Assembly (NCBI GenBank): GCA_003214315.1
Contig: QCLU01000001.1
Span: 124,001-188,000 of the forward strand
Direction of reading: 5' to 3'
Length of the DNA: 64,000 bases
Source: Prochlorococcus sp. AG-418-D13
Lineage (GTDB): Bacteria > Cyanobacteriota > Cyanobacteriia > PCC-6307 > Cyanobiaceae
In this document: piece by piece, positions 1 to 64,000 of the stretch
Numbering within the stretch: the stretch's first letter is position 1
How the letters are laid out: each line of letters begins with the position of its first letter
Translations under genes and position numbers: made by a program
Notes under the pieces: generated by a model
Told to the model about the DNA's origin: nothing
The model's database searches: none
The model's input: only the letters and a program-made list of their open reading frames with translations

Positions 1-319
1 ACATCTAGAAAATAATCACGAATTCTTTGGAAGAAGTTTTCTTGAAGAGCAGTCAAGATTAGGTATTCAAAAAAAGTTAGTTGGTCTTTCTATAGAAGGT
101 AAAGCAATAGGAAGAAAAGGTTGCGCAGTTCTTAAAGGTAAAGAAAATATTGGGACTATCACAAGCGGCAGTTGGTCTCCAACTAAACAACAAGCTATAG
201 CTTTTGCATACATCAATACTTCGCATGCCTTAATAAATAATGAAGTTCAAATATTAATAAGAGGCAAAAAATTCAAAGGGGTAATAACAAAGAGAGCGTT
301 TTATAAAAAAAATTATTAA
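1..319 (+). CDS. gcvT: Aminomethyltransferase (glycine cleavage T-protein), C-terminal fragment
   Basis: This is the 3' end of a gene that begins before the window; the reading frame is open from base 2 to the TAA at 317-319, giving about 105 residues. The translation holds the T-protein C-terminal barrel pattern: an EQSRLGI-like stretch, then [27 protein letters not shown] and a closing segment ending in [14 protein letters not shown]. The GxxTSGxxSP pattern is the family's usual mark near the C-terminus. The T-protein takes the aminomethyl group from lipoyl-H protein, passes the one-carbon unit to tetrahydrofolate and releases ammonia, in photorespiratory glycine breakdown. It lies 55 bases upstream of aspS on the same strand. 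The N-terminal folate-binding part cannot be checked here. Confidence 0.88.
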
Positions 320-374
320 CTAAATTTACCCTTAAAGAATTATTATAAGTTATTGATAAATAAATCATACTTAG

Positions 375-2171
375 ATGAGAAACAAAATTTGCAAAGAACT
401 CAATAATACAGATATTGGTAAATTAGTTAATTTATGCGGATGGGTAGATAGAAGAAGAGATCATGGTGGTGTAATTTTTATTGATTTAAGAGACCATAGT
501 GGATTTCTACAAATAACAATTAACCCCGATGATGGTGCAGCTCTATTTAAACAGGCAGAAACTCTAAGAAATGAAACAGTAATAATGGTTCGCGGAATTA
601 TTAATGAAAGGCCCAAAGATTCCATAAATACAAATTTAAGTACTGGAGAGTTAGAGCTTAAGGTTAAAGATTTGCAAGTTCTCAACCAAATTAAAAACAA
701 CTTACCTTTTCCAGTGTCTATACATGATTATGAAAATACAAAAGAGGAACTCAGATTAAAATATAGATACCTTGATTTAAGAAGGGGAAAATTACTAGAA
801 AATTTAAAAACAAGACATAAGATTATTAAAGTTGCTAGAGAATTTCTTGATAATTTTGGATTTACAGAAGTAGAGACCCCATTACTTACGAAGTCAACTC
901 CTGAAGGTGCTCGCGATTTTCTTGTTCCTGCACGTCTTTCAAATGGAGAATTTTTTGCTTTACCTCAATCTCCACAACTATTTAAACAACTTTTAATGGT
1001 TGGGGGCTTAGATAAGTATTATCAAATCGCAAAATGTTTCCGTGATGAAGACTTAAGGGCAGATAGACAGCCAGAGTTTACTCAATTAGATATTGAGATG
1101 AGCTTTATTAGTGAAGAAGAAATAATTTCTTTTAATGAAAGTCTCATAAAAAAAATATGGAAAGAAGTATTAAATATTAATTTTAATAATGCTTTTCCAA
1201 GAATGTCATGGCAGGCAGCAATGGATAATTACGGCACTGATAGACCAGATACTAGATATCAAATGTTATTAAAAGATTTAGGAGGAGTATTAGGTGATAT
1301 TGGATTTAATATTTTCACCAAGGCAATTAAGTCTGGAGGTTATATAAAATCCATAACAGTCAAAGGAGGTAATTCAAGTATTAGCAACGTAAGAATTAAA
1401 CCAGGAGGTGACATCTTCCAAGTAGCTCAAGATGCAGGAGCTGGTGGTTTGGCCTTTATAAGGGTCAAAGGAGATGAGCTTGAGACTATTGGGGCAATTA
1501 AAAATAATTTAAGTGAAGAGCATATAGCTGATATTTTAAAAATCACAGAAGCAAAAGATGGAGACTTAATCCTCTTAGGAGCTGGAGATAAACAAATTGT
1601 CAATCAGTCATTAGATAGGGTTAGACAATATATCGCAAAAGACTTAAATCTTATTGATAAAAGTAAATGGAATTTCTTATGGGTAACTGACTTCCCAATG
1701 TTTGAGAGAAATGAAGATGAAAATAGATATGAAGCTTTACATCATCCTTTTTGTTCTCCAAAAAATATAAAATCTAAAGATTCTGAAAACTTGAAAAAAG
1801 AAATTGAGAGCTCTACAGCAAATGCTTATGACTTAGTTCTCAATGGATTGGAGTTAGGAGGTGGCTCTTTACGTATTCATGAAGCGAACTTACAAAGAGA
1901 GGTTCTGAAAACGGTAGGACTTACTGATAAAGAGATTGATGAAAAATTTGGATTTTTAATAGAAGCCTTAGAAATGGGTGCTCCTCCTCATGGTGGAATA
2001 GCTTTTGGATTGGATCGTATTACCATGCTGATCATTGGTGCAGATTCAATAAGAGAAACCATTGCTTTTCCAAAAAATCAACAAGCAAAATGTCTTCTCA
2101 CAAATGCACCTTCAAATGTCTCTGAATCACAATTAAAAGAATTAGATATTGAAATAACAATTGATGAATAA
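375..2171 (+). CDS. aspS: Aspartyl-tRNA synthetase
   Basis: The 598-residue protein charges tRNA with aspartate in the cytoplasm. An N-terminal OB-fold anticodon-binding domain (about 1-105) carries [10 protein letters not shown] and FIDLRDHSG. The class II catalytic domain follows, with motif 1 around [16 protein letters not shown], motif 2 [17 protein letters not shown], and motif 3 near the end at [13 protein letters not shown]. The large insertion between motifs 2 and 3 (about 300-420) matches the GAD domain of bacterial-type enzymes, and the total length is normal for bacteria. The ATG at 375 gives an N-terminus that aligns with the family. Whether this is a discriminating enzyme or also charges tRNA-Asn cannot be decided from this window. 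pyrG follows after 75 bases. Confidence 0.97.
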
Positions 2172-2246
2172 GAATATATATGGATGTTCTAAAAGTTTTT
2201 TGTTTAAATAAAATATAAGGAGGCTGTGCTTAATTAAAAATATTTA

Positions 2247-3857
2247 ATGTCAAAATTTGTATTTGTCACCGGAGGAGTAGTTTCTAGCATTGGTAAAGGA
2301 ATTGTAGCTGCAAGCTTAGGAAGATTATTAAAGTCTAGAGGATATAGTGTTTCAATATTAAAACTAGACCCATATCTAAATGTTGATCCAGGAACAATGA
2401 GCCCTTTCCAACATGGAGAGGTATTTGTAACCGAAGATGGGGCTGAAACCGATCTAGATTTAGGACACTATGAAAGATTTACGGATACTGCAATGACTAG
2501 ATTAAATAGTGTGACTACGGGATCTATCTATCAAGCAGTTATCAATAAAGAAAGAAGAGGTAGTTATGACGGTGGAACTGTGCAAGTAATACCTCACATA
2601 ACGGGAGAAATAAGAGAAAGAATTCATAGAGTAGCCGCCAACAGTAATGCAGATATTATAATTACTGAAATTGGTGGAACAGTTGGTGATATTGAATCTC
2701 TACCTTTTTTAGAGGCAATAAGAGAATTCAAAAATGATGTCAATAGGAACGATGTTGCATACATACACGTAACATTACTTCCTTACATCAAAACCTCTGG
2801 CGAAATAAAAACGAAACCAACACAACATTCAGTGAAAGAATTAAGATCAATTGGAATTCAGCCAGATTTACTTGTATGCCGAAGTGATAAATCTATCAAT
2901 GAAGCTCTTAAAAAGAAGCTTAGTGGTTTTTGCGGTGTCAGTATCAACTCTGTAATTGAAGCTTTAGACGCAGACAGTATTTATTCTGTACCTCTTTCTT
3001 TAAAAAAAGAAGGCTTATGTAAAGAAACCCTGAAGTATTTAGACCTTGAAGATAAAAAATGTGATTTGAAAAATTGGGAGCAACTTATACACAACCTAAG
3101 AAATCCTGGAGCTCCAATCAAAGTTGCTTTAGTAGGTAAATACATTGAACTTGGAGATGCATATTTATCCGTTGTTGAAGCTTTAAGACATGCATGCATA
3201 GAGAATAAAGCTTTATTAGATTTACATTGGGTAAGCGCTGAAATGATAGAAAAAGATTCAGCAGAAACTTACTTAAATAAAGTTGATGCAATTGTGGTAC
3301 CCGGAGGATTTGGCAATAGAGGAGTCAATGGAAAAATTTCGGCTATAAAATTCGCAAGAGAAAATAAAATCCCCTTTTTAGGTTTGTGCCTTGGTATGCA
3401 ATGTGCAGTTATAGAATGGGCCAGGAATGTAGCTAATCTTCCAGATGCATCTAGTTCAGAACTAGACCCAAACACTCCCAATCCAGTGATTCATTTATTA
3501 CCAGAACAGGAAGATGTAGTTGATTTAGGTGGGACAATGAGACTTGGAGTTTATCCATGTAGATTGACAAAAAATACAACTGGAAAAAACTTATATAATG
3601 AGGATGTTATTTATGAGAGACATCGACATAGATACGAATTTAATAATTACTACAAACAAAGTTTTTTAGATTCTGGATACAAAATTAGTGGTACATCACC
3701 AGATGGCAGATTAGTTGAGTTAATTGAGTTAGAAAATCATCCATACTTCTTAGCATGTCAATATCATCCTGAGTTTTTATCACGACCTGGGAAACCTCAT
3801 CCTTTATTTAAAGGTTTAATAAAAGCCTCTCAAGATAATTTATCTCAATCAAATTAA
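2247..3857 (+). CDS. pyrG: CTP synthase (glutamine hydrolysing)
   Basis: The 536-residue enzyme converts UTP to CTP with ATP and glutamine-derived ammonia. The N-terminal synthetase domain (about 1-265) opens with [13 protein letters not shown], the P-loop-like nucleotide site, followed by [14 protein letters not shown] and [16 protein letters not shown]. The C-terminal class I glutaminase domain has PGGFGNRG, the nucleophile elbow GLCLGMQ with catalytic Cys381, and YHPEF with the His/Glu pair near residues 511-514. The start is the family's canonical [11 protein letters not shown] perfect AAGGAGG lies at 2218-2224 but is more than 20 bases before the ATG, too far for a normal ribosome site. 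queE begins 18 bases downstream, so the two may be co-transcribed. Confidence 0.97.
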
Positions 3858-3875
3858 TATTCTTTATTTTTTTGA

Positions 3876-4553
3876 ATGAAAATGACAAATTTTTTACCCT
3901 TAGTCGAACAATTTCATTCATTACAAGGTGAAGGTTATCACGCTGGAAAAAGTGCTTTTTTTGTAAGATTAGCGGGATGTAAAGTTGGATGTTCTTGGTG
4001 CGATACCAAGAATTCATGGGACGAGAAAAAACACCCTTCTATATCAATTGAAAAAATAATAGATCGCATAAAAATTGCCAGAGAAAAAGGAGCATCTTTT
4101 TGCGTTATTACAGGTGGAGAACCTTTACAACATAACTTGGATAATTTTTGCAAAGCCATAAAAAAAATGACGATGGGAGAAGAACAAAAGCCAATGAAGA
4201 TTCATATTGAGACAAGTGGAGTTAATTCGATATCAGGAAGCTATGACTGGATTACTTTATCTCCTAAAAGACACTCACCTCCAAAAAATTATTTTTTAAA
4301 AAACTGTAATGAAATCAAAATAATCATAAATGAAATTGAAGATATTGAATTTGCTATTCAAATAAAAAAAGAGACTTTAAAACAATATCAACTCTCTCAA
4401 AGCGAAGATGACTTAAAAAAAGAAGATAAAATTTTTTATTTACAGCCAGCATGGAACAATGCGAATGGTTTTTCTCTTGCTATTGATTTCGTAAAAAATA
4501 ATCCAGATTGGAAATTGAGCCTTCAAACTCACAAATACTTAAAAATTAATTGA
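3876..4553 (+). CDS. queE: 7-carboxy-7-deazaguanine synthase (radical SAM)
   Basis: QueE rearranges 6-carboxytetrahydropterin to 7-carboxy-7-deazaguanine, the ring-contraction step on the way to preQ0 and queuosine. The N-terminus carries the family's FHSLQGEG and the cluster motif CKVGCSWC (Cys35, Cys39, Cys42), a CX3CX2C spacing for the SAM-bound 4Fe-4S cluster. TGGEPL (about 90-95) is the radical SAM GGE motif. At 225 residues it is normal length. A second in-frame ATG at 3882 would remove two residues. queC, which carries out the next step, starts 6 bases after the stop, so the two clearly form one unit. Confidence 0.93.
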   Translation: MKMTNFLPLVEQFHSLQGEGYHAGKSAFFVRLAGCKVGCSWCDTKNSWDEKKHPSISIEKIIDRIKIAREKGASFCVITGGEPLQHNLDNFCKAIKKMTMGEEQKPMKIHIETSGVNSISGSYDWITLSPKRHSPPKNYFLKNCNEIKIIINEIEDIEFAIQIKKETLKQYQLSQSEDDLKKEDKIFYLQPAWNNANGFSLAIDFVKNNPDWKLSLQTHKYLKIN

Positions 4554-4559
4554 AATCAT

Positions 4560-5234
4560 ATGACTCTTAAAAATAAATCGATAGTAGTTTTATTATCTGG
4601 AGGTTTGGATTCTTCTACAGTTACTGGTATCGCAAAAAAATCCGAAGCTAAAATTTTTGGCCTTTCATTTGACTACGGTCAACGTCATAAAAAAGAATTA
4701 AATTCTGCATCAATAATTGCAAAACACTTTGATATCGAAGAATTTAAAATCATTAAGCTTGACTTATCTCTATGGGGAGGCTCGTCATTAACTGATACTC
4801 AAAAAAATATTCCGAAAGAAGGATTACAAACTAATAAAATTCCTAATACTTATGTGCCTGGGAGAAATACTATATTCATTTCCGTTGCACTAAGTTATGC
4901 CGAAGCAATAGATGCTGATTTTATAGGATTAGGAGTTAATGCACTAGATTATTCTGGTTATCCAGATTGCAGACCTGACTACATTAAAAAATTTCAAGAA
5001 TTAGCAGATTTAGCCAATAAAAGAGGAAGAGAAAATAATCCAATAAAACTTTGGACGCCACTATTAAATTTAAATAAAGAGGAAATTATTCAATTAGCTT
5101 TTACTAATCATGTCCCTTTAGATAAAACATGGAGTTGTTATTCGGGTAATTTAAAACCATGCGGTAAGTGTGATAGCTGCAGAATTAGAAATGCCGCTTA
5201 TGAAAAATGGCTTAACAACAATAATAAAAAATGA
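4560..5234 (+). CDS. queC: 7-cyano-7-deazaguanine synthase (preQ0 synthase)
   Basis: QueC uses ATP and ammonia to convert 7-carboxy-7-deazaguanine into the nitrile preQ0. The PP-loop motif LLSGGLDSST lies at residues 11-20. A four-cysteine zinc site is near the C-terminus in SCYSGNLKPCGKCDSC (Cys193, Cys201, Cys204, Cys207). Length, 224 residues, is typical. Its neighbours are queE upstream and pabB downstream; the stop overlaps the pabB start by 4 bases, so translation is probably coupled. With queG at about 46.3-47.2 kb, the window encodes three steps of queuosine synthesis. Confidence 0.95.
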   Translation: MTLKNKSIVVLLSGGLDSSTVTGIAKKSEAKIFGLSFDYGQRHKKELNSASIIAKHFDIEEFKIIKLDLSLWGGSSLTDTQKNIPKEGLQTNKIPNTYVPGRNTIFISVALSYAEAIDADFIGLGVNALDYSGYPDCRPDYIKKFQELADLANKRGRENNPIKLWTPLLNLNKEEIIQLAFTNHVPLDKTWSCYSGNLKPCGKCDSCRIRNAAYEKWLNNNNKK

Positions 5235-6547
5235 AAATAAAAAAAATAATTCTAGAAAAATGGATAGATCCAGCACTGATTACGCATGAACTAACAAAAA
5301 AATTTGGAGATAAAGGATTAGCTTGGCTAGACAGTGATGGCAAAGAAAATGGGGAATGGTCAATAATAGGAATTAAACCTAAAAAAATAATCCAATCAAG
5401 AGATATCAATAACTTAGACAAAACTAATAATCCATTTAACAATTTAAAAAATATTGAAAAAGGATTTTGGATCGGATGGTTAAGTTATGAAGCTGGAGTT
5501 TACATAGAACCAAAAAACCCATGGAGAAAATCTAATATGGCAACTTTATGGATTGCATCATATGATCCAATCATTAAATGTAATCTAATAAAAAAAGAAA
5601 TAATTATCGAAGGCACAAACTCATCTGAACTGATGAATTATAAAAACATAATCAACAATATAAAAAATATTGAAGAAGAAAATATTATTGAAACAAATTT
5701 GAATTTTGATTTTTCAAAAATAAATTTGGACGAAATGGTTGAAAAATTTCAGAAAAATATTTTAAAATTGAAAAAATTAATTTCTCTAGGGGATATATTT
5801 CAAGCAAACCTAACAACTAAATGCGAAATTGAATCTTCCAAAAACTATAATCCTCTTGATATTTATTTGAAAATAAGAAGGAAATTAAGAGCTCCCTTTG
5901 GAGGAATAATAATAAATAATGATAATTATAAAGAGGCTGTATTATCTACCTCGCCAGAAAGATTTATAAAAATAGATAATAAAAATCTTGTAGAATCAAG
6001 ACCTATCAAAGGAACTAGAGCCAGAGATAAAGATTTAAATCAAGACGCACTTAATGCTATCGATTTAATAACGAACGAAAAAGATAGAGCCGAAAATATT
6101 ATGATTGTTGACCTAATAAGAAATGATTTAAGTAAAGTTTGCGAAACAGGAAGTATTATGGTGCCAGAAATATTAAAACTTGAAAGTTTCTTAAAAGTTC
6201 ATCATCTAACTTCAGTAATCAGAGGCAAATTAAAAAAAGACAAGAACTGGATTGATTTACTAAAAGCTTGTTGGCCTGGGGGGTCTATAACTGGAGCACC
6301 TAAATTAAGATCATGCCAGAGACTTTTTGAATTAGAAGAATGTGAACGCGGACCATACTGTGGCTCTTTTTTGAAGCTTGACTGGAATGGAGAGTTTGAC
6401 AGCAATATACTAATAAGATCATTTTTAATTAAAGACAAAAAAATCAATATATATGCTGGTTGCGGAATAGTTATTGACTCAAACCCTGAAGAGGAAACTG
6501 ATGAACTAAAGTGGAAACTTTTACCGTTAATTGATTCACTAAAATGA
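5231..6547 (+). CDS. pabB: Aminodeoxychorismate synthase component I (PabB-like)
   Basis: The 438-residue protein belongs to the chorismate-utilising family and probably aminates chorismate for p-aminobenzoate and folate. Visible family blocks are GDIFQANLTT, SPERFI, the ESRPIKGT block with its catalytic-type Lys260, RAENIMIVDLIRNDL, and the C-terminal PGGSITGAPK with GPYCGSF. It is stand-alone, with no glutamine amidotransferase domain, so a PabA/TrpG partner must be elsewhere. PabB is preferred over TrpE because of the PIKGT block and the following pabC-like gene, which overlaps it by 4 bases. The ATG overlaps the queC stop, linking four genes in one tight run. Confidence 0.9.
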   Translation: MKIKKIILEKWIDPALITHELTKKFGDKGLAWLDSDGKENGEWSIIGIKPKKIIQSRDINNLDKTNNPFNNLKNIEKGFWIGWLSYEAGVYIEPKNPWRKSNMATLWIASYDPIIKCNLIKKEIIIEGTNSSELMNYKNIINNIKNIEEENIIETNLNFDFSKINLDEMVEKFQKNILKLKKLISLGDIFQANLTTKCEIESSKNYNPLDIYLKIRRKLRAPFGGIIINNDNYKEAVLSTSPERFIKIDNKNLVESRPIKGTRARDKDLNQDALNAIDLITNEKDRAENIMIVDLIRNDLSKVCETGSIMVPEILKLESFLKVHHLTSVIRGKLKKDKNWIDLLKACWPGGSITGAPKLRSCQRLFELEECERGPYCGSFLKLDWNGEFDSNILIRSFLIKDKKINIYAGCGIVIDSNPEEETDELKWKLLPLIDSLK

Positions 6548-7371
6548 TTGAAACATTAGGCTGGCACAAGGATCAATGGTTGGATATTGATAAAATATTT
6601 ATTGCTGCTAATAATAGAGGATTAAAATTTGCTGATGGTATATTTGAAACCATTTTGATAAAAGAAAATAAACCTATTCTTTTTGATGAACATCTGAAAA
6701 GATTAGAAAAAAGTAGCAAGATTTTAAATATTAATCTCAAAATAAATAAATTAACTTTGAGACAACTTATTTACGATGGAATTAAAAAGTTATCGCTTAA
6801 AAATGATCAATTTGCTTCAGTAAGAATAAACTATAGTCGAGGAACTAATAAAGCTCGAACACTAACAATTGATAGCACTTTAGAGACAAAAGATTTGGAT
6901 AATTTATGGCTTGAGTTCTATAGAATCAAACCAAATTTTAATCCGATAAGCGTTTGCATTAGTCAAACGGAAAAAATCAATGAATTCAGTCTTATAAGTA
7001 AATGCAAAACATTTTCATATAATCAGGCAATACAAGTTTTGACAGAAGCTAATGAAAAATCATTTGATGATTCTATCCTTTTGAATACGTCAGGTGAACT
7101 TTGTTGTGGAAGTACATTTAATCTTCTAATTAAAAGAAATAATCAATGGATAACTCCTAGAAAAGAGAGCGGCTGTTTAGAGGGGATTATGGTTGCTGAA
7201 GCTTTAAAATTGAAAATTGTAAAAGAAGAATTAATTCCTCCAGAATTTCAAAATGATGACATAATAGTTGCAATTAATAGCTTATCTTGCAGACAAATTA
7301 ATCAAGTTAATGATTTAAAGCTTAAACCTAAATTCGATCCAATTTACTTTTGGGATTTATTATATAGTTGA
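6544..7371 (+). CDS. pabC: Class IV PLP enzyme, probable 4-amino-4-deoxychorismate lyase
   Basis: The 275-residue protein has the fold-type IV PLP aminotransferase/lyase pattern: RGLKFADGIFETI near residues 24-36, the PLP-binding lysine in CKTFSYNQA (Lys155), and GELCCGSTFNLLI, equivalent to the family's EGxxSNxFxV. C-terminal SLSCRQINQV also fits. In this position PabC would release pyruvate from aminodeoxychorismate to give p-aminobenzoate. The family also includes branched-chain and D-amino acid aminotransferases, which sequence alone does not exclude. The 4-base overlap with pabB is the main argument for the lyase role. Its 3' end overlaps the convergent cobA by 28 bases. Confidence 0.85.
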   Translation: MIETLGWHKDQWLDIDKIFIAANNRGLKFADGIFETILIKENKPILFDEHLKRLEKSSKILNINLKINKLTLRQLIYDGIKKLSLKNDQFASVRINYSRGTNKARTLTIDSTLETKDLDNLWLEFYRIKPNFNPISVCISQTEKINEFSLISKCKTFSYNQAIQVLTEANEKSFDDSILLNTSGELCCGSTFNLLIKRNNQWITPRKESGCLEGIMVAEALKLKIVKEELIPPEFQNDDIIVAINSLSCRQINQVNDLKLKPKFDPIYFWDLLYS

Positions 7372-8165
7372 ACTTTATTAATATCTGGTAAATAGACATC
7401 AGATACTTTAGTTATATTGTTATTAACCTTAAATTCAACAATTTTTCCAATAATGATAATTGATGGAGCTAAAAATTCTTTATCTTTGATTTTATCTGGA
7501 AGATTATCTAATTTCTCTATCAAACATTTTTGATTTTTTAAAGTAGCTTCTTGAATAACAGCGCATTTAGTACTCTTATCTAAACCACCTAAAATTAATT
7601 CTTCCACAATAAATTCAATATTTTTTATACCCATAAAAATTACTAAGCTGTCTGATGATTTAGCTAAATCTCTCCAATTAACTGTCTTTTTTTCCTTATC
7701 TACACGCTCATGTCCAGTGACAAAAGTTACGGAACTCGCAGCATCTCTATGAGTTAGTGGAATACCAAAATATGTGGGGGCAGCTATCCCAGAAGTGATA
7801 CCAGGAACGATTTCAACTGAAATTCCATTTTTTTCTAAAATCGATACTTCTTCACCACCTCTAGAAAAAACGAATGGATCTCCCCCTTTAAGCCTTACAA
7901 CATTTTTGCCTTCTTTTGCTAATTTCAAAATAAGATCATTAGTTTCAGCCTGAGGTACAGAACACTTCCCAGCTCTTTTGCCCACATGGAAAATTTCTGT
8001 ATTTTTTCCTGCCTCTTTTGTTATTTCATCTGGGATTAAAGCATCATGAACTAATGCATCACAATTTTTTATTAGGCGTAAAGCTTTAAGAGTTAACAGC
8101 TCAGGGTCACCAGGACCCGCTCCAACTAAATAAACAATGCCGGGCACAATAATCTCCATTAACAA
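7344..8165 (-). CDS. cobA: Uroporphyrinogen-III C-methyltransferase
   Basis: SUMT methylates uroporphyrinogen III at C2 and C7 with SAM, giving precorrin-2 for siroheme and cobamide synthesis. The N-terminal glycine loop VYLVGAGPGDPELLT, RLKGGDPFVFSRGGEE and PGITSGIAAPTYFGIPLTHR are the diagnostic blocks. At 273 residues it is the single-domain form, with no HemD or CysG fusion. The first ATG (8165) gives MLMEIIVPG; a start at 8159 is equally plausible. It is divergent from the MFS gene (25-base gap) and convergent with pabC, overlapping its 3' end by 28 bases. queG in this window probably needs a cobamide, so the two are indirectly connected. Confidence 0.95.
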   Translation of the reverse strand: MLMEIIVPGIVYLVGAGPGDPELLTLKALRLIKNCDALVHDALIPDEITKEAGKNTEIFHVGKRAGKCSVPQAETNDLILKLAKEGKNVVRLKGGDPFVFSRGGEEVSILEKNGISVEIVPGITSGIAAPTYFGIPLTHRDAASSVTFVTGHERVDKEKKTVNWRDLAKSSDSLVIFMGIKNIEFIVEELILGGLDKSTKCAVIQEATLKNQKCLIEKLDNLPDKIKDKEFLAPSIIIIGKIVEFKVNNNITKVSDVYLPDINKVQLYNKSQK

Positions 8166-8189
8166 GTATGGTAGTAAAAGTTAATCGCA

Positions 8190-9474
8190 ATGAAGGTAAA
8201 TATTGTGAAAGAAAGTTTATTAAAACCAAATAAAAAATTTACTCTCCTTAGTGCGTTTATCACTCTTCTAAATGATCGTTTAAGTGAAAGTATACTGTTA
8301 CCTATATTACCCTCTTTTGTTTTACTTTTTGACTCTAAAGCAAGTACATATGGTTTATTATCATGCACTTACCAATTAGCTCAATTTACAGCTTCTCCTT
8401 TTATAGGACTTATGAGTGATAGATACGGAAGAAGACCTGTCACTCTTTTTTTGTATTACTGGTTCAGTAATAGGAATATCAATATTATCTTTTACAGTTC
8501 TTTTTAATTGGTCAAATTCTATAGCCTCTATCCCGTTATTTTTATTATTTTTAGCGAGACTAATTGACGGTTTCAGTGGGGGGACTGCAGCAACTGCAAC
8601 AACAATTCTTGCAGATATTTCAAGCCCTGAAAAAAGAGCAAAAACATTTGGTCTTATTGGTGTAGCTTTTGGTTTAAGTTTTTTCTTAGGTAATATTTTT
8701 GTTGTAATTTTTGCAAGAAATACAAATAATAATTTTATTATTCCAGTTTTGATAGCCTCAATCATTCCAATAATAAATTTTCTCCTTGTATTTTTTTACT
8801 TACCAGAAACCAAGCCTAAAAGTGACTCAAATAAATCAAAAACTATTTTAAAAAACCCTTTAAAAGCTCTTTTTACAGTTTTCAAAGAAGAAAAGATTAA
8901 AAAATTATCATTAGCTTTTTTTATTTACTTTATTGCTTTTACTGGATTGACCAATATCCTTATATTTTTCCTTCAAGAATCTTTAAACTGGACGACCAAA
9001 GCATCAAGTGGAACCCTTGTTGTTGTAGGAATCATTGCAATTATCGTTCAGGGAGGACTAATTGGGCCTCTGGTCAAGCAATTTGGCGAAATGCGTTTAA
9101 CACTTATCGGATCAGGCTTCATTCTTGTGGCATGTGCTCTTTTAATAACTGCTCCAAAAGAAAATGCGACAATTAATATTTATTCAGCTGTTTCATTTTT
9201 AGCCATTGGGGCAGGGTTAATTACGCCCACCTTAAGAGCACTAATATCAAAGAAATTAGACGTTGATAAACAAGGATCAATTTTAAGTAATCTTCAAGGT
9301 CTACAGAGTCTTGGAGGAGTGTTAGGAATTGCAATGGCGGGAAGGGTTTATGATAGTTTTGGTCCTAAATCACCTTTTATAGCAGGTTCCGTTATCTTAC
9401 TTTTCATGATATATCTTATTGCAGAGGGTAAAAGTAATAATTCTTTTAACAAGCAAAAATCAAAAGTAATTTAA
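8190..9474 (+). pseudogene. Major facilitator superfamily transporter, split by a single-base frameshift
   Basis: Two overlapping frames together encode one 12-helix MFS permease of about 427 residues. The first frame (8190-8507) carries the first two transmembrane segments and loop motif A, GLMSDRYGRRP at residues 73-83. The second frame (open from 8416; homologous from 8452 to 9474) continues with the third segment, starting FCITGSVIGIS. The join falls in a run of seven T at 8446-8452: six T would restore one frame. The pattern resembles TetA-type drug/proton antiporters, but the substrate is unknown. The rest of the gene is intact and uses normal codons, so this may be a recent mutation, a sequencing error, or a slippage site rather than an old pseudogene. 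The stop shares a base with the ppk start (TAATG). Confidence 0.8.
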
Positions 9475-11558
9475 TGAAAAGCCAGGCTGATGTTTTTATT
9501 AATAGAGAATTAAGTTGGATTGAATTCAATAAAAGAGTACTCCTAACTGGTATGGAAAAGGAGTACAAAGTCCTAGATAAAGTAAAATTTTGTTCAATTT
9601 TTAGTAATAATCTAGATGAATTTTTTATGGTAAGAGTAGCTTCATTAAAAGCTCAAGTTGAAGCAGGTATTACAAAAAAAAGTATTGATGGACTGACCCC
9701 TAAAGAGCAATTAACAAAAATAAATAAAGAAGTAAAAAATTTAACTAACCTACAAGAAAAATATATAAATAATGAATTAAATAATGAACTAAAAGAAAAA
9801 GGTGTAATTTTAAAAAAATATAAGGACCTAAGTGAAAATCAAAGAAATTGGTGTAATAACTTCTTTACTTCATCTATTTTCCCTTTATTAACTCCATTAG
9901 TTGTTGATCCATCACATCCATTTCCTTTTATAAGTAATTTAAGTCTAAATTTGGCAGCTCTAATAAGGGATGGAGAAGATTCTAAAAATCAGTTTGTAAG
10001 AGTAAAAATACCAACAAAAAATATAAATAGATTTATACAAATTCCCAATGAAATTATTCAAAATGATGATGAAAGTTCATATTTTTTCATAAGTGTTGAA
10101 GATTTAATTGGGAATAATATAAATACTTTATTTAACGGAATGGAATGTATAAATTACTCTTTTTTTAGAGTTACAAGAGATGCGGATTTAGAATTAAAAG
10201 AACTTGAAGCTGATGATCTTCTTTTAGCAGTTGAACAAAGTTTGCAAAAGAGAAGATTAGGTGGAGACGTAGTTAGATTAGAAGTTGAATCGGATATCCC
10301 AGAAAATATTCTGAAATTACTCATTGAAAGTATCTCAATACAAAAAGAGTATATTTACTTTTGCAAAAGTCTTTTAGGTCTAGACGATTTAAATCAACTT
10401 ACAAAAATTAATAGAGATGATTTAAAAGAAAATCTACTAATTGGGAAAACTCACCCTAAATTAAAAAATTTAGATTTACCCTCAAACAAAAACCTCAATT
10501 CTATTTTTCATATACTTAGAAAAAAAAATATTCTGCTTCATCATCCATATGATTTATTTAGAACTTCAGTTGAAGAATTTATAAACAAAGCAGCTGATGA
10601 TCCACTGGTAATGGCTATAAAAATTACTTTATATCGAGTTTCCAAGGATTCGCCTATCATTGCAGCTTTAATGAAAGCTGCAGAGAATGGGAAAGAAGTA
10701 ATGACTCTTGTTGAACTAAAAGCAAGATTTGATGAAGACAATAATATTCAATGGGCAAAACAACTTGAACAAGCTGGAATTCATGTTGTATATGGAATCA
10801 TAGGATTTAAAACACATACAAAAATTGCTTTAATAGTAAGAAAAGAAAAAGGACGATTAAGGAATTACTTCCATATTGGAACAGGAAACTATAACTCTAA
10901 TACTTCAAAGTTTTATACAGATTTAGGATTACTTTCAACTGATCCTGATATAGCATCAGATTTACTTGAGTTATTTAACTACTTATCAGGTTTTTCTAAA
11001 CAAAAAAGTTATCAAAAGTTATTAGTTTCTCCCTCATCGATGAGAGAAAAATTTATATTTCTGATAAAGAGAGAAATTAAAAATGCAGAGGAAGGCAAAA
11101 AAGCCGAAATAATTGCAAAAATGAATTCTTTAGTAGACCCAGAAATAATTAAACTTCTTTATTTAGCTTCAGACTCAGGTGTAAAAATTAGTCTTATCAT
11201 AAGAGGTATTTGTTGCTTGTATCCCCAAAGAAAAAATTTAAGTGAAAATATTAAAGTTATAAGCATTATTGGCCATTTTCTTGAACACTCAAGAATTTTT
11301 TGGTTTTTTAATAATGGTGATAATGAGGTTTTTATTGGGAGTGCAGATTGGATGAGAAGAAATCTTGATAGAAGAATAGAAGCTGTTACTCCAATAGAGG
11401 ATTATGAATTGAAATCTAAAATATACTCGCTCTTGCAAACCTACATTAAAGATGATTACTTTTCTTGGATAATGAAAGAAGATGGTTCTTATTCGAAATA
11501 TAAATTAGATTCATCGGATAATCGTTCGCAATTTGACCTAGTAGAAAAACAAAATTAA
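9474..11558 (+). CDS. ppk1: Polyphosphate kinase 1
   Basis: PPK1 reversibly polymerises the gamma phosphate of ATP into polyphosphate. The N-terminal domain has RELSWIEFNKRVL. The two phospholipase-D-like catalytic domains carry ADDPLVMAIKITLYR, KARFDEDNN, and FHIGTGNYN, whose His467 is the expected autophosphorylated histidine. The second site has LEHSRIFWF and FIGSADWMRRNLDRR. The length of 694 residues is normal. The ATG overlaps the upstream MFS stop by one base, so translation is probably coupled, although a frameshift in that gene could weaken the coupling. A 199-base gap follows before the sigma factor gene. Confidence 0.96.
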   Translation: MKSQADVFINRELSWIEFNKRVLLTGMEKEYKVLDKVKFCSIFSNNLDEFFMVRVASLKAQVEAGITKKSIDGLTPKEQLTKINKEVKNLTNLQEKYINNELNNELKEKGVILKKYKDLSENQRNWCNNFFTSSIFPLLTPLVVDPSHPFPFISNLSLNLAALIRDGEDSKNQFVRVKIPTKNINRFIQIPNEIIQNDDESSYFFISVEDLIGNNINTLFNGMECINYSFFRVTRDADLELKELEADDLLLAVEQSLQKRRLGGDVVRLEVESDIPENILKLLIESISIQKEYIYFCKSLLGLDDLNQLTKINRDDLKENLLIGKTHPKLKNLDLPSNKNLNSIFHILRKKNILLHHPYDLFRTSVEEFINKAADDPLVMAIKITLYRVSKDSPIIAALMKAAENGKEVMTLVELKARFDEDNNIQWAKQLEQAGIHVVYGIIGFKTHTKIALIVRKEKGRLRNYFHIGTGNYNSNTSKFYTDLGLLSTDPDIASDLLELFNYLSGFSKQKSYQKLLVSPSSMREKFIFLIKREIKNAEEGKKAEIIAKMNSLVDPEIIKLLYLASDSGVKISLIIRGICCLYPQRKNLSENIKVISIIGHFLEHSRIFWFFNNGDNEVFIGSADWMRRNLDRRIEAVTPIEDYELKSKIYSLLQTYIKDDYFSWIMKEDGSYSKYKLDSSDNRSQFDLVEKQN

Positions 11559-11615
11559 TATTGATTTTTACAACATTTAAAAAAATACTTAATATTTTAA
11601 ATTTTTTTTAATTTT

Positions 11616-11757
11616 TATAAAATAACCTCATATCAATGGATTTCAAGAAATAAGCATTAAAAGAGAAATTTTTGTCTTTAAAATTTCAACGTAAAAGTAG
11701 TTTTTATTTCAATTTCAGTGCTAGCTTTTTAAAAAATCCATTATTTAGGAGGCCAGG
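11616..11757 (+). promoter_or_regulatory. Candidate promoter and structured leader of the sigma factor gene
   Basis: TATAAAAT at 11616-11623 is a good -10 match; no clear -35 is seen. A start near 11627 would leave a leader of about 130 bases. Within it, AATGGATTT (11635-11643) is perfectly complementary to AAATCCATT (11734-11742), and inside that pair GAAATTTT (11665-11672) pairs with AAAATTTC (11680-11687). The outer stem ends 4 bases before AGGAGG (11747-11752), so it could affect ribosome access. All of this is inferred from base pairing by eye. Confidence 0.35.
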
Positions 11758-11760
11758 GTG

Positions 11761-12780
11761 ATGGGGATCCCTCTGGAATCTGCGAAAAGCTCTTCAGAGA
11801 ATAATTTTGATGAGCCAAGATTACCAAACACTGCGGGCAAGTCTCGCAAATCCAAATCCAGTATTACGACAAAACAAAGCCAAAAAAAATCTGGCAGACT
11901 CGCTTCAGATTCTATTGGCTATTACTTAAGTAGCATTGGAAGAGTACCTCTTTTGACTCCAGCAGAGGAAATAGAGTTAGCTCATCATGTTCAAAACATG
12001 AAAAAGTTGCTACAAATTCCTGAAACTGATAGAACACAACGAAATCTCTATCAAATTAAGATTGGCAAAAGAGCCAGAGATAGAATGATGGCAGCTAATC
12101 TAAGGCTTGTTGTCTCCGTTGCAAAAAAATACCAAAACCAAGGGCTTGAATTATTAGACCTTGTCCAGGAAGGAGCTATTGGCCTTGAAAGAGCTGTAGA
12201 TAAATTTGATCCTGCAATGGGATATAAATTCTCAACTTATGCTTACTGGTGGATTAGGCAAGGAATGACAAGGGCTATTGATAATAGTGCAAGAACAATC
12301 CGTTTGCCTATTCACATAAGTGAAAAACTATCCAAAATGAGAAGAGTCTCTAGAGAATTATCACATAAATTTGGAAGACAACCTACCAGATTAGAAATGG
12401 CAACTGAAATGGGAATTGATCAAAAAGATTTAGAAGATTTAATTTCTCAAAGTGCTCCTTGCGCTTCCCTAGATGCTCACGCAAGAGGAGAAGAAGATAG
12501 AAGTACTCTTGGTGAGCTAATACCTGATCCAAACTGTGAAGAGCCTATGGAAGGCATGGATAGGACTATTCAAAAAGAGCATTTAGGAACTTGGCTTTCT
12601 CAATTAAATGAAAGAGAACAAAAAATAATGAAGCTCAGATTTGGCCTAGATGGTGAAGAACCATTAACTCTCGCAGAAATAGGAAGACAAATTAATGTTT
12701 CAAGAGAAAGAGTAAGGCAACTAGAAGCTAAAGCAATATTAAAACTTAGAGTAATGACAACTCATCAAAAAGCAGCTTAA
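11761..12780 (+). CDS. RNA polymerase sigma factor, sigma-70 group 2
   Basis: The 339-residue protein recruits RNA polymerase to promoters. After a basic, low-complexity N-terminus (1-55) come region 1.2 (DSIGYYLSSIGRVPLLT), region 2 (NLRLVVSVAKKY, DLVQEGAIGLERAVDKF, FSTYAYWWIRQ), region 3, and region 4 with the helix-turn-helix LAEIGRQINVSRERVRQLE. Region 1.1 is missing and the protein is shorter than a principal RpoD, so it is a group 2 (alternative, RpoD-like) factor. The ATG at 11761 is preferred over the GTG at 11758 because AGGAGG ends 8 bases before it. Which stress or light signal it serves cannot be told from sequence. Confidence 0.93.
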   Translation: MGIPLESAKSSSENNFDEPRLPNTAGKSRKSKSSITTKQSQKKSGRLASDSIGYYLSSIGRVPLLTPAEEIELAHHVQNMKKLLQIPETDRTQRNLYQIKIGKRARDRMMAANLRLVVSVAKKYQNQGLELLDLVQEGAIGLERAVDKFDPAMGYKFSTYAYWWIRQGMTRAIDNSARTIRLPIHISEKLSKMRRVSRELSHKFGRQPTRLEMATEMGIDQKDLEDLISQSAPCASLDAHARGEEDRSTLGELIPDPNCEEPMEGMDRTIQKEHLGTWLSQLNEREQKIMKLRFGLDGEEPLTLAEIGRQINVSRERVRQLEAKAILKLRVMTTHQKAA

Positions 12781-12785
12781 CCAAA

Positions 12786-13427
12786 TTGATAAAATTTACT
12801 GTAATTTTATTATATTTATTTTCAATTTTTTTAATATCAATAGTTTTTAAAAAATATAATGAAGATAGCAGAGAAATCGTCAGAAAAATAATACATATTG
12901 GAATAGGACCTTTAATACCAATTGCTCAATTTTTAAAAATTAATCAAAACTCTGCTCTAATTTTCACAGGAATTGTTTCACTAATGGTTTTCATCAATTA
13001 CACCTATAAATTATTTCCAACAATTGAAGATGTCGAGAGAAAGAGTTATGGAACATTATTTTATTGTATAAGTTTATTTATTTTGATTTATCTTTACTGG
13101 GATAAAGATCCATATGCATTAATTAGTGGATTTTTCATAATGAGTTTTGGTGACGGATTAGCTGGGTTAATAGGAAAAAGCTTTAACTCAAAGAGTTGGA
13201 TTTTTTTTAAACAAAAAAAATCTTTAATTGGCACTATGACAATGTTTTTAACAAGTTTGATAGTAGTTTGCTCAATAGGATACGCACAACAAAATAGTTT
13301 AAATTTAAATTATTTTACAATAGCTTTTTTTGCAACTTTGCTCGAACAATTTAGTGTTTTAGGAATAGATAATTTCATTGTTCCAATTTCTTCAGCATTA
13401 TTTTTTAATTTTTTTATAACTAGCTAA
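12786..13427 (+). CDS. Phytol kinase / dolichol kinase-like membrane protein
   Basis: The 213-residue protein is highly hydrophobic with about six membrane segments. It carries the marks of the CTP-dependent phytol/dolichol kinase and CDP-diglyceride synthetase-like family: REIVRKIIHIGIGPLIPI near residues 28-45, IEDVERKSYGTLFY in the middle, and SFGDGLAGLIG around 118-128. In cyanobacteria and plants, relatives phosphorylate phytol released from chlorophyll for reuse in tocopherol or chlorophyll synthesis; that role is inferred. The start is a TTG 5 bases after the sigma factor stop, with no better in-frame start nearby. The 3' end overlaps DAHP synthase by 8 bases, tail to tail. Confidence 0.78.
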   Translation: MIKFTVILLYLFSIFLISIVFKKYNEDSREIVRKIIHIGIGPLIPIAQFLKINQNSALIFTGIVSLMVFINYTYKLFPTIEDVERKSYGTLFYCISLFILIYLYWDKDPYALISGFFIMSFGDGLAGLIGKSFNSKSWIFFKQKKSLIGTMTMFLTSLIVVCSIGYAQQNSLNLNYFTIAFFATLLEQFSVLGIDNFIVPISSALFFNFFITS

Positions 13428-14487
13428 GTGAATTGTATAAAATAGCAAGTAATTCTTTTGTTGTTTCTATATCTATGCATGCATCTGTAATGCTTCTGCC
13501 AAACTGGAGATCCTCTTTTTTTAAAAGTTTTTGATTTCCCTCCTTCAAATGACTTTCAAGCATAATTCCTAAAATATTTTTTTCACCATTGCTAATTTGA
13601 GAAGCTATATTTTTTAGAACTTCCGACTGTTTTCGGAAATCTTTATTGGAATTACCATGACTACAATCAATCATCACTTTATGGGTAAGATTAGATTGCT
13701 GTAATTCAGAAGAAATTCTTTTAACGTGATCACTTGCAAAATTTGGGCCTTTTGAACCGCCTCTTAAAACTATATGTCCATCTGGATTACCTGTTGTATT
13801 AACAATAGAAGCCATTCCATTTTCATTTACACCTAAGAAATGATGAGATTTTGAAGCTGACTGCATTGCATTTATTGCAGTAGTAAAAGAACCATCTGTG
13901 CCATTTTTAAAACCTATAGGCATTGATAATCCTGATGCCATTTCTCGATGAGTCTGACTTTCAGTAGTCCGCGCGCCTATGGCTGTCCAACTTATTAAAT
14001 CGGCAATATATTGAGGAACAATTGGATCTAATAATTCTGTAGCAGAAGGAATTCCACGAGTTGCTAAATATGAAAGCAAACTTCTTGCCCTTCTTAAACC
14101 AGTATTAATATCATAAGAATTATCTAGATGAGGATCATTTATCAATCCCTTCCAACCAATAGTTGTTCTTGGTTTCTCAAAATATACTCTCATGATTATT
14201 TCTAATTTATCTTTATAAATTTCTCGAAAGTTTTGAATATATTTTGAATATTCCTTTGCCGCCTCTAGATCATGAATTGAACATGGACCCACAATGACTA
14301 AAAGTTTCTGATCATTATGATGCAAAATATTTTGTATCGATCTTCTTGTTTTAGATACTGTATTAGCAGAGGCGTGATCTAAAGGTATATCATTATGTAA
14401 TCTGCTTGGAGGTATTAATGGACGTGTCTCAACAACATGTAAATCTGATGTTTTTTCTAAAGCAGAATTATTTGATGATGTCTTCAT
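13420..14487 (-). CDS. 3-deoxy-7-phosphoheptulonate synthase, class I (AroFGH type)
   Basis: The 355-residue enzyme condenses phosphoenolpyruvate with erythrose 4-phosphate, the first step of the shikimate pathway. Family blocks seen are VETRPLIPPSRLH, VIVGPCSIHD, MRVYFEKPRTTIGWKGL with the PEP-binding KPRT, ARTTESQTHREMASG and IDCSHGNSNK with a metal-site histidine. It is the microbial short form related to E. coli AroF/G/H, whose members are inhibited by Phe, Tyr or Trp; which one applies here is unknown. aroE, a later pathway step, is 8 kb away. The gene is divergent from acnB across a 97-base gap. Confidence 0.94.
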   Translation of the reverse strand: MKTSSNNSALEKTSDLHVVETRPLIPPSRLHNDIPLDHASANTVSKTRRSIQNILHHNDQKLLVIVGPCSIHDLEAAKEYSKYIQNFREIYKDKLEIIMRVYFEKPRTTIGWKGLINDPHLDNSYDINTGLRRARSLLSYLATRGIPSATELLDPIVPQYIADLISWTAIGARTTESQTHREMASGLSMPIGFKNGTDGSFTTAINAMQSASKSHHFLGVNENGMASIVNTTGNPDGHIVLRGGSKGPNFASDHVKRISSELQQSNLTHKVMIDCSHGNSNKDFRKQSEVLKNIASQISNGEKNILGIMLESHLKEGNQKLLKKEDLQFGRSITDACIDIETTKELLAILYNSLS

Positions 14488-14584
14488 TGATTAATTAAGA
14501 AGTTTGAATATTTAAAAAAGCATTTATGAATACTCTCCTTTTCAATATTAAAAATAACAATAGATTAGGCATTAAACCTTACTA

Positions 14585-17158
14585 ATGAAGAATTTGGAAA
14601 CATTGCTAAAAGATTATGCAGATCACGTAGCTGAAAGAGCTACCAAAGGTATACCTCCTTTACCTTTAAATGCTGAGCAAACAAATTGTATTACAAAATT
14701 ATTGGAAAAAGATAGTACTTACGACTCATCTTATTTACTTGATTTACTAATAAATAGAGTACCGCCAGGAGTTGATGAAGCTGCTTATGTAAAAGCAAGC
14801 TGGCTTACGGCTATTGTTAATTCTGAAAAATATTGCAAATCAATCAATCCCGAAAAAGCAATTGAAATACTAGGAACAATGATAGGTGGATACAATGTAA
14901 ATTCTTTAGTTGAAATACTTAAAGGAAAAAATAGTTTACTTGCTAAAAAAGCGGCAGAAGTTTTAAAAAATATTATTCTGGTTTACGACTCAGCTAATGA
15001 AATTTATGAATTATCTCAAAATAATATTTATGCAAAAGAGGTTGTAAATAGTTGGGCAAATGCAGAATGGTTCAAAAATAAAAAAGTTCTGGAAAAAGAA
15101 ATAACCTGTTTAGTATTTAAAGTTGACGGTGAGACAAATACAGACGACTTATCTCCGGCTGTACATGCAACATCACGCCCGGATATTCCGATGCATGCAT
15201 TAGCTATGTTGGAATTTAAAATACCTAATGGACTAAAGATTCTTGATAATTTAAAAAAACAAAATTTACCTATAGCTTATGTTGGAGATGTTGTTGGAAC
15301 AGGGAGTTCTAGAAAATCTGCTATTAATTCACTCATTTGGCATATAGGAGAGGATATCGCGTTTGTTCCAAACAAAAAAACAGGTGGAATAATAATTGGC
15401 AGCAAAATAGCACCAATTTTCTTTAATACTGCACAAGATTCAGGGGCTTTACCTATAGAAGCTGACGTATCTCATATGAAAACAGGAGATGTTATTAAAA
15501 TATATCCTTATAAAGGCATTATTAAAAAAATTGAAAAAGATTCAAATACTGAAGAATTAATAAGCAAATTCGACTTGTATCCATCAACTCTTACTGATGA
15601 AATTCAAGCTGGCGGAAGAATTAATCTTATGATTGGAAGATCTCTTACGGACAAAATCAGAAACAAATTAAATTATCAACCAAGTGAAATATTTACCAGA
15701 CCACAAAATCCAACCGAAAGTACTGCCGGCTTTACTCAAGCTCAAAAAATAGTAGGCAAAGCATGCGGTTTAGATGGAGTTAAGCCAGGAATGACCTGTG
15801 AGCCAATTATGACCACAGTTGGTAGTCAAGACACTACTGGGCCAATGACTAGAGATGAACTAAAAGAACTAGCTTGTTTAGGATTTACTGCGGATTTAGT
15901 GATGCAAAGTTTTTGTCATACAGCTGCATATCCTAAACCAGTAGATCTAGTTACCCATAAAGAATTACCTGATTTTATATCTCAAAGAGGTGGAGTAGCT
16001 CTTAAGCCTGGAGACGGCATAATTCATAGTTGGCTTAACAGAATGCTTCTCCCCGATACTGTTGGCACAGGTGGAGATAGTCATACAAGATTTCCTCTTG
16101 GTATTTCATTTCCTGGAGGCTCGGGCATTGTTGCCTTTGCCGCTGCAATAGGATCAATGCCATTAAATATGCCGGAATCTATACTGGTTAAATTTAAGGG
16201 AGAATTATTACCAGGAATTACTCTGAGAGATTTAGTAAATGCAATCCCTCTATTCGCAATTAAAAAAGGACTCTTAACTGTGGAGAAAGAAAATAAAAAA
16301 AATATATTTAACGGTAAAATAATGGAAATTGAGGGATTACCAAACCTAAAACTTGAACAAGCTTTTGAACTTACTGATGCTACTGCAGAACGCTCATGCG
16401 CTGGTAGCACAATACTTTTATCCCAAGAAACTGTTCAAGAGTACTTAAAAAGCAATATTTGCCTGCTAGAAAAAATGATCGAGAGCAATTATGAAGATTC
16501 AAAATCGATTTCAAGAAGAATCAATGATATGAAAGATTGGTTAAAAAAACCATCATTAATTCAACCAGATTCAAACGCTCAGTATGAGGAAATCATTGAA
16601 ATTGATTTAACAAAAGTAACACAACCTATAGTTGCTTGCCCTAACGATCCAGATAATGTAAAAGAAATCACTGATGTTGCAAATACAAATATTGACGAAG
16701 TTTTTATAGGTTCTTGCATGACAAATATTGGTCATTACAGGGCAGCTGCGAAAGTTCTTGAAGGTGTTCAAAATTTAAAATCTAAATTATGGATTTGTCC
16801 ACCAACAAAAATGGATGAAGAAACTCTAAAAGCTGAGGGCTATTATAAAATATTCGAAGATTGTGGTGCAAGGTTAGAGTTACCAGGCTGTTCTTTATGT
16901 ATGGGAAATCAAGCAAGAGTAGATGAAGGTTCCGTAGTATTTTCTACAAGTACAAGAAATTTTGACAATAGACTTGGCAAGAACGCACAAGTCTTTTTAG
17001 GCAGCGCTGAATTAGCAGCAGTTTGCGCACTGCTTGGCAAAATACCTGAAGTTGAAGAATATCAGGATATTACTAAAAATAAAATTAATCCATATTCAGA
17101 TGAACTTTATCGCTATCTTCAATTTGATGAAATACACGATTTCAGCTTGACACAGTAA
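14585..17158 (+). CDS. acnB: Aconitate hydratase B
   Basis: AcnB interconverts citrate and isocitrate through a 4Fe-4S cluster. The 857-residue protein has the AcnB arrangement: an N-terminal HEAT-like domain (about 1-155), then the swivelling domain containing DVVGTGSSRKSAIN, then the core with QDTTGPMTRDEL, TVGTGGDSHTRFPLG and SCAGSTILL. Cluster-ligand cysteines are in FIGSCMTNIGHYRAA and LPGCSLCMGNQARV. The domain order and length separate it from AcnA/IRP enzymes. The ClC gene follows after 9 bases. In an organism with an incomplete TCA cycle it would feed 2-oxoglutarate for nitrogen assimilation (general knowledge, not visible here). Confidence 0.96.
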   Translation: MKNLETLLKDYADHVAERATKGIPPLPLNAEQTNCITKLLEKDSTYDSSYLLDLLINRVPPGVDEAAYVKASWLTAIVNSEKYCKSINPEKAIEILGTMIGGYNVNSLVEILKGKNSLLAKKAAEVLKNIILVYDSANEIYELSQNNIYAKEVVNSWANAEWFKNKKVLEKEITCLVFKVDGETNTDDLSPAVHATSRPDIPMHALAMLEFKIPNGLKILDNLKKQNLPIAYVGDVVGTGSSRKSAINSLIWHIGEDIAFVPNKKTGGIIIGSKIAPIFFNTAQDSGALPIEADVSHMKTGDVIKIYPYKGIIKKIEKDSNTEELISKFDLYPSTLTDEIQAGGRINLMIGRSLTDKIRNKLNYQPSEIFTRPQNPTESTAGFTQAQKIVGKACGLDGVKPGMTCEPIMTTVGSQDTTGPMTRDELKELACLGFTADLVMQSFCHTAAYPKPVDLVTHKELPDFISQRGGVALKPGDGIIHSWLNRMLLPDTVGTGGDSHTRFPLGISFPGGSGIVAFAAAIGSMPLNMPESILVKFKGELLPGITLRDLVNAIPLFAIKKGLLTVEKENKKNIFNGKIMEIEGLPNLKLEQAFELTDATAERSCAGSTILLSQETVQEYLKSNICLLEKMIESNYEDSKSISRRINDMKDWLKKPSLIQPDSNAQYEEIIEIDLTKVTQPIVACPNDPDNVKEITDVANTNIDEVFIGSCMTNIGHYRAAAKVLEGVQNLKSKLWICPPTKMDEETLKAEGYYKIFEDCGARLELPGCSLCMGNQARVDEGSVVFSTSTRNFDNRLGKNAQVFLGSAELAAVCALLGKIPEVEEYQDITKNKINPYSDELYRYLQFDEIHDFSLTQ

Positions 17159-17167
17159 TAATGGACT

Positions 17168-18526
17168 ATGCCAAATTTTATAAAAGATAATATTCAGAAA
17201 ACAAGTAATAATTCTTCTCGTAGCATCAAAAAATTATTAAAACAAAGATCTCTAGTCGTTGCATTTTCGCTCTTATTAACAGGTTTAGGGGCCTCAATTA
17301 CAAGCATATCTTTTAAGACTGGAATCTATTTTATTAATAATTGGAGATTAGCATTATTAGACCAATTCCCATCTATTGCGGTTTTACCTATTTTTGGAGC
17401 TCTAGGAGGAGCTATTGCAGGATATTTGATCAAAAATATAGCACCTGCTGCAAAAGGTTCAGGAGTGAGCCAAATCATGGGTTTCTTAAGACATAAAAAA
17501 GTTCCAATGAATTTAAAAGTAGGATTAGTAAAGCTCATATCAGGAATTATTGCTATTGGTAGTGGATTCCCTTTAGGTCCAGAAGGTCCATCAGTTCAAA
17601 TGGGAGGATCAGTAGCTTGGCAAATGGCCAAGTGGCTAAAAGCTCCTACAGCTTTCAGAAGAGTAATAGTAGCAGCAGGTGGTGGCGCTGGAATAGCTGC
17701 AGTATTTAGCGCTCCATTAGGAGGATTTGTCTATGCAATAGAAGAGTTATTAAATTCAGCTAGACCAGTAATTTTGCTATTAGTAGTAATTACAACTTTT
17801 ATTGCAGATTCATCTGCCGATATTATTCAAGCCTTGGGTTTAGATCCTAAAGCAGGAGGCTTTGATTTTAACCTAGGATTTTTGATTCAAAAAGAATATG
17901 ACCCATCAGTTTTTTTCTTACCTGTCGATTTTATTTACTTAGTTTTACTAGGAATAATTATTGGGATATTTGCAGAATTGTACAGCAAATATGTTTTGTT
18001 AATGCAAAATCTTGGGAAAAAGTGGTATAAAAATAAATTTGTTTTAAAAATGAGCATCTGTGGACTTATTTTAGGAAGTATCTACTCTTTTTTACCCAGT
18101 ACATTTCATAATTTAGATGAATTACAGAAAATAATAGCTGAACAAAATACAAGTATTGGAATTGCTTCATTAGCAGTTTTAGTACTATTTATCACGACAG
18201 GTTTAGCTGCAGCATCTGGAGCTCCTGGAGGATTATTCTATCCAATGCTTACTTTAGGAGGATCAATCGGACTTATAATAGGAAGCTGGGTAGAAATTGC
18301 GACAGGGCATGCTCCAAGTACATACATTTTTGCTGGAATGGGAGCTTTCGTAGCTGGATGTTCGCGAACACCAATAACAGCAATGTTTTTGGCTTTTGCT
18401 TTAACAAAAAATTTATTAATAATGAAACCTGTATTAATCAGCTGCATTGCTAGCTTCTTGATAGCAAGAGCTTTTAATGAAGAATCAATTTATGAAAGAC
18501 AAATACAAATTGAATTAGAAGACTAA
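17168..18526 (+). CDS. ClC-family chloride channel or H+/Cl- antiporter
   Basis: The 452-residue membrane protein has the ClC core without C-terminal CBS domains. The chloride-site loops are GSGVSQIMGF (family consensus GSGIP), GPEGPSVQMGG with the gating glutamate conserved, and GGLFYPMLTLGG (GxFxP). The IEELLN stretch keeps the inner proton-path glutamate of antiporters, so exchange rather than a pure channel is more likely; this is inference. The change of IP to VS in the first loop is unusual, but the chloride-coordinating serine remains. It follows acnB by 9 bases and ends 10 bases before purU on the other strand. Confidence 0.9.
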   Translation: MPNFIKDNIQKTSNNSSRSIKKLLKQRSLVVAFSLLLTGLGASITSISFKTGIYFINNWRLALLDQFPSIAVLPIFGALGGAIAGYLIKNIAPAAKGSGVSQIMGFLRHKKVPMNLKVGLVKLISGIIAIGSGFPLGPEGPSVQMGGSVAWQMAKWLKAPTAFRRVIVAAGGGAGIAAVFSAPLGGFVYAIEELLNSARPVILLLVVITTFIADSSADIIQALGLDPKAGGFDFNLGFLIQKEYDPSVFFLPVDFIYLVLLGIIIGIFAELYSKYVLLMQNLGKKWYKNKFVLKMSICGLILGSIYSFLPSTFHNLDELQKIIAEQNTSIGIASLAVLVLFITTGLAAASGAPGGLFYPMLTLGGSIGLIIGSWVEIATGHAPSTYIFAGMGAFVAGCSRTPITAMFLAFALTKNLLIMKPVLISCIASFLIARAFNEESIYERQIQIELED

Positions 18527-18536
18527 GAAACTATCT

Positions 18537-19391
18537 TCAATCAAAAACAGCAGTTTTGCTCTTATAAACAAATACTTGATGATTTAGATGTAATCTAACC
18601 GCTCTTGCTAAAGCTATCCTTTCAATATCTCTTCCTTTTCTTATCAAATCATCAACTTCATCCCTATGACTTACATTAACTGTGCATTGCTCTATTATTG
18701 GACCTTCATCTAAATCTTCAGTAACATAGTGAGCAGTTGCACCGATTAATTTAACACCTCTCTTCCATGCTCGATGATATGGTTGCCCGCCCTTAAATGC
18801 AGGTAAGAAAGAATGATGAATATTAATTATTGAAGAAAACTTTTTTAAAAAAGAGTCACTCAAAATTTGCATATATTTGGCTAATACAACAAGATCAATT
18901 TCATATTTTTTTAATAAATTTAAAAATTGATCTTCAACAATAGATTTATCAGTGTTAAAGGTATCAATATAGACAAATTTTGCATTAAAGTCATTCGCAA
19001 TATTTTCCAAATCAGAATGGTTAGAAATTATTAATGGCACTTTCATTTTGAGTTCGCCATTTCTTACTCGCCAAAGCAAATCAATCAAACAATGATTTTG
19101 TTTACTCACGAAAATAGCAACATTTGGAATTTCATCAGAATAATTTACGTTAAATTTTCCATTTACTTCATCTGCAATTTTTTGAAATTCTTTATAGATT
19201 TCATCTCTATTAAAAATTGCATTTGTACTATTCCATTCAATTCGACTAAGAAACAAACCCGCATCTTGATCTGTATGATGATCAGAATGTTTTATGTTTC
19301 CACCGTAATTTGAAATCCAACTTGTAAGTTTACTTACAAGGCCGGGACGATCGGGACAAACAATTTTGAATATAATTGAAGGATGTTCCAA
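18537..19391 (-). CDS. purU: Formyltetrahydrofolate deformylase
   Basis: PurU hydrolyses 10-formyl-THF to formate and THF, balancing one-carbon pools. The 284-residue protein has an N-terminal ACT domain (about 1-85) with IVCPDRPGLVSKLTSW and NIKHSDHHTD, then a formyltransferase-fold domain with NIHHSFLPAFKG, PYHRAWKRGVKLIGATAHYV and DLDEGPIIEQ, which supplies the catalytic Asn/His/Asp. The ACT domain and the GQPYHRAW block distinguish it from PurN. It is divergent from the FAD oxidoreductase gene (47-base gap). Together with gcvT in this window it points to active one-carbon metabolism. Confidence 0.95.
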   Translation of the reverse strand: MEHPSIIFKIVCPDRPGLVSKLTSWISNYGGNIKHSDHHTDQDAGLFLSRIEWNSTNAIFNRDEIYKEFQKIADEVNGKFNVNYSDEIPNVAIFVSKQNHCLIDLLWRVRNGELKMKVPLIISNHSDLENIANDFNAKFVYIDTFNTDKSIVEDQFLNLLKKYEIDLVVLAKYMQILSDSFLKKFSSIINIHHSFLPAFKGGQPYHRAWKRGVKLIGATAHYVTEDLDEGPIIEQCTVNVSHRDEVDDLIRKGRDIERIALARAVRLHLNHQVFVYKSKTAVFD

Positions 19392-19438
19392 AAATTTTTA
19401 ACTATTAAGTCAAACAAGCATTTATATCTAATATATCA

Positions 19439-20521
19439 ATGAAAAGCTTAAAAGAAAATTTTAAAAACGCACACATAGTTATTATTGGATCAGGGATTAT
19501 TGGAAAATTTAACGCCTTAGAATTATCAGAATTAGGTCTCCAGATAACAATAATAGATCCAACTCAAATCCAAAATAGTAGCAATGCAGCTTTAGGCTTG
19601 CTAATGGGTAATATGTATCAAAAAAGAAGAGGTAGAAGTTGGGATCTCAGAAAACAAAGCATTGAATTATGGCCAAAATGGATTACATTCTTGCAAAAAT
19701 TTAATTATGAATTAAATATCGAAAAACCATTAATACAACTAACTACTAATGAAGAAAAGTACAAAAAATTAGAGAAATTTATTTATGAAAATAATGATCA
19801 AAACTTACGAACTTTAGAAAGAGACTCAATATTTATCAATAGTATAAATAAAGCCTTCCAAACAAAAAATATAAAAGGAATAATTTCCTACAAAGATGGA
19901 AGAATAAATGCTTTGTCATTACTTCAAACATTAGATAAATATCTAAAACATAAAAAAGTAAATTATTTACAAGGAGAAATAATAAAAATAAGAAAATCAA
20001 ACAATCAATGGATTTCTACAACAAGTAATAATGAAAAAATCGAATCTGACATGATTATTTTGTGTAATTCACTTAAAGCGATTGATTTAATAGATAACTT
20101 ATCTCACAACATCAAATTAAAACCTGTTTTAGGTCAAGCTATGGAAATCGAGATCAATGATGCAGAAGTTGATTTATTATCGCTGCCAAAACAATTTAAT
20201 ATAAATGGTAAAAATATAATTCCAAAATCAAAAAACAAGCTAATCATTGGATCAACTGACGAATATAATACTAAGCCAGAAGAAAATACATTCGAAAAAC
20301 TTACAAATTTTCTCGAAAAAAAACCAAATTGGCTGATGAAAGGAAAAATCTCTAAAAAGTGGTACGGAATAAGGTCAAGACCTGATGGTGAGCCTTCACC
20401 AATAATGAAAAATCTTGAAGATGGGCTAATTATATGTACAGGTTTTTATAAAAATGGGATTTTACTGGCTCCAGCTTGTTCTAAATGGGTTGCTAATGAA
20501 ATTAAAAATTACCTTTTTTAA
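19439..20521 (+). CDS. FAD-dependent oxidoreductase (DadA / glycine oxidase-like)
   Basis: The 360-residue protein opens with a Rossmann dinucleotide-binding site, [17 protein letters not shown], and an acidic end to the second strand (TIIDP). Mid-protein, [14 protein letters not shown] and [10 protein letters not shown] fit the DAO fold, and the C-terminal [11 protein letters not shown] with [12 protein letters not shown] matches the FAD-closing segment of amino-acid and glycine oxidases such as ThiO. Substrate cannot be assigned: ThiO (thiamine), a D-amino acid dehydrogenase or another amine oxidase are all possible. Its stop overlaps the dnaK stop on the other strand by 4 bases. Confidence 0.8.
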
Positions 20522-22425
20522 TCTTTCGTTTCAGTAAAGTCGGCATCAATTACATCATCTCCACCTTTTTCATTTGATTCACTCTGATCAGGGCTGCCCT
20601 GTGCTCCAGTTGACGGTGGCTGATTACCTGGTTGCTGATAAACAGATGAACCAACTGCATAAAGTTCTTGCTGAAGTTCTTCAAGAAGTTTTTTCATTGA
20701 TTCATAATCTTCTTTTGAAGTTGCCTCTTTTAAAGCATTACTTTTTTCTTCAACTTTAGACTTTGCTGCAGCATCAATTTTGTCTCCTAACTCACCAAGT
20801 TGCTTTTCTGTCTGATAAACAAGTGTTTCAGCTTGATTTTTTAAATCAATTTTTTCTCTTTTCTCTTTATCTGCAGATGCATTTGATTCGGCATCTTTTA
20901 CCATTTTTTCTACTTCATTATCAGATAAAGTAGAAGCACCAGTGATAGAAATACTTTGCTCCTTACCACTTCCTTTATCTTTAGCAGTAACACTAAGAAT
21001 TCCATTTGCGTCAATATCAAATGTAACTTCAATTTGCGGCACACCTCTTGGTGCTGAAGGTATACCATCCAATCTAAAAGTTCCTAAGCTTTTGTTATCA
21101 GAGGCCATTTCTCTTTCACCCTGTAAAACGTGTATTTCTACATTTGTTTGACCGTCTACAGCAGTTGAATATGTTTCAGATTTCTTAGTAGGGACTGTAG
21201 TATTTCGATTTATCATTTTTGTCATTACTCCCCCTAAAGTCTCTACACCTAGAGAAAGTGGAGTAACGTCAAGCAACAATATATCTTTAACCTCTCCTGA
21301 TAAAACTCCTCCCTGAATTGCAGCACCAACAGCTACTACCTCATCAGGGTTAACAGTTTGATTTGGTTCTTTACCTATTATTTTTTTAACTAAATCTAAA
21401 ACAGCAGGTATTCTAGATGAGCCACCAACCATTACAACCTCATCGATTTCACTAGTAGAAATTTTTGCATCGCTTATAGCTCTTTCAACTGGGGTCTTAC
21501 ACCTATCAATTAAAGAAGCTGCTAATTCCTCAAAATTTGCTCTAGTTAGGTTCAGGTCTAAATGTTTTGGCCCTTCAGGTGTTGCTGTAATGAAAGGTAA
21601 ATTTATTTCACTTTGAGTAGCATTTGAAAGCTCAATTTTTGCTTTTTCTGCTGCTTCAGTCAATCTTTGTAAAGCTTGTTTATCTTGTCTAAGGTCGATG
21701 CCCTCATTTGATTTAAAAGTACTGGCTAAGTGGTCCACGATACATCTATCAAAATCATCACCACCTAAATGTGTATCTCCAGATGTTGATAGAACTTCAG
21801 TGACTCCATCACCAGCTTCAATAACTGAGACATCAAATGTTCCTCCACCTAAATCAAAAACAAGAATTTTTTCATTTTCTTTATCTAAACCATAGGCTAA
21901 AGCTGCAGCAGTTGGCTCATTAACAATTCGGAGAACTTCTAAACCTGCAATTTTTCCTGCATCTTTTGTAGCTTGTCTTTGAGAGTCATTAAAATAAGCT
22001 GGGACTGTAATTACAGCCTGCGTAACTTTGTCACCAAGGTATTTACCCGCATCATCTGCTAACTTTCTCAAAACTTGAGAACTTACTTCTTCAGGAGAAA
22101 ACTGCTTATCCAAAATAGGACATTTTAGTTTGACACTAGAACCAGATTTTTCAACAGAATAGCTAACTTCTTTAGATTCTTCATTAACTTCATCAGCTCT
22201 TCTGCCAACAAAACGCTTCGCTGAATAAAAAGTGTTTTCAGGGTTCATAACAGCTTGTCTTTTTGCGATTTGTCCAACGAGCTGATCTTGATTTTTTGTA
22301 TATGCAACAACTGATGGAGTAGTTCTGAAACCCTCAGCATTTGCTATTACAGTAGGTTTACCACCTTCCATTACAGCGACACAACTATTAGTTGTTCCTA
22401 AATCGATTCCTACAACCTTACCCAT
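20518..22425 (-). CDS. dnaK: Molecular chaperone DnaK (Hsp70)
   Basis: The 635-residue ATPase chaperone opens with [15 protein letters not shown], the phosphate-1 motif, and has [37 protein letters not shown] and [13 protein letters not shown] in the nucleotide domain. [13 protein letters not shown] is the interdomain linker, followed by the substrate-binding domain and a helical lid. The C-terminus is acidic ([13 protein letters not shown]). I chose the ATG at 22425 because it gives the family's usual N-terminus; an upstream in-frame ATG at 22455 would add ten residues. Its partners grpE and dnaJ lie at about 55-57 kb. No CIRCE element is visible upstream. Confidence 0.96.
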
Positions 22426-22455
22426 GGGTAAATTTTCATATTTAATATTCTCCAT

Positions 22456-22542
22456 AATCGGTCATCGGCGTCATTATTGTTACTCAAAGACGGGGTGTGG
22501 TTCCCGAACAGATCGTTTTTTTTTAAAGAAAAAATTCTAAAC
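22456..22542. promoter_or_regulatory. GC-rich dnaK/aroE divergent intergenic leader with hairpin
   Basis: The 58 bases at 22458-22515 are about half G+C by direct count (30 of 58), far above their surroundings. They contain a compact hairpin, CGGGG (22491-22495) with TCCCG (22502-22506) around a 6-base loop; one pair is G-T. On the minus strand it would lie in the dnaK leader or promoter. No CIRCE or other named heat-shock operator is seen, so function is unassigned. Confidence 0.35.
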
Positions 22543-23403
22543 ATGATTTCAAGTAAGACATCTTTTATTGCATTAATTGGCAATCCAGTAAGCCATTCTT
22601 TGTCACCAATTATGCAAAATGCCGCCTTTCAATATTTAGGATTAGATTTAATCTATATAGCTATACCCTGTAAAGATGAAGATCTAGAATTGGTTCTTAA
22701 TTCTTTAAAAAAAATTAATTGCAAAGGTTTAAATATTACAATTCCCCATAAAGAAAAAGTATTTGACCTTTGTAATGAAATTTCTCCTATTGCTAACAAA
22801 CTGAAAGCAATTAATACCCTGAAATTAAATTCTGAAAAAGAATGGAGCGCAACTAATACAGATGTAGAAGGATTTATTTATCCATTAAAAAGATTAAACT
22901 TAACAAAGAATCAATCTGTGGTTCTTGGCTCTGGCGGTGCAGCAAGATCAATAATTCAAGGATTAATAAATTTAAATTTTTCAAAAATTTCAGTAATATC
23001 GCGTAATAATTCATCACTAGATAAATTAACTAAAAATTTTAAAAATCAAATTGAAATTCAATGCTTATTGAATAATGATAATCAAGCTCAAAATTTAGTC
23101 GAAGAAGCGGATTTAATTGTAAATACAACACCAGTAGGGATGAAAACAGCTAAGTATGAAAAAAATTTATTGCCATATGGAGAAGATTTCTGGAGATCTC
23201 TTAACTCAAAAACAACTGTTTACGATTTAATCTATAATCCTGCTCCAACTCCTCTATTGCAACTTGGAAACAAAAAAGGTTGCATTACTATTGATGGGTT
23301 AGAAATGCTTGTTGCTCAAGGTATAGGATCATTATCATTTTGGACAGATGGATTAGAGGTGCCTTTTCATATTATGAATGACGCACTAAAAAAATATCTT
23401 TAA
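22543..23403 (+). CDS. aroE: Shikimate dehydrogenase
   Basis: AroE reduces 3-dehydroshikimate to shikimate with NADPH. The 286-residue protein has NPVSHSLSPIMQNAAF at the substrate end, NITIPHKEKV with the catalytic lysine, NTDVEGF, the NADPH loop GSGGAARSII, and VYDLIYNPAPTPLL. The ATG at 22543 is preferred: the frame remains open upstream to a TTG at 22477, but those 22 residues do not look like the family and fall in the GC-rich dnaK leader. It is divergent from dnaK. Sharing the shikimate pathway with the DAHP synthase 8 kb upstream, it is not in an operon with it. Confidence 0.95.
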   Translation: MISSKTSFIALIGNPVSHSLSPIMQNAAFQYLGLDLIYIAIPCKDEDLELVLNSLKKINCKGLNITIPHKEKVFDLCNEISPIANKLKAINTLKLNSEKEWSATNTDVEGFIYPLKRLNLTKNQSVVLGSGGAARSIIQGLINLNFSKISVISRNNSSLDKLTKNFKNQIEIQCLLNNDNQAQNLVEEADLIVNTTPVGMKTAKYEKNLLPYGEDFWRSLNSKTTVYDLIYNPAPTPLLQLGNKKGCITIDGLEMLVAQGIGSLSFWTDGLEVPFHIMNDALKKYL

Positions 23404-23458
23404 AAAATAATCCTAAGTTTTAAGAAACTACCTATGGTAATGTATCTTAAATAATGAA

Positions 23459-23501
23459 CAGACGCTCATTAAATTAATTCATGAGCCAAAGACCTTGTCT
23501 G
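23459..23501 (+). promoter_or_regulatory. Candidate autoregulatory RNA structure in the rpsF leader
   Basis: CAGACGCTCAT (23459-23469) can form 11 Watson-Crick pairs with ATGAGC (23481-23486) plus GTCTG (23497-23501). The terminal loop is 11 bases, and a 10-base bulge (23487-23496) interrupts the 3' arm. The structure ends 5 bases before the rpsF ATG, so it could block initiation. S6 leaders in many bacteria bind the S6:S18 pair at a bulged helix. The usual CCG box of that motif is not seen here, so the parallel is inference. Confidence 0.5.
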
Positions 23502-23506
23502 AAACT

Positions 23507-23968
23507 ATGAACAATCAACAATCTTATTACGAAACAATGTATATCCTCCGCCCAGATATTGCGGAAGATGAAGTAACTAATCATATTGACAAGTACAATA
23601 AACTTTTAGAAGAATTTGGCGGTACTATCCTTGATAGTCAAATGAGAGGTAAGAGAAGATTAGCCTATCAAATAAAAAAACATAGAGAAGGGATTTACGT
23701 TCAATTGAGTCATCAAGGCGATGGACAACACATTTTTAAAATTGAAAAAGCAATGAGACTTAGTGAAGATGTGATTAGATACATGACCGTTAAACAAGAA
23801 GGGCCTTTACCAAACCCAAGACCTTCTAGTAAAAGTACATCTCAATCCGAAAATAAAGATAATCCAGAAACTAAAGCTGAATCAAAAGAAAAAGAACCAG
23901 TAGCAAGTGCTAATATTTCAAGTTCTGAAAAACCCGATACTGAAACTAAAGAAAATGCAGAATCTTAA
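23507..23968 (+). CDS. rpsF: 30S ribosomal protein S6
   Basis: S6 binds 16S rRNA with S18 in the small-subunit platform. The core (about 1-98) begins [14 protein letters not shown] and holds [19 protein letters not shown] and [15 protein letters not shown] Ser/Glu/Lys-rich disordered tail of about 55 residues follows, making the protein 153 residues against roughly 100 for most bacteria. I chose the ATG at 23507; a TTG at 23495 would add MSET but lies inside the bulge of a predicted leader hairpin. rpsR does not follow; argG lies convergently 3 bases downstream. Confidence 0.93.
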
Positions 23969-23971
23969 ATG

Positions 23972-25186
23972 TTAATCTTTTGTTTTTGAATTTAACTCTG
24001 CCCATATTTTATTAGACATACCCCACATATAAATAAAACCCTCAGCTAAGGAATGTTTAAAAACATCATCTTCACTATAAGTTGCCAAATCCTCCCTATA
24101 AAGTGAATTATTTTCTGAGGTTCTTCCAATTACTATTGCATTCCCCTTATGAAGTCTAATTTTAACTCTTCCATTAACTGAAGTTTGAGTCGACAAAATA
24201 AAAGCATCTAAACTCTCTTTGAGTGGACCGAACCAAAAACCTTGATAAACTAATTGAGCCCATTTTTTTTCAACTATTCCTTTAAAATCAATAACATCTG
24301 GGTTTAATGTTATGCTTTCTAATTCCTTATGAGCCTTTATTAAAAGTAAAAGACCAGGCGTTTCATAAATCTCTCTACTTTTAATTCCTACTACTCGATC
24401 TTCAATCATATCTATTCTTCCAAAACCATGTTCACCTGCAAGATCATTAGCTTTTTGAATGATCGCCACTGGAGTTAAAAATTCATTATTAATACTAATT
24501 GGAATACCATTTTTAAAAACAACATCTATATCTTGAGGAGAATCAGGTGCATTATTAATTGATGATGTCATCGCAAAAATATCTTCAGGAGCTTCTTGCA
24601 TTGGGTCTTCTAATATGCCCGCTTCAATACTCCTACCAAGGAGATTTACATCTATTGAATACGGTGATTTTTTGGATACGGGCGCAGGAATACCAAATTT
24701 TTCTCCATACGATATCGCCTCTTCTCTACTCATATTCCACTCCCTTGCAGGAGTAATTATTTTTAAATCAGGTCCTAAAGCATTAATTGCTAAATCAAAT
24801 CGAACTTGATCATTCCCTTTACCAGTGCAACCATGAGCTACTGCATCGGCATTAATCTCTCTCGCAGTATTTACAAGGTTTTCAGCAATTAAAGGCCTGG
24901 CAAGAGCTGTAGATAAAGGATATTTATCTAGATACAATGCATTTGCTCTAATTGCTGGAAAAGCGTATCTCTCAACAAAATTATTGACTAAATTGCCAAC
25001 GATTGATTTAGATGCCCCAGAACTTAAAGCTTTTTGCCTAATAAATTCCAAATCTTCGCCTTGTCCAAGATCTGCCACGAAAGTAACTACTTCTGAAATA
25101 CCATATTCATTCTTTAAATATGGAATACAAACGCTCGTATCAACGCCACCAGAATAGGCTAGTACAACTTTTTTGACCTGTTGCAT
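23972..25186 (-). CDS. argG: Argininosuccinate synthase
   Basis: ArgG joins citrulline and aspartate with ATP in arginine synthesis. The 404-residue protein has the PP-loop [11 protein letters not shown] at residues 9-19, [14 protein letters not shown] for citrulline/aspartate, [25 protein letters not shown] and [12 protein letters not shown]. Length is typical. Its product is the substrate of argH, found at 51.5 kb. The start [14 protein letters not shown] is canonical. A small membrane-protein frame lies upstream on the same strand with 35 bases between, so the two could share a transcript. Confidence 0.97.
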
Positions 25187-25221
25187 TTAAATTTGCTCCA
25201 TAAATTTAAATTTTGACGTAA

Positions 25222-25416
25222 TTAAGAATTTGAAAACTTTTTAAAAACTAATATTATTGTAACTAAAAGAGCTGGACCAAAAACTAATGATAAGAGAAGA
25301 AAGTTATTTATTATTAAAACATCAGGATTCACGTGTCCAATAAATTTTAATAATCCAGATAACAACAATGAAATCAGCCAAATTAAAAAGTATTTTAAAT
25401 TTCCTTTATCAAACAA
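25222..25416 (-). CDS. Small hypothetical membrane protein
   Basis: This 64-residue frame has two hydrophobic segments, about 9-26 (YFLIWLISLLLSGLLKF) and 33-57 (LIINNFLLLSLVFGPALLV), joined by a short polar loop and followed by a basic C-terminal end (KKFSNS). That regular two-helix pattern argues for a real gene. The only start available is TTG at 25416, and no strong ribosome site is seen. It lies just upstream of argG on the same strand. I do not recognise the family and assign no function. Confidence 0.55.
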   Translation of the reverse strand: MFDKGNLKYFLIWLISLLLSGLLKFIGHVNPDVLIINNFLLLSLVFGPALLVTIILVFKKFSNS

Positions 25417-25472
25417 AGTTTTTCGTGTGCATTATTATGTATTATCTTATATATAGGATATAACAGCTATTA

Positions 25473-25751
25473 ATGGACTCAAATAAACTAAAACTTAGAT
25501 TAGACGATATTTCTAAAGTTAACCCTGCTTTAACTTGCTACCACAGAGATGACCCTGCTCCGGTTTTGCCTTTGAGAGATGAACCAGATCTACTTTCTTG
25601 GCTTGAAAATACAGGAAGACTTGTTGCTGAAAAAGATGGAGATTCACAAGAGATAAGTACAATAGAAGAAGAAGAACTTTCAGCACTTATGGGAGAAAAA
25701 GAAGATTATAAAACTGAAGAAGATGCTTCAGAAGATGACTGGGAAGATTAA
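25473..25751 (+). CDS. DUF3134 family cyanobacterial protein
   Basis: The 92-residue acidic, soluble protein matches the cyanobacterial DUF3134 pattern: NPALTCYHRDDPAPVLPLR followed by DEPDLLSWLENTGRLVA. The last 35 residues are dominated by Glu and Asp (EEEELSALMGEKED and EDASEDDWED). No catalytic motif or membrane segment is visible, and the function of the family is unknown to me. The 3' end overlaps mraY by 17 bases if the preferred mraY start is used, which suggests co-expression. Confidence 0.8.
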   Translation: MDSNKLKLRLDDISKVNPALTCYHRDDPAPVLPLRDEPDLLSWLENTGRLVAEKDGDSQEISTIEEEELSALMGEKEDYKTEEDASEDDWED

Positions 25752-26811
25752 AAAGTTAAACTTTGAATCTTTATTAATATTAAATACTTTTGCTTTAATA
25801 GTTACATCCTATTTTTTTAAAAATTTTATTTTTACGGGTGTTTACATATTATTCTTCTTTATTTCTATTTTCGCAACGAAAAATGGTCTAAAGATTATCA
25901 AAAAATTTAATTTACTTCAGAACATTAGAAATGAAGGTCCAGCAAATCACTTTAAAAAAAGTGATACACCAACGATGGGTGGGATTTTTATGATAGTCCC
26001 TTTTTTAATTTTTCTTTTGATAATAACCATAAATTTAGGTTCCCTGAAATTATTTCTTTTATTACTTACTATTTTTGGTTTCTTTATTACAGGATTTTTA
26101 GATGATTATTTAAGCATTAAAAAAAAAGAGAGCACAGGTTTAAAAACAAAAGAAAAATTTGCCCTCCAAAGTATCATTTCAATAATTTTTATATTTTTAG
26201 CCTATGAAAAAAATTTAATAAGTCCATTCTTTATAGTTCCTGACTCATGGGGAATAAATATTAATATTTTCATATTACCAATTTCTTTTTTAGTACTTGT
26301 TGGTATAAGTAATTCCGTAAATTTGACTGATGGACTAGATGGATTAGCAGCTGGTTGCAGTGGGGTTGTCTTTTATGGATTAGGAACAGAAATATTAATA
26401 AAAGGACAGCAAGAGCTTTTTGTTTTTAGTATTTTATGTTATTCAATGTCCGGCATATGCTTAGGATTTCTCAAATACAATAGTTATCCTGCAAAAATAT
26501 TTATGGGTGATACAGGATCTTTAACTATTGGTGCGATTCTTGGTTCTATAGCGTTATTAACTAATAGCGTTTTTACCTTATTTATTTTCTCAGGAATATT
26601 TATTATTGAATCATTATCAGTAATGATTCAAGTAGGGTTTTTTAAAATTACAAAAAAATTATTTCAAAGAGGTAAACGCATATTTTTAATGGCTCCACTG
26701 CACCACCATTTTGAACTTAAAGGAGTTAAGGAAGAGAAAATAGTTGAAAATTTTTGGAAAATCAACATTTTACTTGTAATTTTAGGTATAGTTTTAAAGA
26801 TCAATCTTTAA
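25735..26811 (+). CDS. mraY: Phospho-N-acetylmuramoyl-pentapeptide transferase
   Basis: MraY transfers phospho-MurNAc-pentapeptide to undecaprenyl phosphate, making lipid I in the cell membrane. The 358-residue protein has about ten membrane segments. Cytoplasmic catalytic motifs are present: SDTPTMGGIFM near the start, FLDDYLSIKKKE with the Asp pair, NLTDGLDGLAAG, MGDTGSL and APLHHHFELKG, the MraY-specific histidine motif. I chose the ATG at 25735 (MTGKIKKLN); another ATG at 25723 would add four residues. The gene overlaps DUF3134 upstream. murB and murC are at 58-61 kb, so the wall genes are dispersed. Confidence 0.94.
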   Translation: MTGKIKKLNFESLLILNTFALIVTSYFFKNFIFTGVYILFFFISIFATKNGLKIIKKFNLLQNIRNEGPANHFKKSDTPTMGGIFMIVPFLIFLLIITINLGSLKLFLLLLTIFGFFITGFLDDYLSIKKKESTGLKTKEKFALQSIISIIFIFLAYEKNLISPFFIVPDSWGININIFILPISFLVLVGISNSVNLTDGLDGLAAGCSGVVFYGLGTEILIKGQQELFVFSILCYSMSGICLGFLKYNSYPAKIFMGDTGSLTIGAILGSIALLTNSVFTLFIFSGIFIIESLSVMIQVGFFKITKKLFQRGKRIFLMAPLHHHFELKGVKEEKIVENFWKINILLVILGIVLKINL

Positions 26812-26820
26812 AAATTTGTT

Positions 26821-27066
26821 ATGAGTTTTTTTACATGGAAAGATAATGGATTAACAAGTGATTGCTCAAGTCTTGATGCAATGGCATCGAGATTTGAAGA
26901 AACTGCAAACTTAATGAAAAAACTATCTAAAAAGGGTTTCAAACTAAAGAAAACACATAACAATCAACTAATTCTTCATCCTGATCGTAAAGTATTTGAT
27001 CAATGGGGTTTTATAAGTGAAGAACCCCCTTTTAAACAACTCTGTTTAATATCAGAAGCAGAATAA
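26821..27066 (+). CDS. Small conserved cyanobacterial protein of unknown function
   Basis: This 81-residue soluble frame starts 9 bases after mraY. It begins MSFFTWKDNGLTSDCSS, has a basic middle (LMKKLSKKGFKLKKTHNN) and ends with a more hydrophobic stretch, FDQWGFISEEPPFKQL. Normal amino-acid composition, the close spacing to mraY and a good ATG support it as real. I recognise no domain. Its last 67 bases overlap the 3' end of the sucrose-phosphate synthase gene on the other strand, a long convergent overlap for this compact genome. Confidence 0.7.
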   Translation: MSFFTWKDNGLTSDCSSLDAMASRFEETANLMKKLSKKGFKLKKTHNNQLILHPDRKVFDQWGFISEEPPFKQLCLISEAE

Positions 27067-28409
27067 CTATTAGACCTTGAGAACTCTTCTGTAAGTATTG
27101 ATAAATAATTGCGTACATGAGTGTTCCAACTAAAGTGCCTATTAACACCCTCAATTCCGTTTCTACTCCATAATTTCCACTGATTAGTATTAAAAATTCC
27201 TTTTTCAAGAATAAATTTCAACTCATTAATATCAGTAACATCTACGAGAAGTCCATTTTCACATTTTGAGTGGATTTCCTTTGGTCCACCATCATTGGTT
27301 GATATTATTGGCAATCCACATGAAGAAGCTTCAAGCAAGGTTAAACCAAAAGGCTCAGTCAAAGCTGGATTTACAAATAAACCCCCTCTGCTAGCTGCCC
27401 ACCTATATAAAGCAGGAATCTGACTTGGAAGATGCTTTTTTGGATAAGCCACCTTCCCATACAAATTATATTTATCAATCATTTCAAAAATATTATGAAA
27501 TACATCTTTTTGTTGAGGGTCAAGTTTTGAAGTACTATCTCGACAACCCAAAATTAAAATCAAATTAGTTTTTCTTTTTAATTTTTCAGATCTTCCATAT
27601 GCCTCAATCAACGAGGGAATATTTTTTCTTCTTACAGCTCTAGAAATAGTCAAAAAAGGAGGTTTAGTAGAATCCTTTAAAAAAGGTTTCATCATATTGT
27701 CAATTTCGGCTGTCTCGGTTGTGGAATGAATATGGTGAAATTTGTTATGATCAACTCCAGGAGGAATAACTTTAGCTTTGTAAGGTGAAAAAGAAGAATA
27801 TTGAGAATATTGATACACTGACTCTTGCTTGGTGCTTGTAACAACAATATCTGCGGACTTTAACGCTTTTTCTTCCGCCTCAATTCTTTTATTTATGGAA
27901 TAAAGCTTTTCTATTTGATTAGTTGTTAAACCAGTATCAAGCAATTTCCTCTTTTTTTCTCTTCCCAAAGAATGACCCGTAAATATAAGTGGAACTTTTA
28001 AAGATTTACTAAGTTTAACTCCTACATATCCAGCATCTGCATAATGCGCATGAATAAAATTAGGCTTTTTATTTTTTTTATAGTAATCAATCAGACTTTC
28101 AGTTAAGTTATCTAAATAAGGCCAAAGCAATTCTTTTCTTAAATATTTATTAGGTCCAAATTTAAATCTTAAAATTCTAACTCCAGGTTCTACAAATTCT
28201 TCTTTTTGAGAATATTGATTATCAACTTTAGAGTCTTCTATTAAACGAGTGACTAAATCTACTTCATCAACTTCTGATGTGTTAGCCAAACTTTTAACTA
28301 ACTCTAAAACGTATTGTGTTTGTCCTCCTGTATCTGGATCCCTGCCTAATTCAAGATTTATAGAGCGTATAAGACCATGTAAATGTAAATGTAAAAATTT
28401 AAACCTCAT
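27000..28409 (-). CDS. Sucrose-phosphate synthase (glucosyltransferase domain only)
   Basis: The enzyme makes sucrose 6-phosphate from UDP-(or ADP-)glucose and fructose 6-phosphate, for the osmolyte and storage sugar sucrose. The 469-residue GT-B protein has HLHGLIRSINLELGRDPDTG, the sugar-nucleotide loop of sucrose synthases and SPS, plus HAHYADAGYVG, FTGHSLGREK, PGVDHNKFH and the GT4 EX7E motif EPFGLTLLE. There is no C-terminal phosphohydrolase-like domain such as some cyanobacterial SPS proteins carry. AGGAGG lies 9 bases before the ATG on the minus strand. The C-terminal 22 codons overlap the convergent small gene at 26821-27066. Confidence 0.9.
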   Translation of the reverse strand: MRFKFLHLHLHGLIRSINLELGRDPDTGGQTQYVLELVKSLANTSEVDEVDLVTRLIEDSKVDNQYSQKEEFVEPGVRILRFKFGPNKYLRKELLWPYLDNLTESLIDYYKKNKKPNFIHAHYADAGYVGVKLSKSLKVPLIFTGHSLGREKKRKLLDTGLTTNQIEKLYSINKRIEAEEKALKSADIVVTSTKQESVYQYSQYSSFSPYKAKVIPPGVDHNKFHHIHSTTETAEIDNMMKPFLKDSTKPPFLTISRAVRRKNIPSLIEAYGRSEKLKRKTNLILILGCRDSTSKLDPQQKDVFHNIFEMIDKYNLYGKVAYPKKHLPSQIPALYRWAASRGGLFVNPALTEPFGLTLLEASSCGLPIISTNDGGPKEIHSKCENGLLVDVTDINELKFILEKGIFNTNQWKLWSRNGIEGVNRHFSWNTHVRNYLSILTEEFSRSNSYSASDIKQSCLKGGSSLIKPH

Positions 28410-28609
28410 GGAACAAATCCTCCTATCAACCTATCTAATACAAATAAGCTGAATTTCCTAAGGAAATATTAAGAAAGCATTATGATTTTAAATTTTTTTA
28501 TGCAAGAATTTTCTAAAAAGTAAATACAGACTAGTGTTATACCCCTTTTGAAGAAGACTTTTATTTTATTAAGATGATTGGGAATAAAAAGAAATACAAC
28601 AAAGATTTT
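28410..28609. other. Intergenic gap between sucrose-phosphate synthase and uvrA
   Basis: The 200 AT-rich bases separate the two minus-strand genes. The part next to 28409 holds the SPS ribosome site (28417-28423, TCCTCCT on the plus strand). I see no convincing hairpin terminator for the upstream neighbour, no tRNA-like structure and no open frame longer than 13 codons. Confidence 0.5.
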
Positions 28610-31513
28610 TTATTTAAGAACTTTTTTAAGATATTTTGCTGTGTAGCTTGAGGGATGTTTTGCTACATCTTCAGGAATACCTTCTGCAATAATTTCTCCA
28701 CCTTTATCCCCTCCGTCGGGTCCTAAATCAATGATCCAATCAGAACATCTAATTACATCTAAGTTATGTTCAATAACAATTACAGAATTCCCTTTATCTA
28801 CCAAACGCTGTATCACGTCCATTAATTTATGAACATCATAAAAACTTAAACCTGTAGTTGGTTCATCAATCAAATATAAAGTTTTTCCAGTAGCCCTTTT
28901 TGATAATTCTGTAGCTAACTTAACTCTTTGAGCCTCTCCACCAGATAATGTAGGAGCTGGTTGACCTAATTTGACATATCCTAAGCCAACATCTACCAAT
29001 GTAGACAACCTATCAGCAGCTAAAGGTATGGCAGAAAAAGTTTCTGCGGCTTGTTCAACAGTCATCTCCAAAACATCAGATATATTGAAACCTTTATATT
29101 TAACTTGAAGAGTTTCCCTATTAAAACGTGCGCCTTTACATACTTCACATTGAACATACACATCAGGTAAAAAATTCATTTCAATAACATTAACTCCCTG
29201 GCCTTTACAAGCTTCGCATCTTCCTCCTTTCACGTTAAAACTAAATTGACCAGCTTGATAACCTCTCGCTTTTGCTTCTACTGTGGCAGTAAATATCTGT
29301 CTTATAGGGTCAAAAGCACCTGTATAGGTAGCAGGATTTGATCTTGGTGTTCTCCCTATTGGAGATTGATCAATAACAATAACTTTATCTATTGCTTTTA
29401 TACCCTTTAACTCTTTTACACCTCGAGGAAAAGGGACTTTTAATCCTAGAGAATTACATAATGCAGGGTGAAGTAATTCATTTATCAAGGTACTCTTCCC
29501 ACTACCACTTACACCAGTTACAGAAACTAATCTTCCTAAAGGAAATTCAACAGAGATATTTTTTAAATTATTTTTAGAACAATTATTTAAAATTAAACTT
29601 TTTTTTACGGATGATCTACGTTCTTTTGGAGTGGGAATCGACTTCCTGCCACTAAGATAAGCTCCAGTTAATGACCTGTCTGAGTTTATGACATCTTGAT
29701 AAGATCCTTTAGCAATAATTTCCCCACCATAAACTCCTGCACCTGGGCCAATATCTACTAAATAATCTGCCGATTTCATAGTATCTTCATCATGTTCAAC
29801 CACAACCAAAGTATTTCCCAAGTCTCTTAAGCTTTTTAATGTTTCTAATAATCTGTCATTGTCTCTCTGATGTAAACCAATACTAGGCTCATCTAATACA
29901 TATAAAACGCCAGTAAGTCCAGCTCCTATTTGTGTAGCCAATCTAATACGCTGAGCCTCACCACCAGACAAAGTCATGGCTGGTCTATCTAACGTCAAAT
30001 AATCTAAACCTACATTAATTAAAAACTTCAAACGTAAACGAATCTCCTTTAAAACCAACTCACCTATCTGCTTTTGTTTTTCTGATAAAGAAATATTTTC
30101 ATTATTAAGCTTACTTAATCCCATAATTCGTTCGATATGGGTTAATGTCTCAGAAACGCTTATAGAGGTTAAATCAGTTATGTTGTATGGGCCAAGTTTG
30201 ACTGCTAAAGCCTCAGGTCTTAATCTTTTACCCGAACATGTCTTACAAGGTACTAATTCTAAATATTTTTCTAACTTTTGTCTTACCGATTCTCCATTGG
30301 CTTCATTCAACTGCCTCTCTAATATTGGTAAAATTCCCTCAAAAGGTCTTTCAAAACCACTAGAAGTTTTGAAACGACTATCAGCTTGAATTAATATTGG
30401 TTTATCTGATCCATAAAGTAGTACTTTTTTTTGCAGATCACTTAAATCTTGCCAAGGAGTTTTTAGTTCAAAACCATACGCTTGACCTACAGAATATAGT
30501 AAAGAAAAATAATAGGTATTATCTTTTTCACTCCAAGGAGCTATTGCTGCATAAACAGGTAATGTTTTGTCTGGTATTACTCTGTCCGCAGTGAATTTTT
30601 TTAGATAACCAATTCCATGGCAATCTGGACATGCCCCATATGGACTGTTAAAAGAAAATAATCTTGGGGAAAGTTCCTCTACAATAGAACCATGAACGGG
30701 ACAAGCATAATTTTCTGAATATAATTTCTCTCTTTCTAAGTTAGGAGGTAGTTTTTCCCCTTTTTTAGGAACAACTTCTACGATTGCTAAACCATCGCCT
30801 CTTTTCAGACAAGTTTGCAAAGAATCATTCAATCTTTCTTGTATGCCTTCTCTCGCTATTAATCTATCAACTACGACCTCAATATTATGTATTTGATTTT
30901 TGTCTAATTCAATACTATCAGCAAGATCTCTTACCTCACCGTTAATTCTTACCCTAGCAAATCCCTCAGCGGCTAATCCACTTATTAATTTTGTGTGTGT
31001 ACCTTTCTTCCCCCTTACAACAGGTGCCAATAACTGGTACCTTGTCCCCTCTGGTAATAAAAGAATTTGATCAACCATTTCATCAATTGTTTGAGGCGCA
31101 ATTGGAATTCCACAGTGATGACAATGCGGCTCGCCGGCACGACCAAACAATAACCTTAAATAATCTTGTATCTCTGTTACTGTTCCAACTGTAGAACGAG
31201 GATTATGACTTGTAGATTTTTGATCAATTGAAATAGCAGGCGATAAGCCCTCAATATTATCAACATCTGGTTTATCTACTTGTCCCAAAAATTGTCTTGC
31301 ATATGCTGACAAACTCTCCACGTATCTTCTTTGTCCTTCAGCAAAAATCGTATCGAAAGCTAAAGAACTTTTTCCACTTCCACTGACACCAGTAAAAACT
31401 ATAAATTTATTCCTAGGTAAGGAAAGGTCAATATTTTTTAAATTATGCTGACGAGCGCCCCTAATATTGATCGAATCACCTTCCTCAAAAATATTATTAA
31501 TTTTTTTGACCAT
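28610..31513 (-). CDS. uvrA: UvrABC excision nuclease subunit A
   Basis: UvrA finds bulky DNA damage and loads UvrB. The 967-residue protein has two ABC ATPase halves: Walker A FTGVSGSGKSSLAFDTIF at 40-57 and a second GVSGSGKSTLINELL after residue 650. Each half also has the ABC signature, LSGGEAQRIRLA and LSGGEAQRVKLA. Zinc fingers are inserted in both halves, one around CHHCGIPI and a C-terminal one with GRCEACKGQG and CEVCKGARF. Length is normal. recN lies 53 bases upstream on the same strand, so the two DNA-repair genes may be co-transcribed. Confidence 0.98.
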   Translation of the reverse strand: MVKKINNIFEEGDSINIRGARQHNLKNIDLSLPRNKFIVFTGVSGSGKSSLAFDTIFAEGQRRYVESLSAYARQFLGQVDKPDVDNIEGLSPAISIDQKSTSHNPRSTVGTVTEIQDYLRLLFGRAGEPHCHHCGIPIAPQTIDEMVDQILLLPEGTRYQLLAPVVRGKKGTHTKLISGLAAEGFARVRINGEVRDLADSIELDKNQIHNIEVVVDRLIAREGIQERLNDSLQTCLKRGDGLAIVEVVPKKGEKLPPNLEREKLYSENYACPVHGSIVEELSPRLFSFNSPYGACPDCHGIGYLKKFTADRVIPDKTLPVYAAIAPWSEKDNTYYFSLLYSVGQAYGFELKTPWQDLSDLQKKVLLYGSDKPILIQADSRFKTSSGFERPFEGILPILERQLNEANGESVRQKLEKYLELVPCKTCSGKRLRPEALAVKLGPYNITDLTSISVSETLTHIERIMGLSKLNNENISLSEKQKQIGELVLKEIRLRLKFLINVGLDYLTLDRPAMTLSGGEAQRIRLATQIGAGLTGVLYVLDEPSIGLHQRDNDRLLETLKSLRDLGNTLVVVEHDEDTMKSADYLVDIGPGAGVYGGEIIAKGSYQDVINSDRSLTGAYLSGRKSIPTPKERRSSVKKSLILNNCSKNNLKNISVEFPLGRLVSVTGVSGSGKSTLINELLHPALCNSLGLKVPFPRGVKELKGIKAIDKVIVIDQSPIGRTPRSNPATYTGAFDPIRQIFTATVEAKARGYQAGQFSFNVKGGRCEACKGQGVNVIEMNFLPDVYVQCEVCKGARFNRETLQVKYKGFNISDVLEMTVEQAAETFSAIPLAADRLSTLVDVGLGYVKLGQPAPTLSGGEAQRVKLATELSKRATGKTLYLIDEPTTGLSFYDVHKLMDVIQRLVDKGNSVIVIEHNLDVIRCSDWIIDLGPDGGDKGGEIIAEGIPEDVAKHPSSYTAKYLKKVLK

Positions 31514-31566
31514 GTTTAAATCTATTTGTGATTTAAAAAAGTCATTATAGTGGAATTTTTTTAATT

Positions 31567-33246
31567 TTATGCAGCTTCCCTGTCAATAAGTCTAGAAGCG
31601 AAATCATTTGCTTCACCAAACCCTCCCCCAATAAGTTCTACTAATTCATTTTTTCTTTGTTTTTTTGTAGTTAATTTCAATATTGAAGTATAAGTAATTC
31701 CATTAATTACATTTTTAACAACTTTAAAGTGAGCTAATCCTCCAGCCGCTAAAAAAGGCTGATGGGTAATACATAAAACTTGTTGATCTTGAGATATATC
31801 TTTTATTAATCTAACCAAAGAAAATAAAGATTTACCACTTAAGCCATTATCAATTTCATCTAAAAAGAAAGTATTAGGTTTTTTAGAAATACTAGATTTT
31901 ATCGCTAATAAGAATCTTGACATTTCTCCACCAGAAATAACATTTGATAGAGGAGCAAGCTTCTGATCAGGATTAGCCGAAAACAAAAAATTTATATTGT
32001 CAATTCCATCAACAGAAGGCTGGCCTTCAGAAAATTGAATTGAAAAATTTGCATTTTCTAAACCTAAATTGCTTAAAATTAGCATTACTGAATTTTGCAA
32101 CTTTCTAGCAGTTTTTTTTCTTTCAGTAGATTGAATAACAAATAAATGATTTAAATTAGTTTGTAAATTTTCAATTTGAGCTTTAATCTTGCAAATCTCA
32201 TTACCTTGATCATTTTGTTGAAAATAAGTCTTTAATTGATCACGCTTTTCAATTAATTGAGATAACTCCAATGAAAAAGTTCTCTCCAAGTTTTTTAAAA
32301 AAAATAATCTTTTTTGTATTTCCGGAAGATTAGATTCATAATTTTCTATATCTTGCAAATATGAGTTTAAAACAAAAATTAAATCTTCAACATCAGCATA
32401 AATATTTAATAACTTCTCTCTAAATTTTTGAATCTTTAAATCGAAATCTGCTGTTTTATTCAAAATTTTTATTGATTGATTAATCAAAGACGTTACTGAT
32501 GGTTCATCATGACTAAAATTATTTAAAATTTCTAGTGATGATTTAATTGAATTATTAATTTCGAGATTATTTACCAGTTTATTTTCTAATACCTCTAATT
32601 CTAAAATTTCTTCACTGGAATTTAATTCAGCTTCTTCTAAACTCTTCAACATTTGTTTAATTATCAAGTTGTTTTTTTGTTGATTCCTAGAAGATTCTAT
32701 TTTTTCATTCATTAATCCTTTTAAAACTACACTTTCTCTCCATGTTTTTTTAATCCTTTCTCTAGTATCTTTCAATTCTTGAGAACATAAGTCATCAATA
32801 ATTAATCTTCTCTTTTCTAAAGAATCAAAGATAAAAGTATCAAACTGACCTGCGAAATCTATTAAAAATAGACCTAGTTTTTCTAATAATTGTTTATGAA
32901 TTGAGCAATTATTAAGGCTATATTTGGATAAAATTTTATTATTTTTTTTATATGATTTTCTTTTAATTTTTAGTTCTGAAGAATTTATTTCAAAGCCATT
33001 ACTAATTAACCAATTATTAATTTGGGAAGAAGAAGAAAATATTGCCTCAATAACGCAAAAATCTTTGCCTGGACGGATTAAATGTTTTAGAGGTATATTA
33101 GTTCCACCAAATAAAGCATTTAGGGAATCCAAAATTAGTGATTTTCCTGAACCTGAATCCCCAGTTATGATATTCAAACCTTTTTCGAAATTAATTTCTA
33201 TAATTTCTATTAAGGCAATGTTTTCTATTTTTAGTTGTATTAACAT
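31567..33246 (-). CDS. recN: DNA repair protein RecN
   Basis: RecN is an SMC-like ATPase that acts in double-strand break repair. The 559-residue protein begins MLIQLKIENIALIE and has Walker A ITGDSGSGKSLILDSL at 27-42. A long coiled-coil region spans about 150-390, rich in Glu, Lys, Leu and Asn. The C-terminal half-site has VISGGEMSRFLLAIKS (signature) and FFLDEIDNGLSG (Walker B), then CITHQPFLAA. Length is normal for RecN. It is divergent from the ABC1 kinase gene and upstream of uvrA on the same strand. Confidence 0.95.
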   Translation of the reverse strand: MLIQLKIENIALIEIIEINFEKGLNIITGDSGSGKSLILDSLNALFGGTNIPLKHLIRPGKDFCVIEAIFSSSSQINNWLISNGFEINSSELKIKRKSYKKNNKILSKYSLNNCSIHKQLLEKLGLFLIDFAGQFDTFIFDSLEKRRLIIDDLCSQELKDTRERIKKTWRESVVLKGLMNEKIESSRNQQKNNLIIKQMLKSLEEAELNSSEEILELEVLENKLVNNLEINNSIKSSLEILNNFSHDEPSVTSLINQSIKILNKTADFDLKIQKFREKLLNIYADVEDLIFVLNSYLQDIENYESNLPEIQKRLFFLKNLERTFSLELSQLIEKRDQLKTYFQQNDQGNEICKIKAQIENLQTNLNHLFVIQSTERKKTARKLQNSVMLILSNLGLENANFSIQFSEGQPSVDGIDNINFLFSANPDQKLAPLSNVISGGEMSRFLLAIKSSISKKPNTFFLDEIDNGLSGKSLFSLVRLIKDISQDQQVLCITHQPFLAAGGLAHFKVVKNVINGITYTSILKLTTKKQRKNELVELIGGGFGEANDFASRLIDREAA

Positions 33247-33315
33247 GATAAATCTTCCATATAAAAAAATTAACCTCTTTTTAAAAAAAATAAAGGGCTT
33301 TACATATATAAAGTT

Positions 33316-35172
33316 ATGAAAGAAGATTTTACTGATTTTATTGAGGTATCTGGTCTCTTAAATTATGATCCAGAAACAATTTCTAAAATTTACAAAAAAA
33401 ATCCTAAAAGACTTTTAAAAAGACTTTGGCAAACACTTATACCTATTTTTGCTTACATCTTTTCTGTTGGGTGGGATAAATTAACTGGAAGATTAACAAA
33501 TAAACAGCAAGCTAGATTTAGAGCAAGAGAATTAACAAATTTGTTAGTGGAACTTGGACCTGCATTTGTTAAAGCAGGTCAAGCTTTATCAACAAGACCA
33601 GATATAATTCCCGGGATTCTTCTAGAAGAATTATCAGAATTACAAGATCAACTGCCTGGGTTTAATGGAGATAAAGCAATGGAATTGATTGAAGAAGATT
33701 TAGGTTCTAAAATAGATGAGATTTTTTTAGAAATTGATAAAGAGCCAATCTCCGCTGCTTCTTTAGGGCAAGTTCATAAAGCTAAATTAAAAAATGAAGA
33801 GATCATTGCCGTAAAAGTACAACGGCCAGGTTTAAGAGAACAAATAACTTTAGATCTTTACATAGTGAGAAATATTGCTTATTGGCTAAAAAACAATATC
33901 GGATTAATAAGAAGTGATCTAGTTGCTTTGATTGATGAGTTAGGGAAGAGAGTTTTTGAAGAGATGGATTATTTAAACGAAGCTGCAAATGCAGAAAAAT
34001 TTAGAGATATGCATAAACATAACAAAATGATTGCCGTGCCAAAAATTTACAAAGAAATAACTTCAAGGAGAGTTTTAGCAATGGAATGGATAGACGGTAC
34101 AAAATTAACAAATTTAGAAGACGTAAAAAAATTGGGAATAAATCCTGATGAAATGATTGATATAGGGGTTCAGTGCAGTTTAGAACAGCTTTTAGAACAT
34201 GGTTTTTTTCATGCAGACCCACATCCAGGTAATTTATTAGCCTTGGAAGATGGCAGATTATGTTATCTAGATTTTGGAATGATGAGCGAAGTTTCCAGAG
34301 AATCTAGATCAGGATTAATTCAAGCAGTAGTACATTTAGTAAATAAAAACTTCGATAAATTATCTCAAGATTTCGTAAAATTAGGATTCTTATCAGAAGA
34401 AGTTAATCTAGAGCCCATTGTTCCAGCATTTCAAGATGTTTTCATTAACGCTGTTGAAAAAGGAGTTTCAAAGATGGATTTCAAGAGCGTTACAGATGAT
34501 ATGTCTGGTGTTATGTATAAATTCCCTTTCAGACTACCTCCATATTATGCACTTATAATTAGATCATTACTTACATTAGAAGGAATTGCTTTAAGCGTAG
34601 ATCCGAAGTTCAAAATATTAGGCGCAGCTTATCCATATTTTGCAAGAAGATTGATGGAAGACCCTGATCCACAATTAAGAGAAAGTCTTAAAGAAATGCT
34701 TTTTGATAATAAAAAATTTAAATGGGACCGTTTAGAAGATCTGCTTTCTAACGCTGCAAAACAAACAAATCTCGATTTAGAAAAACTTTTAGACGAGGTT
34801 ATCAATCTTCTCTTTTCTCCAAATGGAGGATTTCTTAGAAATGAGATAATTGAAAGTTTAACAAATCAAATAGATTTACTTAGTCTAAAAATATTGAAAA
34901 ATTTGAATAACTACCTTCCAAAATCTGTGAAATTAAATACGATCAACGAAAATAACAACTTAAATGACCTTGTAATGTATGTAGAACCATTGAAAAACTT
35001 TTTAGAGATTTTAAAAAAAGTTCCCGGCTATTCAATTGACATTTTTCTAAAAAGAGTTCCGAGACTTATTAATGAGCCATATACAAAAGAAATGGGTATA
35101 GAAATTGCAAAAAAAATAACTGAAAAAGGCATGGTTAGACTTGTTAAGATTGCCGCTGGTGCAAATATCTAA
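33316..35172 (+). CDS. ABC1/UbiB/ADCK-family atypical kinase
   Basis: The 618-residue protein has the ABC1 pattern: FVKAGQALSTRPD (the KxGQ motif), EPISAASLGQVHKAKL with the Ala-rich nucleotide loop, IAVKVQRPG with the ATP-site lysine, HADPHPGNLL and LDFGMM, which replaces the DFG motif. The C-terminal third lacks a known domain and may have an amphipathic or membrane-associated helix. In cyanobacteria and chloroplasts the family regulates prenylquinone and tocopherol metabolism; the specific role here is unknown. Its stop directly abuts the ATG of the DUF1400 gene, so the two are probably one operon with threonine synthase. Confidence 0.92.
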   Translation: MKEDFTDFIEVSGLLNYDPETISKIYKKNPKRLLKRLWQTLIPIFAYIFSVGWDKLTGRLTNKQQARFRARELTNLLVELGPAFVKAGQALSTRPDIIPGILLEELSELQDQLPGFNGDKAMELIEEDLGSKIDEIFLEIDKEPISAASLGQVHKAKLKNEEIIAVKVQRPGLREQITLDLYIVRNIAYWLKNNIGLIRSDLVALIDELGKRVFEEMDYLNEAANAEKFRDMHKHNKMIAVPKIYKEITSRRVLAMEWIDGTKLTNLEDVKKLGINPDEMIDIGVQCSLEQLLEHGFFHADPHPGNLLALEDGRLCYLDFGMMSEVSRESRSGLIQAVVHLVNKNFDKLSQDFVKLGFLSEEVNLEPIVPAFQDVFINAVEKGVSKMDFKSVTDDMSGVMYKFPFRLPPYYALIIRSLLTLEGIALSVDPKFKILGAAYPYFARRLMEDPDPQLRESLKEMLFDNKKFKWDRLEDLLSNAAKQTNLDLEKLLDEVINLLFSPNGGFLRNEIIESLTNQIDLLSLKILKNLNNYLPKSVKLNTINENNNLNDLVMYVEPLKNFLEILKKVPGYSIDIFLKRVPRLINEPYTKEMGIEIAKKITEKGMVRLVKIAAGANI

Positions 35173-35745
35173 ATGAAGGTTAATAAATTTTTAATATTTA
35201 AAATATTTTTTATTTTAATAAGTTTTCCGTTTTTTTTTAATGTTCCCAAAGCTAATGCTGCTGAAGAAATTAAAATTATATACAGTATCTTTTCCAGAAC
35301 AATTAAAGTAAATTCTTTAAAAACTTTTGCTAAAGAAGGTAAATCAACAAGAAAATTAAAAAAAATTTTAAAAGCTACCGGGTCTTCCGATAAAGACATT
35401 AGAACAGTTTTAAATAAAGATTTTGAAATTCCTATTACAATCGCAAGTAAGTTAGTATATTCTGAAATAGGAAACGTTTTTTTAACAAGACTTTCATCTA
35501 TTGTCCACCCACCCAGAGCAAACGATGAAAGAACAGGTATGTTAGCCCTTAGAGCAAGCGTAATTCAAGGAATTAACTTAGGAAATCAAAAAATAAATCT
35601 GATAAATTTTTTTGAGGCATATCCAACCAAAACTGTAATTTTAGATGTCAGCGCTTTGAGCAAAGTTATGAATAAAGTAGAATCAATTTCAGAATTATTA
35701 ACCTTTTTCACCAATTCTCCTCTAGAAAAAATCAAAAAAAATTAG
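35173..35745 (+). CDS. Exported DUF1400 domain protein
   Basis: The 190-residue protein has an N-terminal signal-like segment: basic start, hydrophobic stretch (FKIFFILISFPFFF) and a likely cleavage after NAAA-type residues (KANAAEE, about 29). The mature part matches the DUF1400 pattern that precedes alpha/beta hydrolase domains in cyanobacteria: IYSIFSRTIKVNSLKTFAKEG, then a run ending LTRLSSIVHPP, ALRASVIQGI and FFEAYPTKTVILDVSAL. The hydrolase itself is absent, so this is a stand-alone DUF1400 protein, probably periplasmic or lumenal. It begins on the base after the ABC1 kinase stop and ends 6 bases before thrC. Confidence 0.75.
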   Translation: MKVNKFLIFKIFFILISFPFFFNVPKANAAEEIKIIYSIFSRTIKVNSLKTFAKEGKSTRKLKKILKATGSSDKDIRTVLNKDFEIPITIASKLVYSEIGNVFLTRLSSIVHPPRANDERTGMLALRASVIQGINLGNQKINLINFFEAYPTKTVILDVSALSKVMNKVESISELLTFFTNSPLEKIKKN

Positions 35746-35751
35746 ACAACT

Positions 35752-36855
35752 ATGGTGTTATTAAATAAAATCAAAAATAAACTACGTATTAATTACAGAA
35801 AAAAAAGTTGGCCAGGTCTAATCGAAGCATACAAGCAATATCTCCCAGTTACAAAGAAAACTCCTATTGTTTCCCTCAATGAAGGAAATACCCCACTAAT
35901 TCTAAGCGAGTCAATTAGCAATTTAATTGGAAATGGGACAAAAGTTTTCTTAAAATATGATGGCCTTAATCCAACAGGATCTTTTAAAGATCGTGGAATG
36001 ACTATGGCAATTAGCAAAGCAAAAGAAGAAGGCCGTGAAGCAGTAATTTGTGCAAGTACTGGAAACACTTCTGCAGCTGCAGCTGCATATGCTTCTAGAG
36101 GAGGATTAAAACCTTATGTTCTAATCCCAGAAGGATTTGTTGCACAAGGAAAGCTTGCGCAAGCTTTAATGTATGGCGCTGAGATAATATCTATTAATGG
36201 AAACTTTGATAAAGCTCTTGAAATTGTTAGAGATTTATCCTCAGAACATCCTGTAGAACTTGTTAATTCTGTTAATCCATATCGTATACAAGGACAAAAG
36301 ACAGCAGCTTTTGAAATAGTTGATGACTTAGGTATTGCTCCTGATTGGCTTTGTATTCCAATGGGCAATGCAGGAAATATAACTGCTTACTGGATGGGAT
36401 TTAAAGAATATTCAAAAATAAAAAGAAATTCAAAATTACCAATTATGATGGGTTTTCAATCAGAAGGCTCTGCTCCATTAGTTAAAAATATAATAGTTAA
36501 AGATCCTGAAACAATTGCAACAGCAATAAGAATTGGGAATCCTGTAAATAGAGAAAAAGCAAAAAAAGTAAGAAAAGAAAGTAAAGGAGACTTTCAGTCA
36601 GTTACAGACGAAGAAATAATAAATGCTTATAAAATCCTGGCTAAAGAAGGAGTCTTTTGTGAACCTGCAAGTGCAGCATCTGTTGCAGGACTTATAAAAA
36701 ATAGAAATAGAATTCAGAAAGAATCTACAATTGTTTGTGTTCTTACTGGAAATGGCTTAAAAGATCCTGATTGCGCCATAAAAAACAATGAGGCTATTTT
36801 TAGGAAAAATATTGAACCTTCATTAAAAAATATAACTAAAATTTTAGGATATTAA
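35752..36855 (+). CDS. thrC: Threonine synthase
   Basis: ThrC converts O-phosphohomoserine to threonine with PLP. The 367-residue fold-type II protein has [14 protein letters not shown] at the substrate end, [11 protein letters not shown] with PLP-binding Lys79, [19 protein letters not shown] (phosphate loop and neighbouring helix) and [15 protein letters not shown]. Length fits the short bacterial class. The ATG at 35752 lies 6 bases after the DUF1400 stop. A weak hairpin, ACAAT with ATTGT, follows the stop at about 36855-36873. The next 338 bases are the candidate replication origin. Confidence 0.95.
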
Positions 36856-36894
36856 CAATCCAAAAAACATTGTGTCTGTGGAAAATTAATTAAA

Positions 36895-36911
36895 AACAAA
36901 CATCGTTTGTT
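36895..36911. repeat. Perfect 7-bp hairpin in the origin region
   Basis: AACAAAC (36895-36901) is followed by ATC and then GTTTGTT (36905-36911), a perfect 7-bp stem with a 3-base loop. Its 3' arm runs into the first TTTGTTGAA element. Confidence 0.6.
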
Positions 36912-36989
36912 GAAAATTACATAAAAAGTAATTCTATTTGTTGAATAGTTATTTCTTCATCCGAAAAATATAAATTTATTCAACAAATA
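36906..36989. repeat. Iteron-like TTTGTTGAA elements and 13-bp inverted repeat
   Basis: The 9-mer TTTGTTGAA occurs at 36906-36914 and 36937-36945, and inverted (TTCAACAAA) at 36979-36987. The last two lie inside a perfect 13-bp inverted repeat, TATTTGTTGAATA (36935-36947) and TATTCAACAAATA (36977-36989), with 29 bases between the arms. The two DnaA-type boxes flank the set on either side. Confidence 0.7.
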
Positions 36990-37193
36990 AAAAATTTTTT
37001 CCACATATATTAATCTTCGTAAAGTAAGTAGATAAGCTTGTAAATTTAAGAATTCCACAGTTCCCACAATAACTACTATTACTAAGTATTTATTTTATTA
37101 TTTATCTTATATTAGAAAAAAGAAGAAAAAATAATTTATTGAATTTAATTTGCGAAAAAAGTATATTGTATTTGTAAAAAGTCCCAAATTCCG

Positions 37194-38351
37194 ATGGATA
37201 TTATTTGTAATCAAAATGAATTAAATAATGCTATACAACTAGTGAGCAAAGCAGTTGCTACAAGACCAACGCATCCCATTCTTTCAAATATACTTTTAAC
37301 AGCTGACGAAGGAACCAATAAAATTAGCTTGACAGGATTTGACCTTAACTTAGGTATTCAAACTTCTTTTGATGGAACTGTCACAAATAGTGGAGCTATT
37401 ACTATACCTTCAAAACTTTTATCTGAAATAGTAAACAAACTACCCAATGAAACCCCTGTCTCTTTAGAAGTTGACGGGAATTCAGATAATATTTTAATAA
37501 AAAGTGATAGAGGTTCTTTTAATCTCAAAGGGATCCCCTCTGATGAATATCCTAATTTACCATTTGTTGAATGTGGTACTTCTTTGAATATTGATCCAAG
37601 TTCTTTTTTAAAAGCTTTAAAATCAACTATTTTTGCCAGTAGTAATGATGACTCAAAGCAATTACTCACAGGTGTCAATTTCTCATTCAAACCAAATTAT
37701 TTAGAGTCTGCTTCTACAGATGGTCATAGATTGGCTGTTGCTTTAATTGACAACGAGGAAAATATAGAAAATAAAGAAAACTTACCTTCAAATGATGGGG
37801 ACTTGTCAGTCACTATTCCAACTAGATCATTAAGAGAAATTGAAAAATTAGTATCTTTGAGAAGCTCAGAAAATTCAATAAAGCTTTTCTATGACAAAGG
37901 TCAGGTAGTATTTATTTCTTCTAATCAAATAATTACGACAAGAACCCTTGAAGGTACTTATCCTAATTATTCCCAATTAATTCCTGATAATTTTTCTAAG
38001 ATTCTGAATTTTAATACAAAAAAATTAATTGATGCATTAGAAAGAATTGCTGTTTTAGCTGATCAGCAAAGTAGTGTTGTCAAGATTAAATTAGATAATA
38101 CAGATTTAGCTTCTATAAGTGCAGATGCTCAAGATATTGGAAATGCAAATGAATTAATACCTGTTGCTTATTCTGGAGAAAATTTTGATATTGCATTTAA
38201 TGTTAGATATCTTTTAGAAGGTTTAAAAGTTATTCCTTCTGAAAATGTACTTTTAAAGTGTAATATTGCAACTACTCCAGCTGTTTTTGTACCAGAAGAT
38301 AATTTAAATTCTTTTACCTATCTAGTTATGCCCGTGCAGGTTCGTTCTTAA
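37194..38351 (+). CDS. dnaN: DNA polymerase III beta subunit (sliding clamp)
   Basis: DnaN forms the ring clamp that tethers the replicative polymerase. The 385-residue protein begins MDIICNQNELNNAIQLVSKAV and has three similar clamp domains, with TRPTHPILSNILL, LTGFDLNLGI, KGIPSDEYP, STDGHRLAV and LEGTYPNYSQLIP in the usual order. The C-terminus YLVMPVQVRS carries the conserved VMPVR-type end that binds partners. It is the first gene after the candidate origin. A PRC-barrel gene follows 1 base after the stop, then purL and purF. Confidence 0.98.
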   Translation: MDIICNQNELNNAIQLVSKAVATRPTHPILSNILLTADEGTNKISLTGFDLNLGIQTSFDGTVTNSGAITIPSKLLSEIVNKLPNETPVSLEVDGNSDNILIKSDRGSFNLKGIPSDEYPNLPFVECGTSLNIDPSSFLKALKSTIFASSNDDSKQLLTGVNFSFKPNYLESASTDGHRLAVALIDNEENIENKENLPSNDGDLSVTIPTRSLREIEKLVSLRSSENSIKLFYDKGQVVFISSNQIITTRTLEGTYPNYSQLIPDNFSKILNFNTKKLIDALERIAVLADQQSSVVKIKLDNTDLASISADAQDIGNANELIPVAYSGENFDIAFNVRYLLEGLKVIPSENVLLKCNIATTPAVFVPEDNLNSFTYLVMPVQVRS

Positions 38352-38352
38352 C

Positions 38353-39060
38353 TTGAAATTACCTAAAGAAATTTTACTAAGTGAATTATTAAATTATAGT
38401 GTTAAGGGTAATATGGTCCTTAATTATGGAAACGGTGAAAATGTTTGGATGCATCCTCCAGTTCATAGGATTTTAGGATGGTACTCTCGCCCTTCAAATT
38501 TTGATTTAAAAAGAAATGTTTGGCGATTAAATCAAATTACTCAAATAATAGATAATGAAATATATGTTAAAGGTGATCCTGCTATTTCTGATTTAGCAAC
38601 TTTAAATAGATTTCCAACTTTAATAGAAGCTAATCTGATAAATTTAAACGGATCAAAAATAGGAGTTATTGCCGATTTTTTGTTTGAAATGAAAACGGGT
38701 AAGATTAAATATTACTTGGTTTCTAGATCTAATCCTAAAATTCCAGGTTCTAGTAGATGGAAATTAAATATTGAAAATATTAATGATCAACAACCTGGAT
38801 TGGTATTTTGTGAAATTAATTCTTTAGATGATTTATCTTTAATTAAATCAAGTTTTAAAAATGAATTTTTGCAAAAAGGAAAAAAAATTATTGATAGATT
38901 TGATGATATGAAAAATATTGCTTCTAATAGATTAGAGGACTGGCTTGAAGAAGATGAAGATATAAGCCAAAACTTAGATTTTAAACAAAAAAGTTTTTAT
39001 AATGATGATAGGAAATCCATACAGTTTAGTGAAAAAAAAGAAGATGACCCTTGGATATAA
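38353..39060 (+). CDS. PRC-barrel domain protein
   Basis: The 235-residue soluble protein contains PRC-barrel-like repeats: one near residues 5-60 (LLSELLNYSVKGNMV) and a clearer one at 85-135 (IEANLINLNGSKIGVIADFLFEMKTGKIKYYLVSRS). The C-terminal 70 residues are charged and probably disordered, ending EDDPWI. PRC-barrels occur in photosynthetic reaction centre H subunits and RNA-processing proteins, and in cyanobacteria the function of this gene is not known to me. The start is a TTG 1 base after the dnaN stop, with no alternative nearby. purL begins 3 bases after the stop. Confidence 0.82.
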   Translation: MKLPKEILLSELLNYSVKGNMVLNYGNGENVWMHPPVHRILGWYSRPSNFDLKRNVWRLNQITQIIDNEIYVKGDPAISDLATLNRFPTLIEANLINLNGSKIGVIADFLFEMKTGKIKYYLVSRSNPKIPGSSRWKLNIENINDQQPGLVFCEINSLDDLSLIKSSFKNEFLQKGKKIIDRFDDMKNIASNRLEDWLEEDEDISQNLDFKQKSFYNDDRKSIQFSEKKEDDPWI

Positions 39061-39063
39061 AGA

Positions 39064-41403
39064 ATGATAAATCCAGAAAATAATGATCTTTATGATCTTA
39101 ATGAAGCACTCAAAGTTGAAAATTTAACACTGTACGATTACGAAGAAATTTGCAAAAGATTAAAAAGAAAACCAAATAGAACGGAATTAGGCATGTTTGG
39201 CGTTATGTGGTCTGAACATTGTTGTTATAGAAATTCAAAACCTTTATTATCTAAGTTTCCCACTAAAGGTAAAAATGTTTTAGTTGGACCTGGAGAAAAT
39301 GCTGGTGTTATTGATGTTGGAAATAATCAAAAACTTGTTTTTAAAATAGAAAGTCATAATCATCCTTCTGCTATTGAACCCTTTCAAGGTGCCGCAACAG
39401 GTGTAGGAGGAATTTTAAGGGATATATTTACAATGGGAGCAAGACCAATCGCAGTATTGAATTCATTGAGATTCGGAACTCTTGATAAATCATCAAATGT
39501 TGACTTATTAAGAGGAGTTGTATCAGGTATTGCACATTATGGGAATTGCGTAGGTGTACCGACTGTTGGAGGTGAAATTGATTTCGATGATAGTTACTCC
39601 GGAAATCCTTTAGTGAATGTTATGGCTTTAGGACTTTTAGAGACTAATGAAATCGTTTGTTCTGGAGCCAAAAATGTAGGATCACCAGTATTATATGTTG
39701 GTAATACTACTGGCAGAGATGGTGTTGGTGGTGCAAGTTTTGCGAGTTCAGAATTAACTACAACCTCATTAGATGATAGACCAGCAGTTCAGGTAGGTGA
39801 TCCATTTATTGAGAAAAGTCTTATTGAAGCCTGTTTGGATGCTTTTAAGACAGGAGATGTAATTGCAGCTCAAGATATGGGTGCTGCAGGTTTAACATGC
39901 AGTAGTGCAGAAATGGCTGCAAATGGAAATTTAGGGATATCTATTGATTTAGATTTGGTTCCTTCTAGAGAAGACGATATGTCTTCATATCAATATTTAT
40001 TATCTGAATCTCAAGAGAGGATGTTGTTTGTAGTGAAAGAAGAAAAAATTAATGATCTTATTGAAAAATTTAACAAATGGGGGTTATATGCCAATGTAAT
40101 TGGTGAAGTGATAGGAACTAATGAAGTAATTATTTCCCATAAAGGTAAAATTGTCGCTCAAATACCTACTTCTGCCTTATCTGATGATACTCCTGTAAAT
40201 TTTCACAATGTTATTAATAATCCACCTAGTTACCTTTTAAAGAAATGGGAATGGCAAGAAAATAATTTGCCAGAAATATATGAGCAAAAAATTTTTTCAT
40301 TGAAGGAAAATAAGAATTTTTCTTTTTCACAAATCATTTTAAAACTACTCTCTAATCCATCAATAGCTTCTAAACGATGGATTTATAAACAATATGACTC
40401 TCAAGTGCAGGCAAATACAGTATTTAAACCTGGAAAATCAGATGCAGCCGTAATAAGACTAAGGGAACAAAATAAAAAAAATAAAAATAAAGTATTTTCT
40501 GGTGTCGCTGCTTCAGTTGATTGTAATAGTAGATGGGTTGCTCTTGATCCTTTTAGAGGAACTATCGCTGCTGTCGCAGAGTCCGCTAGAAATGTTAGTT
40601 GTGTTGGGGCTGAACCAGTAGCCATTACAAATAATTTAAATTTTTCTTCTCCTGAGAATGAGATAGGATATTGGCAGCTTTCATCTTCATGCAATGGAAT
40701 TGCTGAAGCCTGTAAAGCTTTAGAAACTCCCGTTACAGGAGGTAATGTTTCCTTATACAATGAATCGAAGAATAAAGATAATGTGATTACTCCTATTAAT
40801 CCTACTCCAGTTATTGGAATGGTTGGCAAGATAGATAACGTCGAAAAAGCTATAAGTAGTGAATGGAAAAATATTGATGATCAAATCTGGTTAATTGGTT
40901 CTCAGAAATCAGAAATAAAAATAGCAGCTAGTTCTTATTTGGAATATATTCATGGAGAAATTACAGGTCGGCCTCCAAAAATAAATTTGTTGGATGAAAA
41001 GTTTTGTCAGAGTTTTTTAAGAAATGCGATTTCAAATAGTCTTATAGTTTCTTCTCATGATATCAGCGATGGTGGTTTAGCTATAGCTTTAGCAGAGTCT
41101 TGTATTTTGTCCGCAAAAGGTGCAACGATAGAATTAAAGAAAGATCTAAATAGAGATGATAATTTATTGTTTGCAGAAGGGGGTTCTAGAATCATTTTTT
41201 CAATTAGTAAAATGAAACAAAATGAATGGCTCGATTATTTAAAACAAAATCAAATAAATTTTCCATCAAGTGTTTATGTAAAAAAAATTGGATATGTATC
41301 TAGTGACATGCTTATGATTAAAATTCAAGATAAAAATATCTGCAATATTAGGGTTGAGGAATTAGCTGAAAAATTTAATAATAGTATTTCAGGTTACTTT
41401 TAA
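39064..41403 (+). CDS. purL: Phosphoribosylformylglycinamidine synthase II
   Basis: PurL uses ATP and ammonia from PurQ to convert FGAR to FGAM in purine synthesis. The 779-residue small-type protein has EMFGVMWSEHCCYRNSK-like start (GMFGVMWSEHCCYRN), KIESHNHPSAIEPFQGAATGVGG, RDIFTMGARPIA, QDMGAAGLTCSS and, in the second half, PFRGTIAAVAESARN, TGGNVSLYNE and SHDISDGGLAIALAE. It lacks the glutaminase domain of large PurL, so PurQ and PurS are needed from elsewhere. It is followed 47 bases later by purF on the same strand. Confidence 0.97.
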   Translation: MINPENNDLYDLNEALKVENLTLYDYEEICKRLKRKPNRTELGMFGVMWSEHCCYRNSKPLLSKFPTKGKNVLVGPGENAGVIDVGNNQKLVFKIESHNHPSAIEPFQGAATGVGGILRDIFTMGARPIAVLNSLRFGTLDKSSNVDLLRGVVSGIAHYGNCVGVPTVGGEIDFDDSYSGNPLVNVMALGLLETNEIVCSGAKNVGSPVLYVGNTTGRDGVGGASFASSELTTTSLDDRPAVQVGDPFIEKSLIEACLDAFKTGDVIAAQDMGAAGLTCSSAEMAANGNLGISIDLDLVPSREDDMSSYQYLLSESQERMLFVVKEEKINDLIEKFNKWGLYANVIGEVIGTNEVIISHKGKIVAQIPTSALSDDTPVNFHNVINNPPSYLLKKWEWQENNLPEIYEQKIFSLKENKNFSFSQIILKLLSNPSIASKRWIYKQYDSQVQANTVFKPGKSDAAVIRLREQNKKNKNKVFSGVAASVDCNSRWVALDPFRGTIAAVAESARNVSCVGAEPVAITNNLNFSSPENEIGYWQLSSSCNGIAEACKALETPVTGGNVSLYNESKNKDNVITPINPTPVIGMVGKIDNVEKAISSEWKNIDDQIWLIGSQKSEIKIAASSYLEYIHGEITGRPPKINLLDEKFCQSFLRNAISNSLIVSSHDISDGGLAIALAESCILSAKGATIELKKDLNRDDNLLFAEGGSRIIFSISKMKQNEWLDYLKQNQINFPSSVYVKKIGYVSSDMLMIKIQDKNICNIRVEELAEKFNNSISGYF

Positions 41404-41450
41404 ATATGAAAAATATTTCTCAATTATTTAAATTTTTAAGATATTAAGTT

Positions 41451-42911
41451 ATGTGTGGAATAGTTGGAATCGTTTCTTCAGATGATGTAAATCAACAAAT
41501 TTACGATAGTCTTTTGCTTCTGCAGCATAGAGGTCAAGACTCAACAGGTATAGCCACAATGGAAAATACTGTTTTTCATATTCATAAAGCTAAAGGTCAG
41601 GTTAATACTGCTTATAGAACGAGGGATATGAGGAATTTAATCGGCAAAATTGGATTAGGTCATGTTAGGTATGCAACAAAGGGATCAGCAGAAAGTGTAG
41701 AAGAAGCACAGCCTTTTTACGTTAATGCTCCCTATGGAATTGTTTTAATACATAATGGAAATTTGACAAATACCAGAGATTTAGAAAAACAATTATTTAA
41801 TATTGACAAGCGGCATACAAATTCTTCAAGTGATACTGAAATGTTGTTAAACGTATTTGCGACTGAACTACAAGAACAAATTCATAAAAAAGAATTAGAA
41901 CCTGATATTATTTTTAATGCGATCAAATCTTTACATAAAAGAATTCAGGGATCATATGCTTCAATTGCATTAATTTCAGGACATGGTTTATTAGCATTCA
42001 GAGATCCTTTCGGTATTAGGCCTTTAGTCATAGGAAAAAGACTTTCATTAACTACGAAAAAAGAAGAGTGGATGGTTGCTAGTGAATCCTTGGTTCTTGA
42101 AAATAACGATTATCAAGTAGTTAGAGATGTAGATCCTGGAGAAGCTGTTTTTATCAATCTTAATGGGGAGTTTTTTTCTAAGCAATGTTCTGAAAATCCA
42201 ATGTTATTTCCTTGTGCTTTTGAATATGTTTATTTGGCTAGGCCAGATTCAATTATGAATGGAATTTCCGTCTATAAAGCTCGTTTAAAGATGGGAGATT
42301 ATTTGGCAGAATCAATAAAAGAGGTAATTAATTCTGGAGATATTGATGTGGTTATGCCTATTCCTGATTCTTCTCGACCTGCGGCAATGCAGGTTGCAAG
42401 ACAGTTAGGGATAGAATATAGGGAAGGGTTTTTTAAAAACAGATATGTTGGCCGAACATTCATAATGCCTGGTCAACAGAAACGAAAAAAATCTGTGAGA
42501 CAAAAATTAAATGCTATGAGTGCAGAGTTTAAAAATAAAAATGTATTAATTGTTGATGACTCGATAGTAAGAGGTACTACTTCAAAAGAAATTGTCCAGA
42601 TGGCTAAAGATGCAGGAGCAAATAAAGTTTTTTTTACATCGGCAGCACCTCCTGTTCGTTATCCTCATGTTTATGGAATTAATATGCCTAATAGAGATGA
42701 ATTAATAGCTCACGATAGAACAATAAGTGAAATTGCTGATCATCTTGAAATTGATAATCTTGTTTATCAAAGTATTGAAAGTTTGCGTAAATCAATAATA
42801 AGTGATTCGCCTATTAAAGATTTGGAGATGAGTTGCTTTACTGGTTCTTATGTAACAGGAACAGTAAATCAAGAATACTTAAATTGGGTTGAAAATGAAT
42901 ATAAATCTTAG
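41451..42911 (+). CDS. purF: Amidophosphoribosyltransferase
   Basis: PurF makes phosphoribosylamine from PRPP and glutamine, the first committed purine step. The 486-residue protein starts [10 protein letters not shown]; Cys2 is the glutaminase nucleophile exposed after Met removal. [22 protein letters not shown] and HNGNLTN belong to the Ntn domain. The phosphoribosyltransferase domain has [16 protein letters not shown] and the PRPP loop [14 protein letters not shown] at about 365-378. The C-terminus has [12 protein letters not shown]. Its stop overlaps the convergent topoisomerase gene by 4 bases. The gene order purL-purF is a usual cyanobacterial pairing. Confidence 0.97.
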
Positions 42912-45346
42912 TCGAGAAAGTTTTCAAGTCGGAAACAATTTTCAATGTATTCATCCTTATCTAATTTTAAAAAATCAATTAAAAAATTTGATTTATTAGA
43001 TTTAAAATTTAATTTATTTAATTCGAATCTAGCAGATTTATTTTTATTAGTTTCAATTTCAAGGTAATGGTTACTTGTCATTATTTTGAGGAAGTAATCG
43101 TTTTTAAGGTGGGTTTTTTCATTTAAGTATCCCAATCTGTATTCATTTGAGTAATAAATTTCATTATTAATACAAAAGATTTTTCCTTGCTTAGAGATTA
43201 AAAAAATATTTTCCCCATTATTGTATGTACAACAAGAAACGATTTTTTCAGCTGGCAAAAGTTTTGTAAGTATTAATCCTTGGGATTGTTTAGAAGTTGG
43301 TGTTAAAAATTTATTTGATAAATTAAATCTAAAAATTCTTCCTATCGAGGTTAATATTATTAAATCTTTTTTTGCATTAGAAATAAATGAATCAACTGCT
43401 TTTAAATTATTTTTTAATTTTGTAATTGTGAAAGATCTATTAGTTTTAATCATATCTTCATCAAATAAAACTTTTTTAAATCTTCCATCTGAATTTAAGA
43501 TGCATAAATAATTTCTAATTTCTTTTTTAATTGAATGAAAATTTATTATTTCACTAGGATGAATATTTCCAAGAATTTTATTATCTAATTTATAGTCCTT
43601 ATTAACATTTGACTCCCAATCAATATTAAAAACTTTTCCTGTATTTGTGATTCCAATTAACTTTAAATCTTTTTCAATATTGCATATAAATCTCTGAACA
43701 TTTTTATTATCTATAATTTTATTTGCAACTTCAAATGATTTTTTGTAATTACTAAAAATCATCTTTTTTAAATAAAGTCTATTGTCTATGAATAATTTTG
43801 TTTTTTTATTTATAAAGTCTTCTAGTATTTGATTATTAAGGGTTTCTAATTCTTTATTTTGATTTATATTTTTAATTACTTTTGTTTTACGAATAACATT
43901 ATATATTTTTTTTAATATTAATAATTCTTTTATAAGTAATTTAAGTAACAATTCCCTTTCGTTCAATAATTTTTGAAAATAATTCTTTTTTTCTTCCAAA
44001 TTTTTTATTTCATTATCAATTTGATTCTTTTCTAGATTTGTTAATTTTCTAAGTGGCATATCCAAAACTGAATTTGCTTGTTTTTCACTCAAGAAAAATT
44101 TTTTAATTAATTTTGATCTAGCTTCCGCAGAATTTTCCGATTCTTCAATAATTGCTACAACTTTTTTTATGTTTTTTGTGGCTTTAGATAAACCTTCTGA
44201 TATTTCTAGTTTTTCAAGAGTGTTTTTTAGAAAATAATAAGTTCTTTTTCTAATTGTTTCTTCTCTAAATTCAAGAAAATAGTTGAGATATTTTTTTAAG
44301 TTTAGTTGTACAGGCTTGCCTTTAATTAAGGCTAAGAATATTGCACCATAGTTTGTTTGGAGATTTGTTTTTTTATATAAATTAGAAATAACAAGTTCAG
44401 AATTAGAATCTTTTTTAAGCTCTATTACAATTCTCATTCCATCTCTATCGCTCTCATCCCTAATATCAGAGATTCCATGAATTTTCCCTGAATTAACAAG
44501 TTCTGCGAGTTTTTCAATCCAACCTGCTTTATTTATTTGGTAAGGCAGTTCCGTAATGATTAGTGCATTCCTTTTATGTTTTCCTTTGCCTAAATTTATT
44601 TCCTCCATATTTATAACTCCTCTTATTGTTAAAGATCCTTTTCCTGTTTCATAAAGTTCGTCTATTGCTGGACTATAAATTAACTCTCCGCCTGTTGGAA
44701 AATCAGGACCTTTGATAATGTTAGAAAGTTTTTTATGACTTATATCTTTATTTTTTACTAAAGCAACCAAACCATCTACAATTTCGCCAAGGTTGTGAGG
44801 GGGTATATTTGTTGCCATTCCAACAGCGATACCTGATGAGCCGTTCAATAATAAAAATGGAAGTTGGGCTGGAAGAACTTCGGGTTCTTTTTGAGAACCG
44901 TCAAAGTTATTTGAAAAGCTTACTGTTTCTGATCCAATTTCTTCAAGAAATCCTTTATGAGCTATTGGGGCTAATCTGGTTTCAGTATATCTCATTGCTG
45001 CTGGCGGATCATTATCTACAGATCCAAAATTTCCATGGCCATCAAGAGTAGGATATTTAGTAGAAAAATTTTGTACTAGCCTTACCAATGCATCATATAC
45101 TGCTTGATCTCCATGAGGATGGTACTTTCCAAGTACATCTCCAACAACTCTCGCACACTTTCTAAATGGTTTATCAGGTGTTAAGCCTAATTCGTACATT
45201 GCAAAAAGTATTCTTCTTTGTACAGGCTTAAGACCGTCTCTTGCATCGGGTAGAGCACGTCCAACTATTACGCTCATTGCATACTCCAAATAAGAACGTT
45301 GCATTTCTTCTTGAAGAGATATAGAAGTGAAGTTTTTCTTATTCAT
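42908..45346 (-). CDS. DNA topoisomerase type IIA subunit A (GyrA/ParC-like)
   Basis: The 812-residue protein has an intact breakage-reunion domain: [66 protein letters not shown] with catalytic Tyr120, and [20 protein letters not shown] coiled-coil gate domain follows to about 470. The C-terminal region (about 480-812) is Asn/Lys-rich and shows strand repeats, but I see no GyrA box (QRRGGKG-like). It could be a ParC-type subunit or a divergent paralogue of GyrA. It lies convergently to purF and upstream of nothing else on its strand. The start ATG gives a standard N-terminus. Confidence 0.9.
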
Positions 45347-45423
45347 TAGAGCGCAAAATTGAAAAACTATTCATTAACTAAATTAAGACTAATAGGTAAA
45401 AAAATATTTACCAGTATTGAAAA

Positions 45424-46287
45424 TTAAGATGATTGAATTATTTTTGATTTTGCTATTATTACATCTTTTGTAAGCTCTTGATTTTCTAAAAGAATTTCTG
45501 TAGAGGCTTGTAATTTTTCTCCCCATAATTGTTCTTTTCTATAGTCATAATTGACATATTTGGGATCTTTCGCCAAAGCTTTTTTTGCTAACTCAATTGC
45601 TAATTTTGTATTATTAATCCTTAAACATGAGGCTAGTCCCAGTAATGGTTCAGCATTATTCTCAATTGAGATTGCACTTTCAAAGAATTTAATTGATAGA
45701 TTTATATTGTTTTTTTCGAAATAAGCTAAACCTTTATTATTGATTGCTTGCCAAAAATCAGGTTTAATTTTTATAGATTTATCAAATAATTTAATAGCTC
45801 CCAAGTAATCTTTTTCCATTAATAAAATATTTCCTAGTTGAAAAATAGCTTTGTGGTTATTAGGTTCTATCTTTATTCCTTTTTCTAAAGCACTCTTAGC
45901 CTTTTTTTGTTGTGAAATTTTTAAATAAACATTACTTTTAGCAAAATATATTTCGCTAATTTTTGAATTGATCTTTTCTGCTTTATTTAAAGAGTTTATT
46001 GCGCTTTTGTATTTTTTGTTAGCTATTTGTGCTTCAGCCAAAATTAACCATAGCTTTTCATCTTTTGGATTTATTTTTATGGCTAATTTGGCTAAGTTAA
46101 GACTGTCTTTATATTGTCCAAAATAAATTAGTTGATATGCATTTTTGCCAATATATGAACCTTGCTTTTGTAAATTTTTTATTGTTGGTAAATAATAATA
46201 AGGAACTATTGCTTGAACTTTTTCGATTTGAAGAAGGTAAAAACTGATCAAGGAGATCCAGATTATTTGTTTGAAAAACTTTTTCAT
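45424..46287 (-). CDS. Tetratricopeptide repeat protein, exported or membrane-anchored
   Basis: The 287-residue protein starts with a hydrophobic segment (FKQIIWISLISFYLLQIEKV), a signal peptide or anchor. From about 55 onward it is built of 34-residue TPR units, with repeated A-x-NPKDEKLWLILAEA, KINSKISEIYFAKSNVYLKI, KIEPNNHKAIFQLGNILLME and KIKPDFWQAINNKGLAYFEK patterns, at least five units. TPRs mediate protein-protein binding, so a scaffold role at the cell or thylakoid membrane is likely; the partner is unknown. Its start overlaps the queG stop by 4 bases, so translation is coupled to queG. Confidence 0.85.
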   Translation of the reverse strand: MKKFFKQIIWISLISFYLLQIEKVQAIVPYYYLPTIKNLQKQGSYIGKNAYQLIYFGQYKDSLNLAKLAIKINPKDEKLWLILAEAQIANKKYKSAINSLNKAEKINSKISEIYFAKSNVYLKISQQKKAKSALEKGIKIEPNNHKAIFQLGNILLMEKDYLGAIKLFDKSIKIKPDFWQAINNKGLAYFEKNNINLSIKFFESAISIENNAEPLLGLASCLRINNTKLAIELAKKALAKDPKYVNYDYRKEQLWGEKLQASTEILLENQELTKDVIIAKSKIIQSS

Positions 46288-47240
46288 ATTTTAATTTTTT
46301 TATTATTAAGATTTGCTTGTATGTTTCTTTTCCACATCCATGGTTTAATTCTTTTTAATGTAGTCCCTTGAAGATTTTTTTTCCAAGTTTTATTATCCCA
46401 ATTTAATGATTCAATATTAAGATTTTTAATCCATTCTTTCGGTGTAGTTTCAAAATTATTGTTGTATGGCACTGACTTATTCCAAGGGCATACATCTTGA
46501 CAAATATCACATCCTGCAACCCATCCGTTTAAATCTCTTTCTATTTTTTTTGGAATAGTTTTATCTCTATTCTCTATTGTGTGATATGCAATGCATAGAT
46601 CTGACTTTATTACAAAAGGTTCTACTATTGCCTTTGTGGGACAATTTTGAATACAAATATCACATTTTCCGCAAAGTGACTGATGAGGCTTATCTGGCAT
46701 TAAATCCTTTGTAAGGACCATAAAACCTAAAGTAAACCAAGAACCATGTTTTTTGCTTATTAAATTACTATTTTTACCTATCCAACCAATCCCCGACTCT
46801 TCAGCCCATGCTTTTTCAAGAAGGGGAGAGGTATCAACACATATTTTCCATTTGCAATCAGGAATTTCTAGATTGATCCATTTACCAATATTCTTTAATT
46901 TTTTGTGAATCACTTTATGATAATCCTCTCCTTGGCTAAATTTAGCGACCTTGAGGAAATTATTGTTGTTGTTTTCTGAATTAATGTAAGCAAATCCAAC
47001 GCTTAAAACACTTTTTGCATCTTCAAAAAGTAAGTTTATATTCCTTCTTTTTTCTGCTTCCATCCATTTCATTTCAGCATGGTGGTTATTTGATAACCAT
47101 CTTTCTAATGCATTAGTCCTTAACTTTATACGCGAACTGCCTGGTATTGAAGCTATTCCCGCAATTGTAAAACCTTCAAAAATAGCCCTTTCTTTTAATC
47201 TTTTACTTATTTCTTTTTTGTTATTAGTGGTATCAATCAT
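46284..47240 (-). CDS. queG: Epoxyqueuosine reductase
   Basis: QueG reduces epoxyqueuosine to queuosine in tRNA, the last step of the pathway, using a cobamide and two 4Fe-4S clusters. The 318-residue protein has the N-terminal GFTIAGIASIPGSS and RWLSNNHHAEMKWME, the central DTSPLLEKAWAEESGIGWIGKNSNLI, then ferredoxin-type cysteines CGKCDICIQNCPTKAI and a second set ending CDICQDVCPWNK. queE and queC lie at 3.9-5.2 kb. It is shorter than some bacterial QueG proteins, which carry a C-terminal HEAT-like domain. The downstream TPR gene overlaps its stop. Confidence 0.95.
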   Translation of the reverse strand: MIDTTNNKKEISKRLKERAIFEGFTIAGIASIPGSSRIKLRTNALERWLSNNHHAEMKWMEAEKRRNINLLFEDAKSVLSVGFAYINSENNNNNFLKVAKFSQGEDYHKVIHKKLKNIGKWINLEIPDCKWKICVDTSPLLEKAWAEESGIGWIGKNSNLISKKHGSWFTLGFMVLTKDLMPDKPHQSLCGKCDICIQNCPTKAIVEPFVIKSDLCIAYHTIENRDKTIPKKIERDLNGWVAGCDICQDVCPWNKSVPYNNNFETTPKEWIKNLNIESLNWDNKTWKKNLQGTTLKRIKPWMWKRNIQANLNNKKIKI

Positions 47241-47304
47241 TTCTTTATCTCTAATAGCATTTATTTTAAAAGTTATTTTGGATAATTAACTTATGAATAA
47301 AATA

Positions 47305-47348
47305 GATATATTTAAAAAAAATATATCCTAACTCATTAAAAAGAGTTA
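47305..47348. repeat. Tandem inverted repeats between queG and DUF502
   Basis: GATATATTT (47305-47313) pairs perfectly with AAATATATC (47319-47327) around five A. TAACTC (47329-47334) pairs with GAGTTA (47343-47348) around 8 bases. The two stems are adjacent in the 145-base divergent gap and may be operators or RNA hairpins. Confidence 0.5.
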
Positions 47349-47385
47349 AATTATTAGTAAAGTTAATATAGTTAAAAACGTTATT

Positions 47386-48120
47386 TTGGTTGAATCTAAT
47401 CAAAATCAAGATTCGAATTTAGGATCTAGGCTTCAACAAGATCTAAAAAATGATCTTATAGCAGGATTGTTGGTTGTAATACCGTTAGCAACAACAATTT
47501 GGCTTTCATCATTAGTTAGTAAATTTGTTTTAACATTAGTTACTTCAGTTCCAAAGCAATTAAATCCTTTTATTACTTTAAATCCTTTATTACAAGATTT
47601 AATTAATCTAACCTTAGGTTTAACTGTTCCTTTATTAGCCATTTTGCTTATAGGCTTGATGGCGAGAAATTTCGTAGGAAGATGGTTATTAGAATTTGGA
47701 GAGGGTACCTTATCAAAAATTCCAGTAGCTGGAGCGGTTTATAAAACTCTCAAACAATTGCTAGAAACTTTTTTAAGTAATAAATCTAATAGATTTAGAA
47801 GAGTTGTTTTAGTTGAATATCCTCGTGAGGGACTATACAGTGTAGGCTTTGTAACTGGAGATGTAGGACCTTCTCTACAGTCAGAATTAGAAGAAAAGTT
47901 ACTAAGTGTTTTTATACCTACAGCACCAAACCCAACTACAGGATGGTACACACTTGTTCCTGAGTCTTCTGTTAAGGATTTGGATATTTCTGTTGAAGAT
48001 GCTTTTAAAACAATAATTTCGGCTGGGATAGTGAATCCAGACGAGAAGAATAACACTACAAATCCAACATTTTCAAAATTGTTTTCTCAATTACGAGCTT
48101 CCACTAATACTTCTTCTTAA
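47386..48120 (+). CDS. DUF502 membrane protein
   Basis: The 244-residue protein has two membrane segments near 25-48 (LIAGLLVVIPLATTIWLSSLV) and 68-95 (NLTLGLTVPLLAILLIGLMA), then a soluble part. DUF502 hallmarks are PLATTIW, LNPLLQD, GEGTLSKIPVAGAVYKTLKQ, LVEYPREGLYSVGFVTGD and FIPTAPNPTTGWYTLVPESSV. Plant and cyanobacterial relatives are called COV-like proteins; their function is not established. The start is a TTG at 47386 (MVESNQNQ). nusB begins 3 bases after the stop. Confidence 0.85.
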   Translation: MVESNQNQDSNLGSRLQQDLKNDLIAGLLVVIPLATTIWLSSLVSKFVLTLVTSVPKQLNPFITLNPLLQDLINLTLGLTVPLLAILLIGLMARNFVGRWLLEFGEGTLSKIPVAGAVYKTLKQLLETFLSNKSNRFRRVVLVEYPREGLYSVGFVTGDVGPSLQSELEEKLLSVFIPTAPNPTTGWYTLVPESSVKDLDISVEDAFKTIISAGIVNPDEKNNTTNPTFSKLFSQLRASTNTSS

Positions 48121-48123
48121 TTG

Positions 48124-48750
48124 ATGCATAATAGATCTCTTTCTAGAGAATTATCTTTAATTTCTCTTGGCCTTATAAAAGACAAAGGTGATTTTAAATT
48201 AAGTAAATTTCAGATAGAAGAAGTTTTTGAATCCGCTTTGGATTCTCTAATAAATCATTGCAGAGAAGAATTAGATAATTGCGAGTCAGAGTTAGAAAAT
48301 GCTTCACAAAAAATATTAGATAGTGAATTGCAAGAAGGTGTTGATTCTTCTTATTCAAATGTTCGAGATGAGCTAAAAAAATCTCTAAGAAAAATTGAAA
48401 CTGTAATGAACACACTCTCAGTAACTTTAGATTTCCCAAAATTAATTGTTTCTAGTGGTCAAATTGAAATTAGAGAGGATGTGAATCAAAGGATTTGTAA
48501 CATAATCAATAACCTTAAAAGTATTGACTCTGATATAGATCAAGTAATGGATGGCTGGAGATTAAAAAGATTACCAAGAATTGATAGGGATATTTTGCGT
48601 CTAGCTTACGTGGATATCAATTTTTTGAATACACCTGTCGCTGTTGCTTGTGATGAGGCTGTTAATTTAGCTAATAAATATAGTGATTTGCAAGGAAGAA
48701 AATTTATTAATGGAGTTTTAAGGAGATTACAAACAATTAAATTGTCATAA
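48124..48750 (+). CDS. nusB: Transcription antitermination factor NusB
   Basis: NusB, with NusE/S10, binds boxA RNA in rRNA antitermination. The 208-residue protein starts MHNRSLSRELSLISLGLI and ends in the conserved helices IDRDILRLAYVDI, TPVAVACDEAVNLANKYSD and GRKFINGVLRRL. An extra acidic helical insert (about 30-95), as in other cyanobacteria, makes it longer than the 140-residue E. coli protein. The ATG at 48124 is preferred over the TTG at 48121. It follows DUF502 by 3 bases and precedes ftsY by 57, a likely operon. Confidence 0.9.
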   Translation: MHNRSLSRELSLISLGLIKDKGDFKLSKFQIEEVFESALDSLINHCREELDNCESELENASQKILDSELQEGVDSSYSNVRDELKKSLRKIETVMNTLSVTLDFPKLIVSSGQIEIREDVNQRICNIINNLKSIDSDIDQVMDGWRLKRLPRIDRDILRLAYVDINFLNTPVAVACDEAVNLANKYSDLQGRKFINGVLRRLQTIKLS

Positions 48751-48807
48751 TTATTTGATATAAATAAATAGTATTTTAAAAATTTTAATTACGAATTTCA
48801 TATAATA

Positions 48808-50019
48808 ATGAATAATACCGATTCTGATAATTCTCGTGAGTGGGCTGCACAAGCTTATGCACTTTTAAAAAAAAGACAGGAAGAGCAAAAGCAAGAATTA
48901 CAGAAACAGGAAGAGCAAAAGCAAGAATTACAGAAACAGGAAGAGCAAAAGCAAGAATTGTCCGATATTCCTGGACAGTCTAAAACTATTGCTGAACCTG
49001 AATTAGGAGAATTTGATGATAACTTTACTTGGTCTGCAATGGTATTAGCTGCACAAGGAAAAAATATAAATCAAATATCTATTGATGAAATTGATTGGTT
49101 AACTAAATTACGAAGAGGATTAGAAGAAACCCGAAAAGGATTTGTTACTGAATTATTGGATAAATTAGGAGATGATCCTCTTACACCTGAATCTCTTGAT
49201 GATTTAGAAACTCTATTAATAAGAGCTGATGTAGGGATTGATTCAACTGATAAAGTTATCAGTTCTCTTAGAACAAAATTAAACGAGGAAGTAGTGGGTG
49301 GAGAAGCAGGAATAGAATTTTTGAAGAAGGAATTAAAATTAATTATCGATAAACCAATAAAAAATTCGGGTACTGATCTTTTAGTTCCCCAAAAAGGTAA
49401 GTTAAATGTTTGGTTATTAGTAGGAGTTAATGGTGTTGGTAAAACTACCACATTAGGAAAATTAGCATATTTGTCATCAAAAAGTAATTATAAAACTTTG
49501 ATAGCTGCTGCTGATACATTTAGAGCGGCTGCTGTAGAACAACTTACAGTGTGGGGAGATAGAAGTAATGTCGAAGTTATATCTAATAAATCAAAAAATG
49601 CTGATCCAGCTGCTGTAGTCTTTGATGCAATTAATTCTGCAATAAAAAGAAATGTTGATTTATTACTTGTTGACACAGCGGGTAGATTGCAAACAAAAAA
49701 TAATTTGATGGATGAATTAGCAAAAATAAAAAAAATTATTGATAAAAAGGTCCCAGATGCAATTGTTGAATCATTATTAGTTTTAGATGCAAGTCAGGGT
49801 CAAAATGGCTTAAAGCAAGCAAAAAGTTTCGCTAAATCGGCAGATTTAAGTGGAGCAATTATTACTAAATTAGATGGGACTTCTCGAGGAGGCGTTTCTT
49901 TAGCTGTATCTGAAGAAGTAAATTTACCTATAAGGTTTATTGGAGCTGGAGAAGGTATAAAAGATTTGAGACCATTTAATAGTTATGAATTTGTAGAGGC
50001 TATGCTTGCAGATAAATAA
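48808..50019 (+). CDS. ftsY: Signal recognition particle receptor FtsY
   Basis: FtsY is the membrane-side GTPase that receives SRP-ribosome complexes. The 403-residue protein has an acidic/glutamine-rich N-terminal region (1-100), a helical N domain (about 100-195) and the G domain with GVNGVGKTT at 206-214, DTFRAAAVEQL, LVDTAGRLQTK and TKLDGTSRGG. The N-terminal region contains three copies of a 10-residue Lys-Gln-Glu repeat, encoded by a perfect 30-base tandem unit. Length fits cyanobacterial FtsY apart from this repeat. It lies after nusB and before a phosphatase gene. Confidence 0.95.
   Translation: MNNTDSDNSREWAAQAYALLKKRQEEQKQELQKQEEQKQELQKQEEQKQELSDIPGQSKTIAEPELGEFDDNFTWSAMVLAAQGKNINQISIDEIDWLTKLRRGLEETRKGFVTELLDKLGDDPLTPESLDDLETLLIRADVGIDSTDKVISSLRTKLNEEVVGGEAGIEFLKKELKLIIDKPIKNSGTDLLVPQKGKLNVWLLVGVNGVGKTTTLGKLAYLSSKSNYKTLIAAADTFRAAAVEQLTVWGDRSNVEVISNKSKNADPAAVVFDAINSAIKRNVDLLLVDTAGRLQTKNNLMDELAKIKKIIDKKVPDAIVESLLVLDASQGQNGLKQAKSFAKSADLSGAIITKLDGTSRGGVSLAVSEEVNLPIRFIGAGEGIKDLRPFNSYEFVEAMLADK
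48871..48960 (+). repeat. 30-bp tandem repeat inside ftsY
   Basis: Three units of 30 bases lie at 48871-48900, 48901-48930 and 48931-48960. Units 2 and 3 differ at one base (the last); unit 1 differs at its first positions. Each encodes ten residues of a KQEEQKQELQ pattern and keeps the frame. Confidence 0.9.
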
Positions 50020-50086
50020 ATATATAATTAATTTTTTTTAAAAATTTAAATTTAATGTTAAAACATATTTATCTATTAAATTTGTT

Positions 50087-51430
50087 TTGACCAATAATCA
50101 AAAAGAAAAAATATTTTCGAACAAATTTATTCAAGATTTTTTAGAAAACGAACCTACAGTAATTTTAAAAAATAAACATAAATTTGCTGAAATTGCATCT
50201 TCATTAGCATATTATTTAAAATCATTTTCCAATATTAATAAATTTCTGGATTATGTATGCTTAATTTTTAAACATATATTTTCTGAGAATATAATTTTAA
50301 TTATTCCTCTAAATTATGAGGGGGAGATATGGAATGAAAATATAAAAATTTCTGCTAATGAAGAATATTTAACAATTCAAGAAGAAATTAAAAGTTTTTT
50401 GAAGCAATTTCATTTTTCAAAAAATTTTAAAATTAAAGATATTATAAATTTTGAAAATGCTCTAACAAATAATTTTAAAGAATATAAAATTGAAATAAAT
50501 AAAATAAATTCAAGAGGTAAATGTAGAGGATTTATTTATATTTTTAGCAAAGATATTTCCAGACAGTCGATTACTGAAGATAGTAATTTCAATTTTATTG
50601 AAAATTGTCTAGCTGTTGGATTAGAAAATTACTACTTAATTAAAACAAAGAAAAAGCATGAAAATGTAGATAGAGAAATCTCCACTGGTGCTGAAATACA
50701 ATCTCAATTACTCCCAGATTTTTGTCCAATTATCCATGGTATAGACCTGGCAGCTCATTGTAGACCAGCTCTACAGCTCGGCGGTGATTACTATGATTTT
50801 ATGTGCTTAAAGACAAATATCTCTGAAAAAAGAAAACAAAAATCAAGATGGGCCTTTGTAATAGGTGATGTCATGGGTAAAGGGATTCCAGCCGGTCTTT
50901 TAATGACTATGTTAAGAGGAATGTTACGTGCAGAGGTTCTTACAGGTCTGCCTCCAGATAGAATTTTGCATGATTTGAATCAACTAGCAATAAATGATTT
51001 AGATCAATCGCATAGATTTGTGACATTATTTTACTCAGATTATGACCCTAGAACTAGAAAATTGAGATTCGCTAATGCAGCTCATAATCCTCCACTGCTT
51101 TGGAAAAGTTCAGATCAGAAAATGATTAAATTAGATGCAGAAGGATTTGTACTTGGACTACAAAAAGATGCTGAATATCATTGTGGTGAAATCAAGCTTA
51201 ATCAAAATGATTTAGTTCTTTATTACACAGATGGAGTAATTGATACTTCTAACTCTTTAGGTCAAAGATTTGATGAGGAAAGATTAATTAAAACCCTTTC
51301 AAAATTATGCAAGCAATCTTATACATCCCAAGAAATTTTAAATAAAATTTTTAAAAAGTTGGATGATTTTACAGGTCAAAACAGACATCTGCAAGATGAT
51401 GCCTCGATGGTTATTTTTCAATTAAAATAG
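50087..51430 (+). CDS. PP2C-type (SpoIIE/RsbU-like) serine phosphatase
   Basis: The 447-residue protein has an N-terminal part of about 190 residues without clear motifs, possibly a GAF-like sensor, and a C-terminal SpoIIE/RsbU phosphatase domain. Motifs are GAEIQSQLLPDF (linker helix), LGGDYYDF (metal Asp234), VIGDVMGKGIPAGLLMTML, ANAAHNPPLLW and LVLYYTDGVIDTSN. Such enzymes dephosphorylate anti-sigma antagonists in partner-switching systems; no cognate anti-sigma gene is in the window. The start is a TTG at 50087. argH follows after 61 bases. Confidence 0.88.
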   Translation: MTNNQKEKIFSNKFIQDFLENEPTVILKNKHKFAEIASSLAYYLKSFSNINKFLDYVCLIFKHIFSENIILIIPLNYEGEIWNENIKISANEEYLTIQEEIKSFLKQFHFSKNFKIKDIINFENALTNNFKEYKIEINKINSRGKCRGFIYIFSKDISRQSITEDSNFNFIENCLAVGLENYYLIKTKKKHENVDREISTGAEIQSQLLPDFCPIIHGIDLAAHCRPALQLGGDYYDFMCLKTNISEKRKQKSRWAFVIGDVMGKGIPAGLLMTMLRGMLRAEVLTGLPPDRILHDLNQLAINDLDQSHRFVTLFYSDYDPRTRKLRFANAAHNPPLLWKSSDQKMIKLDAEGFVLGLQKDAEYHCGEIKLNQNDLVLYYTDGVIDTSNSLGQRFDEERLIKTLSKLCKQSYTSQEILNKIFKKLDDFTGQNRHLQDDASMVIFQLK

Positions 51431-51491
51431 ATATTTTTGTCACTTATATAAAAAAATGCTTTATTAGAGATACGTAAAGTTACTAATTGAT

Positions 51492-52871
51492 ATGGCAAAA
51501 GTTTGGAGTAAAAGGTTTGATAATGCGCTTGACCCTTTTATTGAAAAGTTTAATGCCTCAATTGGTTTTGATAGAAAGCTTATTTTAGAAGATTTAGATT
51601 GTTCGATTGCTCATGCGAAAATGCTTGGAAAAACTAAAGTTTTATCCTCTTCCGAAGCTTTGCAAATTATTAATGGTTTAGAGTCAATAAAAGTTGAGTA
51701 TTTGGCAGGTAAATTTTCTCCTGGTCCACCTTCTGAAGATATTCACTATTGCATAGAAGAAAAGCTGATAAGTTTAATTGGTGAAACTGGAAAAAAATTA
51801 CATACAGGTAGAAGCAGAAATGATCAAGTTGGTACAGATATAAGATTGTGGCTAAGAAAAGAGATTGATAATATTGAAATTTTAATAACCGATTTGCAAA
51901 AATCCTTCTTAAATCTTGCTAAATCTAATATTTATACCTTAATTCCTGGATATACCCACATGCAAAGAGCTCAACCATTATCTTTGGCTCATCATTTATT
52001 GGCCTATATAGAAATGCTCCAAAGAGACCGCGAAAGGTTTAAAGAAGTACGCTCAAGAGTTAATACTTCTCCCTTAGGAGCTGCAGCATTAGCTGGAACA
52101 AAAATAAAAATAGATAGGCACTTTACAGCTGCAGAATTGGGTTTTGAAAAGATTTATAAAAACAGTATTGATGCAGTTAGTGATAGAGATTTTTGTATAG
52201 AATTTGTTTCTGCATCTGCTTTGTTGATGTCTCACTTAAGTAAAATTTCAGAGGAAATAATTTTATGGGTAACTGATGAATTTTCTTTTGCAAAATTAAC
52301 AGATAAATGTGCCACAGGAAGTAGCTTAATGCCGCAGAAAAAAAATCCTGACGTTCCAGAATTAATCAGAGGTAAGACTGGAAGAGTGTACGGACATCTC
52401 CAGGCATTGTTAACAATGGTCAAAGGGGTGCCACTTTCATACAATAAGGATTTTCAAGAAGATAAAGAGCCAATATTTGATACTGCAGAAACAATATCTT
52501 CTTGTGTTAAAGCAATGACTATTCTAATTAATGAGGGGATTGAATTTAATATTAAAAATTTATCTGATTCTGTAGAAAATGACTTTTCTAATGCTACTGA
52601 TTTGGCAGATTACTTAGTTGGTAAAGATGTTCCTTTTAGGACCGCCTATCAAGTTGTTGGTGAAATAGTTAAATATTGCTTGGAGAGAAAAATGTTATTT
52701 AAAAATCTCAAAATTGACGAATTAAAAAAATTTCATCCCAAATTTAATAAGGATGTTTTTGTGGGGATTAAGCCTCTTAATGTTGTTAAATCGAGAAATA
52801 GCGAAGGTGGTACAGGTTTTATTCAGGTAGAAAAAGAGGTAAATAATTGGCAAAAAAAATTGTTGCTTTGA
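51492..52871 (+). CDS. argH: Argininosuccinate lyase
   Basis: ArgH splits argininosuccinate into arginine and fumarate. The 459-residue protein has the fumarase/aspartase-family blocks: [15 protein letters not shown] near 100-115, [17 protein letters not shown], and the signature [21 protein letters not shown] with catalytic-type Ser277/278. Length is standard. Its partner argG is at 24-25 kb, so the arginine genes are scattered. A hairpin followed by T6 lies about 60-85 bases after its stop and may be its terminator or belong to the next gene's leader. Confidence 0.97.
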
Positions 52872-52910
52872 ATCTCAATTATTTTTCTACAACAAGGGTA
52901 TGCTTTGAAG

Positions 52911-52955
52911 TACAATAATAAAGCAACGTTATGGGACTACTCATCGTAGTTTTTT
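52911..52955 (+). promoter_or_regulatory. Candidate promoter and hairpin with T-run in the RNA-binding protein leader
   Basis: TACAAT at 52911-52916 could be a -10 box. ACTAC (52936-52940) pairs with GTAGT (52946-52950) around TCATC, and TTTTTT follows (52950-52955), the layout of an intrinsic terminator. It could end argH transcripts or act as an attenuator within the leader of the downstream RRM gene. Confidence 0.4.
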
Positions 52956-52985
52956 GTAAAGTAAATTTTCTTTGTTGAGTTTAAA

Positions 52986-53438
52986 GTGAGTATTTTTGTT
53001 GGCAATTTGCCGTTCCGCGCAGAGCGTGAAGATGTTATGCAGTTGTTTGCCCCTTTTGGTGAGGTTTTAAATTGTTCTCTTCCTTTGGAGAGAGATACTG
53101 GAAGGAAAAGAGGATTCGCATTTATTGAAATGGCAGATGAATCGATTGAGTCAACAGCTATTGATGGTTTGCAAGGCACCGAACTTATGGGTAGGCCATT
53201 AAGAATTAATAAAGCTGAGCCAAGAGGTTCTGGTGGATCTCGTAGAGGAGGAAGAGGCGGCTATGGCGGTGGTAATTCTGGATCTAATAGTTTTTACACT
53301 AATAAATCTTCAGGAGCAGAGGGTTGGGAAGATAGAAGTTATGGAAATTCTTCTGAAAACTCTGAATATGAAAATGGTAGGATCAGAAGAAAAAGGGGAG
53401 TGTCCAATGAGAGTAATGCTTCGAACGACCCAAATTAG
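52986..53438 (+). CDS. RNA-binding protein with one RRM and glycine-rich tail
   Basis: The 150-residue protein has one RRM (about 1-80): RNP2 is IFVGNLPF at the N-terminus and RNP1 is RKRGFAFIEM. A Gly/Arg/Ser/Asn-rich tail follows (GGSRRGGRGGYGGGNSG and SNSFYTNKSS), ending in a polar segment. This is the Rbp family of cyanobacteria, several of which are cold-induced and some of which help place photosystem mRNAs at thylakoids; the role of this copy is unknown. The start is a GTG at 52986 (MSIFVGNLPF). The stop overlaps the convergent dus gene by 4 bases. Confidence 0.93.
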   Translation: MSIFVGNLPFRAEREDVMQLFAPFGEVLNCSLPLERDTGRKRGFAFIEMADESIESTAIDGLQGTELMGRPLRINKAEPRGSGGSRRGGRGGYGGGNSGSNSFYTNKSSGAEGWEDRSYGNSSENSEYENGRIRRKRGVSNESNASNDPN

Positions 53439-54439
53439 TAACTCATTTCTTCAAGCACTGTAGTTAATTTAATTAGATATTCAATATTTAATTCTTTTTT
53501 TCTAGATTTATTGGAAATTTGATTCCTCCAAATCTTAGCTTTTGGTATACCTTCAACTAAATTTATAAGATGTTTACAAATATCCCAAGATTTTCCTCCA
53601 TTACTTAAATGCGTTTCTATGTATGGGATTAAGGAAAATATAATATTTGAAGCAGATTTGGGTTTTTTATTAATTCCATAAATCTTTTGATCAATCTCAG
53701 ACCATCTTAAGGGATGTTTATATATAGATCGTCCAATCATGACCCCATCAAAATCATTTAAGGCTTTTAATGATTCATCGATATTTGTTAAACCCCCATT
53801 GATTTCTATTAATAATTCTGGATTTGATTTTTTCAATTTTTTTACTACATCATAATTTAGTGGAGGTATAGTTCTATTTTGTTTTGGATTTAGACCTTTT
53901 AATATGGCTTTCCTTGCATGAACTGTAAATCTGTCTGCACCAGCATTTGCGATAATTCTGACGAAATTATTCAAGTTAACGAAACTATCATCATTGTCTA
54001 CACCGATTCTGTGTTTGATTGTAACCGGTAAGTTGCAATTATTTTTTAGGGATTCTATACATTTTGCTACTTTTTCAGGGTCTTTCATAAGTGAAGCGCC
54101 AAAATTTCCAGAACATACCCTTGGACTCGGACAACCAACATTAAAGTTTATTTCGTCATAACCCCAATCCTGGGCCATTTGGGCAGCCTCTTTAAGGATT
54201 TCAGGGTCATCCCCACCAAATTGAATTGATATCGGGTGTTCTTCACTATTAAAATCTAAAAAGGTTTCTTTTTTATTCGTATAAACTAAACTTTGCGCCA
54301 CAATCATTTCTGTATACAAGAGCGCTTCAGAACTTATTTTTCTCATTATCATTCTGAAATGTTTATCAGTACAATCCATCATTGGAGCAATACTTAATTT
54401 ATGCATATTTTTAATAGAATTAGTATGATCGGAACTCAT
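53435..54439 (-). CDS. dusA: tRNA-dihydrouridine synthase (DusA type)
   Basis: The FMN enzyme reduces uridines in tRNA to dihydrouridine. The 334-residue protein has LSIAPMMDCTDKHFRMIMRKIS at the FMN phosphate end (DusA-like APMMDxTD), INFNVGCPSPRVCSGNFGASLM with the catalytic cysteine, TIKHRIGVDN, RFTVHARKAILKGL and ELLIEINGGLTN. The APMMD motif and the HARKA-type loop favour DusA over DusB or DusC. It is divergent from msrB across 23 bases and convergent with the RRM gene. Confidence 0.9.
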   Translation of the reverse strand: MSSDHTNSIKNMHKLSIAPMMDCTDKHFRMIMRKISSEALLYTEMIVAQSLVYTNKKETFLDFNSEEHPISIQFGGDDPEILKEAAQMAQDWGYDEINFNVGCPSPRVCSGNFGASLMKDPEKVAKCIESLKNNCNLPVTIKHRIGVDNDDSFVNLNNFVRIIANAGADRFTVHARKAILKGLNPKQNRTIPPLNYDVVKKLKKSNPELLIEINGGLTNIDESLKALNDFDGVMIGRSIYKHPLRWSEIDQKIYGINKKPKSASNIIFSLIPYIETHLSNGGKSWDICKHLINLVEGIPKAKIWRNQISNKSRKKELNIEYLIKLTTVLEEMSY

Positions 54440-54462
54440 TATTTTTTATTTGATTTAAATAT

Positions 54463-54957
54463 ATGAATCAATTTCTATCAAGAAGAATTTTTATTTTAAT
54501 TCCTAGTATGTCAATTTTAAAAATAATCTTTAAGCCAATGCAAGTATTAGCTTCTTCGCTTGCTTCTAAAGAGGAGTGGGATTTATCAAAAGATGAATGG
54601 AAATCTAGGCTAAGTCCAGAATCCTATTATATTTTGAGGGAGGAAGGGACTGAAAGAGCTTTCAGCAGCAAATTAAATAATGAGAAAAGAAAAGGGGTTT
54701 TTCACTGCGCAGGATGTGATTTGCCACTTTTTATTTCAGATAAAAAGTATGATAGTGGTACAGGATGGCCAAGTTTTTGGGATCCAATTAAAGGTTCAGT
54801 TGTAACAAAAGTTGATTTCAAGTTAATTGTTCCAAGAACCGAATATCACTGCTCTAGATGCGGAGGTCATCAAGGACATGTCTTTAATGATGGGCCACTT
54901 CCTACAGGCAAAAGATACTGTAATAACGGCTTAGCATTAAAGTTTGTTCCTGAGTAA
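54463..54957 (+). CDS. msrB: Peptide methionine-R-sulfoxide reductase, probably exported
   Basis: MsrB repairs methionine-R-sulfoxide in proteins. The 164-residue protein has an N-terminal extension (1-33) with SRRIF and a hydrophobic stretch, resembling a Tat signal, followed by the MsrB domain. Zinc cysteines are Cys82/Cys85 (HCAGCDLP) and Cys130/Cys133 (CSRCGGHQGHVF). The catalytic cysteine is Cys153 in GKRYCNNGLALKF. GTGWPSFWDPI is also diagnostic. Export to periplasm or lumen is an inference. A GC-rich hairpin follows the stop. Confidence 0.93.
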   Translation: MNQFLSRRIFILIPSMSILKIIFKPMQVLASSLASKEEWDLSKDEWKSRLSPESYYILREEGTERAFSSKLNNEKRKGVFHCAGCDLPLFISDKKYDSGTGWPSFWDPIKGSVVTKVDFKLIVPRTEYHCSRCGGHQGHVFNDGPLPTGKRYCNNGLALKFVPE

Positions 54958-54963
54958 AATTTG

Positions 54964-54990
54964 TGCGGCCTTCCGCAACTTGTTTTGTTT
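54964..54990 (+). terminator. Possible intrinsic terminator after msrB
   Basis: TGCGG (54964-54968) pairs with CCGCA (54973-54977) around CCTT, a 5-bp stem with four G-C pairs in a very AT-rich setting. A T-rich stretch (ACTTGTTTTGTTT) follows. The stem is short, so this is a weak call. Confidence 0.4.
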
Positions 54991-55031
54991 ATCACTTTAT
55001 TGGAAAATGGATTTATTAAAATTTTAGAAAA

Positions 55032-55751
55032 ATGATTGAAAATCAATCAGACAATATTGATATTAAAGAAAATGATGTTTCTAATCAGGATGATACCCCT
55101 GTTGATACTTCATCTGCTGAAGGTAAAATAATCGAAAATGATGAATCACCTTCTCAAAAAACAGAAGAAATAAATACCGAAGAATTAAAAAATACTATTT
55201 CAAATAATGATGCGAGATTAGAACAATTGGAAAAAGAGCATGAAACTTTAAAAAATCAATATGTAAGGATTTCAGCAGATTTTGATAATTTTAGAAAAAG
55301 GCAGTCTAGGGATCAGGACGATTTAAAAATCCAACTTGTTTCAAAGACTTTAACTGCGATTCTTCCTATTGTTGATAATTTTGAGAGAGCAAGACAACAA
55401 CTTAAACCAGAAAGTGAAGAAGCTCAAGCTCTTCATAGAAGTTATCAAGGATTGTATAAACAATTGGTAGAAGTTTTAAAACAACAGGGAGTGTCACCTA
55501 TGAGAGTTGTTGGTCAGCAATTTGATCCAAACTTGCATGAAGCTGTGTTAAGAGAGCCTAGTGAAGAGTTTGAGGAGGATTTTATTATTGAAGAATTGCA
55601 GCGAGGATATCATCTAGAGGGTAAGGTTTTGAGACATGCATTGGTTAAAGTTTCTATGGGACCTGGTAAACAAAATTCACAACAGGAAGTAGAAAAGGAT
55701 ACAGTTGAAGAGGATGTTGATTCAGAGGTAAATACTTCTGAAAAAGTATAA
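55032..55751 (+). CDS. grpE: Nucleotide exchange factor GrpE
   Basis: GrpE releases ADP from DnaK. The 239-residue protein has an acidic disordered N-terminus (1-60), a long coiled coil (about 60-110, with [15 protein letters not shown]) and the C-terminal beta domain with [20 protein letters not shown] and [17 protein letters not shown], all family marks. A polar acidic tail closes it. Length is at the high end because of the tails. It is followed by dnaJ after 29 bases, and dnaK is at 20.5-22.4 kb. Confidence 0.96.
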
Positions 55752-55780
55752 ATTCCAAATTCTTATTTGAGCATTATCTA

Positions 55781-56905
55781 ATGGCTGATTTTTACCAAAT
55801 ACTTGGAGTTTCAAGAGATGCTGATGCGGATACCTTAAAAAGGGCTTATAGAAAATTAGCAAGACAATATCATCCTGATGTAAATAAAGAACCTGGTGCT
55901 GAAGATAAATTTAAAGAAATTGGCAAAGCTTATGAAGCATTAGCTGATCCTGAAACCAGAGCTAGATATGATCAGTTTGGAGAGGCCGGCCTTGGAGGTG
56001 CTGCTGGAATGCCTGACATGGGGGATATGGGTGGCTTTGCAGATTTATTTGAAACCTTTTTTAATGGCTTTGGAGGACAACCTCCACAGGGCGGAAGAAC
56101 TCAAAGAAGAGGTCCTCAACAAGGAGATGATCTAAGGTATGACCTTAATGTTGATTTTAAAGATGCAATATTTGGCCAACAAAAAGAAATTACAATTCCT
56201 CATCTTGAGACATGTGAAGTCTGTAGGGGAACAGGTGCCAAACCAGGAACAGGACCAAAAACTTGTACGACTTGTGGAGGAAGTGGACAAGTTAGAAGAG
56301 CTACGAGAACACCATTTGGTAATTTCACGCAAGTAGCTGAATGTCCTTCATGTAATGGAACTGGTCAAATAATCTCAGATCCATGTACAAGTTGCGGAGG
56401 TAATGGAGTAAAGCAAGTCAGAAAAAAATTACGAATTAATATTCCTGCAGGAGTTGATACTGGTACTAAATTAAGAGTTTCTGGCGAGGGAAATGTTGGT
56501 TTGAAAGGAGGTCCACCTGGAGATCTTTATGTTTTTATCAAGGTCAAGAAGGATTCAAAATTAAAAAGAGATGGTGTGACTATATACTCAGAAATAGCTG
56601 TGAGTTATTTACAGGCTATTTTAGGAGATACTGTTGAAATCACTACTGTTGATGGCAATGTTAATTTAAAAATTCCAAGTGGTACGCAACCAAATACAAC
56701 TCTTTCACTTGAGAATAAAGGGGTACCGAGACTTGGCAATCCAGTTGCCAGAGGAAATCATGAAGTTTTAGTAAAGGTAAAATTGCCAACTCGTATAACT
56801 GACGAAGAAAGAAATCTTTTAGAGGGTTTAGCTTCACAATATTCAGATAAAAATATCAATTCTAGTAGTGGACTATTTAGTAAATTATTTGGTAAAGAAT
56901 CTTAA
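55781..56905 (+). CDS. dnaJ: Chaperone protein DnaJ
   Basis: DnaJ delivers clients to DnaK and triggers ATP hydrolysis. The 374-residue protein has the J domain with [10 protein letters not shown] (HPD at 31-33), a Gly/Phe/Met-rich linker (about 70-110), and the zinc region of four CxxCxGxG repeats: [24 protein letters not shown] and CTSCGGNG. The substrate-binding C-terminal domains follow. This is a full-length type I DnaJ. The stop overlaps the start of the next small gene (TAATG). Confidence 0.97.
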
Positions 56906-57135
56906 TGACTTCTTTAAAGCATTTGGATCTTAAATTTGTTCCATGTCCTTTAAATGTAGTCAAAATTAAATTGGCTTTGGAAAAGTTATCCAAAAATGAA
57001 CAACTTATAGTTGAACTAGATAAAGGCGAACCAGAAGAAATGGTATTAAACAATTTAAAAGAGATGGGATGTTTGTTTAAACAAATCAAAGAGAATGAAA
57101 CATTTATAAAGATAAAAATATTTAATGAAAACTAA
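56905..57135 (+). CDS. TusA-family (SirA-like) small protein
   Basis: The 76-residue protein has the TusA/SirA fold pattern: LDLKFVPCPLNVVKIKLALEKL with a single conserved cysteine (Cys14), then IVELDKGEPEEMVLNNLKEMG. The usual motif is CPxP, but here it is CPLN: the second proline is replaced by Asn17. TusA proteins relay persulfide sulfur for tRNA thiolation or other routes; whether this variant does is unknown. Its ATG overlaps the dnaJ stop by one base and its stop overlaps the rsgA start by 11 bases, so it is translated with them. Confidence 0.8.
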   Translation: MTSLKHLDLKFVPCPLNVVKIKLALEKLSKNEQLIVELDKGEPEEMVLNNLKEMGCLFKQIKENETFIKIKIFNEN

Positions 57136-58042
57136 CAGTAAGCATTTAGGTTTAGTAACGAAAAAATTTAATGATTTTTTTTTAGTTGACTTCAAAAATC
57201 AAGAAAACTCAGGAAATAGCGAGAAATTTTTATGTAAGGTGAGGAAATCTATAAATTTCAAGAATCAATTAATTTATGTTGGAGACGAAGTAGTAATTGA
57301 AAATATTGATTTAAAAAGCAGACGCGCTGTAATAACAAATTTAGAAAAAAGAAAAAATTTATTAGTTAGACCCTCAGTTGCAAATATTTCTAACATATAC
57401 ATTACTTTTTCTGTTGAAGAGCCAGAGTTAAATTTATCCCAAGTTAATAGGTTTTTGATATCAGCAGAATCTATGGGAGTTGAAGTGTCATTAGTTTTGA
57501 CAAAGTGTGATTTAATATCAGACAAAAAACGGACTTTTTTACTTGATAAATTTGGGAAATGGGGTTATCAAGCAATAACTTTAAATTTAGAGAAATCTGA
57601 TTTCTTTAATAATTTATTAGCTGAGTTAAAGCAAAAAGAGTGTTCAATTTTTATGGGCCCATCAGGAGTTGGCAAAACTACTTTGCTTAATATGATAATT
57701 CCAGGCCTTAAAAATAGTACTGCTCCAGTTTCTAATAAAATTAAGAGAGGCAAAAACACTACTCGAAATGTTGAGTTATTTTCTATATCAAATCAAAGTT
57801 ACATTGTGGACACTCCAGGTTTTAATATGCAACCTCTTGAGGTTGATATTAGGTTGTTACCAAATCTTTATTCAGAAATATATAAACAGGTAATCGATGA
57901 AGAAATTAAGTGTAAATTTCGTAATTGCTTACACTTAAATGATGAGGGGTGTAATTTAAATAAATCCTTTGAAAGATATTCTTTTTATAAAGAAATGATT
58001 GAGTCTTCTAAGAGTCACTATTATCAAAACCAGGAAGATTAA
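57125..58042 (+). CDS. rsgA: Ribosome small-subunit GTPase RsgA
   Basis: RsgA is a circularly permuted GTPase that acts in late 30S maturation. The 305-residue protein has an N-terminal OB domain (about 1-75), then the permuted G motifs: G4 TKCD, G1 [12 protein letters not shown] near 178-190 and G3 VDTPGF, in the order G4-G1-G3. A C-terminal zinc finger has [14 protein letters not shown]. Length is normal. Its 5' end overlaps the TusA-like gene by 11 bases and its 3' end overlaps the convergent ybaB by 35 bases. Confidence 0.95.
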
Positions 58043-58358
58043 GATTTAATCCACCAGTTAAATCATTCATTCTTTCTTTCATAGTTGTAGTAGATAATTC
58101 ATGAGCTTTTTGAATAGCTTGTAGAATATTTTGCTCTATTTTTTCTTTATCTGCATTTAAAAAATTTTCTTGTACTTCTACCTTCAAAGGAAGTTGGTTT
58201 CCACTTATCCAGACTTTTATCATTTCATCATCACTTTTTCCTTCAATCTCCATATTTTCAAGTTCATCTTGTAATTTTTGAGCATCTTGCTGAATTTGTT
58301 TAGCTTTTTTAAAAGCTTCTGTAAGTTGTCCAAAGTTAGGAAGTCCAAAACCCGCCAT
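58008..58358 (-). CDS. YbaB/EbfC family nucleoid-associated protein
   Basis: The 116-residue protein binds DNA as a dimer and is associated with the nucleoid in other bacteria. It shows the family pattern [31 protein letters not shown], an amphipathic first helix, then [14 protein letters not shown] and a second helix. The C-terminus has [15 protein letters not shown]. It lies 17 bases after murB on the same strand, so murC-murB-ybaB is a likely operon. Its last 35 bases overlap rsgA tail to tail. Confidence 0.92.
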
Positions 58359-58375
58359 TTTGTAAAAAAGTTTCT

Positions 58376-59269
58376 TTAGTTAGGATAGTCAAAACCAATC
58401 ATTCTTACTTCCGGTTGCAAAAAAATTCCTTTGTTTTGTAGTACTTTTTGTTGAATTACTGTTATTAATTCATAAATATCTTTTGAACTTGCCGAAGAAG
58501 TGTTAATTATAAAATTTGAATGCATTTTAGAAATTTCTGCACCGCCAATTTTAAATCCCTTTAAACCCATATCATCAATTAATTTTGCTGCATAATTATT
58601 TTCAGGATTTTTAAAAACACTTCCAAAACTTGGTTGATGATATGGCTGTTTTTTTGTTTTTAATTTAAGATTATTTTTGGTTGTTTGAATTAATTGTTCG
58701 AGTTTGCCATTAGGCTCAAAATGTAGTCTTGCACTAATAATTGTCATATCATTTCTTTGAAAAGAACTAAATCTATACTCAAAATTGATATCTTTTTTTT
58801 CAATTTCAAGTTTCTCATGAGTTTTGTTATTTATAACTTTTACGGAAATAAGATTTCTTGCTAGCGATAAATTACTTATGCCAGCATTCATATAAATTGC
58901 ACCTCCTAATGTTCCTGGAATTCCGACAGCCCATTCACCTCCTTGTAATCCATTTTTAGCAAGAGAATTAGATAATGTTGGGAGCATTACACCTGCTTCC
59001 GCTTCAACAATCCCTGAATATGGCTCTATTGTTAGAGATCTCATTTTTTTTGTACACACAACTAAGCCTTTTATGAAAATATTATTTATTAAAAGATTTG
59101 AACCCGCGCCAATTATTTGGCATCTTTGTTTGTTTAAATTAGCCCATTTTATTAGATAAGAAAATTCGTCAATGCTTCTTGGTTCAGCAAAATATTCAGC
59201 TACTCCTCCTACTTTTATAGTTGTATAACTACTTAAATTAAAGTTCTCAGAAAAAATCTTATTATTCAT
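58376..59269 (-). CDS. murB: UDP-N-acetylenolpyruvoylglucosamine reductase
   Basis: MurB reduces UDP-GlcNAc-enolpyruvate to UDP-MurNAc with FAD and NADPH. The 297-residue protein has the FAD-binding [29 protein letters not shown] and, in the C-terminal domain, [20 protein letters not shown] with the catalytic serine, ending in QPEVRMIGF. This is the type II form without the extra loop. It follows murC after 16 bases and precedes ybaB after 17. Confidence 0.95.
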
Positions 59270-59285
59270 AAATTAGCTAATCATT

Positions 59286-60695
59286 TTAATTGTTTTTTAC
59301 ATTTAAAATTGACCAAAAATTATGACAATCACCAGCGCCCATATTCAAAATTAAATCACCTTTTTTAGTTAATTCGTAAAAATTCTTTGAAATTTCATGA
59401 TAATTATTTATGTAACTAACATTTTTATTTTTTTTATAAATCAGATCAGTGATAATTTTCGATGTAATTTTATCTTCGTTTCCTTCTCCTGCTCCATAAA
59501 TACTTGTTACATAAATAACATCTGCTTTTGATAATTCTTCAGCGAATTCTTTATTAAATTGTTTTACTCGAGAGTATCTATGAGGTTGAAATATAGCTAT
59601 TAATCTACTTTTTTGACATTCATTATTATGTTCTTTCTTAATAAATAATCTTCCTAATTTAATTGTCTCTTTTATTTCGTTTGGGTGATGTGCATAATCA
59701 TCATATAAATGTCTTTCATCTATTTTGCCTCTGAATTCAAATCTTTTTTTTGGCAGCTTAAGATATTTTATATTTTTCTTAATTTCTATAAAATCTATAC
59801 CTATCATTCTTGAAGCTGCTATTGCTGCGGTGATATTAGATAGATTGTGTAATCCTGGAATTGGAATATTTAAACTACTAATAAAATTTCCATTTTCATA
59901 ATATTTTCCAATCGTATATTTTGAATTAATTTGAGTCGGGATTATTGCATAAGCTACGTTTTTGGTTGTAGTGTTTGACCACTTACTATTAGAATAAAAA
60001 TTATTTCTTGAGGTTTCACAATCAAAATTAAGTAATAATTTTTTAGAGTTTTTAGCGAAACTTTTAAAAGAAGATATGACTTCACTTAAATTAGAAAAGT
60101 GATCGCAATGATCAAAATCAATGTTATTGATTATTCCAATATCAGATTTATATTTATTAATTGTCCCATCAGATTCATCAACTTCAGCTACTAAGTATTT
60201 TGTGTTTTCTAAATGACAATTAGAGTTGTAGATAGGAATTATTCCTCCAGTTATTGAAGAAGAATCTTTTGTACATAATTCAAGTAATGTAGAGAGAAAT
60301 GTACTGGTTGATGTTTTTCCGTGACTTCCTGCTACTGACAATGCAGTGTAAGTGCGCATTAGCATTGCAAGTATCTCTGAACGGTGTTTTATAGATAAAT
60401 TTTTTTCTCTGCAGTACGAAAGTTCTTCATTTTCTGACTTTATTGCAGAACTTACAACAAAATTTATCAATTTGTTGGTAAATTTTGAAATTACAAATTT
60501 AATATTTTGTCGAACTTGAGAAGTAAAGATTACTGCACCTAATTGCTCTAATTTATTAGTTTCATTGTTTCTCACTAAATCAGAACCTGAAACTGAACAA
60601 CCTTTTTTAAGTAAACCCATTGCTAATGCAGACATTCCAATACCTCCGATCCCAATAAAATGAAAATGACTTTTCAACAGTAATTCTTTATCCAA
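59286..60695 (-). CDS. murC: UDP-N-acetylmuramate-L-alanine ligase
   Basis: MurC adds L-alanine to UDP-MurNAc with ATP. The 469-residue Mur ligase has FHFIGIGGIGMSALAM near the start (UDP-binding Rossmann), the ATP P-loop VAGSHGKTSTS around 121-131, VAEVDESDG, IGIINNIDFDHCDHF and DDYAHHPNEIKETI. All three ligase domains are present and length is normal. It is the first gene of the minus-strand set murC-murB-ybaB; the 193-base gap to gap holds divergent promoters. Confidence 0.96.
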   Translation of the reverse strand: MDKELLLKSHFHFIGIGGIGMSALAMGLLKKGCSVSGSDLVRNNETNKLEQLGAVIFTSQVRQNIKFVISKFTNKLINFVVSSAIKSENEELSYCREKNLSIKHRSEILAMLMRTYTALSVAGSHGKTSTSTFLSTLLELCTKDSSSITGGIIPIYNSNCHLENTKYLVAEVDESDGTINKYKSDIGIINNIDFDHCDHFSNLSEVISSFKSFAKNSKKLLLNFDCETSRNNFYSNSKWSNTTTKNVAYAIIPTQINSKYTIGKYYENGNFISSLNIPIPGLHNLSNITAAIAASRMIGIDFIEIKKNIKYLKLPKKRFEFRGKIDERHLYDDYAHHPNEIKETIKLGRLFIKKEHNNECQKSRLIAIFQPHRYSRVKQFNKEFAEELSKADVIYVTSIYGAGEGNEDKITSKIITDLIYKKNKNVSYINNYHEISKNFYELTKKGDLILNMGAGDCHNFWSILNVKNN

Positions 60696-60823
60696 TGTTT
60701 AGCTTTTACTAAAATAAAAATAACTTCTAAGTAAAATTTTGCTATTTTTTATTAAAAAAAAATGTTTTTTTTCCTTGAATTAATACAAAACTAGACTTAT
60801 TTGCTTAATAAATCAAAAAAACC

Positions 60824-60852
60824 TTACGTTATTGCACAAAATTCAGTATGAT
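60824..60852 (+). promoter_or_regulatory. Candidate promoter of the GAPDH gene
   Basis: TATGAT at 60847-60852 is a good -10 match, with a weak -35 candidate TTACGT at 60824-60829 and 17 bases between. A start near 60859 would give a leader of about 30 bases before the ATG at 60889. Called by eye in a 193-base divergent gap; otherwise that gap holds only A/T-rich sequence. Confidence 0.35.
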
Positions 60853-60888
60853 CAGCAACTTAGGTTAATCATTTAGAAATTATTAGTT

Positions 60889-61911
60889 ATGACTTTGCGT
60901 GTTGCAATTAACGGCTTTGGCAGAATTGGTCGAAACTTTATGCGTTGTTGGCTTAGTAGAGGGGCTTACACCAATATTGAAGTTGTTGGAATTAACGTTA
61001 CCTCAGATCCTAAGACTAATGCTCATTTATTAAAGTACGACTCAGTCCTTGGCCAACTAGATGGTGTTGATATTCAATATACTGATAATACTTTTGTAAT
61101 TAATAATAAGACTATTAAGTGTTTCTCTGATAGAAACCCGATGAATCTTCCTTGGAAAGAATGGGGTGTAGATTTGGTTATTGAATCTACTGGAGTTTTT
61201 AATACAGACGTAGGAGCAAGTAAGCACTTAGAGGTAGGAGCAAAAAAAGTTATATTAACTGCTCCTGGTAAAGGCGATGGCGTTGGTACTTATGTAGTTG
61301 GAGTTAATGCTGATACATATAAACATAAAGATTATGATATTTTGAGTAACGCTAGTTGTACAACAAACTGTTTAGCTCCAGTGGTTAAAGTTTTAGACCA
61401 AACTTTTGGGATTAACAAAGGTTTGATGACTACAATCCATAGTTATACAGGGGATCAAAGAATTTTAGATAATAGTCATAGAGATTTAAGAAGGGCTAGA
61501 GCCGCTGCTACAAATATTGTTCCTACTTCTACAGGCGCTGCTAAAGCAGTAGCTTTGGTATACCCAGAAATGAAAGGCAAATTAACAGGAATTGCGATGA
61601 GAGTTCCAACTCCTAATGTTTCAGCAGTGGATTTTGTTTTTGAATCTTCTAAATCTGTCACAGCTGAAGAAGTTAATAATGCTCTCAAGGAAGCATCTCT
61701 AAGCTCAATGAAAGGCATTATTAAGTATGGAGATGAACCATTAGTGTCGAGCGATTATGCAGGCACCAATGAATCGTCAATCGTAGATAGTGACCTTACT
61801 ATGTGTATTGGAGATAACCTTGTTAAAGTCCTTGCATGGTACGACAATGAGTGGGGTTATAGTCAGAGAGTTGTAGATTTAGCAGAGATTGTTGCTAAGA
61901 ACTGGGAGTAA
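60889..61911 (+). CDS. gap2: Glyceraldehyde-3-phosphate dehydrogenase (Calvin-type)
   Basis: The enzyme interconverts 1,3-bisphosphoglycerate and glyceraldehyde 3-phosphate. The 340-residue protein has the Rossmann start [16 protein letters not shown], the active-site [12 protein letters not shown] with Cys157, [11 protein letters not shown] and [20 protein letters not shown], and [14 protein letters not shown] at the end. The arrangement resembles the dual NAD/NADP plastid and cyanobacterial Gap2 used in carbon fixation; coenzyme preference is inferred. It ends directly at the base before the convergent thiL stop. Confidence 0.95.
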
Positions 61912-62898
61912 CTAAAAGTGCTTGAAAGGTGTTTTTTTTAGTAGTTGATTTTTATTTTTATCTTTAAATTCTATTGATGGTTCACCATTAGTAAAATAAC
62001 CAATCTTGTTAATATCTTTATCAAGTTTAGATAAATTTTTTGCCCATTTTTTTGGCAATGAGAAAACCAATTCATAATCTTCACCTCCAAAAAAATAATA
62101 TTCGTCCCATCTATCTCCTTTAGGCCAATCCTTATCTTTAGGTATTTTTCCATAATTTATGATCGCTTTACAGTTGCTAGCTATTGCTAAATCTTCTAGG
62201 GCTTGAAATAGACCATCACTGCTATCAGTGCATCCTATTCTCCTTATTTTTTTATTGGAGCGAGTTTTGAGGAGATTATTTAGAAAATTTGGGTAAACTC
62301 TAGGGCGACAAAAATGTTCAATGGACTTAGTGATTAATCTTTCATTAAGAGAAAATTTATTCTCGAAATTAATTTTATTTTGTATCAAAAATCCAAGTTT
62401 GCTAAGACCATGAATTCCTGTAGTTAAGATTACATCCCCTGGTTTACATGCGTTTCTTCGTAATTCAAGTTCACCTTGAATCCCAAAGGCCGTAATTGAA
62501 ATGATTTTTTCATCCCCCTTTGAGCAATCTCCCCCTAGAATTACGCCGCCATATTCTTTTAATGCTTTTTTTATTCCTTTGTATAAGTCTTCAACCCAAA
62601 TCCACTCAGTTCTTGGAGGTAGAATTAGGCTTATTGAAATACCAATAGTTTTCTTGCTTCCACTAGATAATAAGTCAGATATATTGCTTACAACTGCTTT
62701 CCAACCAAGGTCCTTAGGACAAATAGTAATGTCATTAAAATGAACATTTTCTACCAAAGAATCAGTATTTACAAGTAAATTTTCATTTTTAGTTTTGATT
62801 AAAGCACAATCATCTGAAATTTGGTTTTTAGGCATAAATTTTCCTAGCCTGTTTATTAATTCTTTTTCCCCTATATCTTCTAATATTTCTTTATGCAT
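61912..62898 (-). CDS. thiL: Thiamine-monophosphate kinase
   Basis: ThiL phosphorylates thiamine monophosphate to the active diphosphate. The 328-residue protein belongs to the AIR-synthetase-like fold: DDCALIKTKNENLLVNTDSLVENVHF near 29-54, GWKAVVSNISDLLSSG with a metal-site Asp, GGDCSKGDEKIISITAFG, RIGCTDSSDGLFQALEDLA and FFGGEDYELVFSLP. Length is typical. Its start overlaps the stop of the cyclophilin gene by 8 bases, so the two are co-translated. It abuts gap at its 3' end with no spacer. Confidence 0.95.
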   Translation of the reverse strand: MHKEILEDIGEKELINRLGKFMPKNQISDDCALIKTKNENLLVNTDSLVENVHFNDITICPKDLGWKAVVSNISDLLSSGSKKTIGISISLILPPRTEWIWVEDLYKGIKKALKEYGGVILGGDCSKGDEKIISITAFGIQGELELRRNACKPGDVILTTGIHGLSKLGFLIQNKINFENKFSLNERLITKSIEHFCRPRVYPNFLNNLLKTRSNKKIRRIGCTDSSDGLFQALEDLAIASNCKAIINYGKIPKDKDWPKGDRWDEYYFFGGEDYELVFSLPKKWAKNLSKLDKDINKIGYFTNGEPSIEFKDKNKNQLLKKTPFKHF

Positions 62899-63982
62899 TT
62901 AATTTTAGGTTTTCAATCCCTTCTAAAACATCAATTGAAATTATTGTGTCATCTTTAGTTAGCTCTTCTAATATATCAAATCCATCTACAACGTAACCAA
63001 AGGCAGCATTCCTCCCGTCAATTAAATTGCGACCTGCTGGATTTAATTCTGCTTCATATAAAAAGAAGAAAAATTGCGATGAGCCATCATCAACTGCGGT
63101 ATTTGAATGGGACCATCCCAGAGTTCCAAGTGTTGCAAAAGGTAATGTTGGCGTCTCTGTGTAAAGACCTAAATCTTCAAAAGTTTGATTATAAAAAGTA
63201 TCTTTTTCATCAGGAATTCTAATTTCTAAGGGAACGTGACGTTCTTCGTTTGTTTCAGGATCTAAGTAACCAATATCTTCCCCAATTGGATCACCTGTTT
63301 GCAGTACAAAAAATTCTTCTGCTCTGTTGATAGGTAAATCTTTGTAGAAATTTTTTGAAGATAAATCTACAAATGCTCCAGCAGTTAGTGGGGCGTTAAA
63401 TCCATCCACAATAGCTTGCATATCACCTTTGGAGGTTTTTATATTGACTTTTGCTCTGCCAAGTAATCTTGGTAAATTATCAAATTCCTGGGGAATAGAA
63501 TATGGAAATTCATTTGGTAGAAAATATTCTTCTAATCCACCTATTTTATCTAAAGCATCTCTTCGGGTCGCTATAAATGAGTATTTATCCTTTGATTTAG
63601 AGAAATCTTGAAGGCCATCAAAATTATCTTTGAGCTCTAAAAATGTTTTTTCAGCAATTTTCTTTTTATCGTTTGGTAATTCTTGAATAATTTTACTCTG
63701 GTATTTTTTTAGTAAAGATTGACATTTTGTAACAGTTTTTGTAAGAGCGGGCCATCTTCCTCCTCTTACAAGGTCACTAGTGTCTTCTAATTTGTGTTGA
63801 ATTTCTTGTAACTCAACTTGCTTGATAGGGAGTGCGTTTCTGAGGATTGCACTAGGGTCTTTTACTGCATTTCCAGTAGGTAAATCAGCTAGAACTTGAA
63901 TCGGTTTTAAGAGAAAAACCTGTAAAATTACAATCGATAAAATTAAGATAAGTTTGTTCTGATTTGATAAGAATTTTTGCAT
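62891..63982 (-). CDS. Exported cyclophilin-type peptidyl-prolyl isomerase (TLP40/CYP38-like)
   Basis: The 363-residue protein has a signal peptide (LILILSIVILQVFLL, cleavage near ADLPTG at about 33), a helical PsbQ-like region (about 50-150, with LEDTSDLVRGGRWPAL) and a C-terminal cyclophilin domain (about 175-360) with VDGFNAPLTAGAFVDL, QTGDP and FGYVVDGFDILEEL. This arrangement matches plant TLP40/CYP38, a thylakoid-lumen protein needed for photosystem II assembly; members often lack strong isomerase activity. It is the first gene of the unit with thiL. The following bases to 64000 hold only its upstream region. Confidence 0.9.
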   Translation of the reverse strand: MQKFLSNQNKLILILSIVILQVFLLKPIQVLADLPTGNAVKDPSAILRNALPIKQVELQEIQHKLEDTSDLVRGGRWPALTKTVTKCQSLLKKYQSKIIQELPNDKKKIAEKTFLELKDNFDGLQDFSKSKDKYSFIATRRDALDKIGGLEEYFLPNEFPYSIPQEFDNLPRLLGRAKVNIKTSKGDMQAIVDGFNAPLTAGAFVDLSSKNFYKDLPINRAEEFFVLQTGDPIGEDIGYLDPETNEERHVPLEIRIPDEKDTFYNQTFEDLGLYTETPTLPFATLGTLGWSHSNTAVDDGSSQFFFFLYEAELNPAGRNLIDGRNAAFGYVVDGFDILEELTKDDTIISIDVLEGIENLKLNA

Positions 63983-64000
63983 AGCACTCTTGCAGGTTTA

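Follow-up and report, generated by a model that had tools for sequence, protein, structure and literature searches.

Few photosynthetic organisms are as abundant as Prochlorococcus, and the build of its replication origin bears on the way cyanobacteria begin replication, be it with DnaA or without. An earlier study placed the Prochlorococcus oriC between thrC and dnaN (PMC2836286), and another one restates that no DnaA box lies near dnaA in this genus (PMC4674748); a missing box near dnaA and boxes beside dnaN are not in conflict. For the origin of the linear Cyanothece chromosome, the latter study names TTATCAACA as one predicted box, shows protection of the surrounding region by domain IV of DnaA, and reports that this domain binds the imperfect Cyanothece box pair less well than two perfect boxes (PMC4674748). 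By analogy, this region is a precedent for a CAACA-type box.

Two further systems are of relevance. In E. coli oriC, strong boxes lie on the outside of two arrays of weak sites that face opposite ways, and a change in spacing is tolerated if it amounts to a full helical turn and not if it amounts to part of one (PMC4285127). The basal unwinding system (BUS) has been formulated as a DnaA box at most 16 bp from at least three NAN trios, with GAT favoured, and box-plus-trio unwinding by the S. elongatus DnaA was observed in vitro (PMC8287927). The open full-text literature, to the extent that its text was available, returned no description of CAACA boxes or DnaA-trios in Prochlorococcus, nothing matching 'DnaA-trio' with 'Prochlorococcus' and nothing on weak sites combined with helical phase, which is not meant as a claim that such work is unpublished.

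The thrC-dnaN region and its 9-mer cluster

The 64-kb stretch of DNA analysed here (the window) stems from a 1.62 Mb assembly of 23 contigs that is 93.9% complete. As the initial annotation had described, its thrC-dnaN region contains three copies of the 9-mer TTTGTTGAA within 82 bases, at 36906 (+), 36937 (+) and 36979 (-), spanning 36906-36987. The last two copies do form a perfect 13-bp inverted repeat (36935-36947 / 36977-36989), a 7-bp hairpin is present (arms 36895-36901 / 36905-36911), and DnaA-type boxes of the sequence TTTTCCACA lie on both sides, at 36877 (-) and 36997 (+).

The TTTGTTGAA cluster is beyond chance. In order-3 Markov re-samplings of the window, triple occurrences of any 9-mer (two or more G/C) within at most 84 bases were seen at a mean of 0.017 per re-sampled window (1 cluster in 60), and the real window holds the TTTGTTGAA cluster, a tandem repeat at about 48876-48959 and no others. 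It had been conceded beforehand that a high genome-wide frequency would make three copies unremarkable; together with the re-sampling, the 90 copies in the assembly (44 + 46), compared to 58 for the reversed-pattern control, indicate that overall abundance does not account for their coming together, and no other trio of copies is equally close among the assembly matches listed. The inverted repeat alone is unremarkable (1 observed versus 0.38 expected per window, 100 re-samplings).

Three more copies of the 9-mer lie in the window, at 32214, at 58447 and, within dnaN, at 37563-37571. The copy inside dnaN is kept in 67 of the 80 listed named loci (80 of 184), 77 of which read Pro-Phe-Val-Glu-Ser at this place; it was discarded as an origin element, as the conserved Phe-Val-Glu codons explain it. 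The tandem repeat consists of three near-identical 30-base units (about 48876-48960) in the N-terminal, Gln/Glu/Lys-rich part of an open reading frame at 48808-50019, whose product resembles FtsY by eye.

Read on the opposite strand, TTTGTTGAA is TTCAACA plus two flanking bases, and a shift of two bases turns the three copies into TTTTCAACA, TATTCAACA and TATTCAACA with a CAACA core (S2, S3 and S4 in Table 1). Compared to the cyanobacterial box TTTTCCACA, S2 has one mismatch, A for C at the sixth base, while S3 and S4 have two, this one and A for T at the second base. The ACA end expected of a DnaA box is found in 127 (S2), 127 (S3) and 124 (S4) of 127 distinct sequences from the genus. We consider the TTTGTTGAA copies to be weak, CAACA-core DnaA boxes within a standard DnaA-dependent oriC, with a probability of roughly 0.86 as judged from the sequence. 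With a box matrix trained without S2-S4, S2 ranks 45th and S3/S4 rank 114th of the 127,984 window positions, ranks so modest that the score alone would not single these sites out; with the genus box matrix, which includes S6 and S7, these two rank 4th and 6th.

Table 1. Features of the predicted origin and its flanking genes in the window
Feature	Position	Strand	Basis or remark
thrC	35752-36855		TIGR00260
thrC-dnaN intergenic region, putative chromosomal origin (oriC)	36856-37193	.	flanking genes; PMC2836286
S1, predicted DnaA box TTTTCCACA	36877-36885	-	CCACA core in 127/127 distinct sequences
S2, putative weak DnaA box TTTTCAACA	36908-36916	-	inside first TTTGTTGAA copy; CAACA core 113/127
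S3, putative weak DnaA box TATTCAACA	36939-36947	-	second TTTGTTGAA copy, left arm of inverted repeat; CAACA core 93/127
S4, putative weak DnaA box TATTCAACA	36977-36985	+	third TTTGTTGAA copy, right arm of inverted repeat; CAACA core 96/127
13-bp inverted repeat, 29-base spacer	36935-36989	.	probable by-product of two opposed TATTCAACA boxes
S5, predicted DnaA box TTTTCCACA	36997-37005	+	core variable within genus
S6, predicted DnaA box AATTCCACA	37051-37059	+	first of tandem pair; CCACA 122/127
S7, predicted DnaA box GTTCCCACA	37060-37068	+	second of tandem pair; CCACA 116/127
DnaA-trio tract CTACTATTACTA (complement 3'-GATGATAATGAT-5')	37073-37084	+	putative unwinding start; AT-rich DNA after
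dnaN	37194-38351		TIGR00663

Other properties of the region, the GC skew aside, are in line with an origin. It is intergenic and lies beside dnaN, its layout recurs in the 127 distinct genus sequences, and it holds two exact copies of TTTTCCACA 120 bp apart; in the whole assembly exact TTTTCCACA occurs 24 times, as does the reversed control, which is no genome-wide enrichment. Of the seven boxes, S1 to S3 point leftward and S4 to S7 rightward, with start-to-start steps of 31, 31, 38, 20, 54 and 9 bp. The cumulative GC skew, a window-only profile, has its minimum (0.04) at 30-34 kb, near but not at the site, and its peak earlier, at 16-18 kb.

Conservation in the genus and the family

For the genus, 151 genomes were searched and 118 had a dnaN match; from these, 30 loci of a first search and 52 that were fetched, picked for divergence and for upstream DNA being present, were combined with 80 of 184 named dnaN loci (78 from Prochlorococcus and 2 titled Synechococcaceae, the closest named relatives). 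Six of these 162 loci had fewer than 345 bases upstream and were dropped (L016, L030, L071, L091, L115, L129), and the remaining 156 gave the 127 distinct sequences. Boxes were read from ungapped sequence; the MAFFT alignment has a gap in S1 of other rows, and that column is omitted from the conservation values.

The cross-strain alignment that had been suggested as a check on the 9-mer gave a divided result. The places of the boxes and their spacing are kept across the genus, as expected of an element of the origin region, but the exact 9-mer is found at all three places in just 35 of 127 sequences, at one or more in 104 and at none in 23. The steps from S4 to S5 (20 bp) and from S6 to S7 (9 bp) are the same in 127/127; S1-S2 measures 30 bp in 117 and 31 bp in 10, so that the window belongs to the minority, S2-S3 31 bp in 120 and 32 bp in 7, and S5-S6 54 bp in 116, 53 bp in 10 and 52 bp in one, while S3-S4 takes two values one base apart. 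The trio tract reads CTACTACTACTA in 102/127 and begins with CTACTA in 124/127. The commonest base has a mean frequency of 0.89-0.99 in the boxes, 0.98 in the trio tract and 0.74 in other columns. S4 is degraded or misaligned in divergent members, and the core of S5 varies (ACACA 44, TCACA 26, CCACT 23, CCACC 17 and CCACA 14 of 127). Most likely, judging from these alignments, a rigidly spaced seven-box origin between thrC and dnaN is common to the Prochlorococcus relatives.

The part of the 9-mer outside the CAACA boxes, three bases past the end of each, is ordinary, as 30 of 117 background triplets are equally conserved. The sixth base is A or C in nearly all sequences (S2 125, S3 126, S4 126 of 127). 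It departs from A in 25 of 381 cells, 21 of which hold C, 4 T and none G, compared to C in 136 of 871 departures in control columns (Fisher p 2.7e-13, for sequences that are not independent). C occurs in 5 (S2), 6 (S3) and 10 (S4) sequences and completes a full CCACA core in 3, 4 and 2, that is in 9 of the 21 cells. On a thrC tree built quickly from 125 of these sequences, S2, S3 and S4 each need four or more A/C changes. CAACA and canonical boxes thus replace one another at the S2-S4 places, as seen in the genus cells, in the tree and in other genera.

Of 68 matches in those other genera of the family, 40 sequences were fetched; 8 had a weak trio anchor and were left out, so that positions relative to the trio are given for the other 32. 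A box was counted if it had at most one mismatch to TTTTCCACA or TTTTCAACA, and the count for S7 is biased since S7 is part of the anchor. Boxes stand at the S2 distance in 23 of 32 sequences, at that of S5 in 20, S6 in 17, S4 in 11 and S1 in 8, with a shuffle expectation of 0.1-0.3 for each place (0.2 for S2). At the S2 place they are of the CC type, none of the 23 being CAACA. TTTTCAACA occurs in these genera at other box places where sister genera hold CCACA boxes, namely twice at -134 and once each at S5, S7 and -195.

The other genera further show, at about -134 relative to the trio, a box that points rightward (20/32) and, near -112, a leftward one (13/32), and the present genus has the leftward S3 at -134. 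These positions do not agree with simple homology of S3 to an outgroup box, and the origin layout appears to differ between genera.

Candidate binding proteins and rival explanations

The assembly encodes an intact DnaA of 464 aa (TIGR00362, 518.5 bits) on another contig. In its DNA-reading helix stands the motif GGKDHTTV, which lines up with GGRDHTTV of the solved DnaA chain 8btg_A. Among 151 genus genomes, 122 gave a match to the DnaA C-terminal domain, as did 49 of the 51 of good quality. Genome G017 has two matches to this domain on one contig in opposite orientation (G017:C22:3796-3999 and 14172-14375), which could be an assembly duplication. The initial annotation had pointed to DnaA independence in some cyanobacteria; dnaA is intact and nothing in these data points that way. 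The conserved layout argues for placing the lineage on the DnaA-dependent side.

The same annotation had proposed an unknown initiator or regulator as the binding partner of TTTGTTGAA, and more broadly a separate, unnamed origin-binding protein might act with or instead of DnaA. Such a protein could explain why two site classes are maintained, with A at the sixth base mostly in S2-S4 and C mostly in S1, S6 and S7, and why TATTCAACAAAT, as an exact 12-mer, is found nowhere in the assembly but at the two arms of the inverted repeat, and its variants with at most one mismatch are commoner than the reversed pattern (85 versus 39 strand hits). However, the sixth base is A or C with a rare T, and CC-type boxes stand at the S2 position in other genera. 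The motif of an unknown initiator was rejected because conservation tracks the 9-bp DnaA-box frame, with flanking bases that are not special, and because the variable base is A or C, toggling to the C of the canonical box; a separate protein is accordingly regarded as improbable. TATTCAACAAAT as a genome-wide regulon was discarded too, as the assembly has no other exact copy.

Somewhat less probable still is that S2-S4 are sites for a nucleoid protein similar to IHF/HU or Fis, as shape E. coli oriC. The assembly encodes one HU/IHF-family protein, and the E. coli IHF site GATCAACAACCTG and Fis site GAACAACAGTTGTTC both contain CAACA (PMC4285127). Three sites in the DnaA frame at near-fixed spacing are, however, not expected of HU, and a search for a Fis-type HTH_8 protein (PF02954) gave 0 matches in the 93.9% complete assembly; a Fis/IHF-type site was set aside on the strength of these protein searches.

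It is very improbable that the inverted repeat and hairpin work by folding into a cruciform or an RNA structure, e.g., a thrC terminator or dnaN leader. The arms are perfect over 13 bp in this genome and pair on average at 10.9 of 13 positions, compared to 10.1 under arm independence, but they are G+C-poor with 29 bases between them, and their pairing is not conserved, the repeat being perfect in 22 and the hairpin in 5 of 127 sequences. Because of these low counts, both look like by-products and were rejected as a conserved structure; the repeat would arise from two similar boxes facing opposite ways. Just as improbable is shared ancestry alone with neutral repeats, since the whole gap is fairly conserved (0.74 outside the boxes) but the boxes reach 0.89-0.99 at nearly invariant spacing, with a like layout in other genera.

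Proposed mechanism, an off-origin box pair and known systems

If the three sites are weak DnaA boxes, DnaA would nucleate on the strong CCACA boxes and then spread across S2-S4 in two opposed arrays, loading towards the trio. The S6-S7 pair could hand a DnaA-ATP filament to the trio strand, and the AT-rich DNA before dnaN would open. We infer from their sequence that S2-S4 are of low affinity and that this weakness is useful, in that weak boxes would determine the amount of active DnaA required. The same-strand steps of 31, 31, 20 and 54 bp come near whole helical turns by arithmetic at 10.5 bp per turn.

Outside the window, a convergent pair of perfect boxes, TTTTCCACA-N35-TGTGGAAAA, lies at G000:C8:23673-23725 (= L204:1174-1226), upstream of a DUF2811 gene. 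Of 101 genus genomes, 80 have this pattern with a spacer of 20-50 bases (24 of the 29 of good quality), once per matching genome, and none of the 101 has its reverse. It is present in 30 of 81 genomes drawn from the family, three of these 30 belonging to the genus. Of the matching loci 41 were fetched (our own, 20 from the remaining 79 genus genomes with a match and 20 from the 27 of other genera), and in all 41 the spacer measures 34-36 bases with varying sequence and a relative of the DUF2811 protein lies nearby, its match starting 196-297 bases away and reading away from the pair. By eye, a third box-like TGTG-A-run usually stands next to the pair. Seven family matches lie outside the fetched set; the spacer is a different one in three of these (G172, G217, G161), and two (G178, G219) resemble tRNA by eye. 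The distance from the pair to dnaN is 0.17-0.18 of the contig in four genus genomes that consist of one contig (G015, G022, G040, G049). From its sequence and setting, it could be a DnaA-controlled promoter or a control site of the datA/DARS kind, and this box group may be more surprising than the boxes at the origin. A tentative extension, which we hold to be rather doubtful, is that the CAACA boxes are separately selected and kept weak so as to tie origin firing to a fixed level of active DnaA, and that they form, with the box group upstream of DUF2811, a two-site DnaA control circuit of marine picocyanobacteria, similar in logic to oriC plus datA/DARS of E. coli and built from different parts.

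Taken together, the layout would amount to a precise map of how a minimal phototroph builds a DnaA-type origin, with probable strong boxes, weak boxes and an unwinding start. Compared to the accounts available for known systems, it shares with E. coli oriC the strong outer boxes, the weaker inner sites and the two opposed orientations, whereas box sequences and spacing differ and a Fis-type protein was not found in the assembly (PMC4285127). S7 and the trio tract fit the sequence rule of the BUS, and the tandem S6-S7 pair, the 4-base gap, the four CTA-like trios and the AT-rich DNA resemble the BUS of B. subtilis, S. elongatus and others (PMC8287927), with no difference at the level of sequence, the level at which the Prochlorococcus element is known. 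Like the oriC of Anabaena, Cyanothece and S. elongatus (PMC4674748), the region is adjacent to dnaN, has TTTTCCACA boxes and is accompanied by an intact DnaA; unlike them, three of its seven boxes have a CAACA core and occupy fixed positions in most of the genus.
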